Part shown: one piece after another, positions 1-64,000 of the stretch
Layout: each line of letters opens with the position of its first letter
Position numbering within the stretch: the first letter of the stretch is position 1
Source: Moorella glycerini
Lineage (GTDB): Bacteria > Bacillota > DSM-521 > Neomoorellales > Neomoorellaceae
Length of the DNA: 64,000 nt
Direction of reading: 5' to 3'
Assembly (NCBI RefSeq): GCF_009735625.1
Contig: NZ_CP046244.1
Coordinates: 2,356,001 to 2,420,000 of the forward strand
The notes under the pieces: generated by a model
The model's input: the letters and a program-made list of their open reading frames with translations, nothing else
What the model was told of the DNA's origin: nothing
Database searches by the model: none
Made by a program: the position numbers and the translations under genes

Positions 1-1269
1 GTAATTGACCCGGCCCAAAACCTGGACGCCCGGCGCGACCTGTTACTTGAGGGCGATAAAATCGTTGCCCTGGAAGCCGACATCACAGCCCCGGCGGGAG
101 CCAGGGTAATTCCTGCCGAGGGCAAGATTGTTACCCCCGGCCTGATTGATATGCATGTTCATTTGCGCGAGCCGGGGTACGAGCAGAAGGAAACTATCGC
201 CACCGGGACCCGGGCGGCGGCTGCCGGGGGATTTACAGCCGTGGCCTGCATGGCCAATACCAATCCCGTGGCCGACAACGCCAGCGTCATTGCCTTCATC
301 ATAGAAAAGGCCCGGCAGGAAGGGGTGGTCCGGGTTTATCCTGTGGGTGCCCTGTCCAAAGGGCTGGAGGGTAAGGAAATAGCGGAAATCGGGGAGCTGG
401 CGGCGGCCGGCGCGGTAGCTATCTCCGACGACGGCCACCCGGTCATGAACGCCCTGGTCATGCGTCATGCCCTGGAGTATGCCAAAATGTTCAACCTGCC
501 GGTAATCAGCCACTGTGAAGACGCCGATCTAGCTAACGAAGGCCTCATGCATGAAGGCCTCATGTCCACCATCCTGGGCCTGCGGGGGATACCGGCGGCA
601 GCCGAAGAGGTGATGGTCGCCCGGGATCTTATCCTGGTGGAACTCACCGGCGGGCGGTTGCACCTGGCCCACGTCAGCACGGCCGGTTCCGTCCGGCTGC
701 TCAAAGAAGCCCGGGCCCGCGGTGTTAAGGTGACGGCCGAAGCTACCCCCCACCACCTCTGCCTGACGGACGGGCTGGTCCAGAGCTACGACACCAGCAC
801 CAAGGTCAACCCGCCCCTGCGGCCGGCAGATCATGTGGCGGCGGTAGTGGCGGCCCTGGAGGCAGGAGATATTGATGCCATCGCCTCCGACCACGCTCCC
901 CACGCCGATGAGGATAAAGATGTAGAATACGATTACGCTCCCTTCGGCATGGTGGGCCTGGAGACGGCCGTGCCCCTGGTGGTAACGGAGTTGATTCTAC
1001 CTGGCAAATTAACCTGGCTGCAGGCCATCAGGGCCTGGACGGTAAACCCGGCCCGGATTTTAAATGTACCCGGGGGCAACCTGGCCCCAGGGAGCATTGC
1101 CGACGTGACCATCATTGACCCGGAGTTGGAGAAAGAAGTCAATGTCAATGAATTTTATTCCCTGGGTCATAACTCGCCCTTGCATGGCCGCAGGCTTAAG
1201 GGCTGGCCGGTAGCGACCATCGTCGGCGGCCGCATCGTTATGGAGCAGGGGAAGGTCATAGAGGATTGA
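1..1269 (+). CDS. pyrC: Dihydroorotase (5' end outside window)
   Basis: Cyclises carbamoyl-aspartate to dihydroorotate in pyrimidine synthesis. The frame is open from base 1, so the gene begins before the window; an internal ATG at 151 sits inside the conserved metal-binding HVHLREPG motif and is not the start. Further family signatures are the SHCED stretch, the TAEATPHH stretch and the ASDHAPH motif, which supply zinc ligands and the catalytic Asp. The C-terminus is complete. carA follows after 37 bp on the same strand, as expected in a pyr operon. Only the first few dozen residues appear to be missing. Function is very likely; the exact N-terminus cannot be seen. Confidence 0.95.
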   Translation, partial: VIDPAQNLDARRDLLLEGDKIVALEADITAPAGARVIPAEGKIVTPGLIDMHVHLREPGYEQKETIATGTRAAAAGGFTAVACMANTNPVADNASVIAFIIEKARQEGVVRVYPVGALSKGLEGKEIAEIGELAAAGAVAISDDGHPVMNALVMRHALEYAKMFNLPVISHCEDADLANEGLMHEGLMSTILGLRGIPAAAEEVMVARDLILVELTGGRLHLAHVSTAGSVRLLKEARARGVKVTAEATPHHLCLTDGLVQSYDTSTKVNPPLRPADHVAAVVAALEAGDIDAIASDHAPHADEDKDVEYDYAPFGMVGLETAVPLVVTELILPGKLTWLQAIRAWTVNPARILNVPGGNLAPGSIADVTIIDPELEKEVNVNEFYSLGHNSPLHGRRLKGWPVATIVGGRIVMEQGKVIED

Positions 1270-1306
1270 CTACGGAGCAGCATATTTTCATGAGGAGTGA
1301 ACGCCG

Positions 1307-2395
1307 GTGCAAGGGTTTTTGGTGCTGGCAGACGGTACGGTTTTTACCGGTGAGGCCTTTGGCTATCCCGGTAGCTGCCATGGCGAAGTAGTGTTCAATA
1401 CCAGCATGACCGGTTACCAGGAGATCCTGACCGATCCCTCTTACTGCGGCCAGATTGTCACCCTGACCTATCCCCTGATTGGCAACTACGGCATTAACGC
1501 TGAGGATTGGGAATCCCAACGCCCCCGGGTAGCCGGCTTTATCGTCCATGAGGCCTGTTCCCGCCCCAGCAACTGGCGGGCCAGCGGGGACATTGACCGC
1601 TACTTAAAGGAAAACCGCATCCCGGCCCTCCAGGGGGTAGACACCCGTGCCCTCACGCGGCACCTGCGCCGCCACGGTACCATGCGGGGCATCCTGGCCA
1701 CGGGCGAGGTCGACGTCGAGAAGCTCAAGGACCTGGTTGCCATGGAGCCGCCTTTAAGCGGGCCCAAACTGGTACCGGCCGTGACCAATAAGGAACCTTT
1801 TACGGTTGAGGGCGGCGAGCGCCGCATCGTCCTCTATAATTTCGGTGTCAAGGAGAATATCATCCGCTGGCTCCGCCGTGTGGGCTGTACGGTCATGGTC
1901 ATGCCGGCGCGGAGTACTGCGGCTGACATTTTAGCCGCCCGGCCCCACGGGGTGGCCATTTCCAACGGCCCGGGCGATCCCAAGGATGTCCCCTACGGGG
2001 TGGCTACCATCCGGGAACTCCTGGGCAAAGTACCCATGATGGGCATCTGCCTGGGTCACCAGCTCCTGGCCCTGGCCCTGGGGGGCGATACCTACAAGCT
2101 GCCCTTCGGTCACCGGGGCGGCAACCACCCGGTCAAAGATTTAATTACCGGCCGGGTATATATCACCTCCCAGAACCACGGCTACGCCGTCCGGGCCGAA
2201 ACACTACCGGGAGAAGTGGCCGTCTCCCATATCAACCTTAATGACGGCACCGTTGAAGGCCTACGCCACCGGCAGCTGCCAATCTTTTCCGTCCAGTACC
2301 ACCCCGAGTCCTCTCCGGGCCCCACTGATTCCGAGTACCTTTTCCATGAATTTATCCAGATGGTAGATGGCAACCGGGGAAAGGAGGGCCACTGA
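1307..2395 (+). CDS. carA: Carbamoyl-phosphate synthase small (glutaminase) subunit
   Basis: Releases ammonia from glutamine for the large subunit CarB. GTG start at 1307 is preceded by a GAGGAG-type ribosome site around 1293. The N-terminal CPSase small domain (about residues 1-130) is followed by a class I glutamine amidotransferase domain. The nucleophile Cys248 lies in MGICLGHQ and the His/Glu pair in QYHPES near the C-terminus. At 362 aa it has the normal family length. The stop is one base before the carB start, so the two subunits are translationally coupled. Confidence 0.96.
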
Positions 2396-2396
2396 G

Positions 2397-5300
2397 ATGC
2401 CGGTTAAACCGGGGTTAAAAAAGATCATGGTCATAGGATCCGGGCCCATTATCATCGGCCAGGCGGCGGAATTTGATTACGCCGGCACCCAGGCCTGCCG
2501 GGCTTTAAAAGAAGAAGGGATGGAGGTTGTCCTGGTCAATTCCAACCCGGCCACCATTATGACCGACCGGGACATGGCCGACCGCGTTTACCTGGAACCC
2601 CTGACCCTGGATTTTGTAGCGAAGATTGTCCGCCAGGAGCGGCCCGACGGCCTGATCCCCACCCTGGGGGGGCAGGTAGGGTTGAACCTGGCCCTGGAGC
2701 TGGCCGAAGCCGGCGTCCTGGAGAAAACCGGGGTAGAGCTGCTGGGCACGCCTTTAAAGGCCATCCAGCGGGCCGAGGACCGGGAGCAGTTCAAGGCCAT
2801 GATGCTGGAACTGGGGGAGCCTGTACCCGAGAGCCGGATTGTCAACACGGTCGAGGAAGCCCTGGCCTTTGCCGGGGAAATCGGTTACCCGGTCATTGTG
2901 CGGCCGGCCTATACCCTGGGCGGTACCGGCGGCGGGGTGGCCCGGAGTGAGGCGGAGCTGGAGTCCATTGCCCTGAAGGGCCTGAAGCTAAGCCTCATCA
3001 AACAGGTCCTGGTGGAGCGCTCCGTCGCCGGCTGGAAGGAGATCGAGTACGAAGTCATCCGCGACGGGGCCGATAACTGCATTACCGTCTGCAATATGGA
3101 AAATATTGACCCGGTAGGGATCCATACCGGCGACAGCATCGTCGTCGCCCCATCCCAGACCCTCTCCGACCGGGAGTACCACCTGCTGCGCCGCTCAGCC
3201 CTCAAAATCATCCGCGCCCTGGGGATCGAAGGGGGCTGCAATATCCAGTTCGCCCTGGATCCCGGTAGTATGCGCTATTACGTCATTGAGGTTAATCCCC
3301 GGGTCAGCCGCTCCAGCGCCCTGGCCTCCAAGGCTACCGGCTACCCCATTGCCCGGGTGGCCACCAAGATCGCCCTGGGCCTGACCCTGGACGAGATTCC
3401 TAATGCCGTCACCAGGGAAACCAGAGCCTGCTTTGAACCGGCCCTGGATTACGTTGTCGTTAAGATACCGCGCTTTCCCTTTGATAAATTCTCCCTGGCC
3501 GAGCGCCTCCTGGGTACCCAGATGAAGGCCACCGGGGAGGTAATGGCCATTGACCGTACCTTCAGCGGCGCCCTCTTAAAGGCCATCCGCTCCCTGGAAT
3601 TAAAACTCGATGGTTTAAGGGTGCCGGCCTTCCAGCGTTTCAGCGACGGCGCCCTGCGCCGCAAAATGGCCGAGGCCGACGACGAGCGCCTGTTTGTTAT
3701 TGCCGAAGCCCTGCGCCGGGGCTGGACCATTGCTGCCATCCATGAAATCACCGGCATTGACCCGTATTTTTTAGGCGAGATTGAAGCCATTGTCGCCATG
3801 GAAGAAAAACTTATAGCGGCAGGTCCTACCCTGGATGGGGCTACCTTAAGGCGCGCCAAGGCCATGGGCTTCAGCGATGGCGAGATTGCCAGCTTTACCG
3901 GCCTGCCACCGGCGGCCATTGCCCGGCAGCGGCAGGAAGAGGGGATCAGGGCCACCTTTAAGATGGTGGATACCTGCGCGGCCGAGTTTGAAGCCGTCAC
4001 GCCCTATTACTATTCCAGCTACGATGTCGAAGACGAGGTGCGGCCCCTGGACGGCCGCAAGGTTGTGGTCCTGGGAGCGGGGCCCATTCGCATCGGCCAG
4101 GGGATCGAGTTTGACTACTGCTCGGTCCATGCCGCCTGGGCCCTGCGCCGCGCCGGGGTGCACCCCATAATGATCAATAACAACCCGGAAACGGTCAGCA
4201 CCGATTTTGATACCTCCGACCGCCTCTACTTTGAACCCCTGACTCCGGAAAATGTCTTGAACGTCCTGGAACGGGAGCAGCCGGAAGGGGTGATTGTCCA
4301 GTTCGGCGGCCAGACGGCCATCAACTTAGCCAGGGTAGTGGCCGATGCGGGCTTTAAGGTCCTGGGTACTACGGTGGCCGATATTGACCGGGCCGAAGAC
4401 CGGGAAAAGTTTGACGCCCTGCTGAATGAACTCCAGATCCCCCGGCCCCGGGGCGGGACGGCGACTTCCGTAGCCGGGGCGGCGAGGATTGCCAAAGAAC
4501 TCGGCTTCCCGGTACTGGTGCGGCCTTCCTACGTCCTGGGCGGCCGGGCCATGGAGATCGTCCACAGTGAGGGCGAACTCCTGGAGTATGCCACCACCGC
4601 CGTCAGGGTGGCCCCGGAACACCCCATCCTGGTGGATAAATACCTGCCGGGGACCGAGGTAGAAGTGGACGCCGTCAGTGACGGTGAGACCGTCCTTATC
4701 CCCGGCATTATGGAACACGTCGAGCGGGCCGGCGTCCACTCCGGCGACAGCATCGCCATTTACCCGGCCCACAGCTTACCACCGGGAGTGGCGGAAAAAA
4801 TTGTTTCCTATACCGAACAGCTGGCCCGGGCCCTCCAGGTGCGTGGCCTCCTCAATATCCAGTTTGTCATTCACCAGGGGGAGGTCTATGTCCTGGAGGT
4901 CAATCCCCGCTCCAGCCGGACGGTGCCCTACCTGTCCAAGATTACCGGCGTGCCCATGGTGGCCCTGGCCACCAATATTATGCTGGGCCAGAGCCTGGCC
5001 GAGCAGGGCTACCAGGGAGGCTTAATGCCGCCACCGGATTTTACCGCCGTGAAGGTCCCCGTCTTTTCCTTCGGCAAGCTCCTCCAGGTGGATACCTCCC
5101 TGGGACCGGAAATGAAGTCCACCGGCGAAGTTATGGGCATTGATCCCGTCTATGAGAGGGCCCTTTATAAAGGCCTGGTGGCTGCCGGCTGCGCCATCCC
5201 GGGCCAGGGCACCCTGCTGGCCACCATTGCCGATAAGGATAAGGCGGAAGCGGTACCTATCATCAAGGGTTTTGCCGGACTGGGCTTCAAGGTGGTGGCT

Positions 5301-5612
5301 ACCGCCGGCACGGCCGGCGCCCTGGCCGCGGCCGGGCTCTTTGTGGAGAGGGTGGGGAAGATCCGCGAGGGTTCGCCCCATATCCTGGATTATATCCGCG
5401 AAGGGAAGATCCACTTCGTCCTTAACACCCTGACTAAGGGCAAGATGCCCGGCCGGGACGGCTTTAAGATCCGCCGCGCCGCAGCCGAACTGGGCATCCC
5501 CTGCCTGACCTCCCTGGACACGGCCCGGGCCCTGCTGAAAGTGCTCCAGTCCCTGCAGGCCGGGGATGAATTTGAACTTAAACCTTTGCAGGAGTATGTA
5601 TCCGGTGCATAG
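2397..5612 (+). CDS. carB: Carbamoyl-phosphate synthase large subunit
   Basis: Makes carbamoyl phosphate from bicarbonate, ATP and CarA-derived ammonia. ATG at 2397 is chosen because an AAAGGAGG ribosome site lies just upstream, inside the carA 3' end; the frame is open 30 bases further. The 1071 aa show the duplicated ATP-grasp architecture: N half starting with [14 protein letters not shown] half with [14 protein letters not shown] near residue 555, and a C-terminal MGS-like allosteric domain from about residue 930. Full length and apparently intact. Followed by a gene-free stretch rather than pyrK/pyrD. Confidence 0.97.
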
Positions 5613-5932
5613 TATCTCTTGCTTCCCATCTAACCCTGATGGACACTAGTAACCCGGAGAGTATATATCTATCGTTTGACGTACCGTCGAGGGAGGGTTC
5701 CCGGCTTTCCCTGGTCCCCCATTAGCAAAGGACGGCCATGTATCTGTCGTCAATAGCCCGTGATATTATTAGGCGGGGCCTTCCTTCAGGCCACAGGTAA
5801 GTCTAATTTAATTGCAAAACCGTACCATCTCCATACCCTCTCCACCCCTACTTCGCTTTTTGAACTATAGGCTCATAAAGTGAGATTTAAGAGCGCCTAT
5901 TTTGTCCATGTAGAGTACAGGAGATGATCTAT
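5613..5932 (+). other. Gene-free gap between carB and pyrF
   Basis: This 320-bp stretch has no convincing coding frame on either strand and no strong terminator; a short GGCCT/AGGCC hairpin lies near 5777. In many Firmicutes pyr operons pyrK and pyrD sit between carB and pyrF. I could not recognise remnants of either here. The sequence is less GC-biased than its neighbours. Confidence 0.5.
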
Positions 5933-6655
5933 ATGCCTTCCAGAGATAAAATAATCGTTGCTTTAGATGTACCCGACCTGGCGGCCGGGGAAAAGCTGGT
6001 AGACCAGCTTTTCCCCTACATTGGCATGTTTAAAGTGGGCCTGGAGTTTTATACGGCTGCCGGGCCGGCGGCCATCTGTATGGTCAAGGAACGAGGCGGC
6101 AAAGTCTTTGCCGACCTGAAGCTCCACGACATCCCCAACACCGTGGCCGGGGCAGCCCGGGCCCTGGTGCGCCTGGGGGTGGACATGCTCAACGTCCACG
6201 CCGCCGGCGGCAGGAGCATGATGCAGGCCGCGGCAGCGGCCGTCCGGGAAGAAGCTGCCGCAGTTGGACGCCCGGCGCCGGTCCTCATTGCCGTTACCGT
6301 CCTGACGAGCCTGGATGGGGAAGCTTTGCGCCACGAGGTGGGAATTGAGCGGGGGGTAGAGGAGCAGGTGGTCCGCTGGGCGCGACTGGCCCGGGACTCT
6401 GGCCTGGACGGGGTGGTGGCCTCACCCCGGGAGATCCGGGCTATCCGGGAAGCATGCGGGCCGGAATTTGTCATTGTAACGCCGGGGGTGCGCCCGGCCG
6501 GATCCGACCGGGGCGACCAGCGCCGGGTCATGACCCCGGCCGAAGCCCTGCAGCAGGGGGCTTCTTACCTGGTCATTGGCCGCCCCATTACCGCTGCCCC
6601 CGACCCGGTTGCCGCCGCCAGGGCTATTGAGAGGGAGATGGAGGGCATTATATAA
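5933..6655 (+). CDS. pyrF: Orotidine 5'-phosphate decarboxylase
   Basis: Final step to UMP: decarboxylation of OMP. ATG at 5933 is preferred over the in-frame ATG at 5924 because the AGGAG at 5919-5923 is 9 bases from it and abuts the earlier one. The protein of 240 aa begins with the IVALDVPD strand and carries the catalytic D-x-K-x-x-D in FADLKLHDIP; the phosphate-binding TPGVRPAG loop and the VIGRPI strand follow. Length is standard. It closes the visible part of the pyr cluster. Confidence 0.96.
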   Translation: MPSRDKIIVALDVPDLAAGEKLVDQLFPYIGMFKVGLEFYTAAGPAAICMVKERGGKVFADLKLHDIPNTVAGAARALVRLGVDMLNVHAAGGRSMMQAAAAAVREEAAAVGRPAPVLIAVTVLTSLDGEALRHEVGIERGVEEQVVRWARLARDSGLDGVVASPREIRAIREACGPEFVIVTPGVRPAGSDRGDQRRVMTPAEALQQGASYLVIGRPITAAPDPVAAARAIEREMEGII

Positions 6656-6767
6656 CCAGTTAACGAAAGCCATCAGAGTAGACCCAGGCTCTCGCCACGA
6701 CGTTGGCTGCAAAACATCGGGCTCATTTGTCAATACTATGATAGCCTCTCGGGTGACCATAAAAAGC

Positions 6768-6796
6768 TTGATAGGTCGTCTTGCAGGCGTTACAAT
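6768..6796 (+). promoter_or_regulatory. Sigma-A-like promoter for the 6839-7622 cassette
   Basis: TTGATA at 6768-6773 and TACAAT at 6791-6796 are separated by exactly 17 bases, 43 bases before the first gene of the cassette. Prediction by eye. Confidence 0.5.
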
Positions 6797-6838
6797 AATC
6801 ATGAATCGTTCTGTCTATAAAAAATGGAGTGAAACACT

Positions 6839-7069
6839 ATGCGTGAGTGGAAGGCAATAGAGATTGAAAAGCAAATTGCTTCCCAAATGCCGGAAATCAA
6901 CCGTAGAATTATTCGCTCTCGTAGCGAACGCGTAACCAGGAGAAGGCCGCGGGACCCGGAAGAGCAAGAAATACTGGACCGCCTTTGCATTTATAAATGG
7001 CAAAGGTCCGTTGCGGATGGTAAGGTAAAAATTTTAAGTAAACGAGAGTGGTATTATGAATTCGATTGA
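6839..7069 (+). CDS. Small charged protein of unknown function
   Basis: Not recognised. 76 aa, very rich in Arg, Lys and Glu, probably helical and soluble, with no Cys pairs, membrane segment or signal peptide. ATG at 6839 has a GGAGTG ribosome site 8-10 bases upstream. Its last 14 bases overlap the next gene, a nucleotidyltransferase-fold protein, so the two are almost certainly co-translated. The pair is visibly more AT-rich than the flanking housekeeping genes, which suggests acquisition. The arrangement resembles toxin-antitoxin pairs, but no toxin or antitoxin domain was identified in this protein. Confidence 0.7.
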   Translation: MREWKAIEIEKQIASQMPEINRRIIRSRSERVTRRRPRDPEEQEILDRLCIYKWQRSVADGKVKILSKREWYYEFD

Positions 7070-7622
7070 AGAAGCCAGACAGGCCATAGCTCGTCTGGTT
7101 TCTAAAAATCGCTACGAAGTAATGATAGAAACGACCGCTATCTTCACAGAATTAATGGAACCTTACGGCATAAAACCCGTAATTGTCGGGGGACTGGCGG
7201 TGGAAATTTACACCCGCGGTCAATATACTACGCAGGATATCGATTTGATTTTAGGGCGCAGGGACTTAGCCAATGAAATCTTTTTACAATTAGGGTTTAT
7301 AAAAGAAGGTAGGCACTGGTTTCATCCGGAAATAGATATTGGTATAGAAATTCCCAACGATGTTCTAGAAGATGCTGATGAAGACAAAATTATTAAACTT
7401 CACCTGCCGAGTGGTAGACATGTATACGTGATCGGGATAGAAGATATTATTTTAGATCGTCTACGAGCCTGCATTTACTGGCAGTCAACCTCCGATTGTG
7501 AATGGGGTCTTAGGATGTTGAAGGTACATCGTGACAGATTAGATATAGATTATATGCTTTCAGCAGCGTGCCAGGATTATCCAGCCACCCTACAGAAACT
7601 AAAGGAATGGTTGAATGAATAA
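7056..7622 (+). CDS. Nucleotidyltransferase-fold protein (possible toxin-antitoxin partner)
   Basis: 188 aa with the minimal nucleotidyltransferase signature: a VGGLAVE loop (Gly45-Gly46) followed by TTQDIDL with Asp61 and Asp63, and a third acidic position near Asp94. This is the pattern of the DUF6036/AbiEii-like superfamily, members of which modify tRNA or proteins in toxin-antitoxin and phage-defence modules. ATG at 7056 overlaps the upstream gene by 14 bp. No substrate-binding domain beyond the core is visible. AT-rich composition and isolation between housekeeping genes suggest horizontal origin. The fold assignment is fairly firm; the biological role is inference. Confidence 0.75.
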   Translation: MNSIEEARQAIARLVSKNRYEVMIETTAIFTELMEPYGIKPVIVGGLAVEIYTRGQYTTQDIDLILGRRDLANEIFLQLGFIKEGRHWFHPEIDIGIEIPNDVLEDADEDKIIKLHLPSGRHVYVIGIEDIILDRLRACIYWQSTSDCEWGLRMLKVHRDRLDIDYMLSAACQDYPATLQKLKEWLNE

Positions 7623-7689
7623 ACAAAAATGAATGTAACAAAAAACACTTTTTATCTATAAGACGCCGCCCAACAACCTGACGACGAAA

Positions 7690-7720
7690 AGAAAAAAATA
7701 AAGGGGAAAAAGCCCCGGCA
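7690..7720 (-). terminator. Intrinsic terminator of rqcH
   Basis: Read on the minus strand, GGGG (7716-7713) pairs with CCCC (7706-7703) around a short loop and is followed by a long T-rich run. It lies just past the rqcH stop. Confidence 0.7.
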
Positions 7721-7722
7721 TC

Positions 7723-9486
7723 CTACTCCGCCGGCGTTACATAAACCGTGCGCTGGTGGTCGTAGATTACCATGCCGGGCCTGGCGCCGGCGGGTTTGTG
7801 GACGTGCTTGACCAGGGTGTAATCTACGGGTACCCGGCTGGACTGGCCAGCGCGGCTGTAGCGAGCGGCCAGGCGGGCGGCCATTTCCAGGGTGGGGGCG
7901 GGCACCTCCTGGCCCCCGGTACGGATGATCACATGGGAGCCGGGGATGTCTTTGGCGTGGAGCCAGAGGTCGCCTGGAGCAGCATATTTTAAGGTCAGCC
8001 AGTCGTTCTGGCGGTTATTTTTGCCCACCAGGATTTTAAAACCGTCGGGTGAAGTGAATTCCAGGGGCCGGGTTGGCTGGGTGGCCTCCTTTTTGCCGCC
8101 CTTTTTGCCGGGTTTGCCCGGCTTTTCTTTTTCCTTTTCTTCCGGCAGGTAGCCGGCCTGGCGCAGTTCCCGGCGGATTTCCGCCAGGTCGTCGTAACTT
8201 GCGGCCATACTCAAGGATTGGGCAATACTTTCCAGGTAGGCTATTTCGGCGCGGGTTTGTTCCAGCTGCTCAGCGGCCAGGCGGGCGGCATTTTTAGCCT
8301 TGTTATAGCGCTGGAAATACCGCTGGGCGTTTTCGGCCGGGGTCAGGGCCGGGTCCAGCTCGATGGTCACCGGTTCGCCCGCCGGGTCATAGAAGTTGGG
8401 GGCCGTTAAAGCAGCCTGCCCCTTTTCCAGGCGGTAGATATTGGCCGTGATGAGTTCCCCGGCCAGACGGAATTTTTCCGCATCAGCGGCTTCGGCCACC
8501 GTAGCGGCCTGGAGGCCTTCTTTTTTATAGCAGCGTTTTAATTCCCGCTCCAGGATATGCTCTAAGCTGCGCCTGGCCCCTTCCAGGAGCTGTTGCTCCC
8601 TGCGGGCCTGATAGTAACTGTCGCAGGCGGCTGAGGGGGTTGAAAAATATTCCCTCGGCAGTCCCTGGTACTGGGAAAGTTCACAGGCAGCAAAGGCCAG
8701 GGGCCGGCGTTCCTGCCCCAGGACGACAACCGGCTGCCAAGCGGCCGGGCTGGTAGCCGCCAGTATTTCCCGGAGGGCCTGGTAGATGCGTGCCATTTCA
8801 TATTCGCCGCAGCCTTCCAGGGTTGCTCCGGCCGGCAGGCCAGCCCGGCAGACGACTTCCCGGGCGGTTTCCGGCCCCAGGCCGGCCAGTTTCTCCACCA
8901 GCAGGCGCTCCAGGGGAGTATCCCAGGGGCCTTCCCACAGGAGGCGGGTAAAGGCTTCGTCATCGAGGCCGCGGGGATCGGCCTTGGCCTTGGCTGGCGG
9001 CGGGACATAGGGGCGCCCGGGCAGGACCTCCCGGTGGCGGCTGACAGCATGGGTATAACGGCGGGCGGCGTCAATAATGCTGCCATCGGGGTTAAGCAGG
9101 ATGATATTAGAGTGCTTGCCCATGATTTCAATTAACAGCCGGCGCGCTGCCGGCCGGCCCAGTTCATCGGTGGTATGAACATATAATAACAGGACCCGCT
9201 CCAGGTCCGGTTGCTCAACGGCCACGAGGGTCCCACCCTCCAGGTGTTTGCGCAGGACCATGCAGAAGAGGGGTGGGGTGACGGGATTGGTAAAGCTGGC
9301 CGCCGTTAGATGTACCCGGGCCTGGTCGGCCAGGCTACAGAGCAGGAGTTTCCTGGTGTCGCGGCCTTTACGCAGGTGGAGAATAATCGTTTCTTTTTCG
9401 GGTTGAAAGATGCGGTCAACACGGCTGCCGAGCAATCCGGAGAGTTCTTCCTTGATGGCAGCCAGGAAGAGGCCGTCAAAAGCCAT
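7723..9486 (-). CDS. rqcH: NFACT-family ribosome quality control protein RqcH
   Basis: RqcH (bacterial Rqc2/NEMF homologue, older name fibronectin-binding protein A) binds obstructed 50S subunits and adds C-terminal alanine tails to stalled peptides. The frame extends 24 codons further, but the ATG at 9486 giving MAFDGLFL has AAAGGAG nine bases upstream and matches family N-termini. Domains in order: NFACT-N (1 to about 200), helix-hairpin and coiled-coil regions with a Lys-rich linker, then NFACT-R near the C-terminus with DLWLHAKDIPGSHVII. 587 aa is typical. Single gene with its own terminator, divergent from the downstream P-type ATPase. Confidence 0.93.
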   Translation of the reverse strand: MAFDGLFLAAIKEELSGLLGSRVDRIFQPEKETIILHLRKGRDTRKLLLCSLADQARVHLTAASFTNPVTPPLFCMVLRKHLEGGTLVAVEQPDLERVLLLYVHTTDELGRPAARRLLIEIMGKHSNIILLNPDGSIIDAARRYTHAVSRHREVLPGRPYVPPPAKAKADPRGLDDEAFTRLLWEGPWDTPLERLLVEKLAGLGPETAREVVCRAGLPAGATLEGCGEYEMARIYQALREILAATSPAAWQPVVVLGQERRPLAFAACELSQYQGLPREYFSTPSAACDSYYQARREQQLLEGARRSLEHILERELKRCYKKEGLQAATVAEAADAEKFRLAGELITANIYRLEKGQAALTAPNFYDPAGEPVTIELDPALTPAENAQRYFQRYNKAKNAARLAAEQLEQTRAEIAYLESIAQSLSMAASYDDLAEIRRELRQAGYLPEEKEKEKPGKPGKKGGKKEATQPTRPLEFTSPDGFKILVGKNNRQNDWLTLKYAAPGDLWLHAKDIPGSHVIIRTGGQEVPAPTLEMAARLAARYSRAGQSSRVPVDYTLVKHVHKPAGARPGMVIYDHQRTVYVTPAE

Positions 9487-9707
9487 GACCATGCGCTCCT
9501 TTACCTCTTCGCTGCCAGATTTTCTGTGGAATCTGGCCTGGTAAAACCTGGGTGGCACTGGCTCTTCGTGAGTGCCTATCAGAAGGCGTATACAGATTCA
9601 ATATACCATATGTCCCGGCAACTGGAAACTGCCTGCCGGGCTGTTCTTTTCTTCCAGGGACAGGCATAGACTGATGGTGATTCCGGAAGAAAGAAGGGGC
9701 GAGGGGA

Positions 9708-12506
9708 ATGCAGTCACGACTGTGGTACCAGTTGAGTCCTGGAGAGGCCTTGGAGGCTTTACAGACCGATGCCGGGCGGGGCCTGGCGGAATTGGAAGCG
9801 CGCCGGCGCCTGGGAGAAGCCGGTCCCAACCAGCTCAAGGCCAAACCCAAGGTGCCGCCTTATAGAATTTTCCTGGCCCAGTTTCAGGATTTCATGGTCC
9901 TGGTCCTCCTGGCGGCTACGGCCGTTTCGGCCTTCCTCGGGGAAACGGCCGATGCCATTACCATTGTGGCTATAGTAGTCATCAATGCTATCCTGGGCTT
10001 TGTCCAGGAATACCGTGCCGAACGTTCCCTGGAAGCCTTGAAGGAAATGACGGCGCCGGAGGCCCGGGTCAGGCGGGATAATGAGGTCCGGCGGGTACCG
10101 GCGCGGGATATCGTACCCGGCGATATTTTGCTCCTGGAAAGCGGTGACCGGGTGGCGGCCGACGCCCTGCTGCTGAAAGCCGTTAACCTCCAGGCCGATG
10201 AGGCGGCCCTTACGGGGGAGTCGGTACCGGTCCATAAGGAGCCCGGTCCTTTGAGAGGGACGGTAGCCGTCGGCGACCGGCGTAATATGATCCACCAGGG
10301 AACAGTGATCACCAGCGGCCGGGGCGAGGCCGTGGTGGTAGCTACAGGAATGAATACGGAAGTAGGCCGGATTGCCGGCATGCTCCAGGAAGTGGCAGAT
10401 GAAGATACCCCTTTGCAAAAACGCCTGGCCTCCTTAGGCCGCTGGCTGGTGCTGGCCTGCCTGGCCATCTGCGCTACAGTGGTTATTATCGGTACCATGC
10501 GGGGCGAAGAGCTCTATGGCATGTTCCTGGCCGGCGTAAGCCTGGCTGTGGCAGCCATCCCCGAGGGTCTGCCGGCCATTGTCACCGTCTGCCTGGCCCT
10601 GGGGGTGCAGAAGATGGTGCAGCGCAATGCCATCATTCGCAAGCTGCCGGCCGTGGAAACCCTGGGCTGTGCCACGGTGATTTGCTCGGACAAGACCGGC
10701 ACCCTCACCCAGAACCAGATGACCGTGCGCCGGGTTTGGGCCGGCGGCAAGAGCCTTATGGTGAGCGGGACAGGATATATTCCCCAGGGTGAATACCAGG
10801 ACCAGGGGCGGCGGGTGGCGGTGGATGGCGACCTCAAGATGCTGCTGACCATTGCCGCCCTGTGCAATAATGCCCTGCTGCAAAAGGCCGGGCTGACCAT
10901 TGGCGGCTGGCTGCGCCGGGGCAACGGGCGGGAGAAGGCCGGTGAGGGACAAAAGACCGGTTTCTTCAGTAAAATGTTTGGCGGCCGTAACGGTGGTAGC
11001 TGGAGTATCAGCGGCGACCCCACGGAAGGCGCCCTGCTGGTGGCGGCTGCCAAAGGGGGTCTCTGGCGGGAAAGGCTGGAGGGGGAAGAGCCCCGGGTAG
11101 CCGAGATTCCCTTTGATTCCGACCGCAAGCGCATGAGCGTTATCTGCCGGGCGGGCCGGGGCTTACGGGCCTATGTCAAAGGGGCCCCGGATGTCATCCT
11201 CGACCTCTGCGACCGTATCCTCATAGACGGCAGGGTCCTGCCCCTGGATGCCGCCCGGCGCGAACTCATCAGAGCCGAAAATGAGGCTATGGCCGGGCAA
11301 GCCCTGCGGGTCCTGGCCCTGGCCTACCGCGACCTGGAGGCAGGGGAGGAAATAAAAGGAGAAACGGTAGAAAAGAACCTCATCCTGGTGGGCCTAATGG
11401 GCATGCTGGACCCGCCGCGGCCGGAAGCGGCGGCGGCCATCCGCGTCTGCCACCAGGCCGGGATTAAAGTGGTCATGATTACTGGTGACCACCAGGTAAC
11501 GGCCCGGGCCGTGGCCCGCGAACTGGGCCTGCCGGCAGGGGCAGGGCAGGTTTTAAACGGCCGGGAACTGGAAACGATGAACGATACCGAGCTGGCCGGG
11601 GTAGCCCCGGAAGTCAATGTCTACGCCCGGGTTTCGCCCCACCACAAGCTGCGCATTGTCCGGGCCCTAAAGGCCAACGGCCATATTGTGGCCATGACCG
11701 GGGACGGGGTCAACGATGCCCCGGCCATTAAAGAGGCCGATATCGGTATTGCCATGGGCCGCAGCGGTACTGACGTGGCCAGGGAAGCCGCCGCCATGGT
11801 CCTGGCCGACGACAATTTCGCCACCATTGTGGCCGCCGTGGAAGAGGGCCGCGGCATTTACGATAATATCCGCAAATTTATCCGCTACTTGTTGTCCTGT
11901 AATATCGGGGAAGTGTTTACCATGTTCGTAGCGGTCATCAGCGGCCTGCCCCTGCCCCTCTTACCCATCCAGATTCTCTGGATGAACCTGGTTACCGATG
12001 GCCTGCCGGCCATGGCCCTGGGGGTGGACAACAAGGAGCCGGGCCTGATGCAGCGGCCGCCTCACCCGCCCGGGGAAAGTGTCTTTGCCCGCGGCCTGGG
12101 GAAGGGCATGGTCGTCCTGGGTCTCCAGATTGGCCTGGCCACCCTGGCCGTTTTTATCCTGGGATTGTACCTGGGTGATGGGGATTTAATCACCGCCCGC
12201 ACCCTGGCTTTTACCACCCTGGTCATGGCCCAGCTCTTCGCCGTCTTTGAATGCCGTTCCGAATACCTTTCGCCCTTTGCGGTAGGTTATTTTTCCAACC
12301 CCTACCTGGTGCTGGCCGTAGCCTGCTCAGTCACCATGCAGCTCCTGGTTCTTTACATACCCCTGCTCCAGGCCGTCTTTAAAACAGCACCCTTAAACTC
12401 CTTCCACTGGGGTATAGTTTTACTGGCAGCCGGGTGGCGCACCCTCCTCCAGGCTATCAGCCTCTACCTGGTGGTCCCCGTCTGGCGCCTGGTCTGGCAG
12501 AGATAA
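9708..12506 (+). CDS. Calcium-type P-type (P2A) cation ATPase
   Basis: Membrane pump of the SERCA/PMR1 type, presumably exporting Ca2+ with ATP hydrolysis. 932 aa: cation ATPase N domain, M1-M2 (about 58-105), actuator domain with LTGESVPV, M3-M4 with the PEGL metal motif, phosphorylation site DKTGTLT (Asp328), nucleotide-binding domain, hinge [10 protein letters not shown], then six C-terminal helices including NLVTDG in M6, the Asn/Thr/Asp calcium ligands of SERCA. A basic/glycine-rich insertion near residue 400-430 is unusual. ATG at 9708 follows a GAGGGG site. The Ca2+ specificity rests on M4 and M6 motifs; Mn2+ is possible. Confidence 0.9.
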
Positions 12507-12590
12507 CAAAGGTAAAATAAAGGTGGTAAAAATTAAAAGGTAATGCTAAAATAAGAGAATGAAATGCCGCGAGGACAAGGGTGATTACCG

Positions 12591-13442
12591 TTGCATTTTG
12601 TCAAGATGCATGGCCTGGGTAATGATTTTGTCCTGGTAAACGCCCTGGAAGGAAAAGAAAAAGCACTGGGTGATTTACCAGCCCTGGCGCGGCGGGCCTG
12701 CCACCGCCGTTTTGGTATTGGCGCCGATGGGCTGATCCTGGTGTTGCCTTCAGCCCGGGCGGACTTAAGGATGCGGATTTTTAACCCCGACGGCAGCGAG
12801 CCGGAGATGTGCGGCAACGGTATCCGCTGCTTTGCGCGCTATGCCTATGAAGCGGGGCTGGTGCGGGGACCGGAAATCAAGGTGGAAACCCTGGCCGGGA
12901 TTATAAAGCCCCGGCTGATCCTCAATGGTGATCAAGTAGCCGGCGTCCGCGTAGACATGGGCGAGCCTCGCCTGGAGCGGGGCCAGATTCCCATGGCCGG
13001 CGAAGGTTCACCGGTGGTGGAGGAGCCGGTGACGGTGGCCGGGACCACCTGGCGGGGAACCTGTGTTTCTATGGGAAATCCCCATTGCGTTTTTTTTGTT
13101 GAGGATGTTGAGAGGGCTCCCGTGACTACGGTAGGGCCGGCGGTAGAAAACCACCCCCTCTTTCCCCAGCGCACCAACGTCGAGTTCATCGAAGTCCTGA
13201 ACCCCGGCGAGCTAAAAATGCGCGTCTGGGAGCGGGGAGCCGGGGAAACCATGGCCTGCGGTACCGGCGCCTGCGCTGCCGCCGTCGCCGGCGTCCTCAC
13301 CGGCCGCAGCAACCGGGAAGTGACGGTCCACCTGGCCGCCGGTGACCTGCAAATCGAATGGTCGAGGAAGAATAACCATGTTTACATGACCGGGCCGGCA
13401 GTAGAAGTCTTCCGGGGCCATTTCCCCCTCCATGAGGAGTAA
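12591..13442 (+). CDS. dapF: Diaminopimelate epimerase
   Basis: Converts LL- to meso-diaminopimelate for lysine and peptidoglycan. The two catalytic cysteines are visible: Cys74 in MCGNGIRC and Cys223 in ACGTGACA, in the expected two-domain arrangement. TTG at 12591 gives the canonical KMHGLGND N-terminus and has AAGGGTGAT about 6 bases upstream. 283 aa, normal length. dapL follows on the same strand, so the last two DapL-pathway steps are encoded together. Confidence 0.96.
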   Translation: MHFVKMHGLGNDFVLVNALEGKEKALGDLPALARRACHRRFGIGADGLILVLPSARADLRMRIFNPDGSEPEMCGNGIRCFARYAYEAGLVRGPEIKVETLAGIIKPRLILNGDQVAGVRVDMGEPRLERGQIPMAGEGSPVVEEPVTVAGTTWRGTCVSMGNPHCVFFVEDVERAPVTTVGPAVENHPLFPQRTNVEFIEVLNPGELKMRVWERGAGETMACGTGACAAAVAGVLTGRSNREVTVHLAAGDLQIEWSRKNNHVYMTGPAVEVFRGHFPLHEE

Positions 13443-13502
13443 AACCACCACCGCAGGTGGGATGTAATGTAGCTTTAAGGGGCGGGAGGACAAACCCTCG
13501 TT

Positions 13503-13518
13503 AAATAGCATGCTATTT
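13503..13518 (+). promoter_or_regulatory. 16-bp perfect palindrome just upstream of the dapL ribosome site
   Basis: AAATAGCA followed directly by its reverse complement TGCTATTT, ending about 4 bases before the AAGGAGG of dapL. It could be an operator bound by a dimeric regulator, or a small mRNA hairpin near the ribosome site. No matching site was noticed elsewhere in the window. Confidence 0.4.
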
Positions 13519-13536
13519 TGGTAAGGAGGCTAAATT

Positions 13537-14709
13537 ATGCCAGAAGCCAGGCGTATCCGCGAGTTACCACCCTACTTATTTGCCCGCATTGAGAAAAAAA
13601 TTGAAGAGGCCCGGGAACGGGGAGTTGATATCATCAGCCTGGGTATCGGCGATCCTGATCTCCCTACCCCGGCCCATATCATAGATAAACTGGTAGAACA
13701 GGCCCATAATCCCGAAAACCACCGCTACCCCACTTCAGTAGGAATGCTCTCTTTTCGCCAGGCCGTGGCCGACTGGTACCGTAACCTGTACAATGTTGAC
13801 CTTGATCCCCGCCGGGAAGTAGTAACCCTCATTGGATCCAAAGAGGGTATCGCCCATATCTCCTTCTGCTATGTTGACCCCGGCGATATCAACCTGGTAC
13901 CCGACCCCGGTTACCCCGTCTACCATATCGGCACCCTGCTGGCCGGCGGGGAATCCTACTTTATGCCCCTCACGGCGGCCAGCGGCTTTTTACCCGACCT
14001 TAAGGAGATTCCCAGCGATGTCGCCCGGCGGGCGAAGCTGATGTTTATCAATTACCCCAATAACCCTACCGGTGCCGTGGCCGACCTTAAATTCTTCCAG
14101 GAAGTGGTCGAGTTCGCCAAAAACTACGATCTCATTGTCTGCCACGATGCCGCTTATAGCGAAATTACCTACGACGGCTACCGCGCCCCTTCCTTCCTGC
14201 AAACTCCCGGGGCTAAAGACGTGGGTATTGAATTTAATTCTGTCTCCAAACCCTATAATATGACCGGCTGGCGCCTGGGCTGGGCCTGCGGCCGCGCCGA
14301 TGTCATCGAGGCCCTGGGCCGGCTCAAGTCCAACATTGACTCCGGGGCCTTCCAGGCCGTCCAGTATGCCGGCATTGCCGCCCTGACGGGGCCCCAGGAC
14401 GGTCTTGCTGAAGTCCGGCGCATTTACCAGGAGCGGCGGGACATCATTGTTGAGGGACTTAACTCCCTGGGCTGGCAGCTGGAGAAGCCCAAAGCTACCT
14501 TCTACGTCTGGGCGCCGGTACCCAGAGGCTATACTTCGGCCGGGTTTGCCGAGATGGTCCTGGAGAAGGCCGGCGTGATTATAACCCCGGGTAACGGTTA
14601 TGGTAATTATGGCGAAGGTTATTTCCGTATCGCTTTAACCATCAGCAAAGAACGCATGCAGGAGGGCATTGAACGCCTGCGGCGTGCCTTGGGAAAAGTA
14701 GAATTTTAA
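13537..14709 (+). CDS. dapL: LL-diaminopimelate aminotransferase
   Basis: PLP enzyme converting tetrahydrodipicolinate directly to LL-diaminopimelate, bypassing the succinylase/acetylase routes. 390 aa, class I/II aminotransferase fold; Lys238 in [12 protein letters not shown] is the PLP Schiff-base lysine, and the NYPNNPTG and DPGYPVY stretches are family signatures. ATG at 13537 has AAGGAGG 8 bases upstream. Adjacent dapF is the next pathway enzyme, which favours DapL over other aminotransferases of the same subfamily. Confidence 0.94.
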
Positions 14710-14764
14710 TGGCAATCAGGGGCGCAAAACTTTTGCGTTCTTCCTGAAATGGAAGGGGCAGGCC

Positions 14765-15643
14765 ATGCTGAACAGTATGACGGGTTATGGCCGGGGTGAA
14801 GCCAGCGGCACCGGCAGGACTGTTACCGTAGAGATCAAGGCTGTCAACCAGCGTTTCCTGGATGTGGTGATCCGGCTGCCCCGCCTTTATACGGCCCTGG
14901 AAGAAAAGATACGCCAGTTCATTAAAAATAGCCTCAGCAGGGGCCGCGTGGAAGTAATGGTGAGCATCAGCGAAGAAAATGGGGAAAAACAGCGGCTAAC
15001 CGTTGACATGGGCCTGGCAATGGCGTATTATAATGCTTTGAAGGAATTGGCGCAAAATCTGGCTATTCCGGCGGATATTACCGCCGAGAAGCTATTAGCT
15101 ATGCCAGAGGTCGTTAAAGTTGCTGAACCGGAATGGGACGAGGCCACCTTCTGGCCGGTAGTAGCCGGGGCTTTAGAAAAAGCCCTGGCGGATTTACTCG
15201 CCATGCGCCGGGCCGAAGGGCAACGCCTGCAGGCCGACCTGGAAGCCCGGGCCGCGTATATCCGCCGGCAGGTGGAAGCCATCCGGGAACGGGCGCCGGA
15301 AGTACCCCGGGAGTATGCCGGGCGTCTTAAAGAGCGGGTAGCTGAACTAGCCGGTGGCCTGGCCCTGGATCCCGGCCGCCTGGAGATGGAAATAGCCCTG
15401 CTGGCTGAACGGGCTGATATCACCGAAGAAATCATCCGCCTTTTAAGTCACCTGGAGCAAATGGTCACGGCCATGGCCGGGACCGAACCGGCCGGGCGGC
15501 GGCTGGATTTTATCCTGCAGGAAATGTGGCGGGAAATAAATACCATCGGTTCCAAGGCCAGTGACCTGGCCATTAGTAATCTAGTAGTAGCGGTTAAGGG
15601 TGAACTGGAGAAGATGCGCGAACAGGTCCAGAACGTGGAGTAG
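14765..15643 (+). CDS. yicC: YicC family endoribonuclease
   Basis: 292 aa with the invariant N-terminus MLNSMTGYGR and the C-terminal DUF1732 region (RLDFILQEMWREINTIGSKA). E. coli YicC is a hexameric endoribonuclease; in Firmicutes the gene heads a cluster with remA, (gmk), rpoZ and coaBC, as here. A coiled-coil segment fills the middle. AAGGGG lies just upstream of the ATG at 14765. Family assignment is firm; the RNA substrate in this organism is unknown. Confidence 0.92.
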   Translation: MLNSMTGYGRGEASGTGRTVTVEIKAVNQRFLDVVIRLPRLYTALEEKIRQFIKNSLSRGRVEVMVSISEENGEKQRLTVDMGLAMAYYNALKELAQNLAIPADITAEKLLAMPEVVKVAEPEWDEATFWPVVAGALEKALADLLAMRRAEGQRLQADLEARAAYIRRQVEAIRERAPEVPREYAGRLKERVAELAGGLALDPGRLEMEIALLAERADITEEIIRLLSHLEQMVTAMAGTEPAGRRLDFILQEMWREINTIGSKASDLAISNLVVAVKGELEKMREQVQNVE

Positions 15644-15659
15644 GTAAAGGAGGGGGAGC

Positions 15660-15935
15660 ATGGACATCAAATTAATTAATATTGGCTTTGGCAACATTGT
15701 TTCCGCCCGGCGCATAGTAGCCATTGTCAGCCCCGAGTCCGCACCCATTAAACGAATTATCCAGGAAGCCCGCGACCGCGGCATGTTAATTGATGCCACC
15801 TATGGCCGCCGGACCAGGGCGGTGATTATTACCGACAGCGATCATATCATCCTGTCGGCCGTCCAGCCGGAAACGGTGGCCCACCGCATGTCTTCCCGGG
15901 AACCTATTAATACAAGTGAGGAAGCGGAAGAATAA
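15660..15935 (+). CDS. RemA-like DUF370 regulatory protein
   Basis: 91 aa, nearly all of it the RemA/DUF370 domain: [20 protein letters not shown] at the N-terminus and the [18 protein letters not shown] stretch. In Bacillus RemA is a DNA-binding activator of matrix and osmoprotection genes. ATG at 15660 is 17 bp after yicC with AAGGAGGGGG upstream. The acidic tail is variable in the family. A regulatory role here is inferred from homology. Confidence 0.9.
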
Positions 15936-16024
15936 ATTCCGGCTGGATAACAGCTAAACAATACCAGGACGCGGGTGGCCACGATAAATGGCAGCGCGAT
16001 TATATCCTTGTCCTTGATACCCAG

Positions 16025-16066
16025 GGAAAAACGCATCAAAGCGTTTTCCTGCGGGTGTTTTTATCT
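16025..16066 (+). terminator. Hairpin plus T-rich run before rpoZ (terminator or attenuator candidate)
   Basis: Arms at 16025-16034 and 16041-16049 pair (one extra A in the left arm) around ATCAAA; the sequence after a short GC-rich spacer is TGTTTTTAT. It lies between remA and rpoZ. The T run is 5-6 bases beyond the stem, so termination may be weak. Confidence 0.4.
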
Positions 16067-16084
16067 TTTCGGGAGGAAGAAATA

Positions 16085-16288
16085 TTGAAACAGCCATCCC
16101 TGGATCAACTGGAAAAGCGAGTTGGCAGCAAATACGCCCTGGCGGTCCTGGCCGCCAAGAGGGCGCGGACGCTGACGGAAGGGCAGTTTGCCAACCTGTA
16201 CCCTAAGGGGACCAAGCCAGTAACAGTAGCCCTCATGGAGATCGCGGAAGGCAAGATAAGATACGAGTGGGGCAAGAAGAAAGCGTGA
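16085..16288 (+). CDS. rpoZ: RNA polymerase omega subunit
   Basis: 67 aa; QLEKRVGSKYALAVLAAKRAR is cut down here to its core pattern of an omega subunit, with the later Lys-Pro and ALMEIAEGKI stretch also conserved. TTG at 16085 is preferred because GGGAGGAAG lies 6-9 bases upstream. The same frame remains open for more than 150 bases upstream without a good start. The stop overlaps the coaBC GTG. gmk, which often precedes rpoZ in related bacteria, is absent from this position. Confidence 0.88.
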   Translation: MKQPSLDQLEKRVGSKYALAVLAAKRARTLTEGQFANLYPKGTKPVTVALMEIAEGKIRYEWGKKKA

Positions 16289-17517
16289 AGGTCTTAGAGG
16301 GAAAAACCGTCATTTTAGGGGTCTGCGGCGGCATTGCCGCCTACAAGGCGGCCGAGCTCTGCCGGCTTTTGGTCCAGGAAGGAGCTACCGTCCGGGTGAT
16401 CATGACGGCAGGGGCAACGGAATTTATTACCCCCCTGACCTTCAGCACCCTGGCGGGGCAACCGGCCCTGACGGCAATTTTCGGGGCCGGGAGCGGGGGA
16501 CCCTTGACCCATATTGACCTGGCTAACAAGGCGGATCTTTTCCTCGTCGCCCCGGCGACGGCCAATATCCTGGCCAAGCTGGCCACCGGCCTGGCCGACG
16601 ACCTCCTGAGTACCACGGCCCTGGCGGTAAACTGTCCCACCCTGGTGGCTCCGGCCATGAATGTCAATATGTATGCCAAAGCCGCCGTCCAGGAAAACCT
16701 GGCGACATTAAAACGGCACGGCTGGGGCATTATTGAACCGGAGGAAGGCTTCCTGGCCTGCGGTACTACGGGCAAAGGCCGGCTGGCCAGTTTGGAGCGT
16801 ATTGTTGCTGCCTGCCGGCGGGCCCTGGCACCCCAGGATTACAGGGATCTGGTGGTGCTGGTGACTGCCGGGGGCACCAGGGAACCCCTGGACCCGGTCA
16901 GGTACATAGGTAATTACAGCTCTGGTAAAATGGGTTATGCCCTGGCCCGGGCGGCCTGGGAGCGGGGCGCCCGGGTGACGCTGATTACTGCCAGCCCGCT
17001 ACCGCCGCCACCTGAGGTAGAAGTGGTGCGGGTCCAGACGGCAGCCGAAATGCTGGCCGCCCTGGAGGAGCGCTTTACAGGGGCAGATATAGTCCTCAAG
17101 GCCGCCGCGGTAGCCGATTTCCGGCCTGTAGCCAGGGCCGCGCAGAAAATCAAAAAGGGACAGCAAGGGGAATTAATTATTCACCTCGAACCCACTGTGG
17201 ATATCCTGGCTTGCTTAAGCAGGATGAAAGAAAGGCAAATATTAGTCGGCTTTGCTGCCGAAACGGAAGACTTGCTGGCAAACGCCGGGCAAAAGCTCCG
17301 GGACAAGCAGTTAGATTTAATCGTTGCCAACGATGTTACCAGGCCCGGAGCAGGTTTTGGCAGCGAAACAAATATTGTCACTTTTCTTTTTCCCGGCGGC
17401 CGCAAGGAAGAATTACCGCAGTTACCAAAGCTAGAAGTGGCCCACCGCATCCTGGATGCCGTCACAACTCTGTCGCGCTTTCCGGGGAGGAGAACAGGGC
17501 CGGAAAGGGAGGAATAA
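16285..17517 (+). CDS. coaBC: Bifunctional phosphopantothenoylcysteine decarboxylase / phosphopantothenate-cysteine ligase
   Basis: Two consecutive steps of coenzyme A synthesis. The CoaC flavoprotein half (about 1-180) has [10 protein letters not shown], the PAMNVNM substrate motif and ACGTTGKGR. The CoaB ligase half has [24 protein letters not shown] and [13 protein letters not shown] at 16285 overlaps the rpoZ stop by 4 bases (GTGA), indicating coupling; the longer frame from 16267 lies inside rpoZ. 410 aa is normal. metK follows after 4 bp. Confidence 0.95.
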
Positions 17518-17521
17518 AGAA

Positions 17522-18709
17522 ATGGCACGCAAGTTATTTACATCCGAATCGGTAACTGAAGGGCATCCTGATAAAATGGCCGACCGCATTGCCGACGCCG
17601 TCCTGGATGCCATTTATGAAAAGGACCCCCTGGCCAGGGTGGCCTGCGAGTGCCTGGTCAGTACCGGGCTGGTCCTGGTGGCCGGGCAGATAACCACCGA
17701 TTGCTATGTGGATATACCGCGCGTGGCCCGGGAAACCATTCGCGAGATTGGCTACACCAGAGCCAAATTTGGCTTTGACTGCGATACCTGTGCTGTGGTC
17801 ACATCCATTGATGAGCAGTCGCCGGATATTGCTATGGGCGTCAATGAAGCCTGGGAGAAAAAGCAGGGGGTGGCCAGGGATGAATTAGAGACTCTGGGCG
17901 CCGGCGACCAGGGAATGATGTTTGGCTATGCTACCCGGGAGACGCCGGAGTATATGCCCATGCCTATTGCCCTGGCCCATAATCTCACGCGCCGGTTGGC
18001 TGAGGTGCGCAAAGAAAGGATCCTGCCCTATTTACGGCCGGACGGTAAGTCCCAGGTGACGGTGGAATATGAAGACGGCCGGCCTGTAAGGGTGGATACG
18101 GTTGTTATTTCCACCCAGCACCGGCCCGATATCGAGATGACCGCCTTAAGGGACGACATCCTGGAAACCGTCATCAAACCGGTAATTCCGGCAGAGATGC
18201 TGGATAACCGGACGAGATATTTTATTAATCCCACCGGGCGCTTTGTCATTGGCGGCCCCCAGGGCGATACCGGCCTCACCGGCCGCAAGATTATTGTCGA
18301 TACCTACGGTGGTATGGCCCGCCACGGCGGCGGTGCCCTCTCCGGCAAGGACCCCACCAAGGTGGACCGCTCGGCTGCCTATGCGGCCCGCTATGTGGCC
18401 AAAAACGTGGTGGCAGCCGGCCTGGCCGACCGCTGCGAGGTGCAGGTGGCCTATGCCATCGGTGTGGCCCGGCCGGTATCCATCAGCGTGGAAACCTACG
18501 GGACCGGCAGAATCAGCGACGAGCGGCTGGTAGAATTGATCCAGGCCCACTTTGACCTGAGGCCGGGGGCCATTATCCGCGACCTGGATTTACGCCGCCC
18601 CATCTACAAACCGGTATCAGTCTACGGCCACTTCGGCCGGTCGGATCTGGACCTGCCCTGGGAACGGCTGGATAAAGTAGAAGCCCTGCGGGCGGATGCT
18701 GGGCTTTAG
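17522..18709 (+). CDS. metK: S-adenosylmethionine synthetase
   Basis: Makes SAM from methionine and ATP. 395 aa; ATG at 17522 gives the canonical [13 protein letters not shown] start with GGAGG overlapping the end of coaBC. Other motifs: [12 protein letters not shown] (ATP loop) and [16 protein letters not shown] (P-loop-like). All three internal repeats of the fold are present. No SAM riboswitch is visible upstream; expression appears linked to coaBC. Confidence 0.97.
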
Positions 18710-18743
18710 TCACAATTCGTTTTCATAGAGGTCTGGCCAGGTA

Positions 18744-19304
18744 ATGCTTAAAAAAGTAATCATCGCCACGGTTCTAGCCATCGTTATAACTACCGGTTTC
18801 ATGTATGGTTATATCGAGTGGTACGGGCGAAACCTGGAGCCGCAGCGTGCTGATGTCATCATCGTGCTGGGCGCCGCCGTTTGGAAGAATGGTCCCAGCC
18901 CGGCTTTGCTGGAACGCATCTCCCTGGCCGAGGATCTCTATCACGAGGGATATGCGCCGGCGATAATAACGACCGGCGGTACCGGCGCCTGGAATCCAAC
19001 CCCCGAAGGTACAGTTGCCCGCTTAACCCTGATCGCTCGCGGTATACCTGCTGGTGTTGTTCACGAGGAAATCAACTCGCACAGTACCAGAGACAACCTG
19101 GTCGAGGCCCAAAAAATTATGCTCAGGTACGGGTGGAAGAGAGCTATTATTGTCACCCATGATTATCACCTGCTGCGGGCAACCACCGAGGCGCAGCGGT
19201 TGGGCATAGAAGCTTCAGGCGCCGGGGTCCACAAAACGGCTATGTTTAGACCCCCGCTGGTATTACGGGAGGTAATCGCGAACCTGGTCAGAACCGTTGT
19301 TTGA
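18744..19304 (+). CDS. YdcF-like (DUF218) membrane-anchored protein
   Basis: 186 aa. One N-terminal membrane segment (about residues 4-24) followed by the DUF218/YdcF domain: ADVIIVLGAAVW, ITTGGTGAWNPTPEG, STRDNLVEAQ and VTHDYHLLRA are hallmarks. Related proteins (SanA, ElyC, YdcF) have been linked to envelope integrity, but the biochemical activity is unknown. Its start lies 34 bp after metK. Family call good, function open. Confidence 0.85.
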   Translation: MLKKVIIATVLAIVITTGFMYGYIEWYGRNLEPQRADVIIVLGAAVWKNGPSPALLERISLAEDLYHEGYAPAIITTGGTGAWNPTPEGTVARLTLIARGIPAGVVHEEINSHSTRDNLVEAQKIMLRYGWKRAIIVTHDYHLLRATTEAQRLGIEASGAGVHKTAMFRPPLVLREVIANLVRTVV

Positions 19305-19361
19305 TATAGAACCGGCTGTCCTGGTATCCAGCCGGGTAATGTGGCGGCGAAGGATGTGGTG

Positions 19362-19390
19362 TTGATTCCCCGGCCGGGTGGTGTTATAAT
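19362..19390 (+). promoter_or_regulatory. Promoter of tRNA-Thr
   Basis: TTGATT at 19362-19367 and a perfect TATAAT at 19385-19390, spacer 17 bases, located 16 bases before the mature tRNA. Confidence 0.75.
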
Positions 19391-19406
19391 ATCCCTTGTG
19401 ATAAGT

Positions 19407-19481
19407 GCTGATGTGGCTCAGGGGTAGAGCAGCGCACTCGTAATGCGCAGGTCGAGGGTTCGAATCCCTCCATCAGCTCCA
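19407..19481 (+). tRNA. tRNA-Thr (anticodon CGT)
   Basis: 75 nt cloverleaf: acceptor GCTGATG/CATCAGC, D stem GCTC/GAGC, anticodon stem GCGCA/TGCGC with loop CTCGTAA (anticodon CGT at 19439-19441), T stem GAGGG/CCCTC with TTCGAAT loop. CCA is encoded (19479-19481). Own promoter and terminator. The anticodon arm is partly duplicated at 22417, suggesting the gene served as an integration site. Confidence 0.97.
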
Positions 19482-19491
19482 GGAATACCAA

Positions 19492-19524
19492 GGCCTCCGG
19501 AGTATTTACCGGAGGCCGTTTTAG
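19492..19524 (+). terminator. Intrinsic terminator of tRNA-Thr
   Basis: Nine-base perfect arms GGCCTCCGG (19492-19500) and CCGGAGGCC (19509-19517), loop of 8, followed by GTTTTAGTT. Confidence 0.85.
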
Positions 19525-19526
19525 TT

Positions 19527-19547
19527 AGTTGCCGCCCAGTTGCCGCC
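19527..19547 (+). repeat. Tandem direct repeat AGTTGCCGCC x2 next to the tRNA
   Basis: AGTTGCCGCC at 19527-19536 and again at 19538-19547. Such short direct repeats close to a tRNA are typical of integrase arm-binding sites. Similar CGCC-containing repeats lie near the presumed other end (22336-22357). Role inferred from position. Confidence 0.4.
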
Positions 19548-19652
19548 ATTACAAAATTATGGTTAAGAACCTATCCAGACCTTTATGGCGAGACCAAGTA
19601 ACAGATGATACTGTAGAGAATGTAGGTACCGGCACTGGAAGGAATGAGAGAT

Positions 19653-19698
19653 GCCCCTGGGCCTGAGGATTTAAGCCTGTAGGTCCGGGGGCTTTTTT
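19653..19698 (+). terminator. Strong intrinsic terminator without an assigned gene
   Basis: Twelve-base arms (19653-19664 and 19681-19692, two G-U type pairs) followed by six T. No coding sequence ends just before it; it may close an unannotated small RNA starting somewhere after 19530, or be a leftover from a lost gene. Confidence 0.65.
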
Positions 19699-19716
19699 GT
19701 ATATTTAATCTTGTAA

Positions 19717-21794
19717 CCCAACTTTGACACTAAAACTTCTATTTCAAGGGCTTAAAGACCACCAAGACTAGTAATATCAACGATCTTTCTCTACCGAAGT
19801 CGGCAAAACGTAGTGAAAACAAATCTGCCTTAGAGTATTTTCACGCCGGGCATCTCTTGGTATAATAGTAATGACGATAACCGAGGTGATGCCCCTTTGT
19901 TCCCCCGTATTATCACTACCAGGCGCGGCGGCCATACCTACCATTATCTGGTCCTGGTAGAATCCTACCGGGAAAAAGGCAAGGTAAAACAGCGCCAGGT
20001 TGGGCATTTAGGCAACATCGACCAGTATTCCCAGGAAGAGATACAGCGGCTTATTAATAAACTGCGGGAATTCCTTAAGGAAGATGAGCTGGGCACTGTT
20101 AAGGACCTCCAGACCTTCGGCACCAAGCATTATGGTATCCCCTATGTGGTGAATTTTTTCTGGGAGCGACTGGACCTGGACGCCTTCTTTAAAAACTATC
20201 TCCAAAATCGTCAAGTAGAGATGGATGTGGCCTTATGCACCAAGATTATGATTTTAAACCGCCTCATCGCTCCTAAAAGCAAGCTTGGAGTATCCCAATG
20301 GTTAAGGCAAATTTACCTGCCGGAACTGGAAGAGAAACAGCCTGAGTTGCATCATTTTTACCGTACTCTTGACGTCCTGGAAGAAATGAAGGATTATCTG
20401 GAACGCCACTTGTACAACCGGCTTACGGATCTCTTGAGTTATCAGCTTAACCTGGTGTTTTACGACTTGACCAGCAGCTACTTTGAAGGTACCCATTGCC
20501 CCCTGGCCAGGTTCGGTTATTCCCGCGACCACCGGCCGGACTGCCGGCAAATTAATATTGGCCTCCTGGTGACTCCGGAAGGCATGCCTATTGCCCACCA
20601 GGTATTTGAAGGTAATATACCTGATAAAGTAACCGTGGCTGGCGCCATCGAACAACTTAAGCAAAAGTTTGCCATCAAGAGCTGTATTTTCGTGGGCGAC
20701 CGGGGTATGCTGACCAGTCATAATTTAGAAGAACTCAAGGAGGCTAACTTCCGTTATATCCTGGGCTTTCATAAACGCGGCCGGGAAGTGAGCGATGAAC
20801 TACTGGCCAGGTACCAAAACCTCGAAGAATACCAGCTAATAGACGGCGATAACCCCCTCTTTTATGTGGAAGTACCACCAGAGCAGGTACAGGCTCCCCC
20901 TAAAGAAAACTTGGTAGAGGGAGAAGAGGAAGAAAAGGAAAACTTCGAGCCTCCGGTTCGCTATATCCTTTGCCACAATCCTCTCAAAGCCCAAGAGGAT
21001 TATGAATTTCGGGTCAAAGCGATAGAAGAAGCCAGGATAAAATTGCAAGAGCTGAAAGACAGGCTGGCCCGGGAAACCCCGCGGCGGGGGCGCAAGCCTA
21101 CCACAAAAGGAGTCATGCTTAAAGCAGCTGCTATCCTTAACAAGAAGGGCCTTGCTCCAATTTTTGATATTACTTATGACGGCAAGTCTTTCAACTTTGA
21201 AATTAATGAGCCGGCTCTGGCTAAAGAGGCTTTGCGGGACGGCAAATTTTTAATCCAGACTAATGCTGACCTGCCAGCTGAGGAGGTAATTGCCGCCTAT
21301 AAAAACCTGCTCCAGGTAGAAACCGCCTTTCGCCATATCAAGGACTTCATTCGCTTGAGGCCTATCTACCACTACAACGAAAGTCGGGTTAAGGGACACA
21401 TCTTTATATGTGTGCTGGCTTATCTCTTTGAAAAATGGCTGGAGGTGATACATCGCCGATATATTGAAGATGAGATTTTTAAGGCGAAACAAATCCCTGA
21501 TCCTGAAAGTCAAGAAAGAGAGTTACGCCGCTGGAAGGTTGCCCATAAAAGCGGCCGCCGTATCCTGGAATTATTAGAAGAGATAAAGGCTGTTGACCAG
21601 CAGTTTCTTGATAAGCGGATTTATAGTATCACCCAGCCCGGACAAAGCCAGAGTGAATTGTTAAAAATTTTGGGCCTTCCACTTCCACCTAAAATTTTAA
21701 CCTTCAGGTAGCCACTAAGAGCCCCAGAAAGGGGTTGTAGTGACAATTGTCCCTATGGACCCCTTGATTTTTAAGGGGCGGTGTCAAAGTTGGG
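19717..21794 (+). mobile_element. IS A copy 1: IS1634-type insertion sequence
   Basis: 2078-bp element with perfect 14-bp ends CCCAACTTTGACAC / GTGTCAAAGTTGGG. It is flanked by a 6-bp target duplication TTGTAA (19711-19716 and 21795-21800), in line with the 5-6 bp typical of the IS1634 group. It contains one transposase gene. The same element, equal in length and with an identical encoded protein, recurs at 56954. The near identity suggests recent activity. Confidence 0.92.
19897..21711 (+). CDS. IS1634-family transposase (IS A copy 1)
   Basis: 604 aa DDE transposase. N-terminal region RGGHTYHYLVLVESYREKGK is the usual opening of IS1634-type proteins. Catalytic residues can be placed in VFYDLTSSYFEG (first Asp), FVGDRGM (second Asp) and the C-terminal LLQVETAFRHIKDF (Glu). 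TTG at 19897 follows a GAGGTGAT ribosome site. Upstream, TTTTCA (19838) and TATAAT (19861) spaced by 17 form a plausible promoter inside the element. Intact. Confidence 0.92.
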   Translation: MFPRIITTRRGGHTYHYLVLVESYREKGKVKQRQVGHLGNIDQYSQEEIQRLINKLREFLKEDELGTVKDLQTFGTKHYGIPYVVNFFWERLDLDAFFKNYLQNRQVEMDVALCTKIMILNRLIAPKSKLGVSQWLRQIYLPELEEKQPELHHFYRTLDVLEEMKDYLERHLYNRLTDLLSYQLNLVFYDLTSSYFEGTHCPLARFGYSRDHRPDCRQINIGLLVTPEGMPIAHQVFEGNIPDKVTVAGAIEQLKQKFAIKSCIFVGDRGMLTSHNLEELKEANFRYILGFHKRGREVSDELLARYQNLEEYQLIDGDNPLFYVEVPPEQVQAPPKENLVEGEEEEKENFEPPVRYILCHNPLKAQEDYEFRVKAIEEARIKLQELKDRLARETPRRGRKPTTKGVMLKAAAILNKKGLAPIFDITYDGKSFNFEINEPALAKEALRDGKFLIQTNADLPAEEVIAAYKNLLQVETAFRHIKDFIRLRPIYHYNESRVKGHIFICVLAYLFEKWLEVIHRRYIEDEIFKAKQIPDPESQERELRRWKVAHKSGRRILELLEEIKAVDQQFLDKRIYSITQPGQSQSELLKILGLPLPPKILTFR

Positions 21795-21937
21795 TTGTAA
21801 TTATCGAAGGAATTAGCCAGTACACCTATTAAGGTTAGGTTAATAAATTTAACTACCTTCGATTAGTAACTAAGTAACAATTCGGCAGAAAGGCGAATAG
21901 GATATACCATCAAATCACTGAAGGGGGATTTTTTACC

Positions 21938-22258
21938 ATGAATGACAACAACAGCAAAGTACAGCGAATTACCTTAGAAAACTTTATCAGAAGGTTAGCT
22001 TCCAGATTTCAAGACAGGGTAGTTAATGTTGAGTTTTTTTGTGGCGAATGCTGTAAAAAAGCCAAAGGTGGAGAGTTAACGCTAATAGGTAGAGATTTTA
22101 TCGAGCTAACTGCAGCTGAAGATTATGAAATTGAAGTTATTACCTTTTCCGGTGGCGATGTAGTAGACAATGAATTTGTAGAGGTTATTATTATACCTTT
22201 AAGTCAGGTATGTAGTGTAGAAATACCAGAGAATTGCAACGAAAAGACATCAGACTAG
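21938..22258 (+). CDS. Hypothetical protein with CxxCC motif
   Basis: Not recognised. 106 aa, acidic, AT-rich in codon use compared with its neighbours. A short helical N-terminus leads to FFCGECCKKAKGGELTLIGR, then beta-rich sequence; the Cys triplet could bind metal or form disulfides. ATG at 21938 has AAGGGGGAT upstream, and a good terminator follows at 22283, so it looks like a real monocistronic gene. It lies between IS A and the tRNA-like remnant, that is, inside the presumed relic integrated element. Spore-coat or element cargo are guesses only. Confidence 0.6.
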   Translation: MNDNNSKVQRITLENFIRRLASRFQDRVVNVEFFCGECCKKAKGGELTLIGRDFIELTAAEDYEIEVITFSGGDVVDNEFVEVIIIPLSQVCSVEIPENCNEKTSD

Positions 22259-22282
22259 ATTATTTCTTGAAATACAATTTGT

Positions 22283-22315
22283 CCCCGGTCCAGGGCAGGC
22301 CGGGGTTTTATTTTT
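22283..22315 (+). terminator. Intrinsic terminator after the 106-aa gene
   Basis: CCCCGG (22283-22288) pairs with CCGGGG (22300-22305), followed by TTTTATTTTT. Confidence 0.8.
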
Positions 22316-22335
22316 GGGGGTGAGCATAAAATTAC

Positions 22336-22357
22336 CGCCTAAATTGTCGCCTAAATT
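22336..22357 (+). repeat. Direct repeat CGCCTAAATT x2 near the tRNA-like remnant
   Basis: CGCCTAAATT at 22336-22345 and 22348-22357, followed by an inverted GGGCGGCAA at 22367. They sit about 60 bases before the tRNA-like remnant, mirroring the repeats next to the true tRNA. Candidate integrase-binding sites. Confidence 0.35.
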
Positions 22358-22416
22358 CATCATCTCGGGCGGCAAAAGGTGTCATATGAGAAAGAAGGCT
22401 GGCATGAGAGTTGAGT

Positions 22417-22438
22417 ACTCGTAATGCGCCGGTCAAGG
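22417..22438 (+). repeat. Degenerate duplicate of the tRNA-Thr anticodon arm (candidate att site)
   Basis: 20 of 22 bases match tRNA-Thr positions 19436-19457 (anticodon loop to the start of the T stem), including 13 identical bases ACTCGTAATGCGC. No cloverleaf can be drawn here, so it is a fragment. Same orientation as the tRNA, 2.98 kb downstream, which fits attL/attR repeats of an element integrated in the tRNA. Confidence 0.5.
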
Positions 22439-22522
22439 TGTGGTGTGGGAGCAGGAAAAAGGTGAACCGGTGCCGAACTAACCTTAAACAAGAAGGAAAG
22501 TGGCTTCAAGAGGCGAGGGTTA

Positions 22523-23899
22523 TTGCAAGCTTCCCTACAGCAAGAGCTGGCAAGGATTGTCGGGAAGGACCGGGTGCTGGCGTCACCCGAAGATCTCCTT
22601 TGCTATTCTTATGACGGTACTTTTGTGGCCTACAAGCCGGATGTGGTAGTTAAGCCGGCCAGTACCGAACAGGTGGCCAGGGTCCTGGAATTGGCTTGCC
22701 GGGAGGGCATACCGGTCCACCCCCGCGGCGCTGGCACGGGCTTGAGCGGCGGATCGGTACCCCGGGGCGGGGGTATAGCCCTGGTAATGACGGCCATGAA
22801 CACCATTTATGAGATTAACCCCGAGGACATGCTGGCCGTAGCCGGTCCGGGGGTAATTACCGCTGAACTGCACCGGGCGGTAGAAGAAAGGGGGCTTTTC
22901 TATCCCCCGGACCCCGGCAGTGCGGAGTTCTGCACTCTTGGTGGCAACGTTGCCGAGTGCGCCGGGGGGCCCCGCGCCCTCAAGTATGGTGTCACCAGGG
23001 ATTATATCCTGGGCCTGGAAGTGGTGCTGGCCGACGGCCGGGTAGTCCACCCGGGGGGCCGGACGGTCAAAAACGTCACCGGCTATGACCTTTGCCGGCT
23101 GTTTACCGGCTCTGAAGGAACCCTGGGGGTCATTACCAAAATTACCCTGCGCCTTATTCCCAAGCCCCAGGCCGTAAAAACCATCCTGGCAGCCTTTAAG
23201 GACCTGGTGCAGACAGGTGAAGCAGTCAATGCCATCCTCAGCGCCGGGATCATACCCAGGACCCTGGAGATTATGGACAGTGTCTCCATTGCCATCGTGG
23301 AACAGTTCAGCCCCTGCGGTTTACCCCGGGAAGCAGCGGCCGTGCTCCTTATCGAAACAGATGGCGACAGGGAGCAGGCTCAAAGGGAAGCCGAAAGGGT
23401 AGTAAAGGTGCTGAAGGAAGTGGGAAGTGCCGAAATTAGGCTGGCCGCCGATGCCCGGGAAGCAGGAGAATTATGGCGGGCACGACGGGCCGTCTCCCCG
23501 GCCATAACCCGGATTAAACCCACCAAAATTGCCGAGGATGCCACCGTTCCCCGCAGCCAGGTGCCGGCCATGATCCGGAGGCTGGGGCAAATACGGGAGA
23601 AATACCAGATTGACCTGGTCATCTTTGGCCATGCCGGTGACGGCAACCTTCACCCCAACATTGCCTGTGATTGCAGGGATGCCGGAGAAATGCAGCGGGT
23701 GGAAAAGGCCATCGCCGAAATCTTCCAGGCCGCTCTAGAACTGGGGGGGACCCTTTCAGGAGAACACGGCATCGGCCTCCTCAAGGCACCTTTTCTGATG
23801 GCAGAACTGGGAGAGGCAGGTTACCAGGCCATGCGGGATATTAAGAGGTCCCTGGACCCGAAGAACATCCTGAACCCCCACAAGATTTTCTCCGGGTGA
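22523..23899 (+). CDS. GlcD-type FAD-binding 2-hydroxyacid oxidase
   Basis: 458 aa FAD-linked oxidase of the GlcD / D-lactate dehydrogenase group: PCMH-type FAD domain with HPRGAGTGLSGGS and GTLGVITKITLR, then the FAD-oxidase C domain with FGHAGDGNLHPNI (metal/substrate His) and GTLSGEHGIG. It should oxidise a 2-hydroxyacid such as glycolate or lactate. TTG at 22523 follows CGAGGG. No GlcF-type Fe-S or EtfAB gene is adjacent here, so the electron acceptor is unclear; gene name withheld because substrate is not determinable. Confidence 0.88.
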   Translation: MQASLQQELARIVGKDRVLASPEDLLCYSYDGTFVAYKPDVVVKPASTEQVARVLELACREGIPVHPRGAGTGLSGGSVPRGGGIALVMTAMNTIYEINPEDMLAVAGPGVITAELHRAVEERGLFYPPDPGSAEFCTLGGNVAECAGGPRALKYGVTRDYILGLEVVLADGRVVHPGGRTVKNVTGYDLCRLFTGSEGTLGVITKITLRLIPKPQAVKTILAAFKDLVQTGEAVNAILSAGIIPRTLEIMDSVSIAIVEQFSPCGLPREAAAVLLIETDGDREQAQREAERVVKVLKEVGSAEIRLAADAREAGELWRARRAVSPAITRIKPTKIAEDATVPRSQVPAMIRRLGQIREKYQIDLVIFGHAGDGNLHPNIACDCRDAGEMQRVEKAIAEIFQAALELGGTLSGEHGIGLLKAPFLMAELGEAGYQAMRDIKRSLDPKNILNPHKIFSG

Positions 23900-24212
23900 C
23901 AGGTCCAGCTCTGGCCTGGTCCGGCTCCCCCTGGATACTGTAAGTCTCGCCGGCGGTACTTTTCCGCAGGCCAAAGAAAAGGGAGGTTTCCCGGGGGTTA
24001 AATTTTACTTTATGAGACAATAGTTTAAAAAACGGAGTGAAAGCGGAGGGAGAGTGGAGAGAGTCCGGAGCGGTCAGTTAAATCATGTTTAACTCCGGCA
24101 ACTCCAGGGAGGTTTGCATGCGGGAACGCCCGGCTCTAAATCTTGCATTCACTACCGGGGGCAAATCTGCTATAATGTTGCTGGTGGATCAGTTAACCAG
24201 GAGGGGGTCGAG
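23900..24212 (+). other. Intergenic leader region before priA
   Basis: 313 bp without a credible gene. It holds a purine-rich GGAG-repeating stretch (24030-24070), a nested hairpin (24065-24098: AGTTAAA/TTTAACT inside CCGG/CCGG) and the priA promoter. No T-box or known riboswitch core was recognised. Confidence 0.45.
24148..24176 (+). promoter_or_regulatory. Promoter of the priA operon
   Basis: TTCACT at 24148-24153 and perfect TATAAT at 24171-24176 with a 17-base spacer, 37 bases before the priA TTG start. Confidence 0.6.
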
Positions 24213-26621
24213 TTGGCGAATTTGCTGGTAGAAGTGGCCGTCAACTCGGCCCCTGGTTGCGCTCCCCTCCTCACCTTAACCTACCAGGTACCCCGGGAGC
24301 TGGCTTCCCAGGTAAAAGAAGGCTCCCTGGTCCTGGTAACGGTGGGGAAGCGGCTGGCCACGGGAGTGGTAGTTGCCCGACCTGATAAAGCGGACCGGGC
24401 CGGGCTGAAGGCCATCAAGGCTGTCCTGGAAAGGGATTTCCTGCCGCCAGGGATGGTAGAACTTGGTCGCTACCTGGCGGAACGTTATTTATGTCCCCTG
24501 GCGGTAGCCCTGAATACCCTCCTGCCGCCGGCAACAGGCAGGCGCCTGGAACGCCGTTGGTGCTGGCTACCGGGCGCAGGAGGCGAAACGGAAGCGGCTT
24601 TAAACCTGGCTAACTGCCTGCCCCCGCCGGCCGGGGCTCTGGCCGCCTACCTGGCCGGCCGCCGGGTGGCCGGGGAAGGCCAGCTACAGCAGTTAGGCCG
24701 CCGCCGGGAACTTAGCGGGGCTTTAGCCTCTTTAAAATCCCACGGCCTGGTCCGGGAAGAGTGGTCCTGGCGGGAGGCGCCCCGGGAGAGGCAGCCCCGC
24801 TGGGTAGTACCCGGGGAAGGGGTGGCAGCGGCAATAGAAGCCCTGGTAAAAAAAGCGCCGCGCCAGGCGGCCATCCTGAAGGACCTCCGGGACGGCGGAC
24901 CCCGGCCGGTGACCAGCTTTGCTGCCGGCGGGGGATATGCCGCCCTGAAGCGCCTGGAAGAACAGGGCTTAATTAGGATTACCCCGCTACCTCCCGGGGA
25001 TAATAAAGAAATATATCCTGAAATCAAACTTAATGCAGCCCAGGAAGAAGCAGTGGCAATTATCAACGCCGCCCTGGGACGGGGAGGGGCCTTTTTACTC
25101 CACGGTGTTACCGGCAGCGGCAAAACCGAGGTGTACTTGCGCTGCGCCGGCGAGGCCCTGGCAAGGGGTTACCAGGTCTTGTTCCTGGTTCCGGAGCATG
25201 CCCTAATCCCGCAAATGGTAGCCCGGTTAAGACAAAGGCTGGGGGACCGGGTGGCCGTTATCCACGGGGATTTACCTGCCGGCGAAAGGGCAACCGTCTG
25301 GGAGCAGGCCCGCCGGGGGGAAATCCAGGTTATCACCGGCAGCCGGTCGGCCCTTTTTGCCCCTTTCCCGCGGCTGGGGCTCATCGTCGTTGATGAAGAA
25401 CACGCCGGCAGCTACAAGCAGGATACCGCACCCCGCTATGACGCCCGGGAGGTTGCCATCAAGCGGGGGCAGCTGGAAGGAGCGGTGGTGATTCTGGGGA
25501 GTGCCACACCCAGTACTGAGATTTTTTACCTGGCCCGGCGAGGGAAAATACAGTTATTACAGCTACCCCGGCGGGCGGGGAATGTGAGCCTGCCCCGGGT
25601 GGAGATAGTCGATTTGCGGGCCGAATTCCGGGCCGGTCACCACGGTATTTTAAGCCGGCGGCTGGAGCAGGGGATAACTGCCGCCCTGGCCGCGGGACAG
25701 CAGGCCATCCTCTTTTTAAACAGGCGGGGCTATGCCCCCCATGTTCTTTGCCGCCGCTGCGGCCACGTTCCTTTATGCCGGCACTGTGCTGTAGCCCTGA
25801 CCTATCACCAGGATGGTACCTTGCGCTGCCATTACTGCGGCTACGTGCAAAAGGCAGGAGCCAATTGCCCGGTGTGCGGGGGCACCGTGGTACGCCTGGG
25901 TTCCGGCACCCAGCGGGTGGAAGAAGAAGTGCGGGCATTATGGCCTGGGGCCAGAATTTTACGGGCCGATGGGGATACTACAGCCAGGAAGGGCCAGTGG
26001 GAAAAGATCTACCGTACCTTTGCTGCCGGACAAGCTGATATCCTTATCGGTACGCAGGCCATTACCAAAGGTATGGATTTTCCTGGTGTTGCCCTGGTGG
26101 GTGTGGTTAACGCCGATTTATCCCTGTACCAGCCGGACTTTCGCGCCCGGGAACGTACCTTCCAGCTGTTAACCCAGGTAGCCGGCCGGGCCGGCCGCCG
26201 GACCGGTGAAGGGGAAGTTATTATTCAAACTTATAACCCCCAGGACCCGGCTATTACCCTGGCCGCGACCCAGGATTACCATAAGTTTTACGAGCAGGAG
26301 ATAGCTATGCGGCGTAATTTGAGCTATCCTCCCTTTATAAAACTGGTGCGGCTGGGTTTTACCGGCCCGGATGAGGCCAGGGTAATTGAAGCCGCCCATG
26401 AGGTGGCCGGGCTAATCAACAGTAAAAGCAGCAAGATCCAGGTCCTGGGCCCGGCGCCGGGGTACCCGTCCCGGCTCAAGGATAATTACCGCTGGCAGTT
26501 GCTTCTCAAGGTGCCTGCCTGGTCGAGGTATAAGGGCCACCTGGCTGCAAGCCTGGCAGCTTACCGCAACCGCCATGATGTCCGTATGATAGTAGATGTA
26601 GGGCCCATTAATCCCTGGTAG
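24213..26621 (+). CDS. priA: Primosomal protein N' (replication restart helicase)
   Basis: 3'-5' helicase that reloads the replisome at stalled forks. The frame opens at 24114, but TTG at 24213, right after AGGAGGGGG, gives a family-like N-terminus and lies downstream of the promoter. 802 aa: DNA-binding 3'BD and WH regions, then helicase core with [11 protein letters not shown] (Walker A), [12 protein letters not shown] (Walker B) and the zinc module made of paired Cys in [19 protein letters not shown] and CPVCGG. Heads a conserved priA-def-fmt-rsmB set. Confidence 0.95.
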
Positions 26622-26640
26622 CAAGCAGGAGGCAAAGAGG

Positions 26641-27099
26641 TTGGCAATTCACCAGATTTTAATCCACCCTGACCCCATCTTACGGGAAAAGTCGCAGCCG
26701 GTAAAAAAGATTACCCCCAATATCTGGAAGCTCCTGGATAACCTGGCCGATACCATGTACGAAGCTCCCGGGGTGGGCCTGGCCGCCCCCCAGATCGGGG
26801 TCTTAAAGCGGGTCATTGTCGTTGACGTGGGGGAAGGGCTGATAGAACTGATTAATCCGGAAATAATAGCGGCCAGGGGGAGGGATGTAGGGCCGGAAGG
26901 GTGTCTCAGCGTCCCCGGGGCCCAGGGGGAAGTACCCCGGGCCGCAGTCGTAACCGTGCGGGGTCTTGACCGTCACGGCCGGGAGAGGGCAATCAAAGCG
27001 GAAGGCCTTTTGGCCCGCGCCCTGCAACACGAGATTGACCACCTGGACGGGGTGCTCTTTATCGATAAAGTAATCCGCTGGCTGGAGGATAAACCTTAA
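26641..27099 (+). CDS. def: Peptide deformylase
   Basis: Removes formyl from nascent Met. 152 aa with the three motifs [18 protein letters not shown] (metal Cys) and HEIDHLDG (two metal His and catalytic Glu). TTG start at 26641 follows AGGAGG. Placed between priA and fmt; Def and Fmt act on opposite ends of the formyl cycle. Confidence 0.96.
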
Positions 27100-27120
27100 T
27101 TCCGAAAAGGAGCGGTAGAC

Positions 27121-28056
27121 ATGCGCCTGGTATTTATGGGGACGCCGGATTTTGCCGTACCCGCCCTGAAGGCCCTGCTTGCTGCCGGCCATGAAATAGC
27201 CAGGGTGGTTACCCAGCCCGACCGGCCCCGGGGACGAGGTAAAAAACTCCAGCCGCCCCCGGTTAAGGAGACGGCGCTGGCAGCGGGACTGCCGGTGAGC
27301 CAGCCGGCGGCCATGCAAGAGGAGGAATTCTTAACCGGGCTACAACAATGGCAGCCAGAAGTCATTGTGGTCGTTGCCTTTGGCCGTATCCTCCCGCGGG
27401 AGATTTTGGACCTGCCGGAGAAGGGCTGTATCAATCTCCATGCCTCCCTCTTACCCCGCTACCGGGGGGCAGCCCCCATCCACCGGGCGGTAATGAATGG
27501 TGAAAAAGAAACCGGCGTCACCACCATGTGGATGGTGCCGCAATTAGATGCCGGCGACATCATTCTCCAGGAGAAGCTGCCCATTGGGCCGGAGGCCACC
27601 ACCGGGGAAATCCACGACCGGCTGGCCGTCCTGGGTGCCGGACTCCTGGTACATACCCTGGACCTGGTGGCCACCGGCCGGGCTCCCCGCCAGCCCCAGG
27701 ATGAAACCCTGGCCACCTACGCGCCCCCCCTGCAGCCGGATGAAGAGAAGATTAACTGGGAGCAGCCGGCAGGAAAAATCTATAACCTTATCCGCGGTTT
27801 GAACCCCTGGCCAGGGGCCTACACCCTGCGGGCCGGCGAACGCCTGAAGGTATATGGCGCCAGGATTTTAGATGAAGCAACTACCGGGATACCGGGCCAG
27901 GTGGTGGCGGTGACGGGTGAAGGCTTTGTCGTCCAGGCAGGAAGAGGTAAGCTGCTCATTACCACGGTCCAGCCCCAGGGGAAAAAGATCATGCCGGCGG
28001 ACGCCTACCTGCGGGGTTATCCCCTGGCCAGCGGGGAGGTGCTGGGATGCGCATAA
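27121..28056 (+). CDS. fmt: Methionyl-tRNA formyltransferase
   Basis: Formylates initiator Met-tRNA using 10-formyl-THF. 311 aa: formyltransferase domain with GTPDFAVP, ASLLPRYRGAAPI (catalytic region incl. His/Asn) and the MDAGDI-like QLDAGDIILQ, followed by the OB-fold C domain. ATG at 27121, AAAGGAG upstream. Its stop overlaps the next gene by 10 bp. Confidence 0.96.
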   Translation: MRLVFMGTPDFAVPALKALLAAGHEIARVVTQPDRPRGRGKKLQPPPVKETALAAGLPVSQPAAMQEEEFLTGLQQWQPEVIVVVAFGRILPREILDLPEKGCINLHASLLPRYRGAAPIHRAVMNGEKETGVTTMWMVPQLDAGDIILQEKLPIGPEATTGEIHDRLAVLGAGLLVHTLDLVATGRAPRQPQDETLATYAPPLQPDEEKINWEQPAGKIYNLIRGLNPWPGAYTLRAGERLKVYGARILDEATTGIPGQVVAVTGEGFVVQAGRGKLLITTVQPQGKKIMPADAYLRGYPLASGEVLGCA

Positions 28057-28853
28057 AAAAGCGCCTTTTCATTGGCCTTCTGGCCCTGAGCCTTTTGTTT
28101 ATAACTGCCGTGCTGGCAGGCAGCTGGTATCTCCTGGTTAACCATACCAGTTTTCTCAATCGTCTCCTCCTGGTGCTGGGTTTTTTTACCCTGGCCGTCC
28201 TCTTCCTCATTATTGCCCTGGGAATTGCCGGGCTGGTACTGATCCTCTGGCAGGAACGCAGCCGGCCCTTCCTCCAGCGCCTGGGCTTAATAGCCGTCAA
28301 TACTCTTTTTCCCGTGGCCCTGGCCCTGGGCAGGCGCCTGGGGGTTAAGGCAGAAACCATTAAAGCCTCGTTTATTGAGATGAATAACCAGTTAGTCCGC
28401 CTCCGGGGCCTGCTGATAGAACCCGGGAAGATCCTCCTCCTGGCTCCCCACTGCCTGCAGTGGAGCGGCTGCCCCCATAAAATCACGGTTGACGTCTATA
28501 ACTGTCGCCGCTGTGGCCGCTGCCCCATTGATTCCCTTCATGCCCTGGCCGAAAGATACGGTGTCCGCCTGGCCGTGGCTACCGGAGGTACTCTGGCCCG
28601 GCACTTTGTCAAACAGTACCGGCCCCGGGCCGTGGTGGCCATTGCCTGCGAGCGCGATTTAACCAGCGGCATCCAGGACACCCAGCCTATGCCTGTCCTG
28701 GGGGTTTTAAACTCAAGGCCCCATGGCCCCTGCCTCAATACCCAGGTTAATTTAAACCAGGTAGAGCAGGCTATCCAGTTTTTCCTGTACGGCAAAACAA
28801 TCAGCCAGCCCCAGGTACGCAGTGAAGGCTGGGAAGTTAGCAGCAGTGTTTAG
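28047..28853 (+). CDS. DUF116 membrane protein
   Basis: 268 aa. Two N-terminal membrane segments (about 8-30 and 40-68) precede a cytosolic DUF116 domain with a cysteine set: HCLQWSGCPHKI, YNCRRCGRCPID and the later GPCLNT stretch, suggestive of metal or Fe-S binding. ATG at 28047 lies inside the end of fmt. DUF116 genes frequently sit between fmt and rsmB in Clostridia-like genomes. No activity is known. Confidence 0.85.
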   Translation: MRIKKRLFIGLLALSLLFITAVLAGSWYLLVNHTSFLNRLLLVLGFFTLAVLFLIIALGIAGLVLILWQERSRPFLQRLGLIAVNTLFPVALALGRRLGVKAETIKASFIEMNNQLVRLRGLLIEPGKILLLAPHCLQWSGCPHKITVDVYNCRRCGRCPIDSLHALAERYGVRLAVATGGTLARHFVKQYRPRAVVAIACERDLTSGIQDTQPMPVLGVLNSRPHGPCLNTQVNLNQVEQAIQFFLYGKTISQPQVRSEGWEVSSSV

Positions 28854-28891
28854 AAGTTCCCTATAACGCGCAATGAAAAGGAAGTATGTTT

Positions 28892-29001
28892 GGGTAAAGC
28901 CACCCCCGCCGCCGAGCAAGGCTGAGCGTAAAGTTTGCTAGCCGAGAACCACCGGAGCCTGAAGCCTGTACCCCCAGCCCTAAAGAAGCTAGAGTACAGA
29001 T
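28892..29001 (+). other. Candidate structured RNA / repeated intergenic element before rsmB
   Basis: Several nested pairings lie close together: GGGT/ACCC (28892/28902), GGCT-AGC with GCT-AGCC (28920-28943) and CTGTAC/GTACAG (28976-28999). The stretch is free of plausible genes. It does not match any riboswitch consensus I could recall. Strand and function are unknown. Confidence 0.3.
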
Positions 29002-29059
29002 CAACCAGCTATCGCCGATTTTAGGTAGAAACTTATTGTCGTGAGGAGGTAACAACAGG

Positions 29060-30439
29060 GTGAAACTCAGGCCGGCTGCTTCGGCCCGGGAGGCGGCCCT
29101 GCAGGTCATTTACCGGGTGACGGAGGAAGGGGCCTTTGCCAGCCTGGCCCTGGATGAAGTCTTGCAGGCCTCCAACCTGGAGGGCCGCGACCGCACCCTG
29201 GCCACGGAGCTGGCCTACAGCGCCATCAAGGCCTGGCAAACCCTGGACTGGGCCCTGGGCCTCTTTTTAAAACACCCCCTGGCGAAACTGCCGCCCTGGA
29301 TCCGCTGTCTTTTGCGCCTGGGTGGGGCGCAGTTGCTGTATTTACCCCGGATACCGGCGCGGGCGGCCATCTATGAAACAGTGGAACTGGCCAAAAAATA
29401 CGGGCACCGGGGCACCGTGGGCCTGGTAAACGGCGTCCTGCGCCATTTAGAACGCCGGAAAGATGATTTACCTTACCCGGATCCCGGGAGTGATCCTGCC
29501 GGCTACCTCTCCTTGCGTTACTATCACCCCCGCTGGCTGGTAGAGAAATGGTTGACGCAGTTTGGCTACGCAGAGACGGAGGCCCTCTGCCGCGCGGATA
29601 ATGAACCGGCCCCCATGGTTATCCGCGCCAATACCCTGAAGACGACAGTAGCCGGCCTGGCCGCGCGCCTCCAGGACGAGGGAGCCACCATCAGGCCGGC
29701 CCGCTATGCCCCCGAGGGCCTTATAGTTGAAGGCCTGGGGGCGGTAAAGGCCAGCCCTTCCTTCCGGGAAGGGTTGTTCTATGTCCAGGATGAAGGTTCC
29801 CAGCTGGTCGGTCATGCCTTAAAACCCGAACCAGGGTCCATAGTTATCGATGCCAGTGCCGCCCCCGGCGGCAAGACGACCCACCTGGCCCAGCTCATGG
29901 CCGACCGGGGCACGATCCTGGCCTGCGATGTCCATCCTTCCCGCCTGGAGTTAATTCAAGAAAACTGCCGGCGCCTGGGGGTGACTTGCGTCCGGGCGGT
30001 TCTGGCGGATGCCCGGGAACTGGGGCAACGATACCCGGAGGTTGCCGATTATTTGCTCCTTGATGCCCCCTGTTCGGGGCTGGGGGTATTACGCCGGCGG
30101 CCCGATGCCCGCTGGCGCAAGGAACTGGCCGGGACCAGGGAACTGGCCCGGCTGCAGCTGGAGATCCTCCTGGGAGCCAGGCGGGCTTTAAAGCCGGACG
30201 GGGTTTTAGTCTACAGCACCTGCTCCCTGGCCCCGGAAGAAAACCAGGAAGTTATCCGGCAATTCCTGGACCGGGCGCGGGAATTCTCCCTTGTTTCCCT
30301 GGAACCATGGCTGCCGGTCCTGCCTGCCGACCTGGAGGTCCCGGCCCGGCAGGGCTGGGTACAGTATCTACCCCAGCGCCACGGTACCGACGGCTTTTTC
30401 ATAGCGCGCTTAAAAAGGGAGGAAAATAGAGGATTTTGA
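29060..30439 (+). CDS. rsmB: 16S rRNA (cytosine-C5) methyltransferase RsmB
   Basis: 459 aa. N-terminal NusB-like RNA-binding domain (1 to about 140) followed by a SAM-dependent Nop2/Sun methyltransferase domain with DASAAPGGKTTHLA (SAM loop), LLDAPCSGLGVLRRRPD (first catalytic Cys motif) and YSTCSLAPEENQ (second Cys). GTG at 29060 follows GAGGAGGT. This arrangement and the def/fmt neighbourhood are standard. Confidence 0.95.
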   Translation: MKLRPAASAREAALQVIYRVTEEGAFASLALDEVLQASNLEGRDRTLATELAYSAIKAWQTLDWALGLFLKHPLAKLPPWIRCLLRLGGAQLLYLPRIPARAAIYETVELAKKYGHRGTVGLVNGVLRHLERRKDDLPYPDPGSDPAGYLSLRYYHPRWLVEKWLTQFGYAETEALCRADNEPAPMVIRANTLKTTVAGLAARLQDEGATIRPARYAPEGLIVEGLGAVKASPSFREGLFYVQDEGSQLVGHALKPEPGSIVIDASAAPGGKTTHLAQLMADRGTILACDVHPSRLELIQENCRRLGVTCVRAVLADARELGQRYPEVADYLLLDAPCSGLGVLRRRPDARWRKELAGTRELARLQLEILLGARRALKPDGVLVYSTCSLAPEENQEVIRQFLDRAREFSLVSLEPWLPVLPADLEVPARQGWVQYLPQRHGTDGFFIARLKREENRGF

Positions 30440-30493
30440 CCTGCGATGCAGAATTTGGTTTAGGTAGATAGGCGGTAAACTGGGGGGAATTTT

Positions 30494-31000
30494 ATGGACA
30501 TCATGCCCTGGACGGCCCTGGTCTTTCAGTCTATACCGGAGGAAATAATTTTAGTTACTTTAGGTTTGGCGCTAGTTGGCGAGTATCCCAGGATGAAAGG
30601 TATTGTTGTGGTGGGGATAATCGGGGCATTATTTTCCTTTTATTTCCGGCGTTTATCCCTGGATTTTGGAATTCATACTTTAGCTTCAATTGTTGCATTG
30701 GCCCTGGCAATGCGGCTGTTATTACGGGTAAATTTATTTAAAGGGCTTTTAGCTGCTTTCCTGGGTATTGTGGCTTTAGGTATTATTGAGAGCATATCTT
30801 TCCCTCTTATTTCCTTCTTAACTGGCTTGAGTTTTGAAGCAGCCCTTCGTGATCCAGTGTTAAGGATCCTTTTTCCCCTACCGGATGAAATAGTCCTGGG
30901 CCTAGTTGCTTACTTCTGCAGGCATCGGCATTTCTCCTTAATTACTGCGGGCCGGTTGATACCAAATAATGCCAGAAAGGAAAAAGAGGATGAAAAGTAG
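30494..31000 (+). CDS. Multi-pass membrane protein, probable detached sensor domain of an Agr-type system
   Basis: 168 aa, four or five hydrophobic segments, no soluble domain. The FGIHT loop and overall pattern recall the membrane half of AgrC-like sensor kinases of Clostridia. ATG at 30494 with GGGGGG upstream. The last 11 bases overlap the start of the histidine kinase, and AgrB and AgrD follow. I infer that it supplies peptide sensing for the kinase, which itself has only two membrane segments; direct evidence is lacking. Confidence 0.6.
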   Translation: MDIMPWTALVFQSIPEEIILVTLGLALVGEYPRMKGIVVVGIIGALFSFYFRRLSLDFGIHTLASIVALALAMRLLLRVNLFKGLLAAFLGIVALGIIESISFPLISFLTGLSFEAALRDPVLRILFPLPDEIVLGLVAYFCRHRHFSLITAGRLIPNNARKEKEDEK

Positions 31001-31853
31001 AAATTTCACCTGGATTATTATAACCCTGGTCCTGCTGCAAACTTTGTTAATTATTATCCTTAATTTAAGCCATTATGCTCGGCAGGCATTTCCTATTTTT
31101 TCCCCCGAAAAGACTCCACTAACCTATTTAATTTTTTCATTTTTATTTTTGCTTACTTCTACTGGTATAATTTATGTTTTATTTTCTGCCGCCGGCCGGG
31201 ATATGCAACTCCTGCGCCAGGAGCTGTACATAGAAAATTTAAAGGAGAGCCTGAAGAACCTACGCGCCCAGCGCCACGACTTTATCAGCCACCTGCAGAC
31301 CGTCTACGGGCTGCTGCAGCTGCACATGGCCGATGCCGCCCTGGAGTACATAACCTCGGTCTGTGACGAGGTGCGCCGCCCCACCCGCATTATTGAAGTC
31401 AACCAGCCGGTACTGGCGGCCCTCTTCCAGGCCAAGGCCGCGGCGGCGGAAGCCCGGGGGATAAACTTCCAGTATGAAATAAACAGCGATTTAAAGGGGT
31501 TCCTGCTGCCTCAGATGGATGCTACCAGCATCTTTGGCAACCTCCTGGATAACGCCATTGAAGCCACCCTGGCTGCCCTGCCCGGCATGGAAAAGCGCAT
31601 CTGGCTGCGCATTTTTAATGCCGACAACTGCTACTGCTTTGAGGTAGGCAATACCGGGCCGGTCATTCCCCTGGAGCTGCAGAAAAAGATCTTTGAAAGG
31701 GGTTTTACCACGAAGAAGGTCGATAAGGAGAACCACGGCCAGGGGCTGTATATCGTCCAGAAACTGGTGGCGGCCCATAACGGCCGCATCGAGGTCCGCA
31801 GCAGCGACCAGGGCACGGTCTTTACCGTGAAATTTCCCGTTTTATCGATATAA
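30990..31853 (+). CDS. AgrC/Spo0B-type sensor histidine kinase
   Basis: 287 aa. Start ATG at 30990 is chosen for its AAAAGAGG site; an ATG at 30969 has none. Two membrane helices (about 5-25 and 42-65) lead to a Spo0B-like dimerisation helix pair with the phospho-acceptor His96 in QRHDFISHLQ, then a GHKL ATPase with NLLDNAIEA (N box), GNTGP and HGQGLYIV (G boxes). No response regulator gene is adjacent. The likely signal is the AgrD peptide encoded just downstream. Confidence 0.85.
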   Translation: MKSRNFTWIIITLVLLQTLLIIILNLSHYARQAFPIFSPEKTPLTYLIFSFLFLLTSTGIIYVLFSAAGRDMQLLRQELYIENLKESLKNLRAQRHDFISHLQTVYGLLQLHMADAALEYITSVCDEVRRPTRIIEVNQPVLAALFQAKAAAAEARGINFQYEINSDLKGFLLPQMDATSIFGNLLDNAIEATLAALPGMEKRIWLRIFNADNCYCFEVGNTGPVIPLELQKKIFERGFTTKKVDKENHGQGLYIVQKLVAAHNGRIEVRSSDQGTVFTVKFPVLSI

Positions 31854-31933
31854 TTTGCCAGAGCAGCAGGAATCTGGAGAATCATGTAGAATAATATGGT
31901 AGAATTAGCAAACCCTTATGGAGCAGGTAAGCC

Positions 31934-32575
31934 TTGTTAAGCATCCACCATTTAGCCCACAGGAGCGCCGCTTACCTGGTGGCCAGGTTGCCGGAGGGTC
32001 AAAATAAACCGGAGGTAGAAGTAGTAGCCTTTGGCCTGGAGGTGGCCCTGGGGACCGGCCTGCAATTCCTTGTCTTTATGGCCGCTGCCCGGTACCTGGG
32101 CTTGCTGCCGGAGGTGCTGGCGGCCCTCATAACCATGGCCACCTACCGCCTCCTGGCCGGCGGGGTGCACTGCAGTGCCTATTACCGTTGCTTGCTTTTA
32201 TCCCTGTTAACCTTAATCTTCCTGGCGTACCTGGGCCGCTGGCTGGCGGGCGCCCTGGGAGGGAGCCTGCCGCTGGCGGTGCTCCCGGTATTTGCCGCCG
32301 GCCTGGCTATAGCCCGGCTCTGGGCGCCGGCAGCCACGGCGGCGGCGCCCATTATCAACCCGGGGCGCCGGGCCAGGTTAAAGAGAGCATGTTATTGGTG
32401 GTTAGTTCTATGGCTGGCAATCGTTAGCCTGGGTTATTACCTGGGGTGGCCCGGCAGCGCCCTGGCCAGCAGTCTCCTGGCCCTGGTTTTCCAGAGTTTT
32501 GCCCTGACACCTGCGGGTTTTGTCGCCGTGGGGCGGGCAGACGGCCTCTTAAAACGTCTCCTGCCCCTGGGATAA
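31934..32575 (+). CDS. agrB: AgrB-like peptide maturation protease
   Basis: 213 aa integral membrane cysteine endopeptidase that trims and cyclises AgrD. The catalytic pair is visible: His79 and Cys86 in GGVHCSAYYRC, with the same seven-residue spacing as S. aureus AgrB His77/Cys84. Five to six hydrophobic stretches. TTG at 31934 follows GGAGCAGGT. Directly followed by the AgrD peptide gene. Confidence 0.9.
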   Translation: MLSIHHLAHRSAAYLVARLPEGQNKPEVEVVAFGLEVALGTGLQFLVFMAAARYLGLLPEVLAALITMATYRLLAGGVHCSAYYRCLLLSLLTLIFLAYLGRWLAGALGGSLPLAVLPVFAAGLAIARLWAPAATAAAPIINPGRRARLKRACYWWLVLWLAIVSLGYYLGWPGSALASSLLALVFQSFALTPAGFVAVGRADGLLKRLLPLG

Positions 32576-32603
32576 GCAGCTGGAGGGAAGGGGGTGAAGT
32601 TGC

Positions 32604-32738
32604 ATGTTGAAGAAGCTGGCGGCCACTGTTGTTACCCTGGGTGTGGCCCTGGCCGTCCTGGTGGCCAGTGGTAGCGTATCGCCGGCCAGTGTCTTGTTGT
32701 GGCACCAGCCGGAAGTCCCGGCCAGTTTAAGGAAATAG
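32604..32738 (+). CDS. agrD: AgrD-like cyclic autoinducer prepeptide (Ser ring residue)
   Basis: 44 aa, too short for usual calling. ATG at 32604, GGGGGTGA upstream, stop at 32736. The basic start (MLKKL) and amphipathic/hydrophobic leader (6-21) lead to a short core and the QPEVP tail that marks AgrD-type peptides for AgrB cleavage. The ring-forming Cys of most AgrD peptides is absent; Ser29 lies four residues before Trp33, predicting a five-residue lactone Ser-Val-Leu-Leu-Trp rather than a thiolactone. There is no Cys in the peptide at all. Ring boundaries are inferred. Confidence 0.8.
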   Translation: MLKKLAATVVTLGVALAVLVASGSVSPASVLLWHQPEVPASLRK

Positions 32739-32758
32739 CTTAGAGGTATTACATAGCT

Positions 32759-32783
32759 GAGGGGGAGTCCCCCCTTTTTTTCT
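32759..32783 (+). terminator. Terminator of the agr cassette
   Basis: GGGGG (32761-32765) and CCCCC (32769-32773) with a three-base loop, followed by a run of T. Confidence 0.75.
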
Positions 32784-32789
32784 TTTATC

Positions 32790-32820
32790 TTGACCCCGGC
32801 CCGGCGGCGTGTGGTATATT
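32790..32820 (+). promoter_or_regulatory. Possible promoter of the rlmN operon
   Basis: TTGACC at 32790-32795 and TATATT at 32815-32820; spacer 19, slightly long. It immediately follows the agr terminator. Confidence 0.4.
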
Positions 32821-32859
32821 ATGGTATGGCTTCATTCATAATAATGCCAGGGGATGGTT

Positions 32860-33927
32860 ATGAATACCAGGATTGACCTGCGGGGCCTGCTGCCTGAGGA
32901 ACTGGCGCAGCTGGCGACCGGGCTGGGTGAAGCGCCCTACCGCGGCCGGCAGCTCTTTCACTGGCTCCACCGCCGCCGGGCTACCAGCCTGGATGAGATG
33001 ACCGACTTGCCTGGGGCTTTCCGGGCCCGGCTGGCCGGGCGGGCTGTACTACCGCCGGTAGAGGTCGAAAACTGCCGGGTGGCGGCCGACGGCCTGACCC
33101 GGAAGTTGTTGCTGCGCCTGGCGGACGGTGAGCTGATTGAATGTGTCCTGATGTCCTATGAAGATGGCCGCCGGCGGCAGACGGCCTGCCTGTCCAGCCA
33201 GGTGGGCTGCGCCATGGGTTGCAGCTTCTGCGCCACCGGCCAGGGTGGTTTCCGGCGCAACCTTACGCCGGGGGAAATTGTCCTCCAGGCCCTGGCCCTG
33301 GTAAGAGAAGGGCAGCAGCGGGACCCGGGGGCCCGCTTGCGCAATATCGTCTTTATGGGCATGGGCGAGCCCCTGCTTAATTACCGGGCCGTCCTAAAGG
33401 CTGTGCGGATATTCGAACACCCGGCCGGGTGGGGCATAAGTCACCGGCGGATCACCATTTCTACCTGTGGCCTGGTACCCCAGATTAGGCAGCTGGCCGG
33501 GGAGAAGCCGCCCCTGGAACTGGCCGTTTCCCTCCATGCGGCCACCAATGAACTGCGGGAGCGGTTAATGCCCATTAACCGGCGTTATCCCCTGGAAGAG
33601 TTGATCCCGGCCTGCCGCCACTATAGCCAGGTGACGGGACGGCGGGTCACCTTTGAATATGCCCTCATTGCCGGGGTCAATGACCGCCGGGAAGACGCCC
33701 GCCGTTTACTCGAGTTGCTCCGGGGAACGCTGGCCTTTGTCAACCTGATCCCCTTAAATCCGGTTGCCGGCAGCCCTTTCCAGGGTGTAAGCGGGGAAAA
33801 GGCACGGCTTTTTGCTACCTGGCTGCAACAGGCCGGCCTGGCAGCTGCCGTGAGGGAAAGCCGGGGGCAGGATATCGCCGCCGCCTGCGGCCAGCTCCGC
33901 TATAATGCCGGCAGGGAGGTGCTTTAA
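32860..33927 (+). CDS. rlmN: Dual-specificity 23S rRNA/tRNA adenine-C2 methyltransferase
   Basis: Radical SAM methylase acting on 23S A2503 and tRNA A37. The cluster motif CAMGCSFCATG and the GMGEPLLNY strand are diagnostic. ATG at 32860 is chosen since AGGGG is 6 bases upstream; the ATG at 32854 abuts that site. 355 aa, normal. The resolving Cys region is near the C-terminus (ESRGQDIAAACGQL). The stop shares one base with the next start, beginning a tightly packed operon to rpe. Confidence 0.95.
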   Translation: MNTRIDLRGLLPEELAQLATGLGEAPYRGRQLFHWLHRRRATSLDEMTDLPGAFRARLAGRAVLPPVEVENCRVAADGLTRKLLLRLADGELIECVLMSYEDGRRRQTACLSSQVGCAMGCSFCATGQGGFRRNLTPGEIVLQALALVREGQQRDPGARLRNIVFMGMGEPLLNYRAVLKAVRIFEHPAGWGISHRRITISTCGLVPQIRQLAGEKPPLELAVSLHAATNELRERLMPINRRYPLEELIPACRHYSQVTGRRVTFEYALIAGVNDRREDARRLLELLRGTLAFVNLIPLNPVAGSPFQGVSGEKARLFATWLQQAGLAAAVRESRGQDIAAACGQLRYNAGREVL

Positions 33928-34679
33928 TGGATTGGCTGGAAAAAAACGAGCGTTTCTGGCAGCGCCTTTTTGATAGCCTTTTCCGCCGCGGGGCCGATGT
34001 TTCCCTGCAACCCGTGGAGATTGCCAAAAAACTGGCTAAAACCATGGCGGCCCGGCGGACGGTAAGCGTCAGCCGTGTTTACGTCCCCAATATTTACCTG
34101 GTTAATCTCAATCCAAAGGATTTTGAACGCCTGGCGGCCTTTGAACATGCCCTGGCCAGGGAACTGGCCGGCTACTTAAAGAAGAAGGCGGCCGAGCAAA
34201 ATTTAACCATGGTCGGCGAACCCCGGGTAGAGCTGGAGGTAGAAGACGAACTGGCCCCAGGTGAGGTGCGTATCCACGCCCGCATGGAAGAAGGGCGGCC
34301 GGAGGAAGATGCGGAAACCAATCATGTTGAAGGCGATACTTTAATTTACAAGGCCATCGAAGAGGAGGAGGTTGACCGGCCAGGCCGGCCCTCCTTCAAA
34401 CTAGCCGTCATTGCCGGGCCGGATGCGGGGCGTACTTTCCTCTTGCGGCCCGGGAAGCAGGTCCTGGGGCGCCATCCGGCCTGCGACTTTATCCTTACCG
34501 ACGAGCAGGTTTCCCGGCGCCACTGCCAGCTGGAAGAAAGCCATGATCGGCTCTTGCTGACGGACCTGGGCAGCCGCAACGGTACCCTGGTTAACGGGAA
34601 AAGGGTGGAACGGGCCTTTTTGAACCCCGGCGACCGTATGCAGGTGGGCCGGACTGTGTTAGAATTACAGGTAAGCTAG
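33927..34679 (+). CDS. fhaA: FhaA-like protein: DUF3662 plus FHA domain
   Basis: 250 aa. N-terminal DUF3662/FhaA domain (1 to about 120), acidic linker, then a C-terminal FHA domain: VLGRHPACDFIL, VSRRHCQLE and DLGSRNGTLVNGKRV, which binds phosphothreonine. In Actinobacteria and Clostridia FhaA interacts with PASTA-kinase targets in cell-wall synthesis. ATG at 33927 overlaps the rlmN stop by one base. Same operon as the kinase and phosphatase below. Confidence 0.88.
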   Translation: MDWLEKNERFWQRLFDSLFRRGADVSLQPVEIAKKLAKTMAARRTVSVSRVYVPNIYLVNLNPKDFERLAAFEHALARELAGYLKKKAAEQNLTMVGEPRVELEVEDELAPGEVRIHARMEEGRPEEDAETNHVEGDTLIYKAIEEEEVDRPGRPSFKLAVIAGPDAGRTFLLRPGKQVLGRHPACDFILTDEQVSRRHCQLEESHDRLLLTDLGSRNGTLVNGKRVERAFLNPGDRMQVGRTVLELQVS

Positions 34680-34689
34680 GCCGGAACGG

Positions 34690-35181
34690 GTGGTTACTTT
34701 GGCGGAAATTTTACTGGCCGGGTTGAGATTTGTCTTTGTAGTTTTAATCTACCTTTTCCTGTGGCATGTTTTAAGGCTCATGTACCTGGAGCTGGGGCCG
34801 GGACATACCCTGAAGCGTTCCCCTGCCGCTGGGGGCCGGCCCGTTTTAACCGTCCTGGAAGCAAAAAACGGGGGCCTAAAAAGAGGAGAAAGATACTTCC
34901 TCGGCGAAAATATTACCATTGGCCGCGATCAACATAATGATATTGTCATCAATGACCTTCATGTTTCGGCCCGTCACGCTGTAATTACCCGTAGCGGAGA
35001 AGAATGGCAGTTGCTTGACCTGGATAGCACCAATGGGACTTACGTTAACGGCCAGTTACTAACCGGTCCGCAGAGTTTACGGCCCGGCGATCAAGTACGG
35101 ATTGGCGGCGTGACCTTTAAAGTGGGGTGGGAAGATGCGAGCCGAGGCCCTTTCCCATACCGGACTGGTGCGGCCCGGTAA
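34690..35181 (+). CDS. fhaB: FhaB-like membrane-anchored FHA protein
   Basis: 163 aa. One N-terminal membrane helix (about 8-28), a linker, and an FHA domain with ITIGRDQHNDIVI, VSARHAVI and DLDSTNGTYVNG. GTG at 34690, preceded by a modest GGAACGG site. Its 3' end overlaps the phosphatase gene by 47 bases in another frame, an unusually long overlap that implies strict coupling. Probably a phosphothreonine reader at the division or elongation site. Confidence 0.86.
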   Translation: MVTLAEILLAGLRFVFVVLIYLFLWHVLRLMYLELGPGHTLKRSPAAGGRPVLTVLEAKNGGLKRGERYFLGENITIGRDQHNDIVINDLHVSARHAVITRSGEEWQLLDLDSTNGTYVNGQLLTGPQSLRPGDQVRIGGVTFKVGWEDASRGPFPYRTGAAR

Positions 35182-35845
35182 TGAAGATTATTTTATTAGC
35201 GACGTTGAACGCGGGCTTTTCGCGGTAGCCGATGGTATGGGCGGGCACCAGGCCGGGGAAGTTGCCAGCCACCTGGCTCTAAGGGCCTTGCAAGACAGGC
35301 TTTTTACCGGGACAACAGGGGAACCATTGTCCCGGTTGCTGGCAGCAGCAGCCTTTGCCAACGAAATAGTTTACCGTTCGTCCCTGGCCAGCCGGGAACG
35401 GGCGGGGATGGGCACGACCATGACGGCCGTCTGGATAGTGGGGCCAAAGGGTTTCCTGGTCCACATCGGTGACAGCCGTGCTTACCTTTTCCGGGACGGA
35501 CAGTTAGAGGTATTAACTAACGATCATTCTTATGTCGGCGAACTGGTCCGCTGCGGCGGCCTGACAGCGGAAGAGGCCCGCCAGCACCCCCGGCGCAATA
35601 TCCTTACCCGGGCCCTGGGTACCGGGGGCACGGTCAATATGGACAGCCGGGAAATTGAGCTTAAGCCGGGGGACCGGTTGCTATTGTGTACCGACGGCCT
35701 CTATGAGGTCATCCCTGACCAGGAGCTGGCGGCCATCATGAACCGTCACCGGGAAATGGCCGAAGCTGCCCGGGAATTGCTGCGGGTGGCCCTGGAACGG
35801 GGCGGGCCGGATAATGTTACGGTGGTGTTGGCCCTTTATGATTAG
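35135..35845 (+). CDS. PP2C-type Ser/Thr protein phosphatase
   Basis: 236 aa with PP2C motifs binding two metals: RPGNEDYF, VADGMGGHQAGE, GDSRAYLF and the C-terminal GGPDNVTVVL. Partner phosphatase (Stp/PrpC) of the PASTA kinase encoded downstream; it should remove phosphate from FHA ligands, kinase and substrates. ATG at 35135 lies inside fhaB, with GGGAAG a few bases upstream. Confidence 0.93.
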   Translation: MRAEALSHTGLVRPGNEDYFISDVERGLFAVADGMGGHQAGEVASHLALRALQDRLFTGTTGEPLSRLLAAAAFANEIVYRSSLASRERAGMGTTMTAVWIVGPKGFLVHIGDSRAYLFRDGQLEVLTNDHSYVGELVRCGGLTAEEARQHPRRNILTRALGTGGTVNMDSREIELKPGDRLLLCTDGLYEVIPDQELAAIMNRHREMAEAARELLRVALERGGPDNVTVVLALYD

Positions 35846-37094
35846 CAGCGATGCCGGCACGAACCGGGGGCAGGAGATGGCCCTGCTCATCTGGCCGTCT
35901 TTAATCCTGGCTGCGGGGTACGGTTATATGGTAACCTTTGCCTCCCACCAACCAGGCTGGCAGCCGGCCTATGCCCTGGCCCTGCTACTGGGGGGCTTCT
36001 GGGGGGTGCACCTGATTTTAAGGGTTACCCGCCATGGCGGCGATCAATTTCTCCTTCCCCTGGCGGCCTGCCTGACGGCCCTGGGCCTTATCTTCTTGTT
36101 CCGCCTGGACCCCGATCTCGCTTACCGCCAGATTATCTGGACCATACTGGGGCTTTTAGTCCTGATAGTCGTAGCCATTGGTTTTCGGGATTACCAGCGC
36201 CTGGAGCAGTACCCCTACCTCTTTTTATCCCTGGGGCTTTTTTTCCTCTTCACTACCGTCCTGGCAGGGACGCGCATCGGTGGGGCCAAGAGCTGGTTGA
36301 CCCTTGGTTCCTTCCGCATGCAACCGGTAGAAGCTGTCAAGGTCCTCATGGTCATGTACCTGGCCGGCTATTTAAGTGACAAAAGGGAGCTGCTGGTCCA
36401 GGGAGCCGGGCGGATATCCTGGGGCCCCCTCCTGGTGGCCGTAGCCCTGGCCGTTTTATTGCTGGTCCTGCAGCGGGACCTGGGTTCAGCCCTGATTCTC
36501 CTCGTTACTTTCCTGGCCATGCTTTACCTGGCCACCGGGAAATTACGCTTTTGTGTGGCGGGAGGAGCCTTGTTTAGCCTGGGGGCGGTAATGGCTTACC
36601 TGGCTTTTCCCTATCTCCGGGCGCGCATTGCCGTCTGGATCAACCCCTGGGCTGATTATACCGGGGCAGGTTACCAGGTTGTCCAGGCCCTGATCACCCT
36701 GGGCAGCGGCGGTATCTTTGGTACCGGCCTGGGCCTGGGTTATTCCCAGGTGATCCCGGCCGTAGCCACGGACTTTATTTTTGCTACCATGGGCGAGGAA
36801 ATGGGATTAATGGGCAGCGTGGGGGTTATCTTCCTCTACCTGTTATTCGCCCTGCGAGGTTTCCGGGCCGCCCTCCGGGCCCCCGAAGAACAGGGCATGT
36901 TGCTGGCCGGCGGGCTGACCGTCCTCTGTACTTTCCAGGCCCTGGTCATTATGGCCGGGGTCAGCAAGCTCCTGCCCCTGACGGGGGTGACCCTGCCCTT
37001 TGTCAGTTACGGCGGCAGTTCCCTGGTGATCAGCTACCTGCTGCTGGCTTTACTCCTCAATGTCAGCGCTGCCGGCCGGGAGGCCAAACCATGA
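35838..37094 (+). CDS. FtsW/RodA/SpoVE family peptidoglycan glycosyltransferase
   Basis: 418 aa SEDS protein with about ten membrane helices, polymerising lipid II. The signature near the C-terminus is LTGVTLPFVSYGGSSL. Start uncertain: ATG at 35838 overlaps the phosphatase stop (coupled), whereas ATG at 35877 directly abuts a GGAG. Paired with the following class B PBP, so the two likely form a SEDS-bPBP synthase. Whether it serves division, elongation or sporulation cannot be told from sequence. Confidence 0.92.
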   Translation: MISSDAGTNRGQEMALLIWPSLILAAGYGYMVTFASHQPGWQPAYALALLLGGFWGVHLILRVTRHGGDQFLLPLAACLTALGLIFLFRLDPDLAYRQIIWTILGLLVLIVVAIGFRDYQRLEQYPYLFLSLGLFFLFTTVLAGTRIGGAKSWLTLGSFRMQPVEAVKVLMVMYLAGYLSDKRELLVQGAGRISWGPLLVAVALAVLLLVLQRDLGSALILLVTFLAMLYLATGKLRFCVAGGALFSLGAVMAYLAFPYLRARIAVWINPWADYTGAGYQVVQALITLGSGGIFGTGLGLGYSQVIPAVATDFIFATMGEEMGLMGSVGVIFLYLLFALRGFRAALRAPEEQGMLLAGGLTVLCTFQALVIMAGVSKLLPLTGVTLPFVSYGGSSLVISYLLLALLLNVSAAGREAKP

Positions 37095-38476
37095 AAACCG
37101 GGGTGCGCCGCCTGGCCCTGGCGACAGGCGCAATTTTTGTCATTCTTATTGTTCACCTGACCTACATTCAGGCCATAGCCGGCGAGAGGTTATATTTAAA
37201 CCCGCTAAATCCGCGCTTAAACCTGGTGGAGCAGCAAACCCAGCGCGGGGCGATTTATGATCGCGCCGGCAGGGTCCTGGCCCGGACAGTGGGGAACCCG
37301 GGCCAGTTCCAGCGCCAGTACCCCTACGGCCCGGCAACAGCCCTGGTGGTGGGGTATGTTTCCGGGCGCTTTGGCAGCGGTGGCCTGGAAGCCAGCCGGG
37401 ATGGGGACCTCCTGGGTCTTACCGGCTGGCAGCACCTCCTTAATCAAGGGCGGCGTTTAATGGGCCAGGTGGCCCGGGGTAATGACCTGAACCTGACCCT
37501 GGATGCCGAATTACAACGCCTGGCCACCAGCTTGCTGGCCGGCCGGCGGGGAGCCGCTGTGGCCCTGGACCCGCGCACCGGTGCCGTCCTGGCCCTGGCC
37601 AGCAGCCCGGCCTTTGACCCCAACCGGCTGGAGGAGGAATGGCAGCAGATTAATAGCCCCGGCGCCGGCAGTCCCCTGTTGAACCGGGCCATCCAGGGCC
37701 TCTATCCCCCTGGTTCGATTATGAAGCTGGTAACGGCCACCGCGGCCCTGGAAGTCGACCCTGGTATTTTGCAGCGTGATTTCTACTGCCCGGGTTACCT
37801 GGAGGTCCAGGGTTGGAAGCTTACCTGTCCCCGGCCCCATGGCCACCTGAATTTCCAGCAGGCCATGATGTATTCCTGCAATGTTACCTTTGCCACCCTG
37901 GCCCTGGAAGCCGGGGTAGATAAATTCAAAGAAACGGCGGCCCTGTATGGCTTTGATCAACCTTTAAAATTCGACCTGCCAGTCGAGGTATCCCGGCTGC
38001 CGGGCCGCCTGGATGCCAGCGCCCTGGCAGAGGGTGCCATTGGCCAGGGAGCCGTCCTGGCAACGCCCCTGCAAATGGCCATGGTCACGGCGGCCATTGC
38101 CAATAAGGGTATCTTAATGCAACCTTACCTGGTCGAGAAGGTAACGGCAGCAGGTGGCCGGCTCCTCTGGCAGGCTGTGCCGCGGCCGCTCCAGGTGGTA
38201 ACCGGGGCTAAAGTAGCGGCGGATATTAAAGAAACCATGGTGGCTACAGTTAACGGTGGGACAGCTACGGCCGCGAGCTTACCGGGGATCCAGGTGGCGG
38301 CCAAAACAGGCTCAGCCCAGAACCCCGGGGGGGAAGCCCACGCCTGGCTGGTGGCCTTTGCCCCGGCGGAAGAACCCCGGATCGCTGTAGCCGTAGTAGT
38401 GGAAAATGCCGGTGCGGGCGGTGTTGTAGCAGCTCCCCTGGCCCGGGAAATTCTGGCGGCAGCCTTGAGGCGGTGA
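37091..38476 (+). CDS. Class B penicillin-binding protein (transpeptidase)
   Basis: 461 aa. One membrane anchor (about 10-30), a short pedestal domain and a transpeptidase domain with all three active-site motifs: SIMK (Ser209), SCN in YSCNVTF, and KTG in AAKTGSAQNPGG. Start overlaps the SEDS gene by four bases (ATGA). Shorter than most PBP2/FtsI; closest in layout to PbpA of actinobacterial fha-stp-rodA-pbpA-pkn operons, whose gene order is reproduced here. Confidence 0.93.
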   Translation: MKTGVRRLALATGAIFVILIVHLTYIQAIAGERLYLNPLNPRLNLVEQQTQRGAIYDRAGRVLARTVGNPGQFQRQYPYGPATALVVGYVSGRFGSGGLEASRDGDLLGLTGWQHLLNQGRRLMGQVARGNDLNLTLDAELQRLATSLLAGRRGAAVALDPRTGAVLALASSPAFDPNRLEEEWQQINSPGAGSPLLNRAIQGLYPPGSIMKLVTATAALEVDPGILQRDFYCPGYLEVQGWKLTCPRPHGHLNFQQAMMYSCNVTFATLALEAGVDKFKETAALYGFDQPLKFDLPVEVSRLPGRLDASALAEGAIGQGAVLATPLQMAMVTAAIANKGILMQPYLVEKVTAAGGRLLWQAVPRPLQVVTGAKVAADIKETMVATVNGGTATAASLPGIQVAAKTGSAQNPGGEAHAWLVAFAPAEEPRIAVAVVVENAGAGGVVAAPLAREILAAALRR

Positions 38477-38480
38477 TTAA

Positions 38481-40328
38481 ATGGATAAAATGATTGGTAA
38501 AATCCTGGAAGGTCGTTATGAGATAATTGATGAACTGGGGGGCGGGGGTATGGCCCGGGTCTACCGGGGCCAGGACCGCCTGCTGCACCGCTTTGTGACC
38601 ATTAAGATTTTACGGGAACAATATGCCAGCGATAAGGATTTTTTAACCCGGTTCCAGAGGGAAGCCCAGGCGGTGGCCAGCTTGTCCCATCCCAATGTGG
38701 TTAGTATCTATGACGTCGGCCAGGAAGACGGCATCCATTACCTGATTATGGAGTATGTTGAGGGGCGGTCCTTAAAAGACCTTATCACCGAACGGGCGCC
38801 CCTGCCGCCCCTGGAGGCTATCGATATAGCCCTGCAGATTTGTGACGCCCTGGAGCATGCCCATGAAAATGGCGTGATCCACCGGGATATTAAACCCCAT
38901 AACATTCTCATTACCCGCAACGGCCGGGTCAAGGTAACTGATTTTGGTATCGCCCAGGCCGTCAATGAAGCGACCATGTCTTACAGCGGCACCATGGTCG
39001 GTTCTGTTCATTACCTGGCGCCGGAACAAGCCAGGGGTGGGGTTACCGGCGCGGCGGCCGATATTTATTCCTTTGGTATTGTCCTGTATGAAATGTTGAC
39101 CGGGGATCTTCCCTTCCACGGTGAAACCCCGGTAGCCGTAGCCATCAAGCATATCCAGGAATCCCCCCGCCCCTTGCGGGAAATAAACCCCGGTGTCCCG
39201 CCGGCCCTGGAGCGTATTGTCATGCGCACCCTGGAAAAGGAGCCGGAACGACGCTACCCGTCGGCGGCCGCCTTACGTTCCGACCTGCTGGCCGTAAAAA
39301 GTGCCCTGGCGGAAGATACCTTTGCCACCCAGGTCCTGCCGGCGGTGAATGCTCCCGACCCGCCGGCCAGTCCCCCCCGGCCGCGCCGGCGGCCGCGAGT
39401 GTGGGCCTGGGTTTTAATGGTTCTCCTCTTTTTAGGCCTGGCCGCCGCCGGCCTGTGGGCCGGGTTTCGTTATTACCTCCTCGTCGGGGAGACGGTGGTA
39501 CCGCCTGTAACCGGCCTTGCCGAAAGCCAGGCCATGGACCGGCTGGCGGCGGCCGGTTTGCGGGGCCAGGTTGGCAGCAGGCAGTATAATGCCGAGATAC
39601 CGGCGGGACAGGTTATGGCCCAGGAACCCGCAGCCGGGGAACGGGTGCGCCGCGGCCGGGTTGTAACCCTGACCGTCAGCCAGGGCAGCCGGATGGTGAC
39701 GGTGCCCCCCGTCGTCGGCTCCCCGGAACGGGATGCCCGCCTGCAACTGGAAAATGCCGGTTTACGGGTCGCCGCCGATACGCTGAAGGTATATCATCCC
39801 ACTATTCCCGCCGGATCGGTAGTAGAGCAAAATCCTCCCGGTAATAGCAAGCAGCCCGAGGGTACCGAGGTCAGGTTGATTATCAGCAAAGGCCCGGAGC
39901 CCCAGCTGATCCCTGCCCCCTCCCTGGTCGGCAAAACCCTGGCCGAGGCCCAGCAGCAGCTGGCGGCGGCGAAGCTGCAGCAGGGGACCCTGACCTACCA
40001 GCGCAGCGAGGAGCAATTCCCGGGGATAGTCATTGACCAGGACCCGCGACCGGGGTCCAGTGTCCTGCAGGGCAGTGCCATTAATTTAGTTGTCAGCCAG
40101 GGGCCGGGACCGGCTCAGAAACAACTGGGCGTCACTGTTCCCCCGGCGCCGGATGATAAAGATCACGAGGTGCGCATCGTTGTTACCGATGCCAAAGGGA
40201 CCAGCGAGGTATTGAAAAAGAAGCAGGAGAAAGGCCAGCAAATCCAGGCCATGATCACGTACTTTGGTAAGGGTAAGCTCCAGGTCTTCCGCGATGGCAA
40301 TCTAATTTACGTGCGGGATTTACCGTAG
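38481..40328 (+). CDS. PASTA-domain Ser/Thr protein kinase
   Basis: 615 aa PrkC/PknB-type kinase. Kinase domain (about 10-270) with GGGGMARVYRG, catalytic HRDIKPHNI, DFG in VTDFGIAQ and the GTPEQA-like YLAPEQA. A Pro/Arg-rich juxtamembrane, one membrane helix (about 305-330) and three extracellular PASTA repeats (about 335-560) that sense muropeptides or lipid II follow, then a non-PASTA Lys-rich tail domain of about 60 aa. Encoded beside its phosphatase and FHA proteins. Confidence 0.94.
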   Translation: MDKMIGKILEGRYEIIDELGGGGMARVYRGQDRLLHRFVTIKILREQYASDKDFLTRFQREAQAVASLSHPNVVSIYDVGQEDGIHYLIMEYVEGRSLKDLITERAPLPPLEAIDIALQICDALEHAHENGVIHRDIKPHNILITRNGRVKVTDFGIAQAVNEATMSYSGTMVGSVHYLAPEQARGGVTGAAADIYSFGIVLYEMLTGDLPFHGETPVAVAIKHIQESPRPLREINPGVPPALERIVMRTLEKEPERRYPSAAALRSDLLAVKSALAEDTFATQVLPAVNAPDPPASPPRPRRRPRVWAWVLMVLLFLGLAAAGLWAGFRYYLLVGETVVPPVTGLAESQAMDRLAAAGLRGQVGSRQYNAEIPAGQVMAQEPAAGERVRRGRVVTLTVSQGSRMVTVPPVVGSPERDARLQLENAGLRVAADTLKVYHPTIPAGSVVEQNPPGNSKQPEGTEVRLIISKGPEPQLIPAPSLVGKTLAEAQQQLAAAKLQQGTLTYQRSEEQFPGIVIDQDPRPGSSVLQGSAINLVVSQGPGPAQKQLGVTVPPAPDDKDHEVRIVVTDAKGTSEVLKKKQEKGQQIQAMITYFGKGKLQVFRDGNLIYVRDLP

Positions 40329-40338
40329 GGAGGATGGC

Positions 40339-41205
40339 ATGGAAGGCATCCTTTTACGGCGTTACGGCGGGTTTTACTATGTGGAAAGCGGGGGCCAGGT
40401 CTGGACCTGCCGCCTGCGGGGCCGCTTCCGGCGCGAGGCCGACCTCCTGCCGGGTGACCGGGTGGAAATGGTGCCCCTGAGTCCCGGGGAAGGGGTGATT
40501 GAAGCTGTAAAACCCCGGCGCACCCTCCTGGAGCGCCCGGCCGTGGCCAATGTGGAGCAGGCTCTTATCGTTTTTTCCTTAAACACCCCGCCCCCGGACC
40601 TGGAACTGCTGGATCGCCTGCTTTTTTTGAGTGGCGTCAAGGATATCCAGGCGGTTATCGTGTGGAACAAAGTTGATGTCGCCAGTGAGGAGTACATGGA
40701 GTTACCTGGTATTTACCGGCAGATCGGCTACCCGATTTTAATCGCCAGTGCCCGCACCGGCCAGGGGGTAGAGAAGCTCAGGGAGGTCCTGGCAGGGCGG
40801 CTCAGTACCTTTGCCGGCCCTTCCGGTGTGGGCAAGTCCTCCCTCCTCAATGCCCTCCAGCCGGAACTCAACTTACGGACGGGCGAAGTGAGCGCCAAAG
40901 GGGGTCGAGGCCGCCATACCACCCGTCATGCCGAATTAATCCGTCTCCCGGGCGGGGGCTGGGTAGCCGACACCCCGGGTTTCAGCCGCCTGGACTTACC
41001 ACCCCTGGACAGGTTGGAGGTAGCCGGCCATTTTCCGGAGATGGAACCCTTAAGAGGCCGTTGCCGTTTTAATTCCTGCCTGCACCGGGGCGAACCCGGC
41101 TGTGCCGTAGCAGCAGCGGTAGAGGCCGGGGAAATTGCCAGGCACCGCTATGAGCATTACCTGAATTTTTTAGCTGAGGTTATTGCCAGGGAAAGGAGTT
41201 ATTAA
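40339..41205 (+). CDS. rsgA: Ribosome small-subunit maturation GTPase
   Basis: 288 aa circularly permuted GTPase that checks late 30S assembly. OB fold first, then G4 (VWNKVD), G1 (GPSGVGKSSLLNAL) and G3 (DTPGFS) in permuted order, and a C-terminal zinc module with Cys/His in CRFNSCLHRGEPGCAV. ATG at 40339, 10 bp after the kinase, AGGGAGG upstream. The order kinase-rsgA-rpe is widely conserved in Firmicutes. Confidence 0.96.
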   Translation: MEGILLRRYGGFYYVESGGQVWTCRLRGRFRREADLLPGDRVEMVPLSPGEGVIEAVKPRRTLLERPAVANVEQALIVFSLNTPPPDLELLDRLLFLSGVKDIQAVIVWNKVDVASEEYMELPGIYRQIGYPILIASARTGQGVEKLREVLAGRLSTFAGPSGVGKSSLLNALQPELNLRTGEVSAKGGRGRHTTRHAELIRLPGGGWVADTPGFSRLDLPPLDRLEVAGHFPEMEPLRGRCRFNSCLHRGEPGCAVAAAVEAGEIARHRYEHYLNFLAEVIARERSY

Positions 41206-41207
41206 TA

Positions 41208-41876
41208 GTGACCATAATTGCTCCCTCACTGCTGGCTGCCGATTTCAGTAATCTTCAGGCTGAAATAGAAGACGTAGCTGCTGGTGGAGCCGACTGGTTG
41301 CACTTGGATATCATGGATGGCCATTTTGTCCCCAATATTACCTTCGGGCCGGACCTGGTGGCCGTCTTGCGGCCTAAATGCCGGCTGATTTTTGATGTGC
41401 ACCTGATGCTATCCCGGCCGGAAGACTTTATCGCTCCCTTTGCGGCAGCCGGCGCCGACTATATCAGCGTCCACGCCGAAGCCTGTACCCATCTCCACCG
41501 GGTGCTGCAGCAAATTCGCGCTGCCGGCTGCCGGCCGGCAGTAGCTTTAAACCCGGCTACACCGCTTTCGGTGCTGGATCATATCCTGGCTGAGGTGGAT
41601 ATGATTTTATTGATGACCGTAAACCCTGGCTTTGGTGGCCAGGAGTTTATCCCGGCCATGTTGCCGAAAATAGCCTCCCTGTCCGCCAGGCTGCGGCAGA
41701 ATAAACAGGACATCTTGCTGGAGGTAGACGGGGGCATTACCCCGGTCACAGCCCCGGCCGCCTGCCAGGCCGGAGCCAACGTCCTGGTAGCCGGTTCGGC
41801 CATCTTTGGCCGCCCGGACCGGGCGGCAGCCATCAGCGCTTTACGCCAGGCAGGGAGGCTGACACCTGCTCCTTGA
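41208..41876 (+). CDS. rpe: Ribulose-phosphate 3-epimerase
   Basis: 222 aa TIM barrel interconverting ribulose-5-P and xylulose-5-P. Motifs: APSLLAADF, HLDIMDGHFVPN (metal His, catalytic Asp), VHLMLSRPE, MTVNPGFGGQ and EVDGGI. GTG at 41208, two bases after rsgA, with AAAGGAG in rsgA's end. Its stop codon is overlapped by the -35 box of the riboflavin operon promoter. Confidence 0.96.
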   Translation: MTIIAPSLLAADFSNLQAEIEDVAAGGADWLHLDIMDGHFVPNITFGPDLVAVLRPKCRLIFDVHLMLSRPEDFIAPFAAAGADYISVHAEACTHLHRVLQQIRAAGCRPAVALNPATPLSVLDHILAEVDMILLMTVNPGFGGQEFIPAMLPKIASLSARLRQNKQDILLEVDGGITPVTAPAACQAGANVLVAGSAIFGRPDRAAAISALRQAGRLTPAP

Positions 41877-41901
41877 CGCCGGCGGGCTACAGGTCTATAA
41901 T
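41873..41901 (+). promoter_or_regulatory. Promoter of the riboflavin operon
   Basis: TTGACG (41873-41878), 17-base spacer, TATAAT (41896-41901). Transcription would begin a few bases before the FMN aptamer. Confidence 0.8.
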
Positions 41902-41912
41902 TACAGTAACGT

Positions 41913-42024
41913 CCTTCGGGGTTAGGTGCAATTCCTTACCGGCGGTAAAAGCCCGCGAGCCGTAAAGGCAGACCCGGTGCAATTCCGGGGCCGACAGTGA
42001 CAGTCTGGAAGGGAGAAGGCGTTT
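41913..42024 (+). promoter_or_regulatory. FMN riboswitch (RFN element)
   Basis: Recognised by the conserved blocks CTTCGGGG at the 5' side, GGTGCAATTCC, ACCGGCGGTAAAAGCCCGC, GACCCGGTGCAATTCCGGGG, GACAGT and the closing GGGAGAAGGC, which pairs back to the start. It precedes a terminator and ribDEBAH, so FMN binding should cause early termination. Confidence 0.93.
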
Positions 42025-42042
42025 TGTATCCCTTGCCCTGTC

Positions 42043-42072
42043 TAACCCCGGAGGACAACGCCGGGGTTTTTT
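42043..42072 (+). terminator. Riboswitch-controlled terminator
   Basis: AACCCCGG (42044-42051) pairs with CCGGGGTT (42061-42068), then T run. It is the expression platform of the FMN riboswitch; the upstream arm could alternatively pair with riboswitch sequence. Confidence 0.8.
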
Positions 42073-42119
42073 AATGCCTTGAAAAGAAATTAAAAAGAAA
42101 TTAAGAGGAGCAAGTGGAA

Positions 42120-43253
42120 ATGCCTCCAGAGGATGTCGAATACATGCGCCGGGCCCTTAAACTCGCCCGGCAGGGCCTGGGCCGTACCAGCCCCAACCCG
42201 GCCGTGGGCGCCGTTATTGTCCGGGACGGCCGGGTGGTAGGTGAAGGCTACCACCAGCAGGCCGGCACCCCCCATGCCGAGGTCCACGCCCTGCAGGCCG
42301 CCGGCGAAGCAGCCAGGGGCGCCACCCTCTATGTTACCCTGGAGCCCTGCTGTCACTATGGCCGCACACCGCCCTGCACGGAAGCCATCATTACCGCCGG
42401 TATCCGGCGGGTGGTGGCAGCTATGGCCGACCCCAATCCCAAAGTGGCCGGTGGCGGCTTCCAGGCCCTCCGCCGGGCCGGGATTGAAGTGGAGACGGGC
42501 CTCTTAGAAGATGAAGCCCGGCGGCTGAATGAAGCCTTTATCAAGTATATTACCACCGGACTGCCCTGGGTGACCCTCAAGATGGCCCTGACCATGGACG
42601 GTAAAATCGCCACCCGTACCGGGGCTTCCCGCTGGATTACCGGCCCGGCAGCCAGGCAAAAGGCCCATGAGCTGCGGGATACCCATGACGCCATCCTGGT
42701 AGGAATCGGCACCGTCCTGGCCGATGACCCCGAGCTCACCACCCGCCTGCCGGGGGGCAAGGGCCGTGACGCCGTGAGGGTAATCCTGGACAGCCATTTA
42801 AGGTTACCCTTAACGGCCAGGGTGTTGAACCTGGCTTCCCCGGCCCCGACCCTGGTGGCCACCACCGCGGCGGCGCCGGGGGAAGCCCGGCAGCAGCTGG
42901 CTGCCAGGGGTATCGAGGTCATAGTCTTACCGGCAGAAGACGGCCGGGTGGCCTGGCAGCCCCTGCTGGCGGAACTGGCCCGGCGCCAGCTCACCAGTAT
43001 CCTGGTGGAGGGCGGGGCCAGGGTAAATGCTACCGCCCTGGCTGCCGGGGTGGTAGATAAAGTGGTGGCCTTTATTGCTCCCAAGATCTTTGGCGGCATT
43101 AACGCCCCGGGACCAGTAGGCGGTCCCGGGGTAGCCAGCCCGGACGAAGCCTGGCAGCTGGCAAGAATCCGGGTGGAACCCTGCGGCGAGGATATTATGT
43201 TAAGTGGATATCTGGCTAGAGAGGGGGAAGAGCTTGTTCACCGGCCTGATTGA
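42120..43253 (+). CDS. ribD: Bifunctional riboflavin deaminase-reductase
   Basis: 377 aa. Deaminase half (1 to about 145) with HAEVHAL and the zinc motif PCCHYGRTPPC; reductase half with KMALTMDGKIAT and LVEGGARVNA. ATG at 42120 is preferred since AGGAG is 9 bases upstream; the in-frame GTG at 42114 is too close. First gene after the FMN riboswitch; overlaps ribE by 20 bp. Confidence 0.94.
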   Translation: MPPEDVEYMRRALKLARQGLGRTSPNPAVGAVIVRDGRVVGEGYHQQAGTPHAEVHALQAAGEAARGATLYVTLEPCCHYGRTPPCTEAIITAGIRRVVAAMADPNPKVAGGGFQALRRAGIEVETGLLEDEARRLNEAFIKYITTGLPWVTLKMALTMDGKIATRTGASRWITGPAARQKAHELRDTHDAILVGIGTVLADDPELTTRLPGGKGRDAVRVILDSHLRLPLTARVLNLASPAPTLVATTAAAPGEARQQLAARGIEVIVLPAEDGRVAWQPLLAELARRQLTSILVEGGARVNATALAAGVVDKVVAFIAPKIFGGINAPGPVGGPGVASPDEAWQLARIRVEPCGEDIMLSGYLAREGEELVHRPD

Positions 43254-43884
43254 AGAAATAGGCACCATCCAGCGGGTAGAACCCAGGACCCAGGGGGCGC
43301 GTTTAACCATTGCCGCCGCGCAGGTCCTGGCCGGGACCAGGTGTGGCGACAGTATTGCCGTCAACGGCGCCTGCCTGACGGTAGTTGAGTTAAAGGCAGG
43401 AGCCCTGGTAGCCGAGGTGATGGCCGAAACCTTGAGGGTCACCACCCTGGGCTCTTTAAAAGCCGGAGACAAGGTCAACCTGGAACGGGCCCTGCAACTG
43501 GGCGAGCGGCTGGGCGGCCACCTGGTCAGCGGCCATGTGGACGGCGTGGGGGAAATTAAAACGAAGCGGCAGGCAGGCATCGCCTGGGAACTGGTGGTGG
43601 CGGTACCTCCCGGCCTGGAACGCTACATTGCTCCCAAAGGATCCCTGGCCCTGGATGGTACCAGCCTGACGGTCATTGCCGTAGATGGGAACATGGTAAC
43701 AGTTGGCATCATTCCCCACACGGCCCGGCATACCATCCTGGGGACCAAAGGGCCGGGGGACAGGGTGAATATTGAAGTCGACCTGCTGGCCCGTTACCTG
43801 GAAAGGCTCATTACCGGGCCGCAAGAGGAGCCGAACCGGAGGGGTTTGACCCTGGAGTTTCTGGCCGCCAATGGCTTTATTTAA
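43234..43884 (+). CDS. ribE: Riboflavin synthase alpha chain
   Basis: 216 aa with the two lumazine-binding repeats: N-terminal [10 protein letters not shown] (from TTG at 43234) and [13 protein letters not shown], second repeat with [13 protein letters not shown] and IPHTA. Dismutates two lumazines into riboflavin. TTG start has GAGGGGGAAG just upstream and gives the universal FTGLIE N-terminus. Lies inside the end of ribD. Confidence 0.95.
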
Positions 43885-43909
43885 TATTGGGGGAAGAAGG
43901 TGGTTTATT

Positions 43910-45124
43910 GTGGGCGAAGGAGAAATTAAATTTAATACCATTGAAGAAGCCCTTGCCGATATACGGGCCGGGCGCATGGTGGTGGTGGTGGATGACGAGG
44001 ACCGGGAAAACGAAGGCGATTTGATCATCGCTGCGGAGAAGGTTACCCCGGAAGCCATTAATTTCATGGCCACCCATGGCCGGGGCCTGATCTGTGTCCC
44101 CGTGGAGGGCAAGCGCCTGGATGAACTGGAGCTGGGCCCCATGGTCACCCAGAATAACGAGTCCATGGGGACGGCCTTTACCGTTTCCGTGGATGCAGCC
44201 GAGGTGACTACCGGCATTTCTGCCTATGAAAGGGCCCTGACGGTGCAGAAGATTATTGACCCCCGTACCCGGCCGGAAGACCTGCGCCGGCCGGGACACA
44301 TTTTTCCCCTGCGGGCCAGAGAAGACGGGGTGTTGCGGCGGGCCGGCCATACGGAAGCCGCCGTTGATCTCGCCCGCCTGGCCGGCCTTTACCCGGCCGG
44401 GGTCATCTGTGAAATCATGAATCCCGACGGCACCATGGCCCGGGTACCCCAGCTCTATGCCTTCTGCCAGGAACACGGTTTAAAGCTCATTACCATCGCC
44501 GATTTAATTAAATACCGCCGCCGGACGGAGAAACTGGTCCGCCGGGTGGCCGAGGCCGACCTGCCGACCAGTTACGGCCATTTTAAAGCCATTGCCTATG
44601 AAGAAATAATAAACGGCAAGGGGCACCTGGCCCTGGTTAAAGGGGATATTGCCGGCGGCCAGCCGGTCCTGGTCCGGGTCCACTCCGAGTGCCTGACGGG
44701 GGATGTTTTTGGCTCGTTACGCTGCGACTGCGGCGAGCAGCTCCAGCAGGCCATGGCCATGATTGAAGCCGAAGGCTGCGGCGTCATCCTCTATATGCGC
44801 CAGGAAGGGCGGGGGATAGGCCTGCTCAACAAAATCAAAGCCTACAAGCTCCAGGAAGAGGGCAAGGATACGGTGGAAGCCAATGAAGCCCTGGGTTTCC
44901 CGGCCGACTTGCGCGATTACGGCATCGGCGCCCAGATCCTGGCCGACCTGGGAATTCGCCAGATCCGCCTCCTGACCAATAATCCCAAAAAGATCGCCGG
45001 TCTGGAAGGATATGGCCTTAAGGTTGTCGAAAGGGTTCCCATTGAAATGTGCCCCAACCGGGTTAACAGGCGTTACCTGAAAACGAAGAAGGAAAAAATG
45101 GGGCACCTGCTGCAGATAAGTTGA
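43910..45124 (+). CDS. ribBA: Bifunctional DHBP synthase / GTP cyclohydrolase II
   Basis: 404 aa. RibB half: [22 protein letters not shown] and [13 protein letters not shown]; RibA half: [21 protein letters not shown] (zinc Cys), RQEGRGIGL and LTNNPKK. GTG at 43910 is chosen for its AGAAGGTGG site; an ATG at 43871 overlapping ribE is possible. Supplies both precursors of the pathway from Ru5P and GTP; rpe upstream links it to Ru5P supply. Confidence 0.94.
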
Positions 45125-45222
45125 GAAAAATCCAGGCGCTCCGCTATTCGCGGCTCCGGGACATACCCTACCACATACGAGTATGGCAGAAATTACCACG
45201 AAGCGAAGGAGGCCTTTTTCCC

Positions 45223-45699
45223 ATGCCCAACATCTTAGCGGGCCAGCTGCAGGCCCGGGGACTGAAATTCGGCATTGTTGTCAGCCGCTTCAACGAGTTT
45301 ATCACCTCCAAACTGCTGGAAGGGGCCCTGGATGCCCTGAACCGCCACGGCGCCGACCCGGCGGCCATTGAGGTGGCCTGGGTGCCGGGAGCTTTTGAAA
45401 TCCCCCTGGCGGCGCAAAAAATGACGGCCCGGGGTTACGACGCCGTCATTTGCCTGGGAGCAGTCATCCGCGGGGCCACCCCCCACTTTGAATATGTAGC
45501 CGCCGAGGTGACCAAGGGCATTGCCCAGGTAAGCCTGAATAGCGGCGTACCGGTAATCTACGGGCTGATAACTGCCGACAATATTGAGCAGGCTATAGAG
45601 CGGGCCGGTACCAAGGCCGGCAATAAAGGCTTTGATGCCGCCATGGCCGCCATGGAAATGGCCAACCTTTTTAAAACAATGGCAGGGGCAGGGAGCTAA
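45223..45699 (+). CDS. ribH: 6,7-dimethyl-8-ribityllumazine synthase
   Basis: 158 aa; motifs [37 protein letters not shown] and the catalytic His in that last strand. ATG at 45223 follows AAGGAGG; a longer frame begins at 45121 but lacks a site and matches nothing. Penultimate pathway step; forms the capsid-like lumazine synthase. Confidence 0.95.
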
Positions 45700-45700
45700 G

Positions 45701-46261
45701 ATGCGGGTAGGTATCATCAGCGATACCCATGGCGACGGCTCCGCCTGGGAACAGGCCCTGGCTAACTGCTTTCAGGGGGTAGACCTGATCATCCATGCCG
45801 GCGATGTCCTTTACCACGGCCCCAGGAATCCCATTGTGGCCGCCTATGCTCCTAAGGACCTGGCCGGGCTCTTGCAGCAGTCTCCCGTACCCCTCTTGAT
45901 TGCCCGGGGCAATTGCGACGCGGAAGTAGATGCCATGGTCTTAAATTTACCAATGCCGGAGCAGGTAGTTGTCCAGATGGGTAAGTACCGCCTCATGGCC
46001 CAGCACGGCCACCGTTTAGGTGAAGGTGAAGCAGAACCCCTGGCCGCCTATTACCGGGCCGACCTGTGGATAACCGGTCATACCCATGTAGCCATGCTGG
46101 CTGCCAGGGAGGGGCGCCTCTTTGTCAATCCTGGCAGTCCCAGCCTGCCCCACAGCGGCCCCCTGGGCAAGTTTAAAACAGTAGCCGTCGCCGACGACGC
46201 CGGCGTGAAAATCCTGGCCCTGGTAACCGGCGAAGTCCTGCAGGAGTTGCCCTGGCCGTAG
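45701..46261 (+). CDS. YfcE/MJ0936-type metallophosphodiesterase
   Basis: 186 aa calcineurin-like fold: GIISDTHGD, HAGDVLYHG, ARGNCD, and HGH/GHTH metal motifs, then NPGSPSLPH. Cleaves phosphodiesters in vitro in relatives; physiological substrate unknown. ATG at 45701, one base after ribH. Rib operon likely ends with it at the 46348 terminator. Confidence 0.92.
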   Translation: MRVGIISDTHGDGSAWEQALANCFQGVDLIIHAGDVLYHGPRNPIVAAYAPKDLAGLLQQSPVPLLIARGNCDAEVDAMVLNLPMPEQVVVQMGKYRLMAQHGHRLGEGEAEPLAAYYRADLWITGHTHVAMLAAREGRLFVNPGSPSLPHSGPLGKFKTVAVADDAGVKILALVTGEVLQELPWP

Positions 46262-46347
46262 ATGGAGGTTGGAAGTTTCAAGCCTGCCATAAGACACGGC
46301 ACGGGCTTAGGCGGGTCGGGTGCCTTAATAAGCCCGGCAATAAGCGC

Positions 46348-46374
46348 AAACCCGGGGTTTTATACCCCGGGTTT
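46348..46374. terminator. Bidirectional terminator between yfcE-like gene and rpmB
   Basis: Eleven-base perfect arms AAACCCGGGGT / ACCCCGGGTTT with a five-base loop; A/T tails on both sides serve both convergent genes. Confidence 0.85.
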
Positions 46375-46409
46375 AATATAAATGCTTCGCCAATTATACG
46401 CCTGATACG

Positions 46410-46598
46410 TTAGACAGCCCGTTGCACTTTGCCTGAACGCAGGCAGCGCGTACAGACGTAAGCCTTTTGGGGAGTACCGTTTAAAATAATCTTGACCCGC
46501 TGGAGATTAGGAGACCAGGTGCGTTTGGTCTTAATATTGGAGTGGCTGACCTGATTGCCGGTAGTCGTCCTTTTGCCACAGACACTGCAGACGGCCAT
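46410..46598 (-). CDS. rpmB: 50S ribosomal protein L28
   Basis: 62 aa, zinc-type (C+) L28: CSVCGK near the N-terminus and CTRCLRSGKV near the C-terminus give two CxxC pairs. ATG on the minus strand at 46598 with GCGAGGTG upstream. Basic, as expected for a ribosomal protein. Single gene, divergent from the DUF1858 gene. Confidence 0.96.
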   Translation of the reverse strand: MAVCSVCGKRTTTGNQVSHSNIKTKRTWSPNLQRVKIILNGTPQKAYVCTRCLRSGKVQRAV

Positions 46599-46734
46599 TT
46601 ATTTCACCTCGCTTTTTCAACCCTACGGGCGATATTTTACCAGAGAAAGGGTTAGAAAGCAAGGAAATAAATTTCTCCTGGCAGGCAGGGACTTGCCGGA
46701 ACCTGTTGAAAATAATAGTCAGGGGGTGGAGGGA

Positions 46735-46971
46735 ATGCCCAGGGAAGGGCAAAAAAACGTCGTTCCTCTACAAATAACCAAAGATCTCTCCATTATGGAA
46801 GTATTGCAGGCCTATCCCCAGGTGCGGCAGGTATTTCACCGTTATGGCATGAGCTGCCTGGAATGTATGGGTGCCATAAATGAAACCATTGCCAGCGGCG
46901 CCCGCAGCCACGGCGTTGACTTGGAAGACCTGCTAAATGACCTAAATAAAGCCATCAGGGACCGGGGATGA
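46735..46971 (+). CDS. DUF1858 protein
   Basis: 78 aa; DUF1858 (ScdA-N-like) domain ITKDLSIMEVLQAYPQVRQVF followed by the redox/metal CxxC motif in MSCLECMG. Such proteins are common in anaerobes and related domains occur in ScdA/hybrid-cluster regulators. ATG at 46735 has GGAGGG upstream; the longer frame from 46555 lies antisense to rpmB and is not used. recG follows after 6 bp. Function unknown. Confidence 0.85.
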   Translation: MPREGQKNVVPLQITKDLSIMEVLQAYPQVRQVFHRYGMSCLECMGAINETIASGARSHGVDLEDLLNDLNKAIRDRG

Positions 46972-46977
46972 GACTGG

Positions 46978-49020
46978 ATGTACGACCGGCCGGTGGCATC
47001 TTTAAAATATGTAGGTCCCCAGAAGGCCGCCCGCCTGACCCGGCTCGGCATCCAGACGGTGGGCGATCTCCTCTGGCATTTTCCCAGGCGTTATGAAGAC
47101 CGGCGCCAGTTAAAGGAGCTGGCGGCGGCAACGCCCGGGGAAATAATTACCGTCCAGGTAACCATCAAAGCCTGGGAAGAAAAGGAAATACGTCCGCGCC
47201 TGCGCCTCTTCCGGGCTCAGGTCCAGGGCCGGCGGGGGAGTGGCTATGCCCTTTGGTTTAACCAACCCTTCCTCAAGCGCCAGTTGCCGGCTGGCAGCGA
47301 GGTAATCCTTACCGGGAAGGTAAATTACCGGGGTTATGTTCCCGAAATCCAGGTCAGTGACTATGAAGCCCTGGGGCAGGGGGATAGCGGCCTCCATACG
47401 GGGCGCATTGTACCCTTTTATCCCCTGACGGCGGGTTTAAGCCAGCGCTGGCTGAGGCTGATCGTCCACCTGGCCCTGGAGGAAGTCCAGGGAGAATTGC
47501 CGGAGATTTTACCCCCTTTCTTATGCCAGCGTTACCGCCTTTTACCCCGCTACCAGGCCATAAAATATATGCATTTTCCCCCCGACGCCGCCGCCCTGCA
47601 CCAGGCCCGGCGGCGCCTTAAGTATGAAGAACTGCTGCTCTGGGAACTGGGTTTAAGCTTAAGCCGCTGGCAGCGGGAAGCCGGGCTCAGGGGAGTTGCC
47701 CATACCCCGGACAACGGGCTGGTGCGGCAGTTAGTCGCCAGCCTGCCCTTTAAACTGACCCGGGCCCAGGAAAGGGTACTGGCCGAGATCCTGGCCGATA
47801 TGGAAGACCCGCGGCCCATGGCCCGCCTGCTCCAGGGGGATGTGGGTTCAGGGAAAACAGTGGTGGCGGCAGCAGCCATGGTCAAGGCCGTAGCCGGCGG
47901 CTGGCAGGCTGCCCTCATGGCCCCTACGGAAGTCCTGGCCGAGCAGCACGGGCAAACTTTGCAGCAGATCCTCGCCCCCTTAAAAATCCCGGTAGCCGTC
48001 CTGACGGGCAGTACTTCCCGGGCCGGGCGCGAAGCTATCCTGGCTGGCCTGGCTACCGGCCGGTTACCTCTGGTAGCAGGTACTCACGCCCTGATCCAGG
48101 AAGATGTAACCTTTAAGGCTTTAGGACTGGTGGTTATCGATGAGCAGCACCGCTTTGGCGTTGACCAGCGGGCCGCCCTCCAGGCCAAGGGGCAGGCTCC
48201 CGACCTGCTGGTCATGACCGCCACGCCTATTCCCCGGACCCTGGCCCTGGCAATCTATGGTGACCTGGACGTGTCCCTTTTGGACGAACTACCACCGGGC
48301 CGGCAACCGGTAACTACCCGCATTTTAACGGAAAAGCAGCGCGCCAAAGCTTACCAGCTAATCCGCCGGGAGATTGAGAATGGCCACCAGGCCTACGTCA
48401 TCTGTCCCTTAATTGATGAAAGCGACAGCGTAGCTGCGGAAGCCGCCATAGCCATGGCGAAAAAGCTCCAGGAAGAAGTCTTTCCTGAATACGCGGTGGG
48501 GCTGGTCCACGGGCGCCTTAAGCCGGCTGAAAAGGAGGAGGTAATGAACGCTTTCCGGGAGGGCAAAATCGCCATCCTGGTGGCGACGACGGTAGTTGAG
48601 GTGGGAGTCGACGTACCCAACGCTACGGTAATGTTAATCGAAGGGGCGGAGAGGCTGGGCCTGGCCCAGCTCCACCAGCTGCGGGGCCGGGTGGGGCGCG
48701 GTACGGCACCGTCCTATTGTTTGCTCATCACCGGCAACAGCCGGGCGGCGCGGGAACGGCTGGCCATCCTGGCCTCCAGCCAGGACGGCTTTGCCATTGC
48801 CGAAGCCGACCTGCGCCTCAGAGGGCCGGGGGAATTCTTTGGTACCCGCCAGCATGGCTTGCCGGAATTCCGCCTGGCCAGGCTACCCGAGGACGGCCGC
48901 ATCCTGGAACAGGCCCGCCAGGACGCCCGCCTGATTTGCCGGGAAAACCTCTGGCAGCAACCGGAATACCGTCAGCTTTACCTGGCAGCCAGGGAAAAAC
49001 TGGCCAGCCTGCAATTATAA
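46978..49020 (+). CDS. recG: ATP-dependent DNA helicase RecG
   Basis: Fork-reversal and branch-migration helicase. 680 aa: wedge/OB domain (about 50-160), helicase domain 1 with GDVGSGKT and DEQHRFG, domain 2 with HGRLKPAEKEEV, VEVGVDVPNA and the QLRGRVGRG motif, and the C-terminal TRG hairpin. ATG at 46978. Slightly shorter N-terminus than the E. coli protein, normal for Firmicutes. Confidence 0.96.
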   Translation: MYDRPVASLKYVGPQKAARLTRLGIQTVGDLLWHFPRRYEDRRQLKELAAATPGEIITVQVTIKAWEEKEIRPRLRLFRAQVQGRRGSGYALWFNQPFLKRQLPAGSEVILTGKVNYRGYVPEIQVSDYEALGQGDSGLHTGRIVPFYPLTAGLSQRWLRLIVHLALEEVQGELPEILPPFLCQRYRLLPRYQAIKYMHFPPDAAALHQARRRLKYEELLLWELGLSLSRWQREAGLRGVAHTPDNGLVRQLVASLPFKLTRAQERVLAEILADMEDPRPMARLLQGDVGSGKTVVAAAAMVKAVAGGWQAALMAPTEVLAEQHGQTLQQILAPLKIPVAVLTGSTSRAGREAILAGLATGRLPLVAGTHALIQEDVTFKALGLVVIDEQHRFGVDQRAALQAKGQAPDLLVMTATPIPRTLALAIYGDLDVSLLDELPPGRQPVTTRILTEKQRAKAYQLIRREIENGHQAYVICPLIDESDSVAAEAAIAMAKKLQEEVFPEYAVGLVHGRLKPAEKEEVMNAFREGKIAILVATTVVEVGVDVPNATVMLIEGAERLGLAQLHQLRGRVGRGTAPSYCLLITGNSRAARERLAILASSQDGFAIAEADLRLRGPGEFFGTRQHGLPEFRLARLPEDGRILEQARQDARLICRENLWQQPEYRQLYLAAREKLASLQL

Positions 49021-49105
49021 AAAGTAAAATTTACCAGCAAAAAAGGGCATGTTTAATTTAGTTTTCAGCCACACTAAGCTTAAAATTAGCGACGAAGGTG
49101 AGCCT

Positions 49106-49501
49106 ATGCAATTAGAAAAGGATGAGCGTTCGCTTCTGGCTTATTTTTCCAGCAGTACCAGAGCCCAGGAAGCCGTCAATGCTCTCCAAGCGGCTGGTAT
49201 AATTGAGGTCCAGTTTGACCGGGTAGGACGTTTTGGTACCCGTTATAATGACCGGTACAATAATCCCCTGGCCAACCAGGCCAATACCATTACCGGCTTA
49301 ACCCTCTATGCAGCTGATATTAACCCCCTGGTAAAAACCGATACCCGGGCCCTGCTGGCCGCCGACCCTTCGGTCAGCGGTGTGGGTTTAAAGGATTACG
49401 GGGTGGCCGGCAATGAGGGCTTTTTAGTTACTGTAGTAACAACGCCGTCCCGGGTGAAGGAAGCCCGGAAAATCATTGAGGCCCATGGCGGCCGGCTTTA
49501 A
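49106..49501 (+). CDS. Hypothetical protein with stress-protein-like fold
   Basis: 131 aa. Not firmly recognised. The N-terminal stretch LLAYFSSSTRAQEAVNALQAAG resembles the ferredoxin-like beta-alpha-beta start of YflT/general-stress-17M-type domains; the middle is rich in Asn and polar residues (RYNDRYNNPLANQAN). ATG at 49106 with GAAGGTGAG upstream; own terminator follows. Lies just upstream of the spore protein gene, so a sporulation role is conceivable but unsupported. Confidence 0.65.
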   Translation: MQLEKDERSLLAYFSSSTRAQEAVNALQAAGIIEVQFDRVGRFGTRYNDRYNNPLANQANTITGLTLYAADINPLVKTDTRALLAADPSVSGVGLKDYGVAGNEGFLVTVVTTPSRVKEARKIIEAHGGRL

Positions 49502-49531
49502 AAAACGCCCTGGTGGGCGTTTTCCTTTTTT
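49502..49531 (+). terminator. Intrinsic terminator after the 131-aa gene
   Basis: AAAACGCCC and GGGCGTTTT arms, TGGT loop, followed by CCTTTTTT. Confidence 0.85.
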
Positions 49532-49571
49532 GTAGTATAAATGTAAAGTTACGCTAGCCAAATAATACTAA

Positions 49572-49600
49572 GCATAAAATAAGGCCACCGGCTCATACTA
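49572..49600 (+). promoter_or_regulatory. Sigma-G-like forespore promoter for the SASP gene
   Basis: GCATA at 49572-49576 and CATACTA at 49594-49600 with a 17-base spacer, close to the Bacillus sigma-G pattern (GHATR, CATNHTA). It lies 33 bases before the SASP start. Confidence 0.6.
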
Positions 49601-49632
49601 AGACTGCATAACAAAAAAGGAGGTGAAACTGA

Positions 49633-50001
49633 ATGCCGCGTGGAGGAAGGACCAACCGTCTCCTGATCCCCCAGGCCCGCGGCCAGATGGAAAGGTTCAA
49701 GCAGGAAGTGGCCAGCGAACTGGGGATCTCCAATTATGACGGTTACCTGGGTGACCTGCCCTCCAAAGTTAACGGTTCTGTAGGGGGGCTCATGGTCAAG
49801 AAGATGATCGCTGCTTATGAGCAGACCCTGAGCAATCAGGCAGCCGGCGGCCTTGGTGGTACTGACGTTGAACTGGGTGCCGCCCAGAACGTTACCGGTC
49901 GCATCAGCGGGCCCAACCCCGCTTATAATGCCGGTGGCCAGAAGTTAAACATCAATGCCCAGCAGTACAACCCCGGTGGGCTGGGTGGATTGACCCAGTA
50001 A
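49633..50001 (+). CDS. Alpha/beta-type small acid-soluble spore protein
   Basis: 122 aa DNA-binding spore protein. Conserved elements: RFKQEVASELGI, which contains the GPR cleavage site, and NGSVGGLMVKKMIAAYE with the second SASP motif. The C-terminal 45 residues are an Asn/Gly-rich tail longer than in Bacillus SASPs. AAAGGAGGTG ribosome site. The converging downstream gene encodes GPR, the protease that degrades it at germination. Confidence 0.93.
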   Translation: MPRGGRTNRLLIPQARGQMERFKQEVASELGISNYDGYLGDLPSKVNGSVGGLMVKKMIAAYEQTLSNQAAGGLGGTDVELGAAQNVTGRISGPNPAYNAGGQKLNINAQQYNPGGLGGLTQ

Positions 50002-50011
50002 GGGCAATTCC

Positions 50012-50042
50012 GGATGGCGGGTTTTAACCGCCATCCTTTTTT
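50012..50042. terminator. Terminator between SASP gene and gpr
   Basis: GGATGGCGG (50012-50020) pairs with CCGCCATCC (50028-50036), followed by T run on the plus strand; overlaps the gpr stop. Confidence 0.85.
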
Positions 50043-51018
50043 AATGTAACGGTATGGCAGCCTTAGCCTGCAGGAGAGTGGCATGCAGGGTCCTGTTCAG
50101 GGCATTACCAATGACCCAGGCCAGGTTATGCACCAGGTCGTCAACCTCTTTGGGAGTTACCGTCAGGTTACCGCCAAAAGGTGCCAGGACATTGCGGGCA
50201 AGGTTTTGGGCCACGGCCTGGTTGAGCTGCAGGTTGACATTAGGAAAAGCCTGCTGGATTTGGCTAAGGGCTTCATAGATAATCACCCCGGCATGAACTA
50301 CAGTAGGAATACCGATGGCAATAACGGGAATACCCATGGTTTGTTGATTGATGCCGGTACGTTGATTTCCCACCCCTGAGCCGGGGCTAATGCCGGTATC
50401 GGTAATTTGAATGCTGCTGCCTATGCGTTGCAGATCGCCGGCAGCCAGGGCATCAACGGCAATCATTACTCTGGGCCGGGTTTTTTCTACCACACCCTTA
50501 AGGATTTCCGCTGTTTCAATTCCGGTAGTACCCAGGACACCGGGGGCCAGGGCACTGACGGGTCTTGTTCCCGGGGGCATATTTTGCGGTACGTATTTTA
50601 ATAGATGCCGGGTAACCGTAAACTGGTTGATTACTTTTGGGCCCAGGGAGTCCGGCGTGGCTTCCCAGTTACCCAGGCCCACCACCAGCACCGGGTCGGC
50701 AGGACCAACATGCCATTTTTGTAACAAAAGTTTGAGTTTCTGGGCCAGGAGACCCGCTATTTCTTCGTGAACGGGCGGGTTTTCAGAGCGGAGGGCCGGT
50801 GCATCGATGGTTATGTAAGTACCCTGGGGCTTGCCCATAGCTTGCTCGCCGATGGCATTCATGATGGTAATAGTTGTAACCGTAGCGTTGGGGTACTGTT
50901 CTTTATCTTCCCTTACCCCGGGCACTTCCTGCTGGGTAGCCCCGCGTAATAAAGCATGGGCTTCCACCGCCAGGTCCAGGATAACTCCCGCCAGCTGGTA
51001 AAATTCGGCGCGCTGCAA
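50041..51018 (-). CDS. gpr: Spore germination protease GPR
   Basis: Aspartic-type protease that cuts SASPs. The frame opens with ATG at 51063, but no ribosome site precedes it; TTG at 51018 has GGAGGG seven bases upstream and yields a propeptide of usual length before the conserved ILDLAVE stretch. 325 aa. Family motifs include VVGLGNWEATPDSLGP, APGVLGTTGIET and IAVDALAA. Convergent with its substrate gene. A TTGACG near 51085 (minus) might be a -35 element. Confidence 0.9.
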   Translation of the reverse strand: MQRAEFYQLAGVILDLAVEAHALLRGATQQEVPGVREDKEQYPNATVTTITIMNAIGEQAMGKPQGTYITIDAPALRSENPPVHEEIAGLLAQKLKLLLQKWHVGPADPVLVVGLGNWEATPDSLGPKVINQFTVTRHLLKYVPQNMPPGTRPVSALAPGVLGTTGIETAEILKGVVEKTRPRVMIAVDALAAGDLQRIGSSIQITDTGISPGSGVGNQRTGINQQTMGIPVIAIGIPTVVHAGVIIYEALSQIQQAFPNVNLQLNQAVAQNLARNVLAPFGGNLTVTPKEVDDLVHNLAWVIGNALNRTLHATLLQAKAAIPLH

Positions 51019-51139
51019 GGTGGTTCCCTCCAAACTTTTAAGGCCTGCCTTCAGGTTATCCATAATGAAAAAAAATATACGTCAAAAAGGAAAAGTTTCC
51101 TGGCGTGTTGAATAATTGCCCTCAGGGAAGGTGAGACTG

Positions 51140-51307
51140 ATGGAAGTAAAATGTACCCTCTGCGGTCGTAAAGAAGAAATTACCAAGGTCCATAAGGATT
51201 ATCGCAAACTGGCGCGCGATAAAAATGCCGTCTACACCTGCGAAACCTGCCGCGCCCGGCTGCGTTACCAGGCCCTGCAGGCCCAAAAAGCAGAGAAACC
51301 ATTATAA
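51140..51307 (+). CDS. YlaI-like (DUF2197) zinc-ribbon protein
   Basis: 55 aa with two CxxC pairs, CTLCGRKEEI and CETCRARLR, separated by a basic helix. ATG at 51140 has GAAGGTGAG upstream. Matches the YlaI/DUF2197 pattern; function unknown, probably nucleic-acid or ribosome associated. Confidence 0.8.
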   Translation: MEVKCTLCGRKEEITKVHKDYRKLARDKNAVYTCETCRARLRYQALQAQKAEKPL

Positions 51308-51315
51308 ATACCTTA

Positions 51316-51344
51316 TTGACAGCGTAAAATAATTATAGTATAAT
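51316..51344 (+). promoter_or_regulatory. Consensus sigma-A promoter for the selenoprotein-trxA unit
   Basis: Perfect TTGACA (51316-51321) and perfect TATAAT (51339-51344) with the ideal 17-base spacer, 25 bases before the start at 51369. One of the best promoters in the window. Confidence 0.88.
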
Positions 51345-51368
51345 CGCAGCGAGAGAGGAGGATGAAAG

Positions 51369-51650
51369 ATGGAAATCCGTATCAGCCCTAAAGCGGAACA
51401 ATATATCAAAGAGAAATCCGATACCATTACCATTAAATTAGAGATGTGCGGCGGTTGAGCTGGACTATCAATTCGTCCTGCCGTGTATGCAGGCGCGCCA
51501 GCTGACGTGAAAAACTTTATTGTTCAGCAGCTAAATGGCTTAAAGGTTTACCTGCAAAAGGGGATTAAAGCTTCACGCGGCCTGGATGTAGACCTGGTGG
51601 GCTTTGGACCCTTTAAACAGCTGGTTGTCGATGGAGTGCAAAATTATTAA
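51369..51650 (+). CDS. HesB-like / CC-Se motif selenoprotein with in-frame UGA
   Basis: 93 aa if the TGA at 51456-51458 (codon 30) is read as selenocysteine; normal calling stops there. The frame then continues without another stop to TAA at 51648. Before the UGA: MEIRISPKAEQYIKEK start and MCGG; the UGA thus makes a CGGU motif followed by AG, matching the IscA/HesB active-site loop with Sec for Cys. A short hairpin with a G/U loop starts 19 bases after the UGA. Consensus promoter upstream; GAGGAGGAT ribosome site; trxA 19 bp downstream. Alternative: a pseudogene with one stop, less likely given full downstream coding character. Confidence 0.8.
51477..51493 (+). promoter_or_regulatory. Candidate bacterial SECIS hairpin
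   Basis: CCTGC (51477-51481) pairs with GCAGG (51489-51493) around a CGTGTAT loop that offers the G and U expected by SelB. The apical loop is about 24 bases after the UGA, near the usual spacing. A second small pairing GGAC/GTCC (51462/51475) lies beneath it. Confidence 0.55.
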
Positions 51651-51669
51651 ATTTAGGAGGCACCAAAAC

Positions 51670-51996
51670 ATGAGCAAGCCCGTTAATGTTGACAGCAGCG
51701 CCTTTGAAGCTGAAGTATTGTCAGCACCGGTGCCAGTAGTAGTTGATTTTTGGGCCGTCTGGTGCGGTCCCTGCCGGATGATGGCCCCGGTGCTGGATCA
51801 GCTGGCCGAAGACTACGATGGTAACGTTAAATTTGCCAAGGTAAATGTTGACGAAAACCAGGAACTGGCCGCCCGCTATGGTATTATGAGTATACCTACC
51901 CTGGTTATCTTTAAAGACGGCCAGGAAGTGGGACGGGTCATTGGCTATATGCCCAAGGAAAAGTTAAAGGAACAGCTGGAAGCTGCCATACATTAA
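51670..51996 (+). CDS. trxA: Thioredoxin
   Basis: 108 aa cytosolic disulfide reductase. Active site WCGPC (Cys32, Cys35), cis-Pro in SIPTLVIF, and the buried Asp in VVDFWA. ATG at 51670 after TAGGAGGCACC; the frame is longer but earlier sequence belongs to the selenoprotein. Probably co-transcribed with the selenoprotein from the promoter at 51316, suggesting thioredoxin reduces it or shares its role. Confidence 0.96.
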   Translation: MSKPVNVDSSAFEAEVLSAPVPVVVDFWAVWCGPCRMMAPVLDQLAEDYDGNVKFAKVNVDENQELAARYGIMSIPTLVIFKDGQEVGRVIGYMPKEKLKEQLEAAIH

Positions 51997-52046
51997 AAAG
52001 TTTGCATTAAAAAGTTTGCTGGAGGGAATGGAGCGGGGGAGGTTAC

Positions 52047-52235
52047 ATGGCCCGCCATGCTTTTATTGATGCCAGTCTTTGCGACGGCCGGGCCGATTGC
52101 CAGGCTATGAACGCCTGCCCTACTAAATCTTTCATGCGTGAAGAGGAGGGCGAACCCTGGTTTATTGGCCCTACCTGCCTGGGCTGCGGCCGCTGCCTGC
52201 TGGCCTGTGACCGGCAAGCCATCAGCCTGATCTAG
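52047..52235 (+). CDS. Small ferredoxin-like Fe-S protein
   Basis: 62 aa. Second cluster motif is clear: CLGCGRCLLACDRQAI (CxxCxxCxxxC). The first half has C-x5-C-x5-CP spacing (CDGRADCQAMNACPTKS), so a first 4Fe-4S site is plausible but irregular. ATG at 52047 after GGGGGAGGTT. Follows trxA, followed by a terminator. Likely an electron carrier or subunit. Confidence 0.85.
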   Translation: MARHAFIDASLCDGRADCQAMNACPTKSFMREEEGEPWFIGPTCLGCGRCLLACDRQAISLI

Positions 52236-52240
52236 TAACT

Positions 52241-52281
52241 AAGGGTCACCGGTTAATTACCGGTGGCCCTTAATGTTTTAT
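52241..52281 (+). terminator. Terminator of the selenoprotein-trxA-ferredoxin unit
   Basis: AAGGGTCACCGG (52241-52252) pairs with CCGGTGGCCCTT (52260-52271) with two mismatched or wobble positions, loop of about 7, then TTTTATT. Confidence 0.7.
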
Positions 52282-52353
52282 TATCAAATTTCACTTTAAG
52301 CGGCAGGCTTTTTTTCAGGCACGTCGAATTATAAGCGCAAGGAGGTAGGGCAG

Positions 52354-53388
52354 ATGCTCCAGAAAGTCCGGGTCGAAGATAGCGTGGGCACGGTCCTGGC
52401 CCACGACCTGACCAAAATCGTCCCTGGCGAGTTCAAGGGAAGGCGATTTAAGAAAGGACATATTATTCAGCCGGAAGATGTGGCCGAACTGCTGCAAATG
52501 GGTAAAGAACACCTTTATGTCCTGGCCCTGGGACCGGATGAGGTGCACGAAGACGAAGCCGCCCTTCGCCTGGCCAGGGCGGCAGCCGGCGACGGCGATC
52601 ACGGCCTCAAATTTAGTGAGCCCCAGGAAGGCAAGGTAAACCTTATCGCCGCCAGGAACGGCCTGTTGAAGGTGAACCTCCCGGCCCTGCAGCAAATTAA
52701 TGAAGGGGCGGACATCATCCTGGCCACCCTGCATAACAATTACCCGGTTACGGCAGGCCAGGTGGTGGCCGGCACCAGGTTGATCCCCTTGCTGGCACCC
52801 CGGGCGCTGATTGATAGGGTGGAAGCCATTTGCCACCAGGCAGGTGGTATTGTCCGCATAGCCCCCTACCGGCGGTTGCGGGTAGGCTTGATTACCACCG
52901 GCAGTGAGGTTTTTAAAGGGCGGGTCAAAGATGCCTTTGGCCCGGTGGTCCGGGCCAAGATTGCCAGTTATGGCTCAGAAGTAGAGCGGGAAGAGATTGT
53001 ACCTGATGACGCTGAGGCCATCCGGCAGGCCATAGCAGCGATGCTGGCGGCCGGCATGGAAATGGTGGTCCTTACGGGGGGCATGTCGGTTGATCCTGAT
53101 GACGTAACGCCGGAAGGGATCCGCCGCAGTGGCGCGGAAGTCGTCACCTATGGCGCCCCGGTGCTGCCGGGGGCCATGTTCATGCTGGCCTACCTGGGGG
53201 AGGTGCCCATTATGGGCCTGCCGGGGTGTGTGATGTATTACCGGGCTACCATTTTTGACCTGGTCCTGCCGCGGGTTTTAACGGGAGAACGGTTGCAGCG
53301 TAAAGATATAGCCGGGCTGGCGGCCGGCGGCCTCTGCCAGGGCTGCCCGGAATGCCGCTACCCGGCCTGTTCCTTCGGTAAAGTGTAG
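52354..53388 (+). CDS. Molybdopterin-binding (MoeA/MogA-like) protein
   Basis: 344 aa with a MoCF-biosynthesis domain in the second half: VGLITTGSEVFKGRVKD, VVLTGGMSVDPDD and GLPGCVMYY. The N-terminal region is unlike full MoeA, so it is better called a molybdopterin-binding family protein than MoeA. It ends with a Cys-rich tail (CQGCPECRYPACSFGK) that could hold a metal cluster. ATG at 52354 with AAGGAGG upstream. Stands alone, convergent to paaK with only 6 bp between and no terminator seen. Confidence 0.85.
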   Translation: MLQKVRVEDSVGTVLAHDLTKIVPGEFKGRRFKKGHIIQPEDVAELLQMGKEHLYVLALGPDEVHEDEAALRLARAAAGDGDHGLKFSEPQEGKVNLIAARNGLLKVNLPALQQINEGADIILATLHNNYPVTAGQVVAGTRLIPLLAPRALIDRVEAICHQAGGIVRIAPYRRLRVGLITTGSEVFKGRVKDAFGPVVRAKIASYGSEVEREEIVPDDAEAIRQAIAAMLAAGMEMVVLTGGMSVDPDDVTPEGIRRSGAEVVTYGAPVLPGAMFMLAYLGEVPIMGLPGCVMYYRATIFDLVLPRVLTGERLQRKDIAGLAAGGLCQGCPECRYPACSFGKV

Positions 53389-53394
53389 GGTGTT

Positions 53395-54654
53395 TCACTT
53401 CTCCCGGTAGTCGTAGACGCGCCGGGTTTTCTTTTCGCTGCGGGGCAGAGTCCCCAGGGGTACCGCCTCCACGTCAGCCAGGATGCCGATGCGGTTTTTA
53501 ATCTGGCGCCGGCACTCGGCCGCAACAGCTTCGCCCTCATTACCGGGGAGGTACTCGATCTTTACCAGCAGCCGGTCCTTACCCCCCTCACGGGTCAAGA
53601 TGAGCTGGTATTCGCTGCCGGCCCCCGGCGTGAGGTGAAGGACATGGTCGACCTGGCCCGGGTAGATATTGACGCCCTTAATTTTAACCATGTCATCAGT
53701 CCGCCCTAGAACGCGCTCAATCATAGGGAAGGGCGAGCCACAGGAACAGGCTGCAACCTTCAAACAGGTAAGGTCGTGGGTGCGGTAGCGCAGTAAAGGC
53801 ATGCCTTCCTTGGTCAGGGTGGTGATGACCAGTTCCCCGGTTTCGCCCGGCGGCAGCTGCTTGCCCGTTGCCGGGTCAATAATCTCCAGCAGCAGGTGAT
53901 CCGTCCAGATGTGGATACCTTCATGGGCCGGGCAGTCAAGGCCGATGCCGGGGCCGTAAATTTCTGTGAGCCCGTAAATATCAAAGGTTTCAATCCCCAG
54001 GAGTTCTTCGATGCGCTTGCGCATTTTTTCACCCCAGCGTTCGGAACCCAGGAGACCCACCCGCAGGGCCAGCCGGTCCTTCAGGCCGCGGCGCTCGATT
54101 TCTTCGCCCAGGAAAAGGGCATAGGAAGCGGTAGCCGTCAGGACGGTGGCCTGGAGGTCGACCAGCATTTCCAGCTGTTTTTCCGTATTGCCGGCACCGG
54201 TGGGAATGGCCATGGCGCCCAGGTACTCAACCCCGGCCTGGAAACCGATGCCTGCCGTCCAGAGGCCGTAGCCGGGGGTGATTTGCACCCGGTCGCGGTT
54301 GGTAACGCCCGCCAGGGCAAAACAGCGGGCCATCATTTCGGCCCAGGCAGCCACATCACCGGCCGTGTAAGGGATAATAATGGGCTTACCGGTGGTACCG
54401 GAGGAGGAATGAATCCGGACGACCTTTTCTTCGGGAACAGCCATAAGTTCCAGGGGCTTGCCGTTGCGCAGTTCCCATTTATCTGTCAAGGGAACCGCCG
54501 CCAGGTCGGCTACGGTCCTGATATCCCCCGGCCTGATCCCGGCTGCCGCCAGCTTTTCCCGGTAATAGGGTGAGCTGTCAAAGAGGCGCTGCACCAGGGC
54601 TTGCAGGGCCGGAGCCTGCTTCTGGTAGAGGTTTTCGTAATCAAATTGCCCCAT
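53395..54654 (-). CDS. paaK: Phenylacetate-CoA ligase
   Basis: 419 aa adenylate-forming enzyme: SSSGTTGKPIIIPYT (phosphate loop), YGLTEIYGPGIGLDC and GRTDDMVKIKGVNIYP. Makes aryl-CoA with ATP. Last gene of the minus-strand set iorA-iorB-paaK: indolepyruvate/phenylpyruvate oxidation yields aryl-acetyl-CoA, and the ligase can run ATP-forming or activating chemistry on arylacetates. Its expression may suffer from the insertion in iorA upstream. Confidence 0.92.
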   Translation of the reverse strand: MGQFDYENLYQKQAPALQALVQRLFDSSPYYREKLAAAGIRPGDIRTVADLAAVPLTDKWELRNGKPLELMAVPEEKVVRIHSSSGTTGKPIIIPYTAGDVAAWAEMMARCFALAGVTNRDRVQITPGYGLWTAGIGFQAGVEYLGAMAIPTGAGNTEKQLEMLVDLQATVLTATASYALFLGEEIERRGLKDRLALRVGLLGSERWGEKMRKRIEELLGIETFDIYGLTEIYGPGIGLDCPAHEGIHIWTDHLLLEIIDPATGKQLPPGETGELVITTLTKEGMPLLRYRTHDLTCLKVAACSCGSPFPMIERVLGRTDDMVKIKGVNIYPGQVDHVLHLTPGAGSEYQLILTREGGKDRLLVKIEYLPGNEGEAVAAECRRQIKNRIGILADVEAVPLGTLPRSEKKTRRVYDYREK

Positions 54655-54656
54655 TT

Positions 54657-55235
54657 TTACACCTCCAGGGCTCGCCGGCCCAGTTCAAAGGCGCGGCGGT
54701 TCATTTCATGGACACTGGCCGGCAGGAGTTTTAAAGCTTCGGCCAGCAGGACATCGGCAGGGAAGGGTAAACCGAAGTTCACCAGGGCACCCAGCATGAC
54801 CAGGTTTAAAGCCCGGGGGTTACCGGCTTCTCTGGCCAGGGCCAGGGCATCCAGGCAACGGCAGCCGGGCAGGTTGTTTTGCAGGTAGGCCAGGATATCC
54901 TCCAGAGGATAGGGGCTACTCCCCAGGGCGGCCAGAACCGGTATTACCGCTGCCGTAGAGATCAGGGCCTTACCGCCGGGGCGTAAATACTTTAAGTTGC
55001 GGCAGGCCTCGGCCGGCTCCAGGGCCAGGAGGATGTCGGCGGCGCCATAGGGGATGAGGGGGCCGGCCTCCTGCACTCCCAGGCGTACATGGCTAACGAC
55101 ACTGCCCTCCCGCTGGGCCATACCAATGGTCTCGGCCGTACGTACCGGCAGGCCCGTTGTTACGGCGGCCGACGCAAGAGCCCGGGAGGCGAGGATTATG
55201 CCCTGGCCGCCCACACCGGCAATGAGAATATCCAT
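54657..55235 (-). CDS. iorB: Indolepyruvate ferredoxin oxidoreductase beta subunit
   Basis: 192 aa gamma-type 2-oxoacid:ferredoxin oxidoreductase domain: GVGGQGIILASRALASAA, RTAETIGMAQREGSVVSHVR. Works with IorA to oxidise aryl pyruvates, reducing ferredoxin. ATG at 55235 is immediately next to the iorA stop (55236-55238), and the stop is 2 bp from paaK, so all three are one operon. Intact itself, but its partner is disrupted here. Confidence 0.94.
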   Translation of the reverse strand: MDILIAGVGGQGIILASRALASAAVTTGLPVRTAETIGMAQREGSVVSHVRLGVQEAGPLIPYGAADILLALEPAEACRNLKYLRPGGKALISTAAVIPVLAALGSSPYPLEDILAYLQNNLPGCRCLDALALAREAGNPRALNLVMLGALVNFGLPFPADVLLAEALKLLPASVHEMNRRAFELGRRALEV

Positions 55236-56719
55236 CTAGACCCCCTCCTCCATGGCTGCCGCCGGGCACACTTGAGCGCAGAGCCCGCAGCCGGTACAGG
55301 TAGAATTAATCATTACTGCGCCGTCAGCCGGCACCAGGGCCGGGCAGCCCAGTTCGTCAATACAGGTATGGCAGCCAGTGCAGGCGTCGGCATTCACCCG
55401 GTAGCGGGTAACAGGTCTGGCTACCTGGGGGCAGGGGTGACGGAGGATTACCAGGGCCGGGCCGGGAGCAGCGAGGGCCTGGCGGGCAACTGCCATGGTG
55501 GCCTCCAGGTCCAGGGGATCAGCGGTGAGGACCATTTCTACACCGCAGGCCCGGGCCACCCGGGCAATATCAACGGCCCGCTGGCCGGTGCCGGTGGCCA
55601 GTCCCGGGTGTGACTGGTGCCCGGTCATGGCCGTGGTTTCATTATCGAGAACGACGACTACCAGGGGTGTCTGCTGGTGGACGGCATTGACCAGGGGCGG
55701 CAGGCCGGCGTGGAAAAAGGTCGAGTCCCCGATAAAGGCTACCAGCCGGGTGCCGGGCTGGACCCGGGCCAGGCCCTGGGCCAGGCCTAAACTTGCCCCC
55801 ATGCACAGGCAGGTATCCATGGCGGCCAGGGGTGGCGCTGCCCCCAGGGTATAGCAGCCGATGTCACCGGTAAAGATGACTTCCTGATCCCGGGCCGCCT
55901 GTTTAAAGGCATAGAAGGAACCCCGGTGGGGGCAACCGGCGCAGAAAAGAGGCGGCCGCGCCGGTAAAGGCGGCAGCGCCGGGAGGCCGGGAACTGGATT
56001 TTCCTGCTCCAGCTTTAAGAAGCGGGCCAGGGCCGCGGTGACCCTGTCGACGTTAAATTCGCCTTCCCGGGGCAGGTAGCTGTCATGTTTGCCGGAAATT
56101 TCCACCGGCAGGCGGCTGCGCCAGGCCAGGTGGATGACCTGGTCTTCAACAACCGGCTCCTGCTCCTCGACGATAAGGACCCTTTCCATACGGGTGAGAA
56201 ATTCCCTTACCAGCTCTTCCGGCAGGGGATAGGGGGTACCGATTTTAAGCAGGGATAATTTTACACCCAGGCGTTCCAGGGCTTCGGTGACGTAAAAGTA
56301 AGAAAGGCCGCTGGTAATGACCCCCACAGGGCCTGCCAGGCGGGCTACATTAAAGGGGCTGGCGGCGAACTCGGCCTGGGCCCGGTCCTGCTGTTTATTC
56401 AACCAGACATGCTGGCGGGCCGCCAGGGAGGGCATGATGACCCAGCGGGGGTCTTTGTTAAACCCCGGCACCGGCGGCCGTGGTGGGATGGTACCCACCT
56501 CCACTTCCTGGCAGGCGTGGCTGACGCGGGTAGTGGGGCGGACGATAACCGGGAGGTTTAAAGTTTCTGAAAGCTCGAAGGCATATTTTGTCATTTCATA
56601 AGCTTCCCGGGGACAGGAAGGATCCAGGACGGGCAATTTGGCAAAGCGGGCAAAAAGGCGTGTGTCCTGCTCCGTCTGGGAACTGTGGGGGCCGGGGTCG
56701 TCGGCTACCACCAGGACCA
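55236..56719 (-). pseudogene. iorA: iorA, 3' part (split by insertion)
   Basis: About 494 codons giving the middle and C-terminus of indolepyruvate ferredoxin oxidoreductase alpha. Present: TPP-binding stretch GDIGCYTLGAAPP with GDSTFFHAG and DNETTAMTGHQ, and the C-terminal pair of 4Fe-4S motifs (CTGCHTCIDELGCP; CTGCGLCAQVCP). The 5' part is at 61689-61995. The bases 56711-56719 (CCAGGACCA) are one copy of the 9-bp target duplication. A GTG at 56720-56718 could start a fragment, but no ribosome site belongs to it. Confidence 0.93.
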
Positions 56720-56733
56720 CAGTGCTGACGCAT
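56720..56733 (+). repeat. Left terminal inverted repeat of IS B
   Basis: CAGTGCTGACGCAT, exact reverse complement of the right end. Confidence 0.9.
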
Positions 56734-56770
56734 CAACAAAGAAGGCTTTGCGACGCCTGAATAAATAACA

Positions 56771-56953
56771 GGTTTCGAAAAAAATTTATCGCAAATAGGA
56801 CTGGACAGGCACGAGCCGATCTGAGATAATAGCCTTGGGAAAGTAGCGAGGTGAAATTTCAGATGGACGTGCCTTTTTCGATTGGCGACCGAGAGTTTAC
56901 CCAGGCGGATATCAACTTAATACGTATTACAGTAAAGGAATTTTTCCATTTAA
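56771..56953 (+). repeat. 183-bp direct repeat, left copy
   Basis: Same as 59030-59212 apart from one base seen (A at 56831 versus G in the other copy). Contains the upstream region and first 30 codons of the druA-like gene. Ends at ATTTAA next to IS A. Confidence 0.9.
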
Positions 56954-56964
56954 CCCAACTTTGA
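56863..56964 (+). pseudogene. Truncated 5' fragment of the druA-like gene
   Basis: Starts identically to the intact gene at 59122 (MDVPFSIGDREF) and runs 30 codons before IS A sequence takes over; a TGA inside the IS end closes the frame at 56964. Non-functional remnant. Confidence 0.88.
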
Positions 56965-59031
56965 CACTAAAACTTCTATTTCAAGGGCTTAAAGACCACC
57001 AAGACTAGTAATATCAACGATCTTTCTCTACCGAAGTCGGCAAAACGTAGTGAAAACAAATCTGCCTTAGAGTATTTTCACGCCGGGCATCTCTTGGTAT
57101 AATAGTAATGACGATAACCGAGGTGATGCCCCTTTGTTCCCCCGTATTATCACTACCAGGCGCGGCGGCCATACCTACCATTATCTGGTCCTGGTAGAAT
57201 CCTACCGGGAAAAAGGCAAGGTAAAACAGCGCCAGGTTGGGCATTTAGGCAACATCGACCAGTATTCCCAGGAAGAGATACAGCGGCTTATTAATAAACT
57301 GCGGGAATTCCTTAAGGAAGATGAGCTGGGCACTGTTAAGGACCTCCAGACCTTCGGCACCAAGCATTATGGTATCCCCTATGTGGTGAATTTTTTCTGG
57401 GAGCGACTGGACCTGGACGCCTTCTTTAAAAACTATCTCCAAAATCGTCAAGTAGAGATGGATGTGGCCTTATGCACCAAGATTATGATTTTAAACCGCC
57501 TCATCGCTCCTAAAAGCAAGCTTGGAGTATCCCAATGGTTAAGGCAAATTTACCTGCCGGAACTGGAAGAGAAACAGCCTGAGTTGCATCATTTTTACCG
57601 TACTCTTGACGTCCTGGAAGAAATGAAGGATTATCTGGAACGCCACTTGTACAACCGGCTTACGGATCTCTTGAGTTATCAGCTTAACCTGGTGTTTTAC
57701 GACTTGACCAGCAGCTACTTTGAAGGTACCCATTGCCCCCTGGCCAGGTTCGGTTATTCCCGCGACCACCGGCCGGACTGCCGGCAAATTAATATTGGCC
57801 TCCTGGTGACTCCGGAAGGCATGCCTATTGCCCACCAGGTATTTGAAGGTAATATACCTGATAAAGTAACCGTGGCTGGCGCCATCGAACAACTTAAGCA
57901 AAAGTTTGCCATCAAGAGCTGTATTTTCGTGGGCGACCGGGGTATGCTGACCAGTCATAATTTAGAAGAACTCAAGGAGGCTAACTTCCGTTATATCCTG
58001 GGCTTTCATAAACGCGGCCGGGAAGTGAGCGATGAACTACTGGCCAGGTACCAAAACCTCGAAGAATACCAGCTAATAGACGGCGATAACCCCCTCTTTT
58101 ATGTGGAAGTACCACCAGAGCAGGTACAGGCTCCCCCTAAAGAAAACTTGGTAGAGGGAGAAGAGGAAGAAAAGGAAAACTTCGAGCCTCCGGTTCGCTA
58201 TATCCTTTGCCACAATCCTCTCAAAGCCCAAGAGGATTATGAATTTCGGGTCAAAGCGATAGAAGAAGCCAGGATAAAATTGCAAGAGCTGAAAGACAGG
58301 CTGGCCCGGGAAACCCCGCGGCGGGGGCGCAAGCCTACCACAAAAGGAGTCATGCTTAAAGCAGCTGCTATCCTTAACAAGAAGGGCCTTGCTCCAATTT
58401 TTGATATTACTTATGACGGCAAGTCTTTCAACTTTGAAATTAATGAGCCGGCTCTGGCTAAAGAGGCTTTGCGGGACGGCAAATTTTTAATCCAGACTAA
58501 TGCTGACCTGCCAGCTGAGGAGGTAATTGCCGCCTATAAAAACCTGCTCCAGGTAGAAACCGCCTTTCGCCATATCAAGGACTTCATTCGCTTGAGGCCT
58601 ATCTACCACTACAACGAAAGTCGGGTTAAGGGACACATCTTTATATGTGTGCTGGCTTATCTCTTTGAAAAATGGCTGGAGGTGATACATCGCCGATATA
58701 TTGAAGATGAGATTTTTAAGGCGAAACAAATCCCTGATCCTGAAAGTCAAGAAAGAGAGTTACGCCGCTGGAAGGTTGCCCATAAAAGCGGCCGCCGTAT
58801 CCTGGAATTATTAGAAGAGATAAAGGCTGTTGACCAGCAGTTTCTTGATAAGCGGATTTATAGTATCACCCAGCCCGGACAAAGCCAGAGTGAATTGTTA
58901 AAAATTTTGGGCCTTCCACTTCCACCTAAAATTTTAACCTTCAGGTAGCCACTAAGAGCCCCAGAAAGGGGTTGTAGTGACAATTGTCCCTATGGACCCC
59001 TTGATTTTTAAGGGGCGGTGTCAAAGTTGGG
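56954..59031 (+). mobile_element. IS A copy 2 inside IS B
   Basis: Same 2078-bp length and 14-bp ends as copy 1, encoding an identical transposase. Unlike copy 1 it lacks a target duplication: left flank is ATTTAA, right flank is TTTCGA. Instead it is bracketed by the 183-bp direct repeats of IS B sequence. This is the mark of recombination between two inserted copies rather than simple insertion. Confidence 0.9.
57134..58948 (+). CDS. IS1634-family transposase (IS A copy 2)
   Basis: 604 aa, identical in translation to the copy-1 protein, with the same TTG start, GAGGTGAT site and internal promoter. The DDE residues in VFYDLTSSYFEG, FVGDRGM and QVETAFRHIKDF are intact, so it should be active. 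Confidence 0.92.
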   Translation: MFPRIITTRRGGHTYHYLVLVESYREKGKVKQRQVGHLGNIDQYSQEEIQRLINKLREFLKEDELGTVKDLQTFGTKHYGIPYVVNFFWERLDLDAFFKNYLQNRQVEMDVALCTKIMILNRLIAPKSKLGVSQWLRQIYLPELEEKQPELHHFYRTLDVLEEMKDYLERHLYNRLTDLLSYQLNLVFYDLTSSYFEGTHCPLARFGYSRDHRPDCRQINIGLLVTPEGMPIAHQVFEGNIPDKVTVAGAIEQLKQKFAIKSCIFVGDRGMLTSHNLEELKEANFRYILGFHKRGREVSDELLARYQNLEEYQLIDGDNPLFYVEVPPEQVQAPPKENLVEGEEEEKENFEPPVRYILCHNPLKAQEDYEFRVKAIEEARIKLQELKDRLARETPRRGRKPTTKGVMLKAAAILNKKGLAPIFDITYDGKSFNFEINEPALAKEALRDGKFLIQTNADLPAEEVIAAYKNLLQVETAFRHIKDFIRLRPIYHYNESRVKGHIFICVLAYLFEKWLEVIHRRYIEDEIFKAKQIPDPESQERELRRWKVAHKSGRRILELLEEIKAVDQQFLDKRIYSITQPGQSQSELLKILGLPLPPKILTFR

Positions 59032-59212
59032 TTTCGAAAAAAATTTATCGCAAATAGGACTGGACAGGCACGAGCCGATCTGAGATAATGGCCTTGGGAA
59101 AGTAGCGAGGTGAAATTTCAGATGGACGTGCCTTTTTCGATTGGCGACCGAGAGTTTACCCAGGCGGATATCAACTTAATACGTATTACAGTAAAGGAAT
59201 TTTTCCATTTAA
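59030..59212 (+). repeat. 183-bp direct repeat, right copy
   Basis: Second copy of 56771-56953, here continuous with the intact druA-like gene. Begins directly at the right end of IS A. Confidence 0.9.
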
Positions 59213-60033
59213 GCCGTGAAGAGATCGCGGCGACCATATGCGAGAATTTGCCTTGGAAGGCCCCGAACGGACGATTAAAGATGGAAGCCTGCAGAAAGCT
59301 GCTGGAATTAGAACAAAAAGGGGTCATTACCTTACCACCGCTGCAAAAGAATAAGGTACGCCAAGTCGGCGGGGAGCGACTGGGAACTGTGATACAGACC
59401 CGGCTTAAGGCTAAACTTCAAGAAGTGGCGCCGGTTACCATAGATCCGGTCACCCCTTTAGAGAGGGCGGACTGGAACGCCACCATGGCGGCTTACCATC
59501 CTTTAGGGTATCTGCGGGCCATCGGGGCGCAACAGCGGTATTGGATTAGGGTAAAGGGAGTGAGAGGCCGGGAGATAGTAGGGGCGATGTTGTTTGGAGC
59601 TGCTGCCAAGGCGGTGGCGGCGCGGGATAAGTGGATTGGCTGGACAGCTGAGGAACGCCGGCGCTATCGCCCGCGTATAGTCAACAACAACCGCTTTTTG
59701 ATTCTGCCGGAGGTGCACATTCCCCATCTAGCCAGCCACTCCCTTTCCCTGGTAGCGCGGCGCATTCGGGCGGACTGGCGGGAACGCTATGGTTATGAAC
59801 CGGTTTTATTAGAAACCTTTGTTGAACCCGAGTATCAGGGCACCTGTTACCGGGCGGCCAACTGGATTAAAATTGGCGAAACCGCAGGTCGAGGCCGCCA
59901 GGACGCCTTTAAGCAATATGCCGTCACGGTTAAAACAATCTGGGTATATCCCCTGGTACGGGACTGGCGCCGGCGGCTGGTGGAACCCTTCCCGGAGCCT
60001 GTTGAAGAAACCCTGGACGAGGGAGGGGAATAA
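59122..60033 (+). CDS. DruA/DUF4338 family protein encoded by IS B
   Basis: 303 aa. Matches DUF4338, the domain named after Druantia anti-phage protein DruA: a helical N-terminal region, then YHPLGYLRAIGAQQRYWI, WIGWTAEERRRY, NNNRFLILPEV and FVEPEYQGTCYRAANW followed by a GETAGRG turn. ATG at 59122 is preferred (GAGG 11 bases upstream) over the GTG at 59110. The stop is 2 bases before the transposase start, so both are made from one mRNA and both lie within the IS ends. Its role, accessory to transposition or defence, is not known from sequence. Confidence 0.88.
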   Translation: MDVPFSIGDREFTQADINLIRITVKEFFHLSREEIAATICENLPWKAPNGRLKMEACRKLLELEQKGVITLPPLQKNKVRQVGGERLGTVIQTRLKAKLQEVAPVTIDPVTPLERADWNATMAAYHPLGYLRAIGAQQRYWIRVKGVRGREIVGAMLFGAAAKAVAARDKWIGWTAEERRRYRPRIVNNNRFLILPEVHIPHLASHSLSLVARRIRADWRERYGYEPVLLETFVEPEYQGTCYRAANWIKIGETAGRGRQDAFKQYAVTVKTIWVYPLVRDWRRRLVEPFPEPVEETLDEGGE

Positions 60034-60035
60034 GC

Positions 60036-61454
60036 ATGGCCTTACGGCATCCCGGGTCCATCCACCCGTCTACCCTGCCCACTTGTAAAAGCGCCTATGC
60101 CACCAGCCAAGAAGAGAAAGACGACCGGCAAGGGGCTTTAGCAGCGCAGCTACCAGTATGGCGGGCGTATCTACCAGTATTGCTCGAGAAATTCGCGCGC
60201 ATACCCGACCCCCGCCGTCCCCAGAGTATTAAGCATAAACTGACTGTCCTGTTGACCTTTGGGCTATTTCTCTTCGTCTTCGCCTATAACTCCAGGAGGG
60301 AAGCCAACCGGGAACTGACCCGGCCCGTCTTTTGGGAGCTATTGCGGGAGGTTTTTCCGGAGATTGACACTATCCCTCATATGGACACCGTTAATCGTCT
60401 GCTGGCAAAGATCAATCCGGAGCAGTTAGAAGAAGTGCTGATACAAACCATCAAACGACTGCTGCGCAACCGCCGGCTGCAGGCCTTACTGGTAGAAAAG
60501 CATTATATCATAGCCGTTGATGGGACCCAGAAGTTGGTGCGCAGTTTACCTTTTGCTGAAGAAGCCCTCCACCGGCAACATGGGGAAGAGGTATCATATA
60601 TTGCCTATACGGTAGAAGCAGTTCTGGTCGGTCCCCAGGGGGTAACCATCCCCCTGCTCACCGAGTTCTGCGAGAACCCTATAGGGGAAAAAGAGGCCTT
60701 CACCAAGCAGGATTGCGAACTAAAAGCCGGCAAAAGGCTGCTGACACGCCTGCGCAAAGCCTTTCCCAAGCTACGTATCATGGTAGTAGCCGATGGCCTG
60801 TACGCCAATGGACCCATGATGGCCCTGTGCCGCCAATTACATCTGGACTTTATGTTTATCCTACCCCAGGACCGCCTGAAAAGTGTCTGGGAAGAGGCGG
60901 GAGGCCTTAGAAAACTGGAAAAGGACCAGAAACTCAAGTATCATTGGGGGAACAGAGAGCAAAACTTCTGGTGGGCCAACGATATCGACTATGAGTTCCA
61001 GGAGGCTTCCGGAGCCTGGCGGCGGTTCAAAATTCATGTAGCGGGATGTACAGAGACGTGGGAAGAGAAAGGCGAAAAAAAGGAAGCCCATTGGGCCTGG
61101 GTATCCTCGCGACCTTTCACCAAAAAGAATATCATCGCCCGCTGCAATCATGGGGCCCGCCACCGCTGGAACATTGAAGAAAATATCCTGGTAGAAAAAC
61201 ATCAAGGTTATCAGTATGAACATGCTTTCTCTCTGAACTGGACGGCAATGAAAAACTGGCATTTGCTTATGCACCTGGGACATCTGTTAAATATCTTGAC
61301 ACTACATACGGAAGCCCTGGTGGAGAAAGTTCGACAATTGGGCTTCAGGGGAACCCTTAAGTTCCTCCGGGAGACTTGGAGCAACCCCTGGATTGATCGC
61401 GACCAATTGTTGGCTCTCTGCACTAAGCCGCCCAGAATACGCTTGGCCTTTTGA
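60036..61454 (+). CDS. IS4-like DDE transposase of IS B
   Basis: 472 aa. RNase-H-type DDE core: Asp162 in IIAVDGTQ, Asp253 in VVADGLYANG, and a Glu near 381 in RHRWNIEENILVEKHQGY, the pattern of the IS4/ISNCY-like superfamily. N-terminal ~70 residues include IPDPRRPQSIKHKL. ATG at 60036 after GGGAGGGG. A beta-rich insertion separates the second Asp from the Glu. Intact; with the 14-bp ends and 9-bp target duplication it defines IS B. Confidence 0.9.
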   Translation: MALRHPGSIHPSTLPTCKSAYATSQEEKDDRQGALAAQLPVWRAYLPVLLEKFARIPDPRRPQSIKHKLTVLLTFGLFLFVFAYNSRREANRELTRPVFWELLREVFPEIDTIPHMDTVNRLLAKINPEQLEEVLIQTIKRLLRNRRLQALLVEKHYIIAVDGTQKLVRSLPFAEEALHRQHGEEVSYIAYTVEAVLVGPQGVTIPLLTEFCENPIGEKEAFTKQDCELKAGKRLLTRLRKAFPKLRIMVVADGLYANGPMMALCRQLHLDFMFILPQDRLKSVWEEAGGLRKLEKDQKLKYHWGNREQNFWWANDIDYEFQEASGAWRRFKIHVAGCTETWEEKGEKKEAHWAWVSSRPFTKKNIIARCNHGARHRWNIEENILVEKHQGYQYEHAFSLNWTAMKNWHLLMHLGHLLNILTLHTEALVEKVRQLGFRGTLKFLRETWSNPWIDRDQLLALCTKPPRIRLAF

Positions 61455-61674
61455 AACTTTAATCTCTGCGTCAGCGACAACTTAATTCTTTACCTTCAAG
61501 TAGCTTATAGCCGCTTACATAAAGATGGCTTGCTTTGCTGTACTCAATTTTACCCCTCTTTTTTCCTGTTCGGAGCTTTTTTATCGTTTATAGAGGGTAC
61601 CTACCTCCCCTTTTTGAGTTCTCACTGTTCGTTCGCCTGATTTTGGTCCCTGAACTTTGTCTTTATATATTTTC
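61455..61674 (+). other. Non-coding right arm of IS B
   Basis: 220 bases, T-rich, no gene. Holds an internal copy of the end core TGCGTCAGC near 61467. Confidence 0.5.
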
Positions 61675-61688
61675 ATGCGTCAGCACTG
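61675..61688 (-). repeat. Right terminal inverted repeat of IS B
   Basis: ATGCGTCAGCACTG, matching the left end on the opposite strand over all 14 bases. Confidence 0.9.
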
Positions 61689-61995
61689 CCAGGACCAGGC
61701 CGCCCTTGACGCCGATGTAGGCCAGGCTCATGACGGCATCGGCAGCGACATTTAAGCCCATCTGCTTCATGCTCACCAGGGCCCGGGCGCCGGCATAGGC
61801 AGCCCCGGCGGCAATTTCCACGGCTACCTTTTCATTAACCGACCATTCGGTGTACACACCTGCTTCTGGTCCAAAATGCATCAGGGCCGTCATTATTTCG
61901 GAGGCCGGGGTACCAGGATAAGAAGTAGCAACCCGGATGCCGGCCTCTAGGGCTCCCCGGGCGATGGCTTCATTACCCATCAGCAATACTGGCAC
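61689..61995 (-). pseudogene. iorA: iorA, 5' part (split by insertion)
   Basis: About 102 codons of the IorA N-terminus: [31 protein letters not shown] and [11 protein letters not shown], the pyruvate-oxidoreductase N domain. GTG at 61995 is chosen because AGGGGAGAG is 8 bases upstream; a frame from 62028 also exists. Reading continues into the IS for a few codons (LTHENI) and stops at 61663. Joining the last iorA codons here to 56710 while keeping one CCAGGACCA restores GGLVLVVADDPG in frame. Confidence 0.93.
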
Positions 61996-62028
61996 GGTTT
62001 GCTCTCTCCCCTTGAGACTTAAAGGCAC

Positions 62029-62049
62029 AAAAAAACGGGCCGCAGCCCG
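62029..62049 (-). terminator. Terminator/attenuator in the iorA leader
   Basis: On the minus strand CGGGC (62049... reading down) pairs with GCCCG through a TGCG loop, followed by seven T. It lies between the iorA promoter and start, so it should attenuate iorABpaaK. Confidence 0.6.
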
Positions 62050-62133
62050 GTTATAGCTTGCCTGCTATCCTCGGCTCTGCTAACACTGATCAGGCTGAAC
62101 TAGGCTCACAACATAAAAAATTGCTTGTAAGAA

Positions 62134-62162
62134 AGTATAGCATATCCCCTGGCATCGGTCCA
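62134..62162 (-). promoter_or_regulatory. Possible promoter of iorA-iorB-paaK
   Basis: Minus strand TGGACC (62162-62157) and TATACT (62139-62134), spacer 17. Would give a leader of roughly 130 nt ending in the attenuator. Confidence 0.45.
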
Positions 62163-62175
62163 GCAAAAATTTCAG

Positions 62176-62372
62176 CCTGGTGCCTTATTCGGACAAACCG
62201 GAGATGGCAGGCAGGAGGATAAAAAAATGCCGTTCCGGGAGGAACGGCCAGAGTTCAGCCGCCGGCGGGTAACCGGCGGCTTGGGAGAGGAGAAACCGGA
62301 GGAAGAGCTCATGGGGGAGGGTTAATAAAATAACCCTAAGCTCTTCATGGTAAATCTGGAAATAGATTTACC
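62176..62372 (+). ncRNA. Candidate structured RNA with five consecutive hairpins
   Basis: Five stems in 197 bases: 62176-62215 (CCTG-TGCC with GGCA-CAGG, inner TTCGG/CCGGA); 62229-62248 (GCCGTTCC/GGAACGGC, GGGA loop); 62258-62280 (GCCGCCGG/CCGGCGGC); 62302-62346 (GAAGAGCT/AGCTCTTC enclosing GGGTTA/TAACCC); 62349-62372 (GGTAAATCT/AGATTTACC). Four are perfect. No known RNA family was recognised and the transcribed strand is uncertain. Small frames exist (62227-62325, 32 codons; 62347-62436, 29 codons), both with some ribosome-site support or protein-like look, but the stem density makes RNA more likely. Lies between iorA and rsmD. Confidence 0.5.
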
Positions 62373-62496
62373 GGTTAATATTATGGACGCCATGCGGGAA
62401 GCTTATACCTATCCGGGAAAAATTTTTTTAGAATGACCTGGATAGTGGGAGCTACGGTGGCATTTCATGCTATAATAGCTTCAGTGAGGGAATTTT

Positions 62497-63075
62497 ATGT
62501 TAAGAATAATTGCCGGCCAGGCCCGCGGCCGCCGTTTACGTACCCCGAAGGGCCGGGCTACCCGCCCCACCAGTGACCGGGTGCGGGAGGCCTTATTTAA
62601 CATCCTGGGAGCGCGGGTCATTGACAGCCTGTTCCTGGATCTTTTTGCCGGTTCGGGAGCGGTGGGGTTGGAAGCTTTGAGCCGCGGGGCTAGGGAGGCC
62701 GTTTTTGTGGAAAATAACCGCCAGGCCCTGGCGTGTCTGGCCGCCAATCTGGTCGCAACTGGCTTTAAAGATAAGGCGCAAATTATCGCCGCCGATGCCC
62801 GCCAGGCCCTGGCTCATTTAGCCGGGCGCGGCCTGGTCTTTGACCTGGTTTTTAGCGATCCACCTTACTACCAGGGGTGGGGCGATGTTATCTTGCCGGC
62901 AGTTGTTCCTTTGTTATCACCGGCTGGCCTGGTTGTCCTGGAAACAGCAACTTCTGAAGCAGCGCCAGAAATAGCCGATATGGTATTGATGGCCAGGAGG
63001 GTTTATGGTGATACAGCTTTAAATTTCTATCAAAGGGCAGGAGGGCTTGCTGATGGAGTTCATGACCCTGATTGA
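62497..63075 (+). CDS. rsmD: 16S rRNA (guanine966-N2) methyltransferase
   Basis: 192 aa. MLRIIAGQARGRRL N-terminus, SAM-binding LFAGSGAVGLEALSRGA and catalytic DPPY in FSDPPYYQGW identify RsmD. ATG at 62497 with GAGGGA upstream; a TATAAT at 62471 may be its -10 box, without a good -35. In many Firmicutes coaD and ylbJ follow; here a coiled-coil gene lies between, and coaD is not at this position. Confidence 0.95.
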   Translation: MLRIIAGQARGRRLRTPKGRATRPTSDRVREALFNILGARVIDSLFLDLFAGSGAVGLEALSRGAREAVFVENNRQALACLAANLVATGFKDKAQIIAADARQALAHLAGRGLVFDLVFSDPPYYQGWGDVILPAVVPLLSPAGLVVLETATSEAAPEIADMVLMARRVYGDTALNFYQRAGGLADGVHDPD

Positions 63076-63568
63076 GGAAATGGAAAAAATAATCGAGAAG
63101 AGTCCCCATATTCCCCTGACAGGCAGGGTTTTCCTTGACGGTGACCTGTTCCTTGATTACCTGGACCGGTTGCGGACGGCGTTGCCCGAGGAAGTGCGCC
63201 AGGCCCAGTGGATACGCCAGGAGAAGGAGCGTTTGCTGGAAGAAGCCCGCCTTAAGGCCCAGAGCCTCCTGGCCGAAGCGGAGAAGCGAGCAGAAATGAT
63301 GGCCGGGGAAAACGAACTGGTCCGTAAAGCCAGGGCCCAGGCCAGCGAAATTATGGCCCGGGCCCAGCGCCTGGCGGAAGAAATGAAGGCTGGAGCTTTA
63401 AGTTATGCTGACGGCCTGCTGGGCCAGCTGGAGGCGAGCCTCAACCAGGCCCTGACCCAGGTGCGCCAGGGCCGTCAGGAACTCCAGGCCTATCCGGCCG
63501 GAGGAAGTGCGGGCAGGGAAGCGGCGGCAGCAACGCCAGAAAAGACGGAGACTCAGGAGCGCCGGTAA
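63053..63568 (+). CDS. Coiled-coil protein of unknown function
   Basis: 171 aa, mostly alpha-helical with a long heptad-rich region (about 55-145) of Ala, Glu, Arg and Gln, reminiscent of ATP synthase b/E-subunit stalk proteins but without a membrane anchor. ATG at 63053 is chosen because AGGAGGG is 9 bases upstream. Overlaps rsmD by 23 bases and ylbJ (convergent) by 16. Similar coiled-coil genes next to rsmD/coaD are known in Clostridia; function unknown. Confidence 0.8.
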   Translation: MEFMTLIEEMEKIIEKSPHIPLTGRVFLDGDLFLDYLDRLRTALPEEVRQAQWIRQEKERLLEEARLKAQSLLAEAEKRAEMMAGENELVRKARAQASEIMARAQRLAEEMKAGALSYADGLLGQLEASLNQALTQVRQGRQELQAYPAGGSAGREAAAATPEKTETQERR

Positions 63569-64000
63569 AGGAAGTAGCGGGCGCCCAGTCCCAGCCCGGC
63601 CAGGAGAAAAAGGACGGTCACCAGGGTGAGGGCGAAACCTGTGTAATATAACCACAACGTAAACCAGGGAGCCCTGGGGACCAGGGTTATTTCCGGGGCC
63701 AGTAAGAGCAGGACGGGCCGGGCCGGCCCCTGGCAGAGCCGGACCAGCGCGGCAGCCAGGAAGCCGTGGAGGAGGCGGGCAACGATAAATGGACCCAGGC
63801 GTAAATCAGTATGGCTGACCATGGCCGCCACCTGGCCCAGGATGGAGAGCCCGGCCCAGCCCATAATGAGACTAATGGCCACCAGCCGCTCTGTTATCGG
63901 GACGGCTGCTTCGCTGGCAAATTTAGTGCCCATGGTCATTTCAAAGAGGCCGGCGGCCAGGGGTAGAGATGTATCCCGGCTTAAACCGAAAGGACTGCCG
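63553..64000 (-). CDS. ylbJ: Sporulation integral membrane protein YlbJ, 3' part
   Basis: The C-terminal 149 codons; the frame remains open to the window edge, where GSPFGLSRDTSLPLAAGL precedes the conserved FEMTMG stretch. Three to four membrane helices are visible, ending with ARYFLYRRS. YlbJ is a nucleoside-recognition-domain (gate) protein needed for spore cortex formation in Bacillus. Neighbour rsmD supports the call. The N-terminal part lies outside. Confidence 0.85.
   Translation of the reverse strand, partial: GSPFGLSRDTSLPLAAGLFEMTMGTKFASEAAVPITERLVAISLIMGWAGLSILGQVAAMVSHTDLRLGPFIVARLLHGFLAAALVRLCQGPARPVLLLLAPEITLVPRAPWFTLWLYYTGFALTLVTVLFLLAGLGLGARYFLYRRS

Follow-up and report, generated by a model that had tools for sequence, protein, structure and literature searches.

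Within the window, i.e., the whole 64,000-nucleotide stretch of DNA analysed here, a short reading frame with an in-frame TGA lies directly upstream of a thioredoxin gene (trxA), raising the question of whether this codon is read as selenocysteine (Sec) and, if so, what the resulting protein might do. The window belongs to a 3.56 Mb genome; among named organisms, its closest relatives are species of Moorella. A first-pass annotation, made from the sequence, had proposed a hidden selenoprotein gene with a TGA at codon 30 and coding that continues for 63 codons to a TAA. Our coordinates agree: the frame (51369-51650, + strand) starts with an ATG at 51369, comprises 29 codons (ATG included) before the TGA at 51456-51458, and 63 more after it, followed by a TAA at 51648-51650. 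The features of the locus are as follows:

51140-51307, + strand: small zinc-ribbon-like protein, DUF2197 (28.3 bits), just upstream of the selenoprotein gene
51316..51344, + strand: sigma-70-type promoter, TTGACA-N17-TATAAT (12/12 consensus match)
51356..51361, + strand: ribosome-binding site AGGAGG, 7 nt ahead of the ATG
51369..51650, + strand: putative selenoprotein gene (CC/Se motif family NF041239), 93 aa, IscA-like predicted fold
51456..51458, + strand: UGA codon 30, read as Sec by comparison; motif C-G-G-U-A-G; TGA in 28/29 aligned homologues, TGC in 1
51477..51493, + strand: bacterial SECIS-like hairpin CCTGC-CGTGTAT-GCAGG; covariation and synonymous constraint, loop CGTG invariant
51670..51996, + strand: trxA, thioredoxin (WCGPC; TIGR01068, 135.8 bits), probable operon partner
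52047..52235, + strand: small ferredoxin-like protein (weak Fer4-type matches), third gene of the apparent operon
52240..52272, + strand: terminator-like hairpin after the three-gene unit (consensus match only)

The consensus promoter and good ribosome site that had been described ahead of the gene were both found. Of 16 Moorellaceae loci examined, 14 have the promoter motif upstream of the selenoprotein gene, again at 12/12, and one more has it at 11/12; purine-rich ribosome sites occupy the same place in the relatives' selenoprotein genes. The selenoprotein itself is found in the named relatives M. mulderi (99%) and M. stamsii (98%).

UGA 30 is a sense codon by comparison

We aligned 29 distinct homologues and found TGA at residue 30 in 28 of them; the other (L034) carries TGC, i.e., the Cys counterpart that the first-pass annotation had suggested looking for. 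For the part after the UGA, 11 genus-level orthologues gave a pN/pS of 0.12 in frame, vs 2.0 and 4.3 when the two alternative frames were read, and dN/dS in this frame was 0.06 after the UGA, near the 0.08 before it. The downstream part, on whose conservation the earlier reading hinged, is by these measures under purifying selection, in this frame only, and UGA 30 is, on such comparative grounds, a sense codon.

The genome also carries the machinery for Sec insertion: selA (626.6 bits), selB (388.6 bits), selD (405 bits) and the tRNA-Sec gene selC (73.6 bits) were all found, and selD has one in-frame TGA of its own. Of the 101 genomes surveyed, 38 possess the family in its TGA form, and 37 of these also have selA, all but one assembly that is 58% complete; among the other 63 genomes, 40 have selA (Fisher p = 3.6e-5, a value that is only indicative because the genomes are related).

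A conserved hairpin follows the UGA

The hairpin with a G/U loop that had been noticed about 24 bases past the UGA is where it was said to be: it starts 18 nt downstream of the UGA, 24 nt separate the UGA from the first G of the loop, and the loop bases CGTG are invariant in 28/28 sequences. Folding of this candidate bSECIS had been proposed as a check, and here the outcome depended on the approach. A single-sequence fold of the SECIS region was uninformative alone (z = -0.51), and in its place the hairpin was judged by comparative tests, which supported it. Synonymous sites were conserved at codons 37, 38, 39 and 41 (CCT GCC GTG, GCA; p<0.0005 each); only hairpin-forming codons reached this level, and the rest of the gene fell short of it. 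In the Cys homologue, both the hairpin codons and the hairpin are lost. Stem pairing scored above slid and shuffled controls, with compensatory changes from G-C to A-U in four sequences and from U-A to C-G in one; as three of the six stem pairs never vary, covariation alone is modest, and the synonymous-site test weighs more. The outermost stem pair (columns 21-39) is unformed in 15/28 sequences, this gene's included. Judged by these sequence comparisons, the hairpin is under selection as RNA, and we infer that it would act as a SelB-binding bSECIS.

Could the UGA be a true stop after all, such that a 29-residue peptide gene is followed by a separate gene or a decaying pseudogene? The sole general ground for this explanation is the standard code, in which UGA means termination; an internal GTG start at 51483 can be added to it. 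However, purifying selection is uniform on both sides of the UGA, the codon is fixed across many families with a UGA-to-Cys exchange seen, the hairpin is constrained, and the TGA form co-occurs with selA. Selection on both flanks together with the hairpin constraint rule out a true stop or pseudogene for practical purposes, leaving it a negligible probability. Taken together, the conserved UGA, in-frame selection, hairpin constraint and selenium machinery support the Sec reading that had been proposed, and the product of 51369-51650 is almost certainly a selenoprotein of family NF041239.

The gene is one more orthologue in a known family

The earlier expectation of a member rather than a new family was borne out by the match to NF041239, 'CC/Se motif family (seleno)protein' (Moor_selen_rel), which at 98.9 bits cleared the 40-bit cut-off and was full-length (protein residues 1-90, profile positions 1-91 of 91). 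At the E-value used, this model matches all 29 aligned homologues, and each of them has Sec or Cys at its motif position (here Sec, at codon 30); some distant NF041239 paralogues have neither. A plain ORF caller does miss the gene, as had been claimed for standard gene calling, but a curated NCBI model exists for the protein. The family is listed as a 'hypothetical protein predicted in Moorella thermoacetica' (PMC9312934, PMC13188914), in table entries that give no function and no domain besides the family model; the main text of the 2016 comparative-genomics paper cited for this prediction does not name the family. Since the protein matches NF041239 and two reviews list the family for Moorella thermoacetica, both the family and its occurrence in this genus were already known, and the gene adds one orthologue. 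It shares with the founding example both the genus and the Sec at the family position, and differs from it in nothing of substance, being the orthologue in a sister species.

Of note, two genus-level relatives encode a second, diverged paralogue (L096, G005:C1:1412446-1412709; L097, G009:C1:1838319-1838594), in which about IGTAGGPA stands in place of CGGUAG, i.e., without Sec or Cys at the motif. By their sequences these are family members that appear to lack the catalytic residue, and one of the two lies upstream of an FmdE-looking gene.

The protein is predicted to have an IscA-like fold

The motif around the TGA had been likened to the IscA/HesB loop. An AlphaFold2 model built on the alignment (pLDDT 92) found its best solved-structure matches by Foldseek in IscA/SufA (E 1.5e-4), and VIA, for the predicted model against the IscA/SufA type, gave Z 9.2 over 87 residues with an rmsd of 2.8. 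Profile comparison by hhalign pointed the same way, with 97% (E 9e-11) for Sec-containing HesB relatives and 89% (E 2e-6) for IscA-type proteins, and in both alignments Sec30 was placed on the invariant loop Cys. Sequence identity to IscA is ~15%; PF01521 had no match in the selenoprotein, and a profile search of PDB sequences returned chance matches only. The protein is thus modelled with an IscA/SufA/HesB fold that would hold Sec30 at the position of the A-type carriers' invariant loop Cys. In a limited search of the literature, we did not find such a fold stated for this family.

The likeness to known families has its limits. The A-type Fe-S carriers IscA/SufA/ErpA (PF01521) share the predicted fold and the loop position, but they have three Cys ligands, whereas the protein studied here has Sec for the loop Cys and lacks the C-terminal CGC (as seen in the alignment of homologues, the protein being without a C-terminal Cys). 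The HesB-like selenoproteins (TIGR01911 / NF038090) are similar in predicted fold, in length and in having a loop Sec with x-G after it, yet their conserved core differs from that of the CC/Se family, which has RPAVxAG, and their motif is given in review as UxGP, whereas the protein here has U-A-G-L; a few distant CC/Se members carry U-G-G-P. Membership in TIGR01911 (cut-off 66.35 bits) was rejected: the protein was unmatched up to E = 1, and no match was found elsewhere in the genome. What stands of the IscA/HesB resemblance is therefore the predicted fold and the loop position, but not the HesB selenoprotein family.

A conserved apparent operon with thioredoxin

The promoter and selenoprotein gene, trxA, the ferredoxin-like gene and the terminator-like hairpin follow one another in this order, suggesting a three-gene unit. 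The trxA linkage that had been pointed out is conserved: trxA lies directly downstream of the selenoprotein gene in 15 of 16 Moorellaceae loci, the contig ending at this point in the remaining one (L022), and the ferredoxin-like gene is kept beside trxA in most Moorellaceae. Moreover, thioredoxin-type genes occur within about 1.5 kb of the family gene in three other families, as a thioredoxin (L026, L029), as a thioredoxin-like gene with a CcdA-like gene after it (L025, L090; CcdA by eye), or as a thioredoxin domain fused to an apparent flavin reductase (L038, L093; reductase by eye).

These observations suggest how the protein may work. UGA 30 would be decoded as Sec via the downstream bSECIS and SelB, the complete Sec machinery being encoded in this genome, and an IscA-like scaffold would present Sec30 at the loop-ligand position, without the C-terminal CGC ligands. 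From this combination we infer that the protein may act either as a selenol-based redox protein, its oxidised Sec being reduced by the product of the adjoining trxA, or as a one-ligand metal or cluster handler. To the former, a partnership that rests on gene order, we give about an even chance; handling of a metal or cluster with Sec as ligand would be possible, though rather unlikely. All 29 homologues carry either Sec or Cys at residue 30, and Cys27, which would provide a CxxU redox pair, is found in just 19/29; a selenylsulfide mechanism would thus not be universal, and Sec30, not the CxxU pair, would be the essential residue.

Of the other identities that the protein could conceivably have, an A-type Fe-S carrier of the IscA/HesB type, with Sec as a cluster or iron ligand and replacing an IscA absent from the genus, fits the IscA-like predicted fold and the Sec at the loop Cys position. 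It also fits the finding that 11 genus-level genomes yielded no PF01521 protein, such that the CC/Se protein may be the genus' only IscA-fold protein. However, the C-terminal CGC ligands are absent in the alignment, the linkage is to thioredoxin, and we noticed no suf/isc gene in those neighbourhoods that were read; many anaerobes do without such a carrier (PF01521 was not found in 53/61 genomes). We consider this identity rather improbable. Far less probable still is a bacilliredoxin (BrxA/BrxB)-like thiol-disulfide protein, whose active-site stretch CGGUAG...RPAV may resemble: local TIGR04191/PF06491 matches do occur in 8/29 members (best E 0.0018), but they lie far under the curated cut-offs and cover residues 3-45 only, and the predicted fold is IscA-like, with no thioredoxin fold. 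We rejected bacilliredoxin identity on this weak local match and the different predicted fold.

Returning to the selenol redox protein, the CC/Se family could conceivably represent a second, separate Sec-bearing branch of the IscA/HesB superfamily that lost the cluster-ligating tail and is now a thioredoxin-linked selenol redox enzyme, a scenario that we hold tentatively, at somewhat less than an even chance; if true, an Fe-S scaffold fold was converted to a redox catalyst. Overall, the observation of the first-pass annotation was confirmed, and its interpretation was largely supported. The useful additions are the predicted IscA-like fold, the conserved apparent operon with thioredoxin and the well-supported SECIS, which together make the function of this uncharacterised family directly testable.

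Other features of the neighbourhood

The DUF2197 gene stands at the same place in most Moorellaceae and is here divergent from a germination protease gene (50041-51063, - strand). In three distant genomes of two families (L089, L091, L101), a regulator on the opposite strand comes after the selenoprotein gene, and in it we recognized, by eye, three repeated XRE-like helix-turn-helix segments. Elsewhere in the window, an FMN riboswitch was found at 41907-42024 (+ strand, 109.7 bits).
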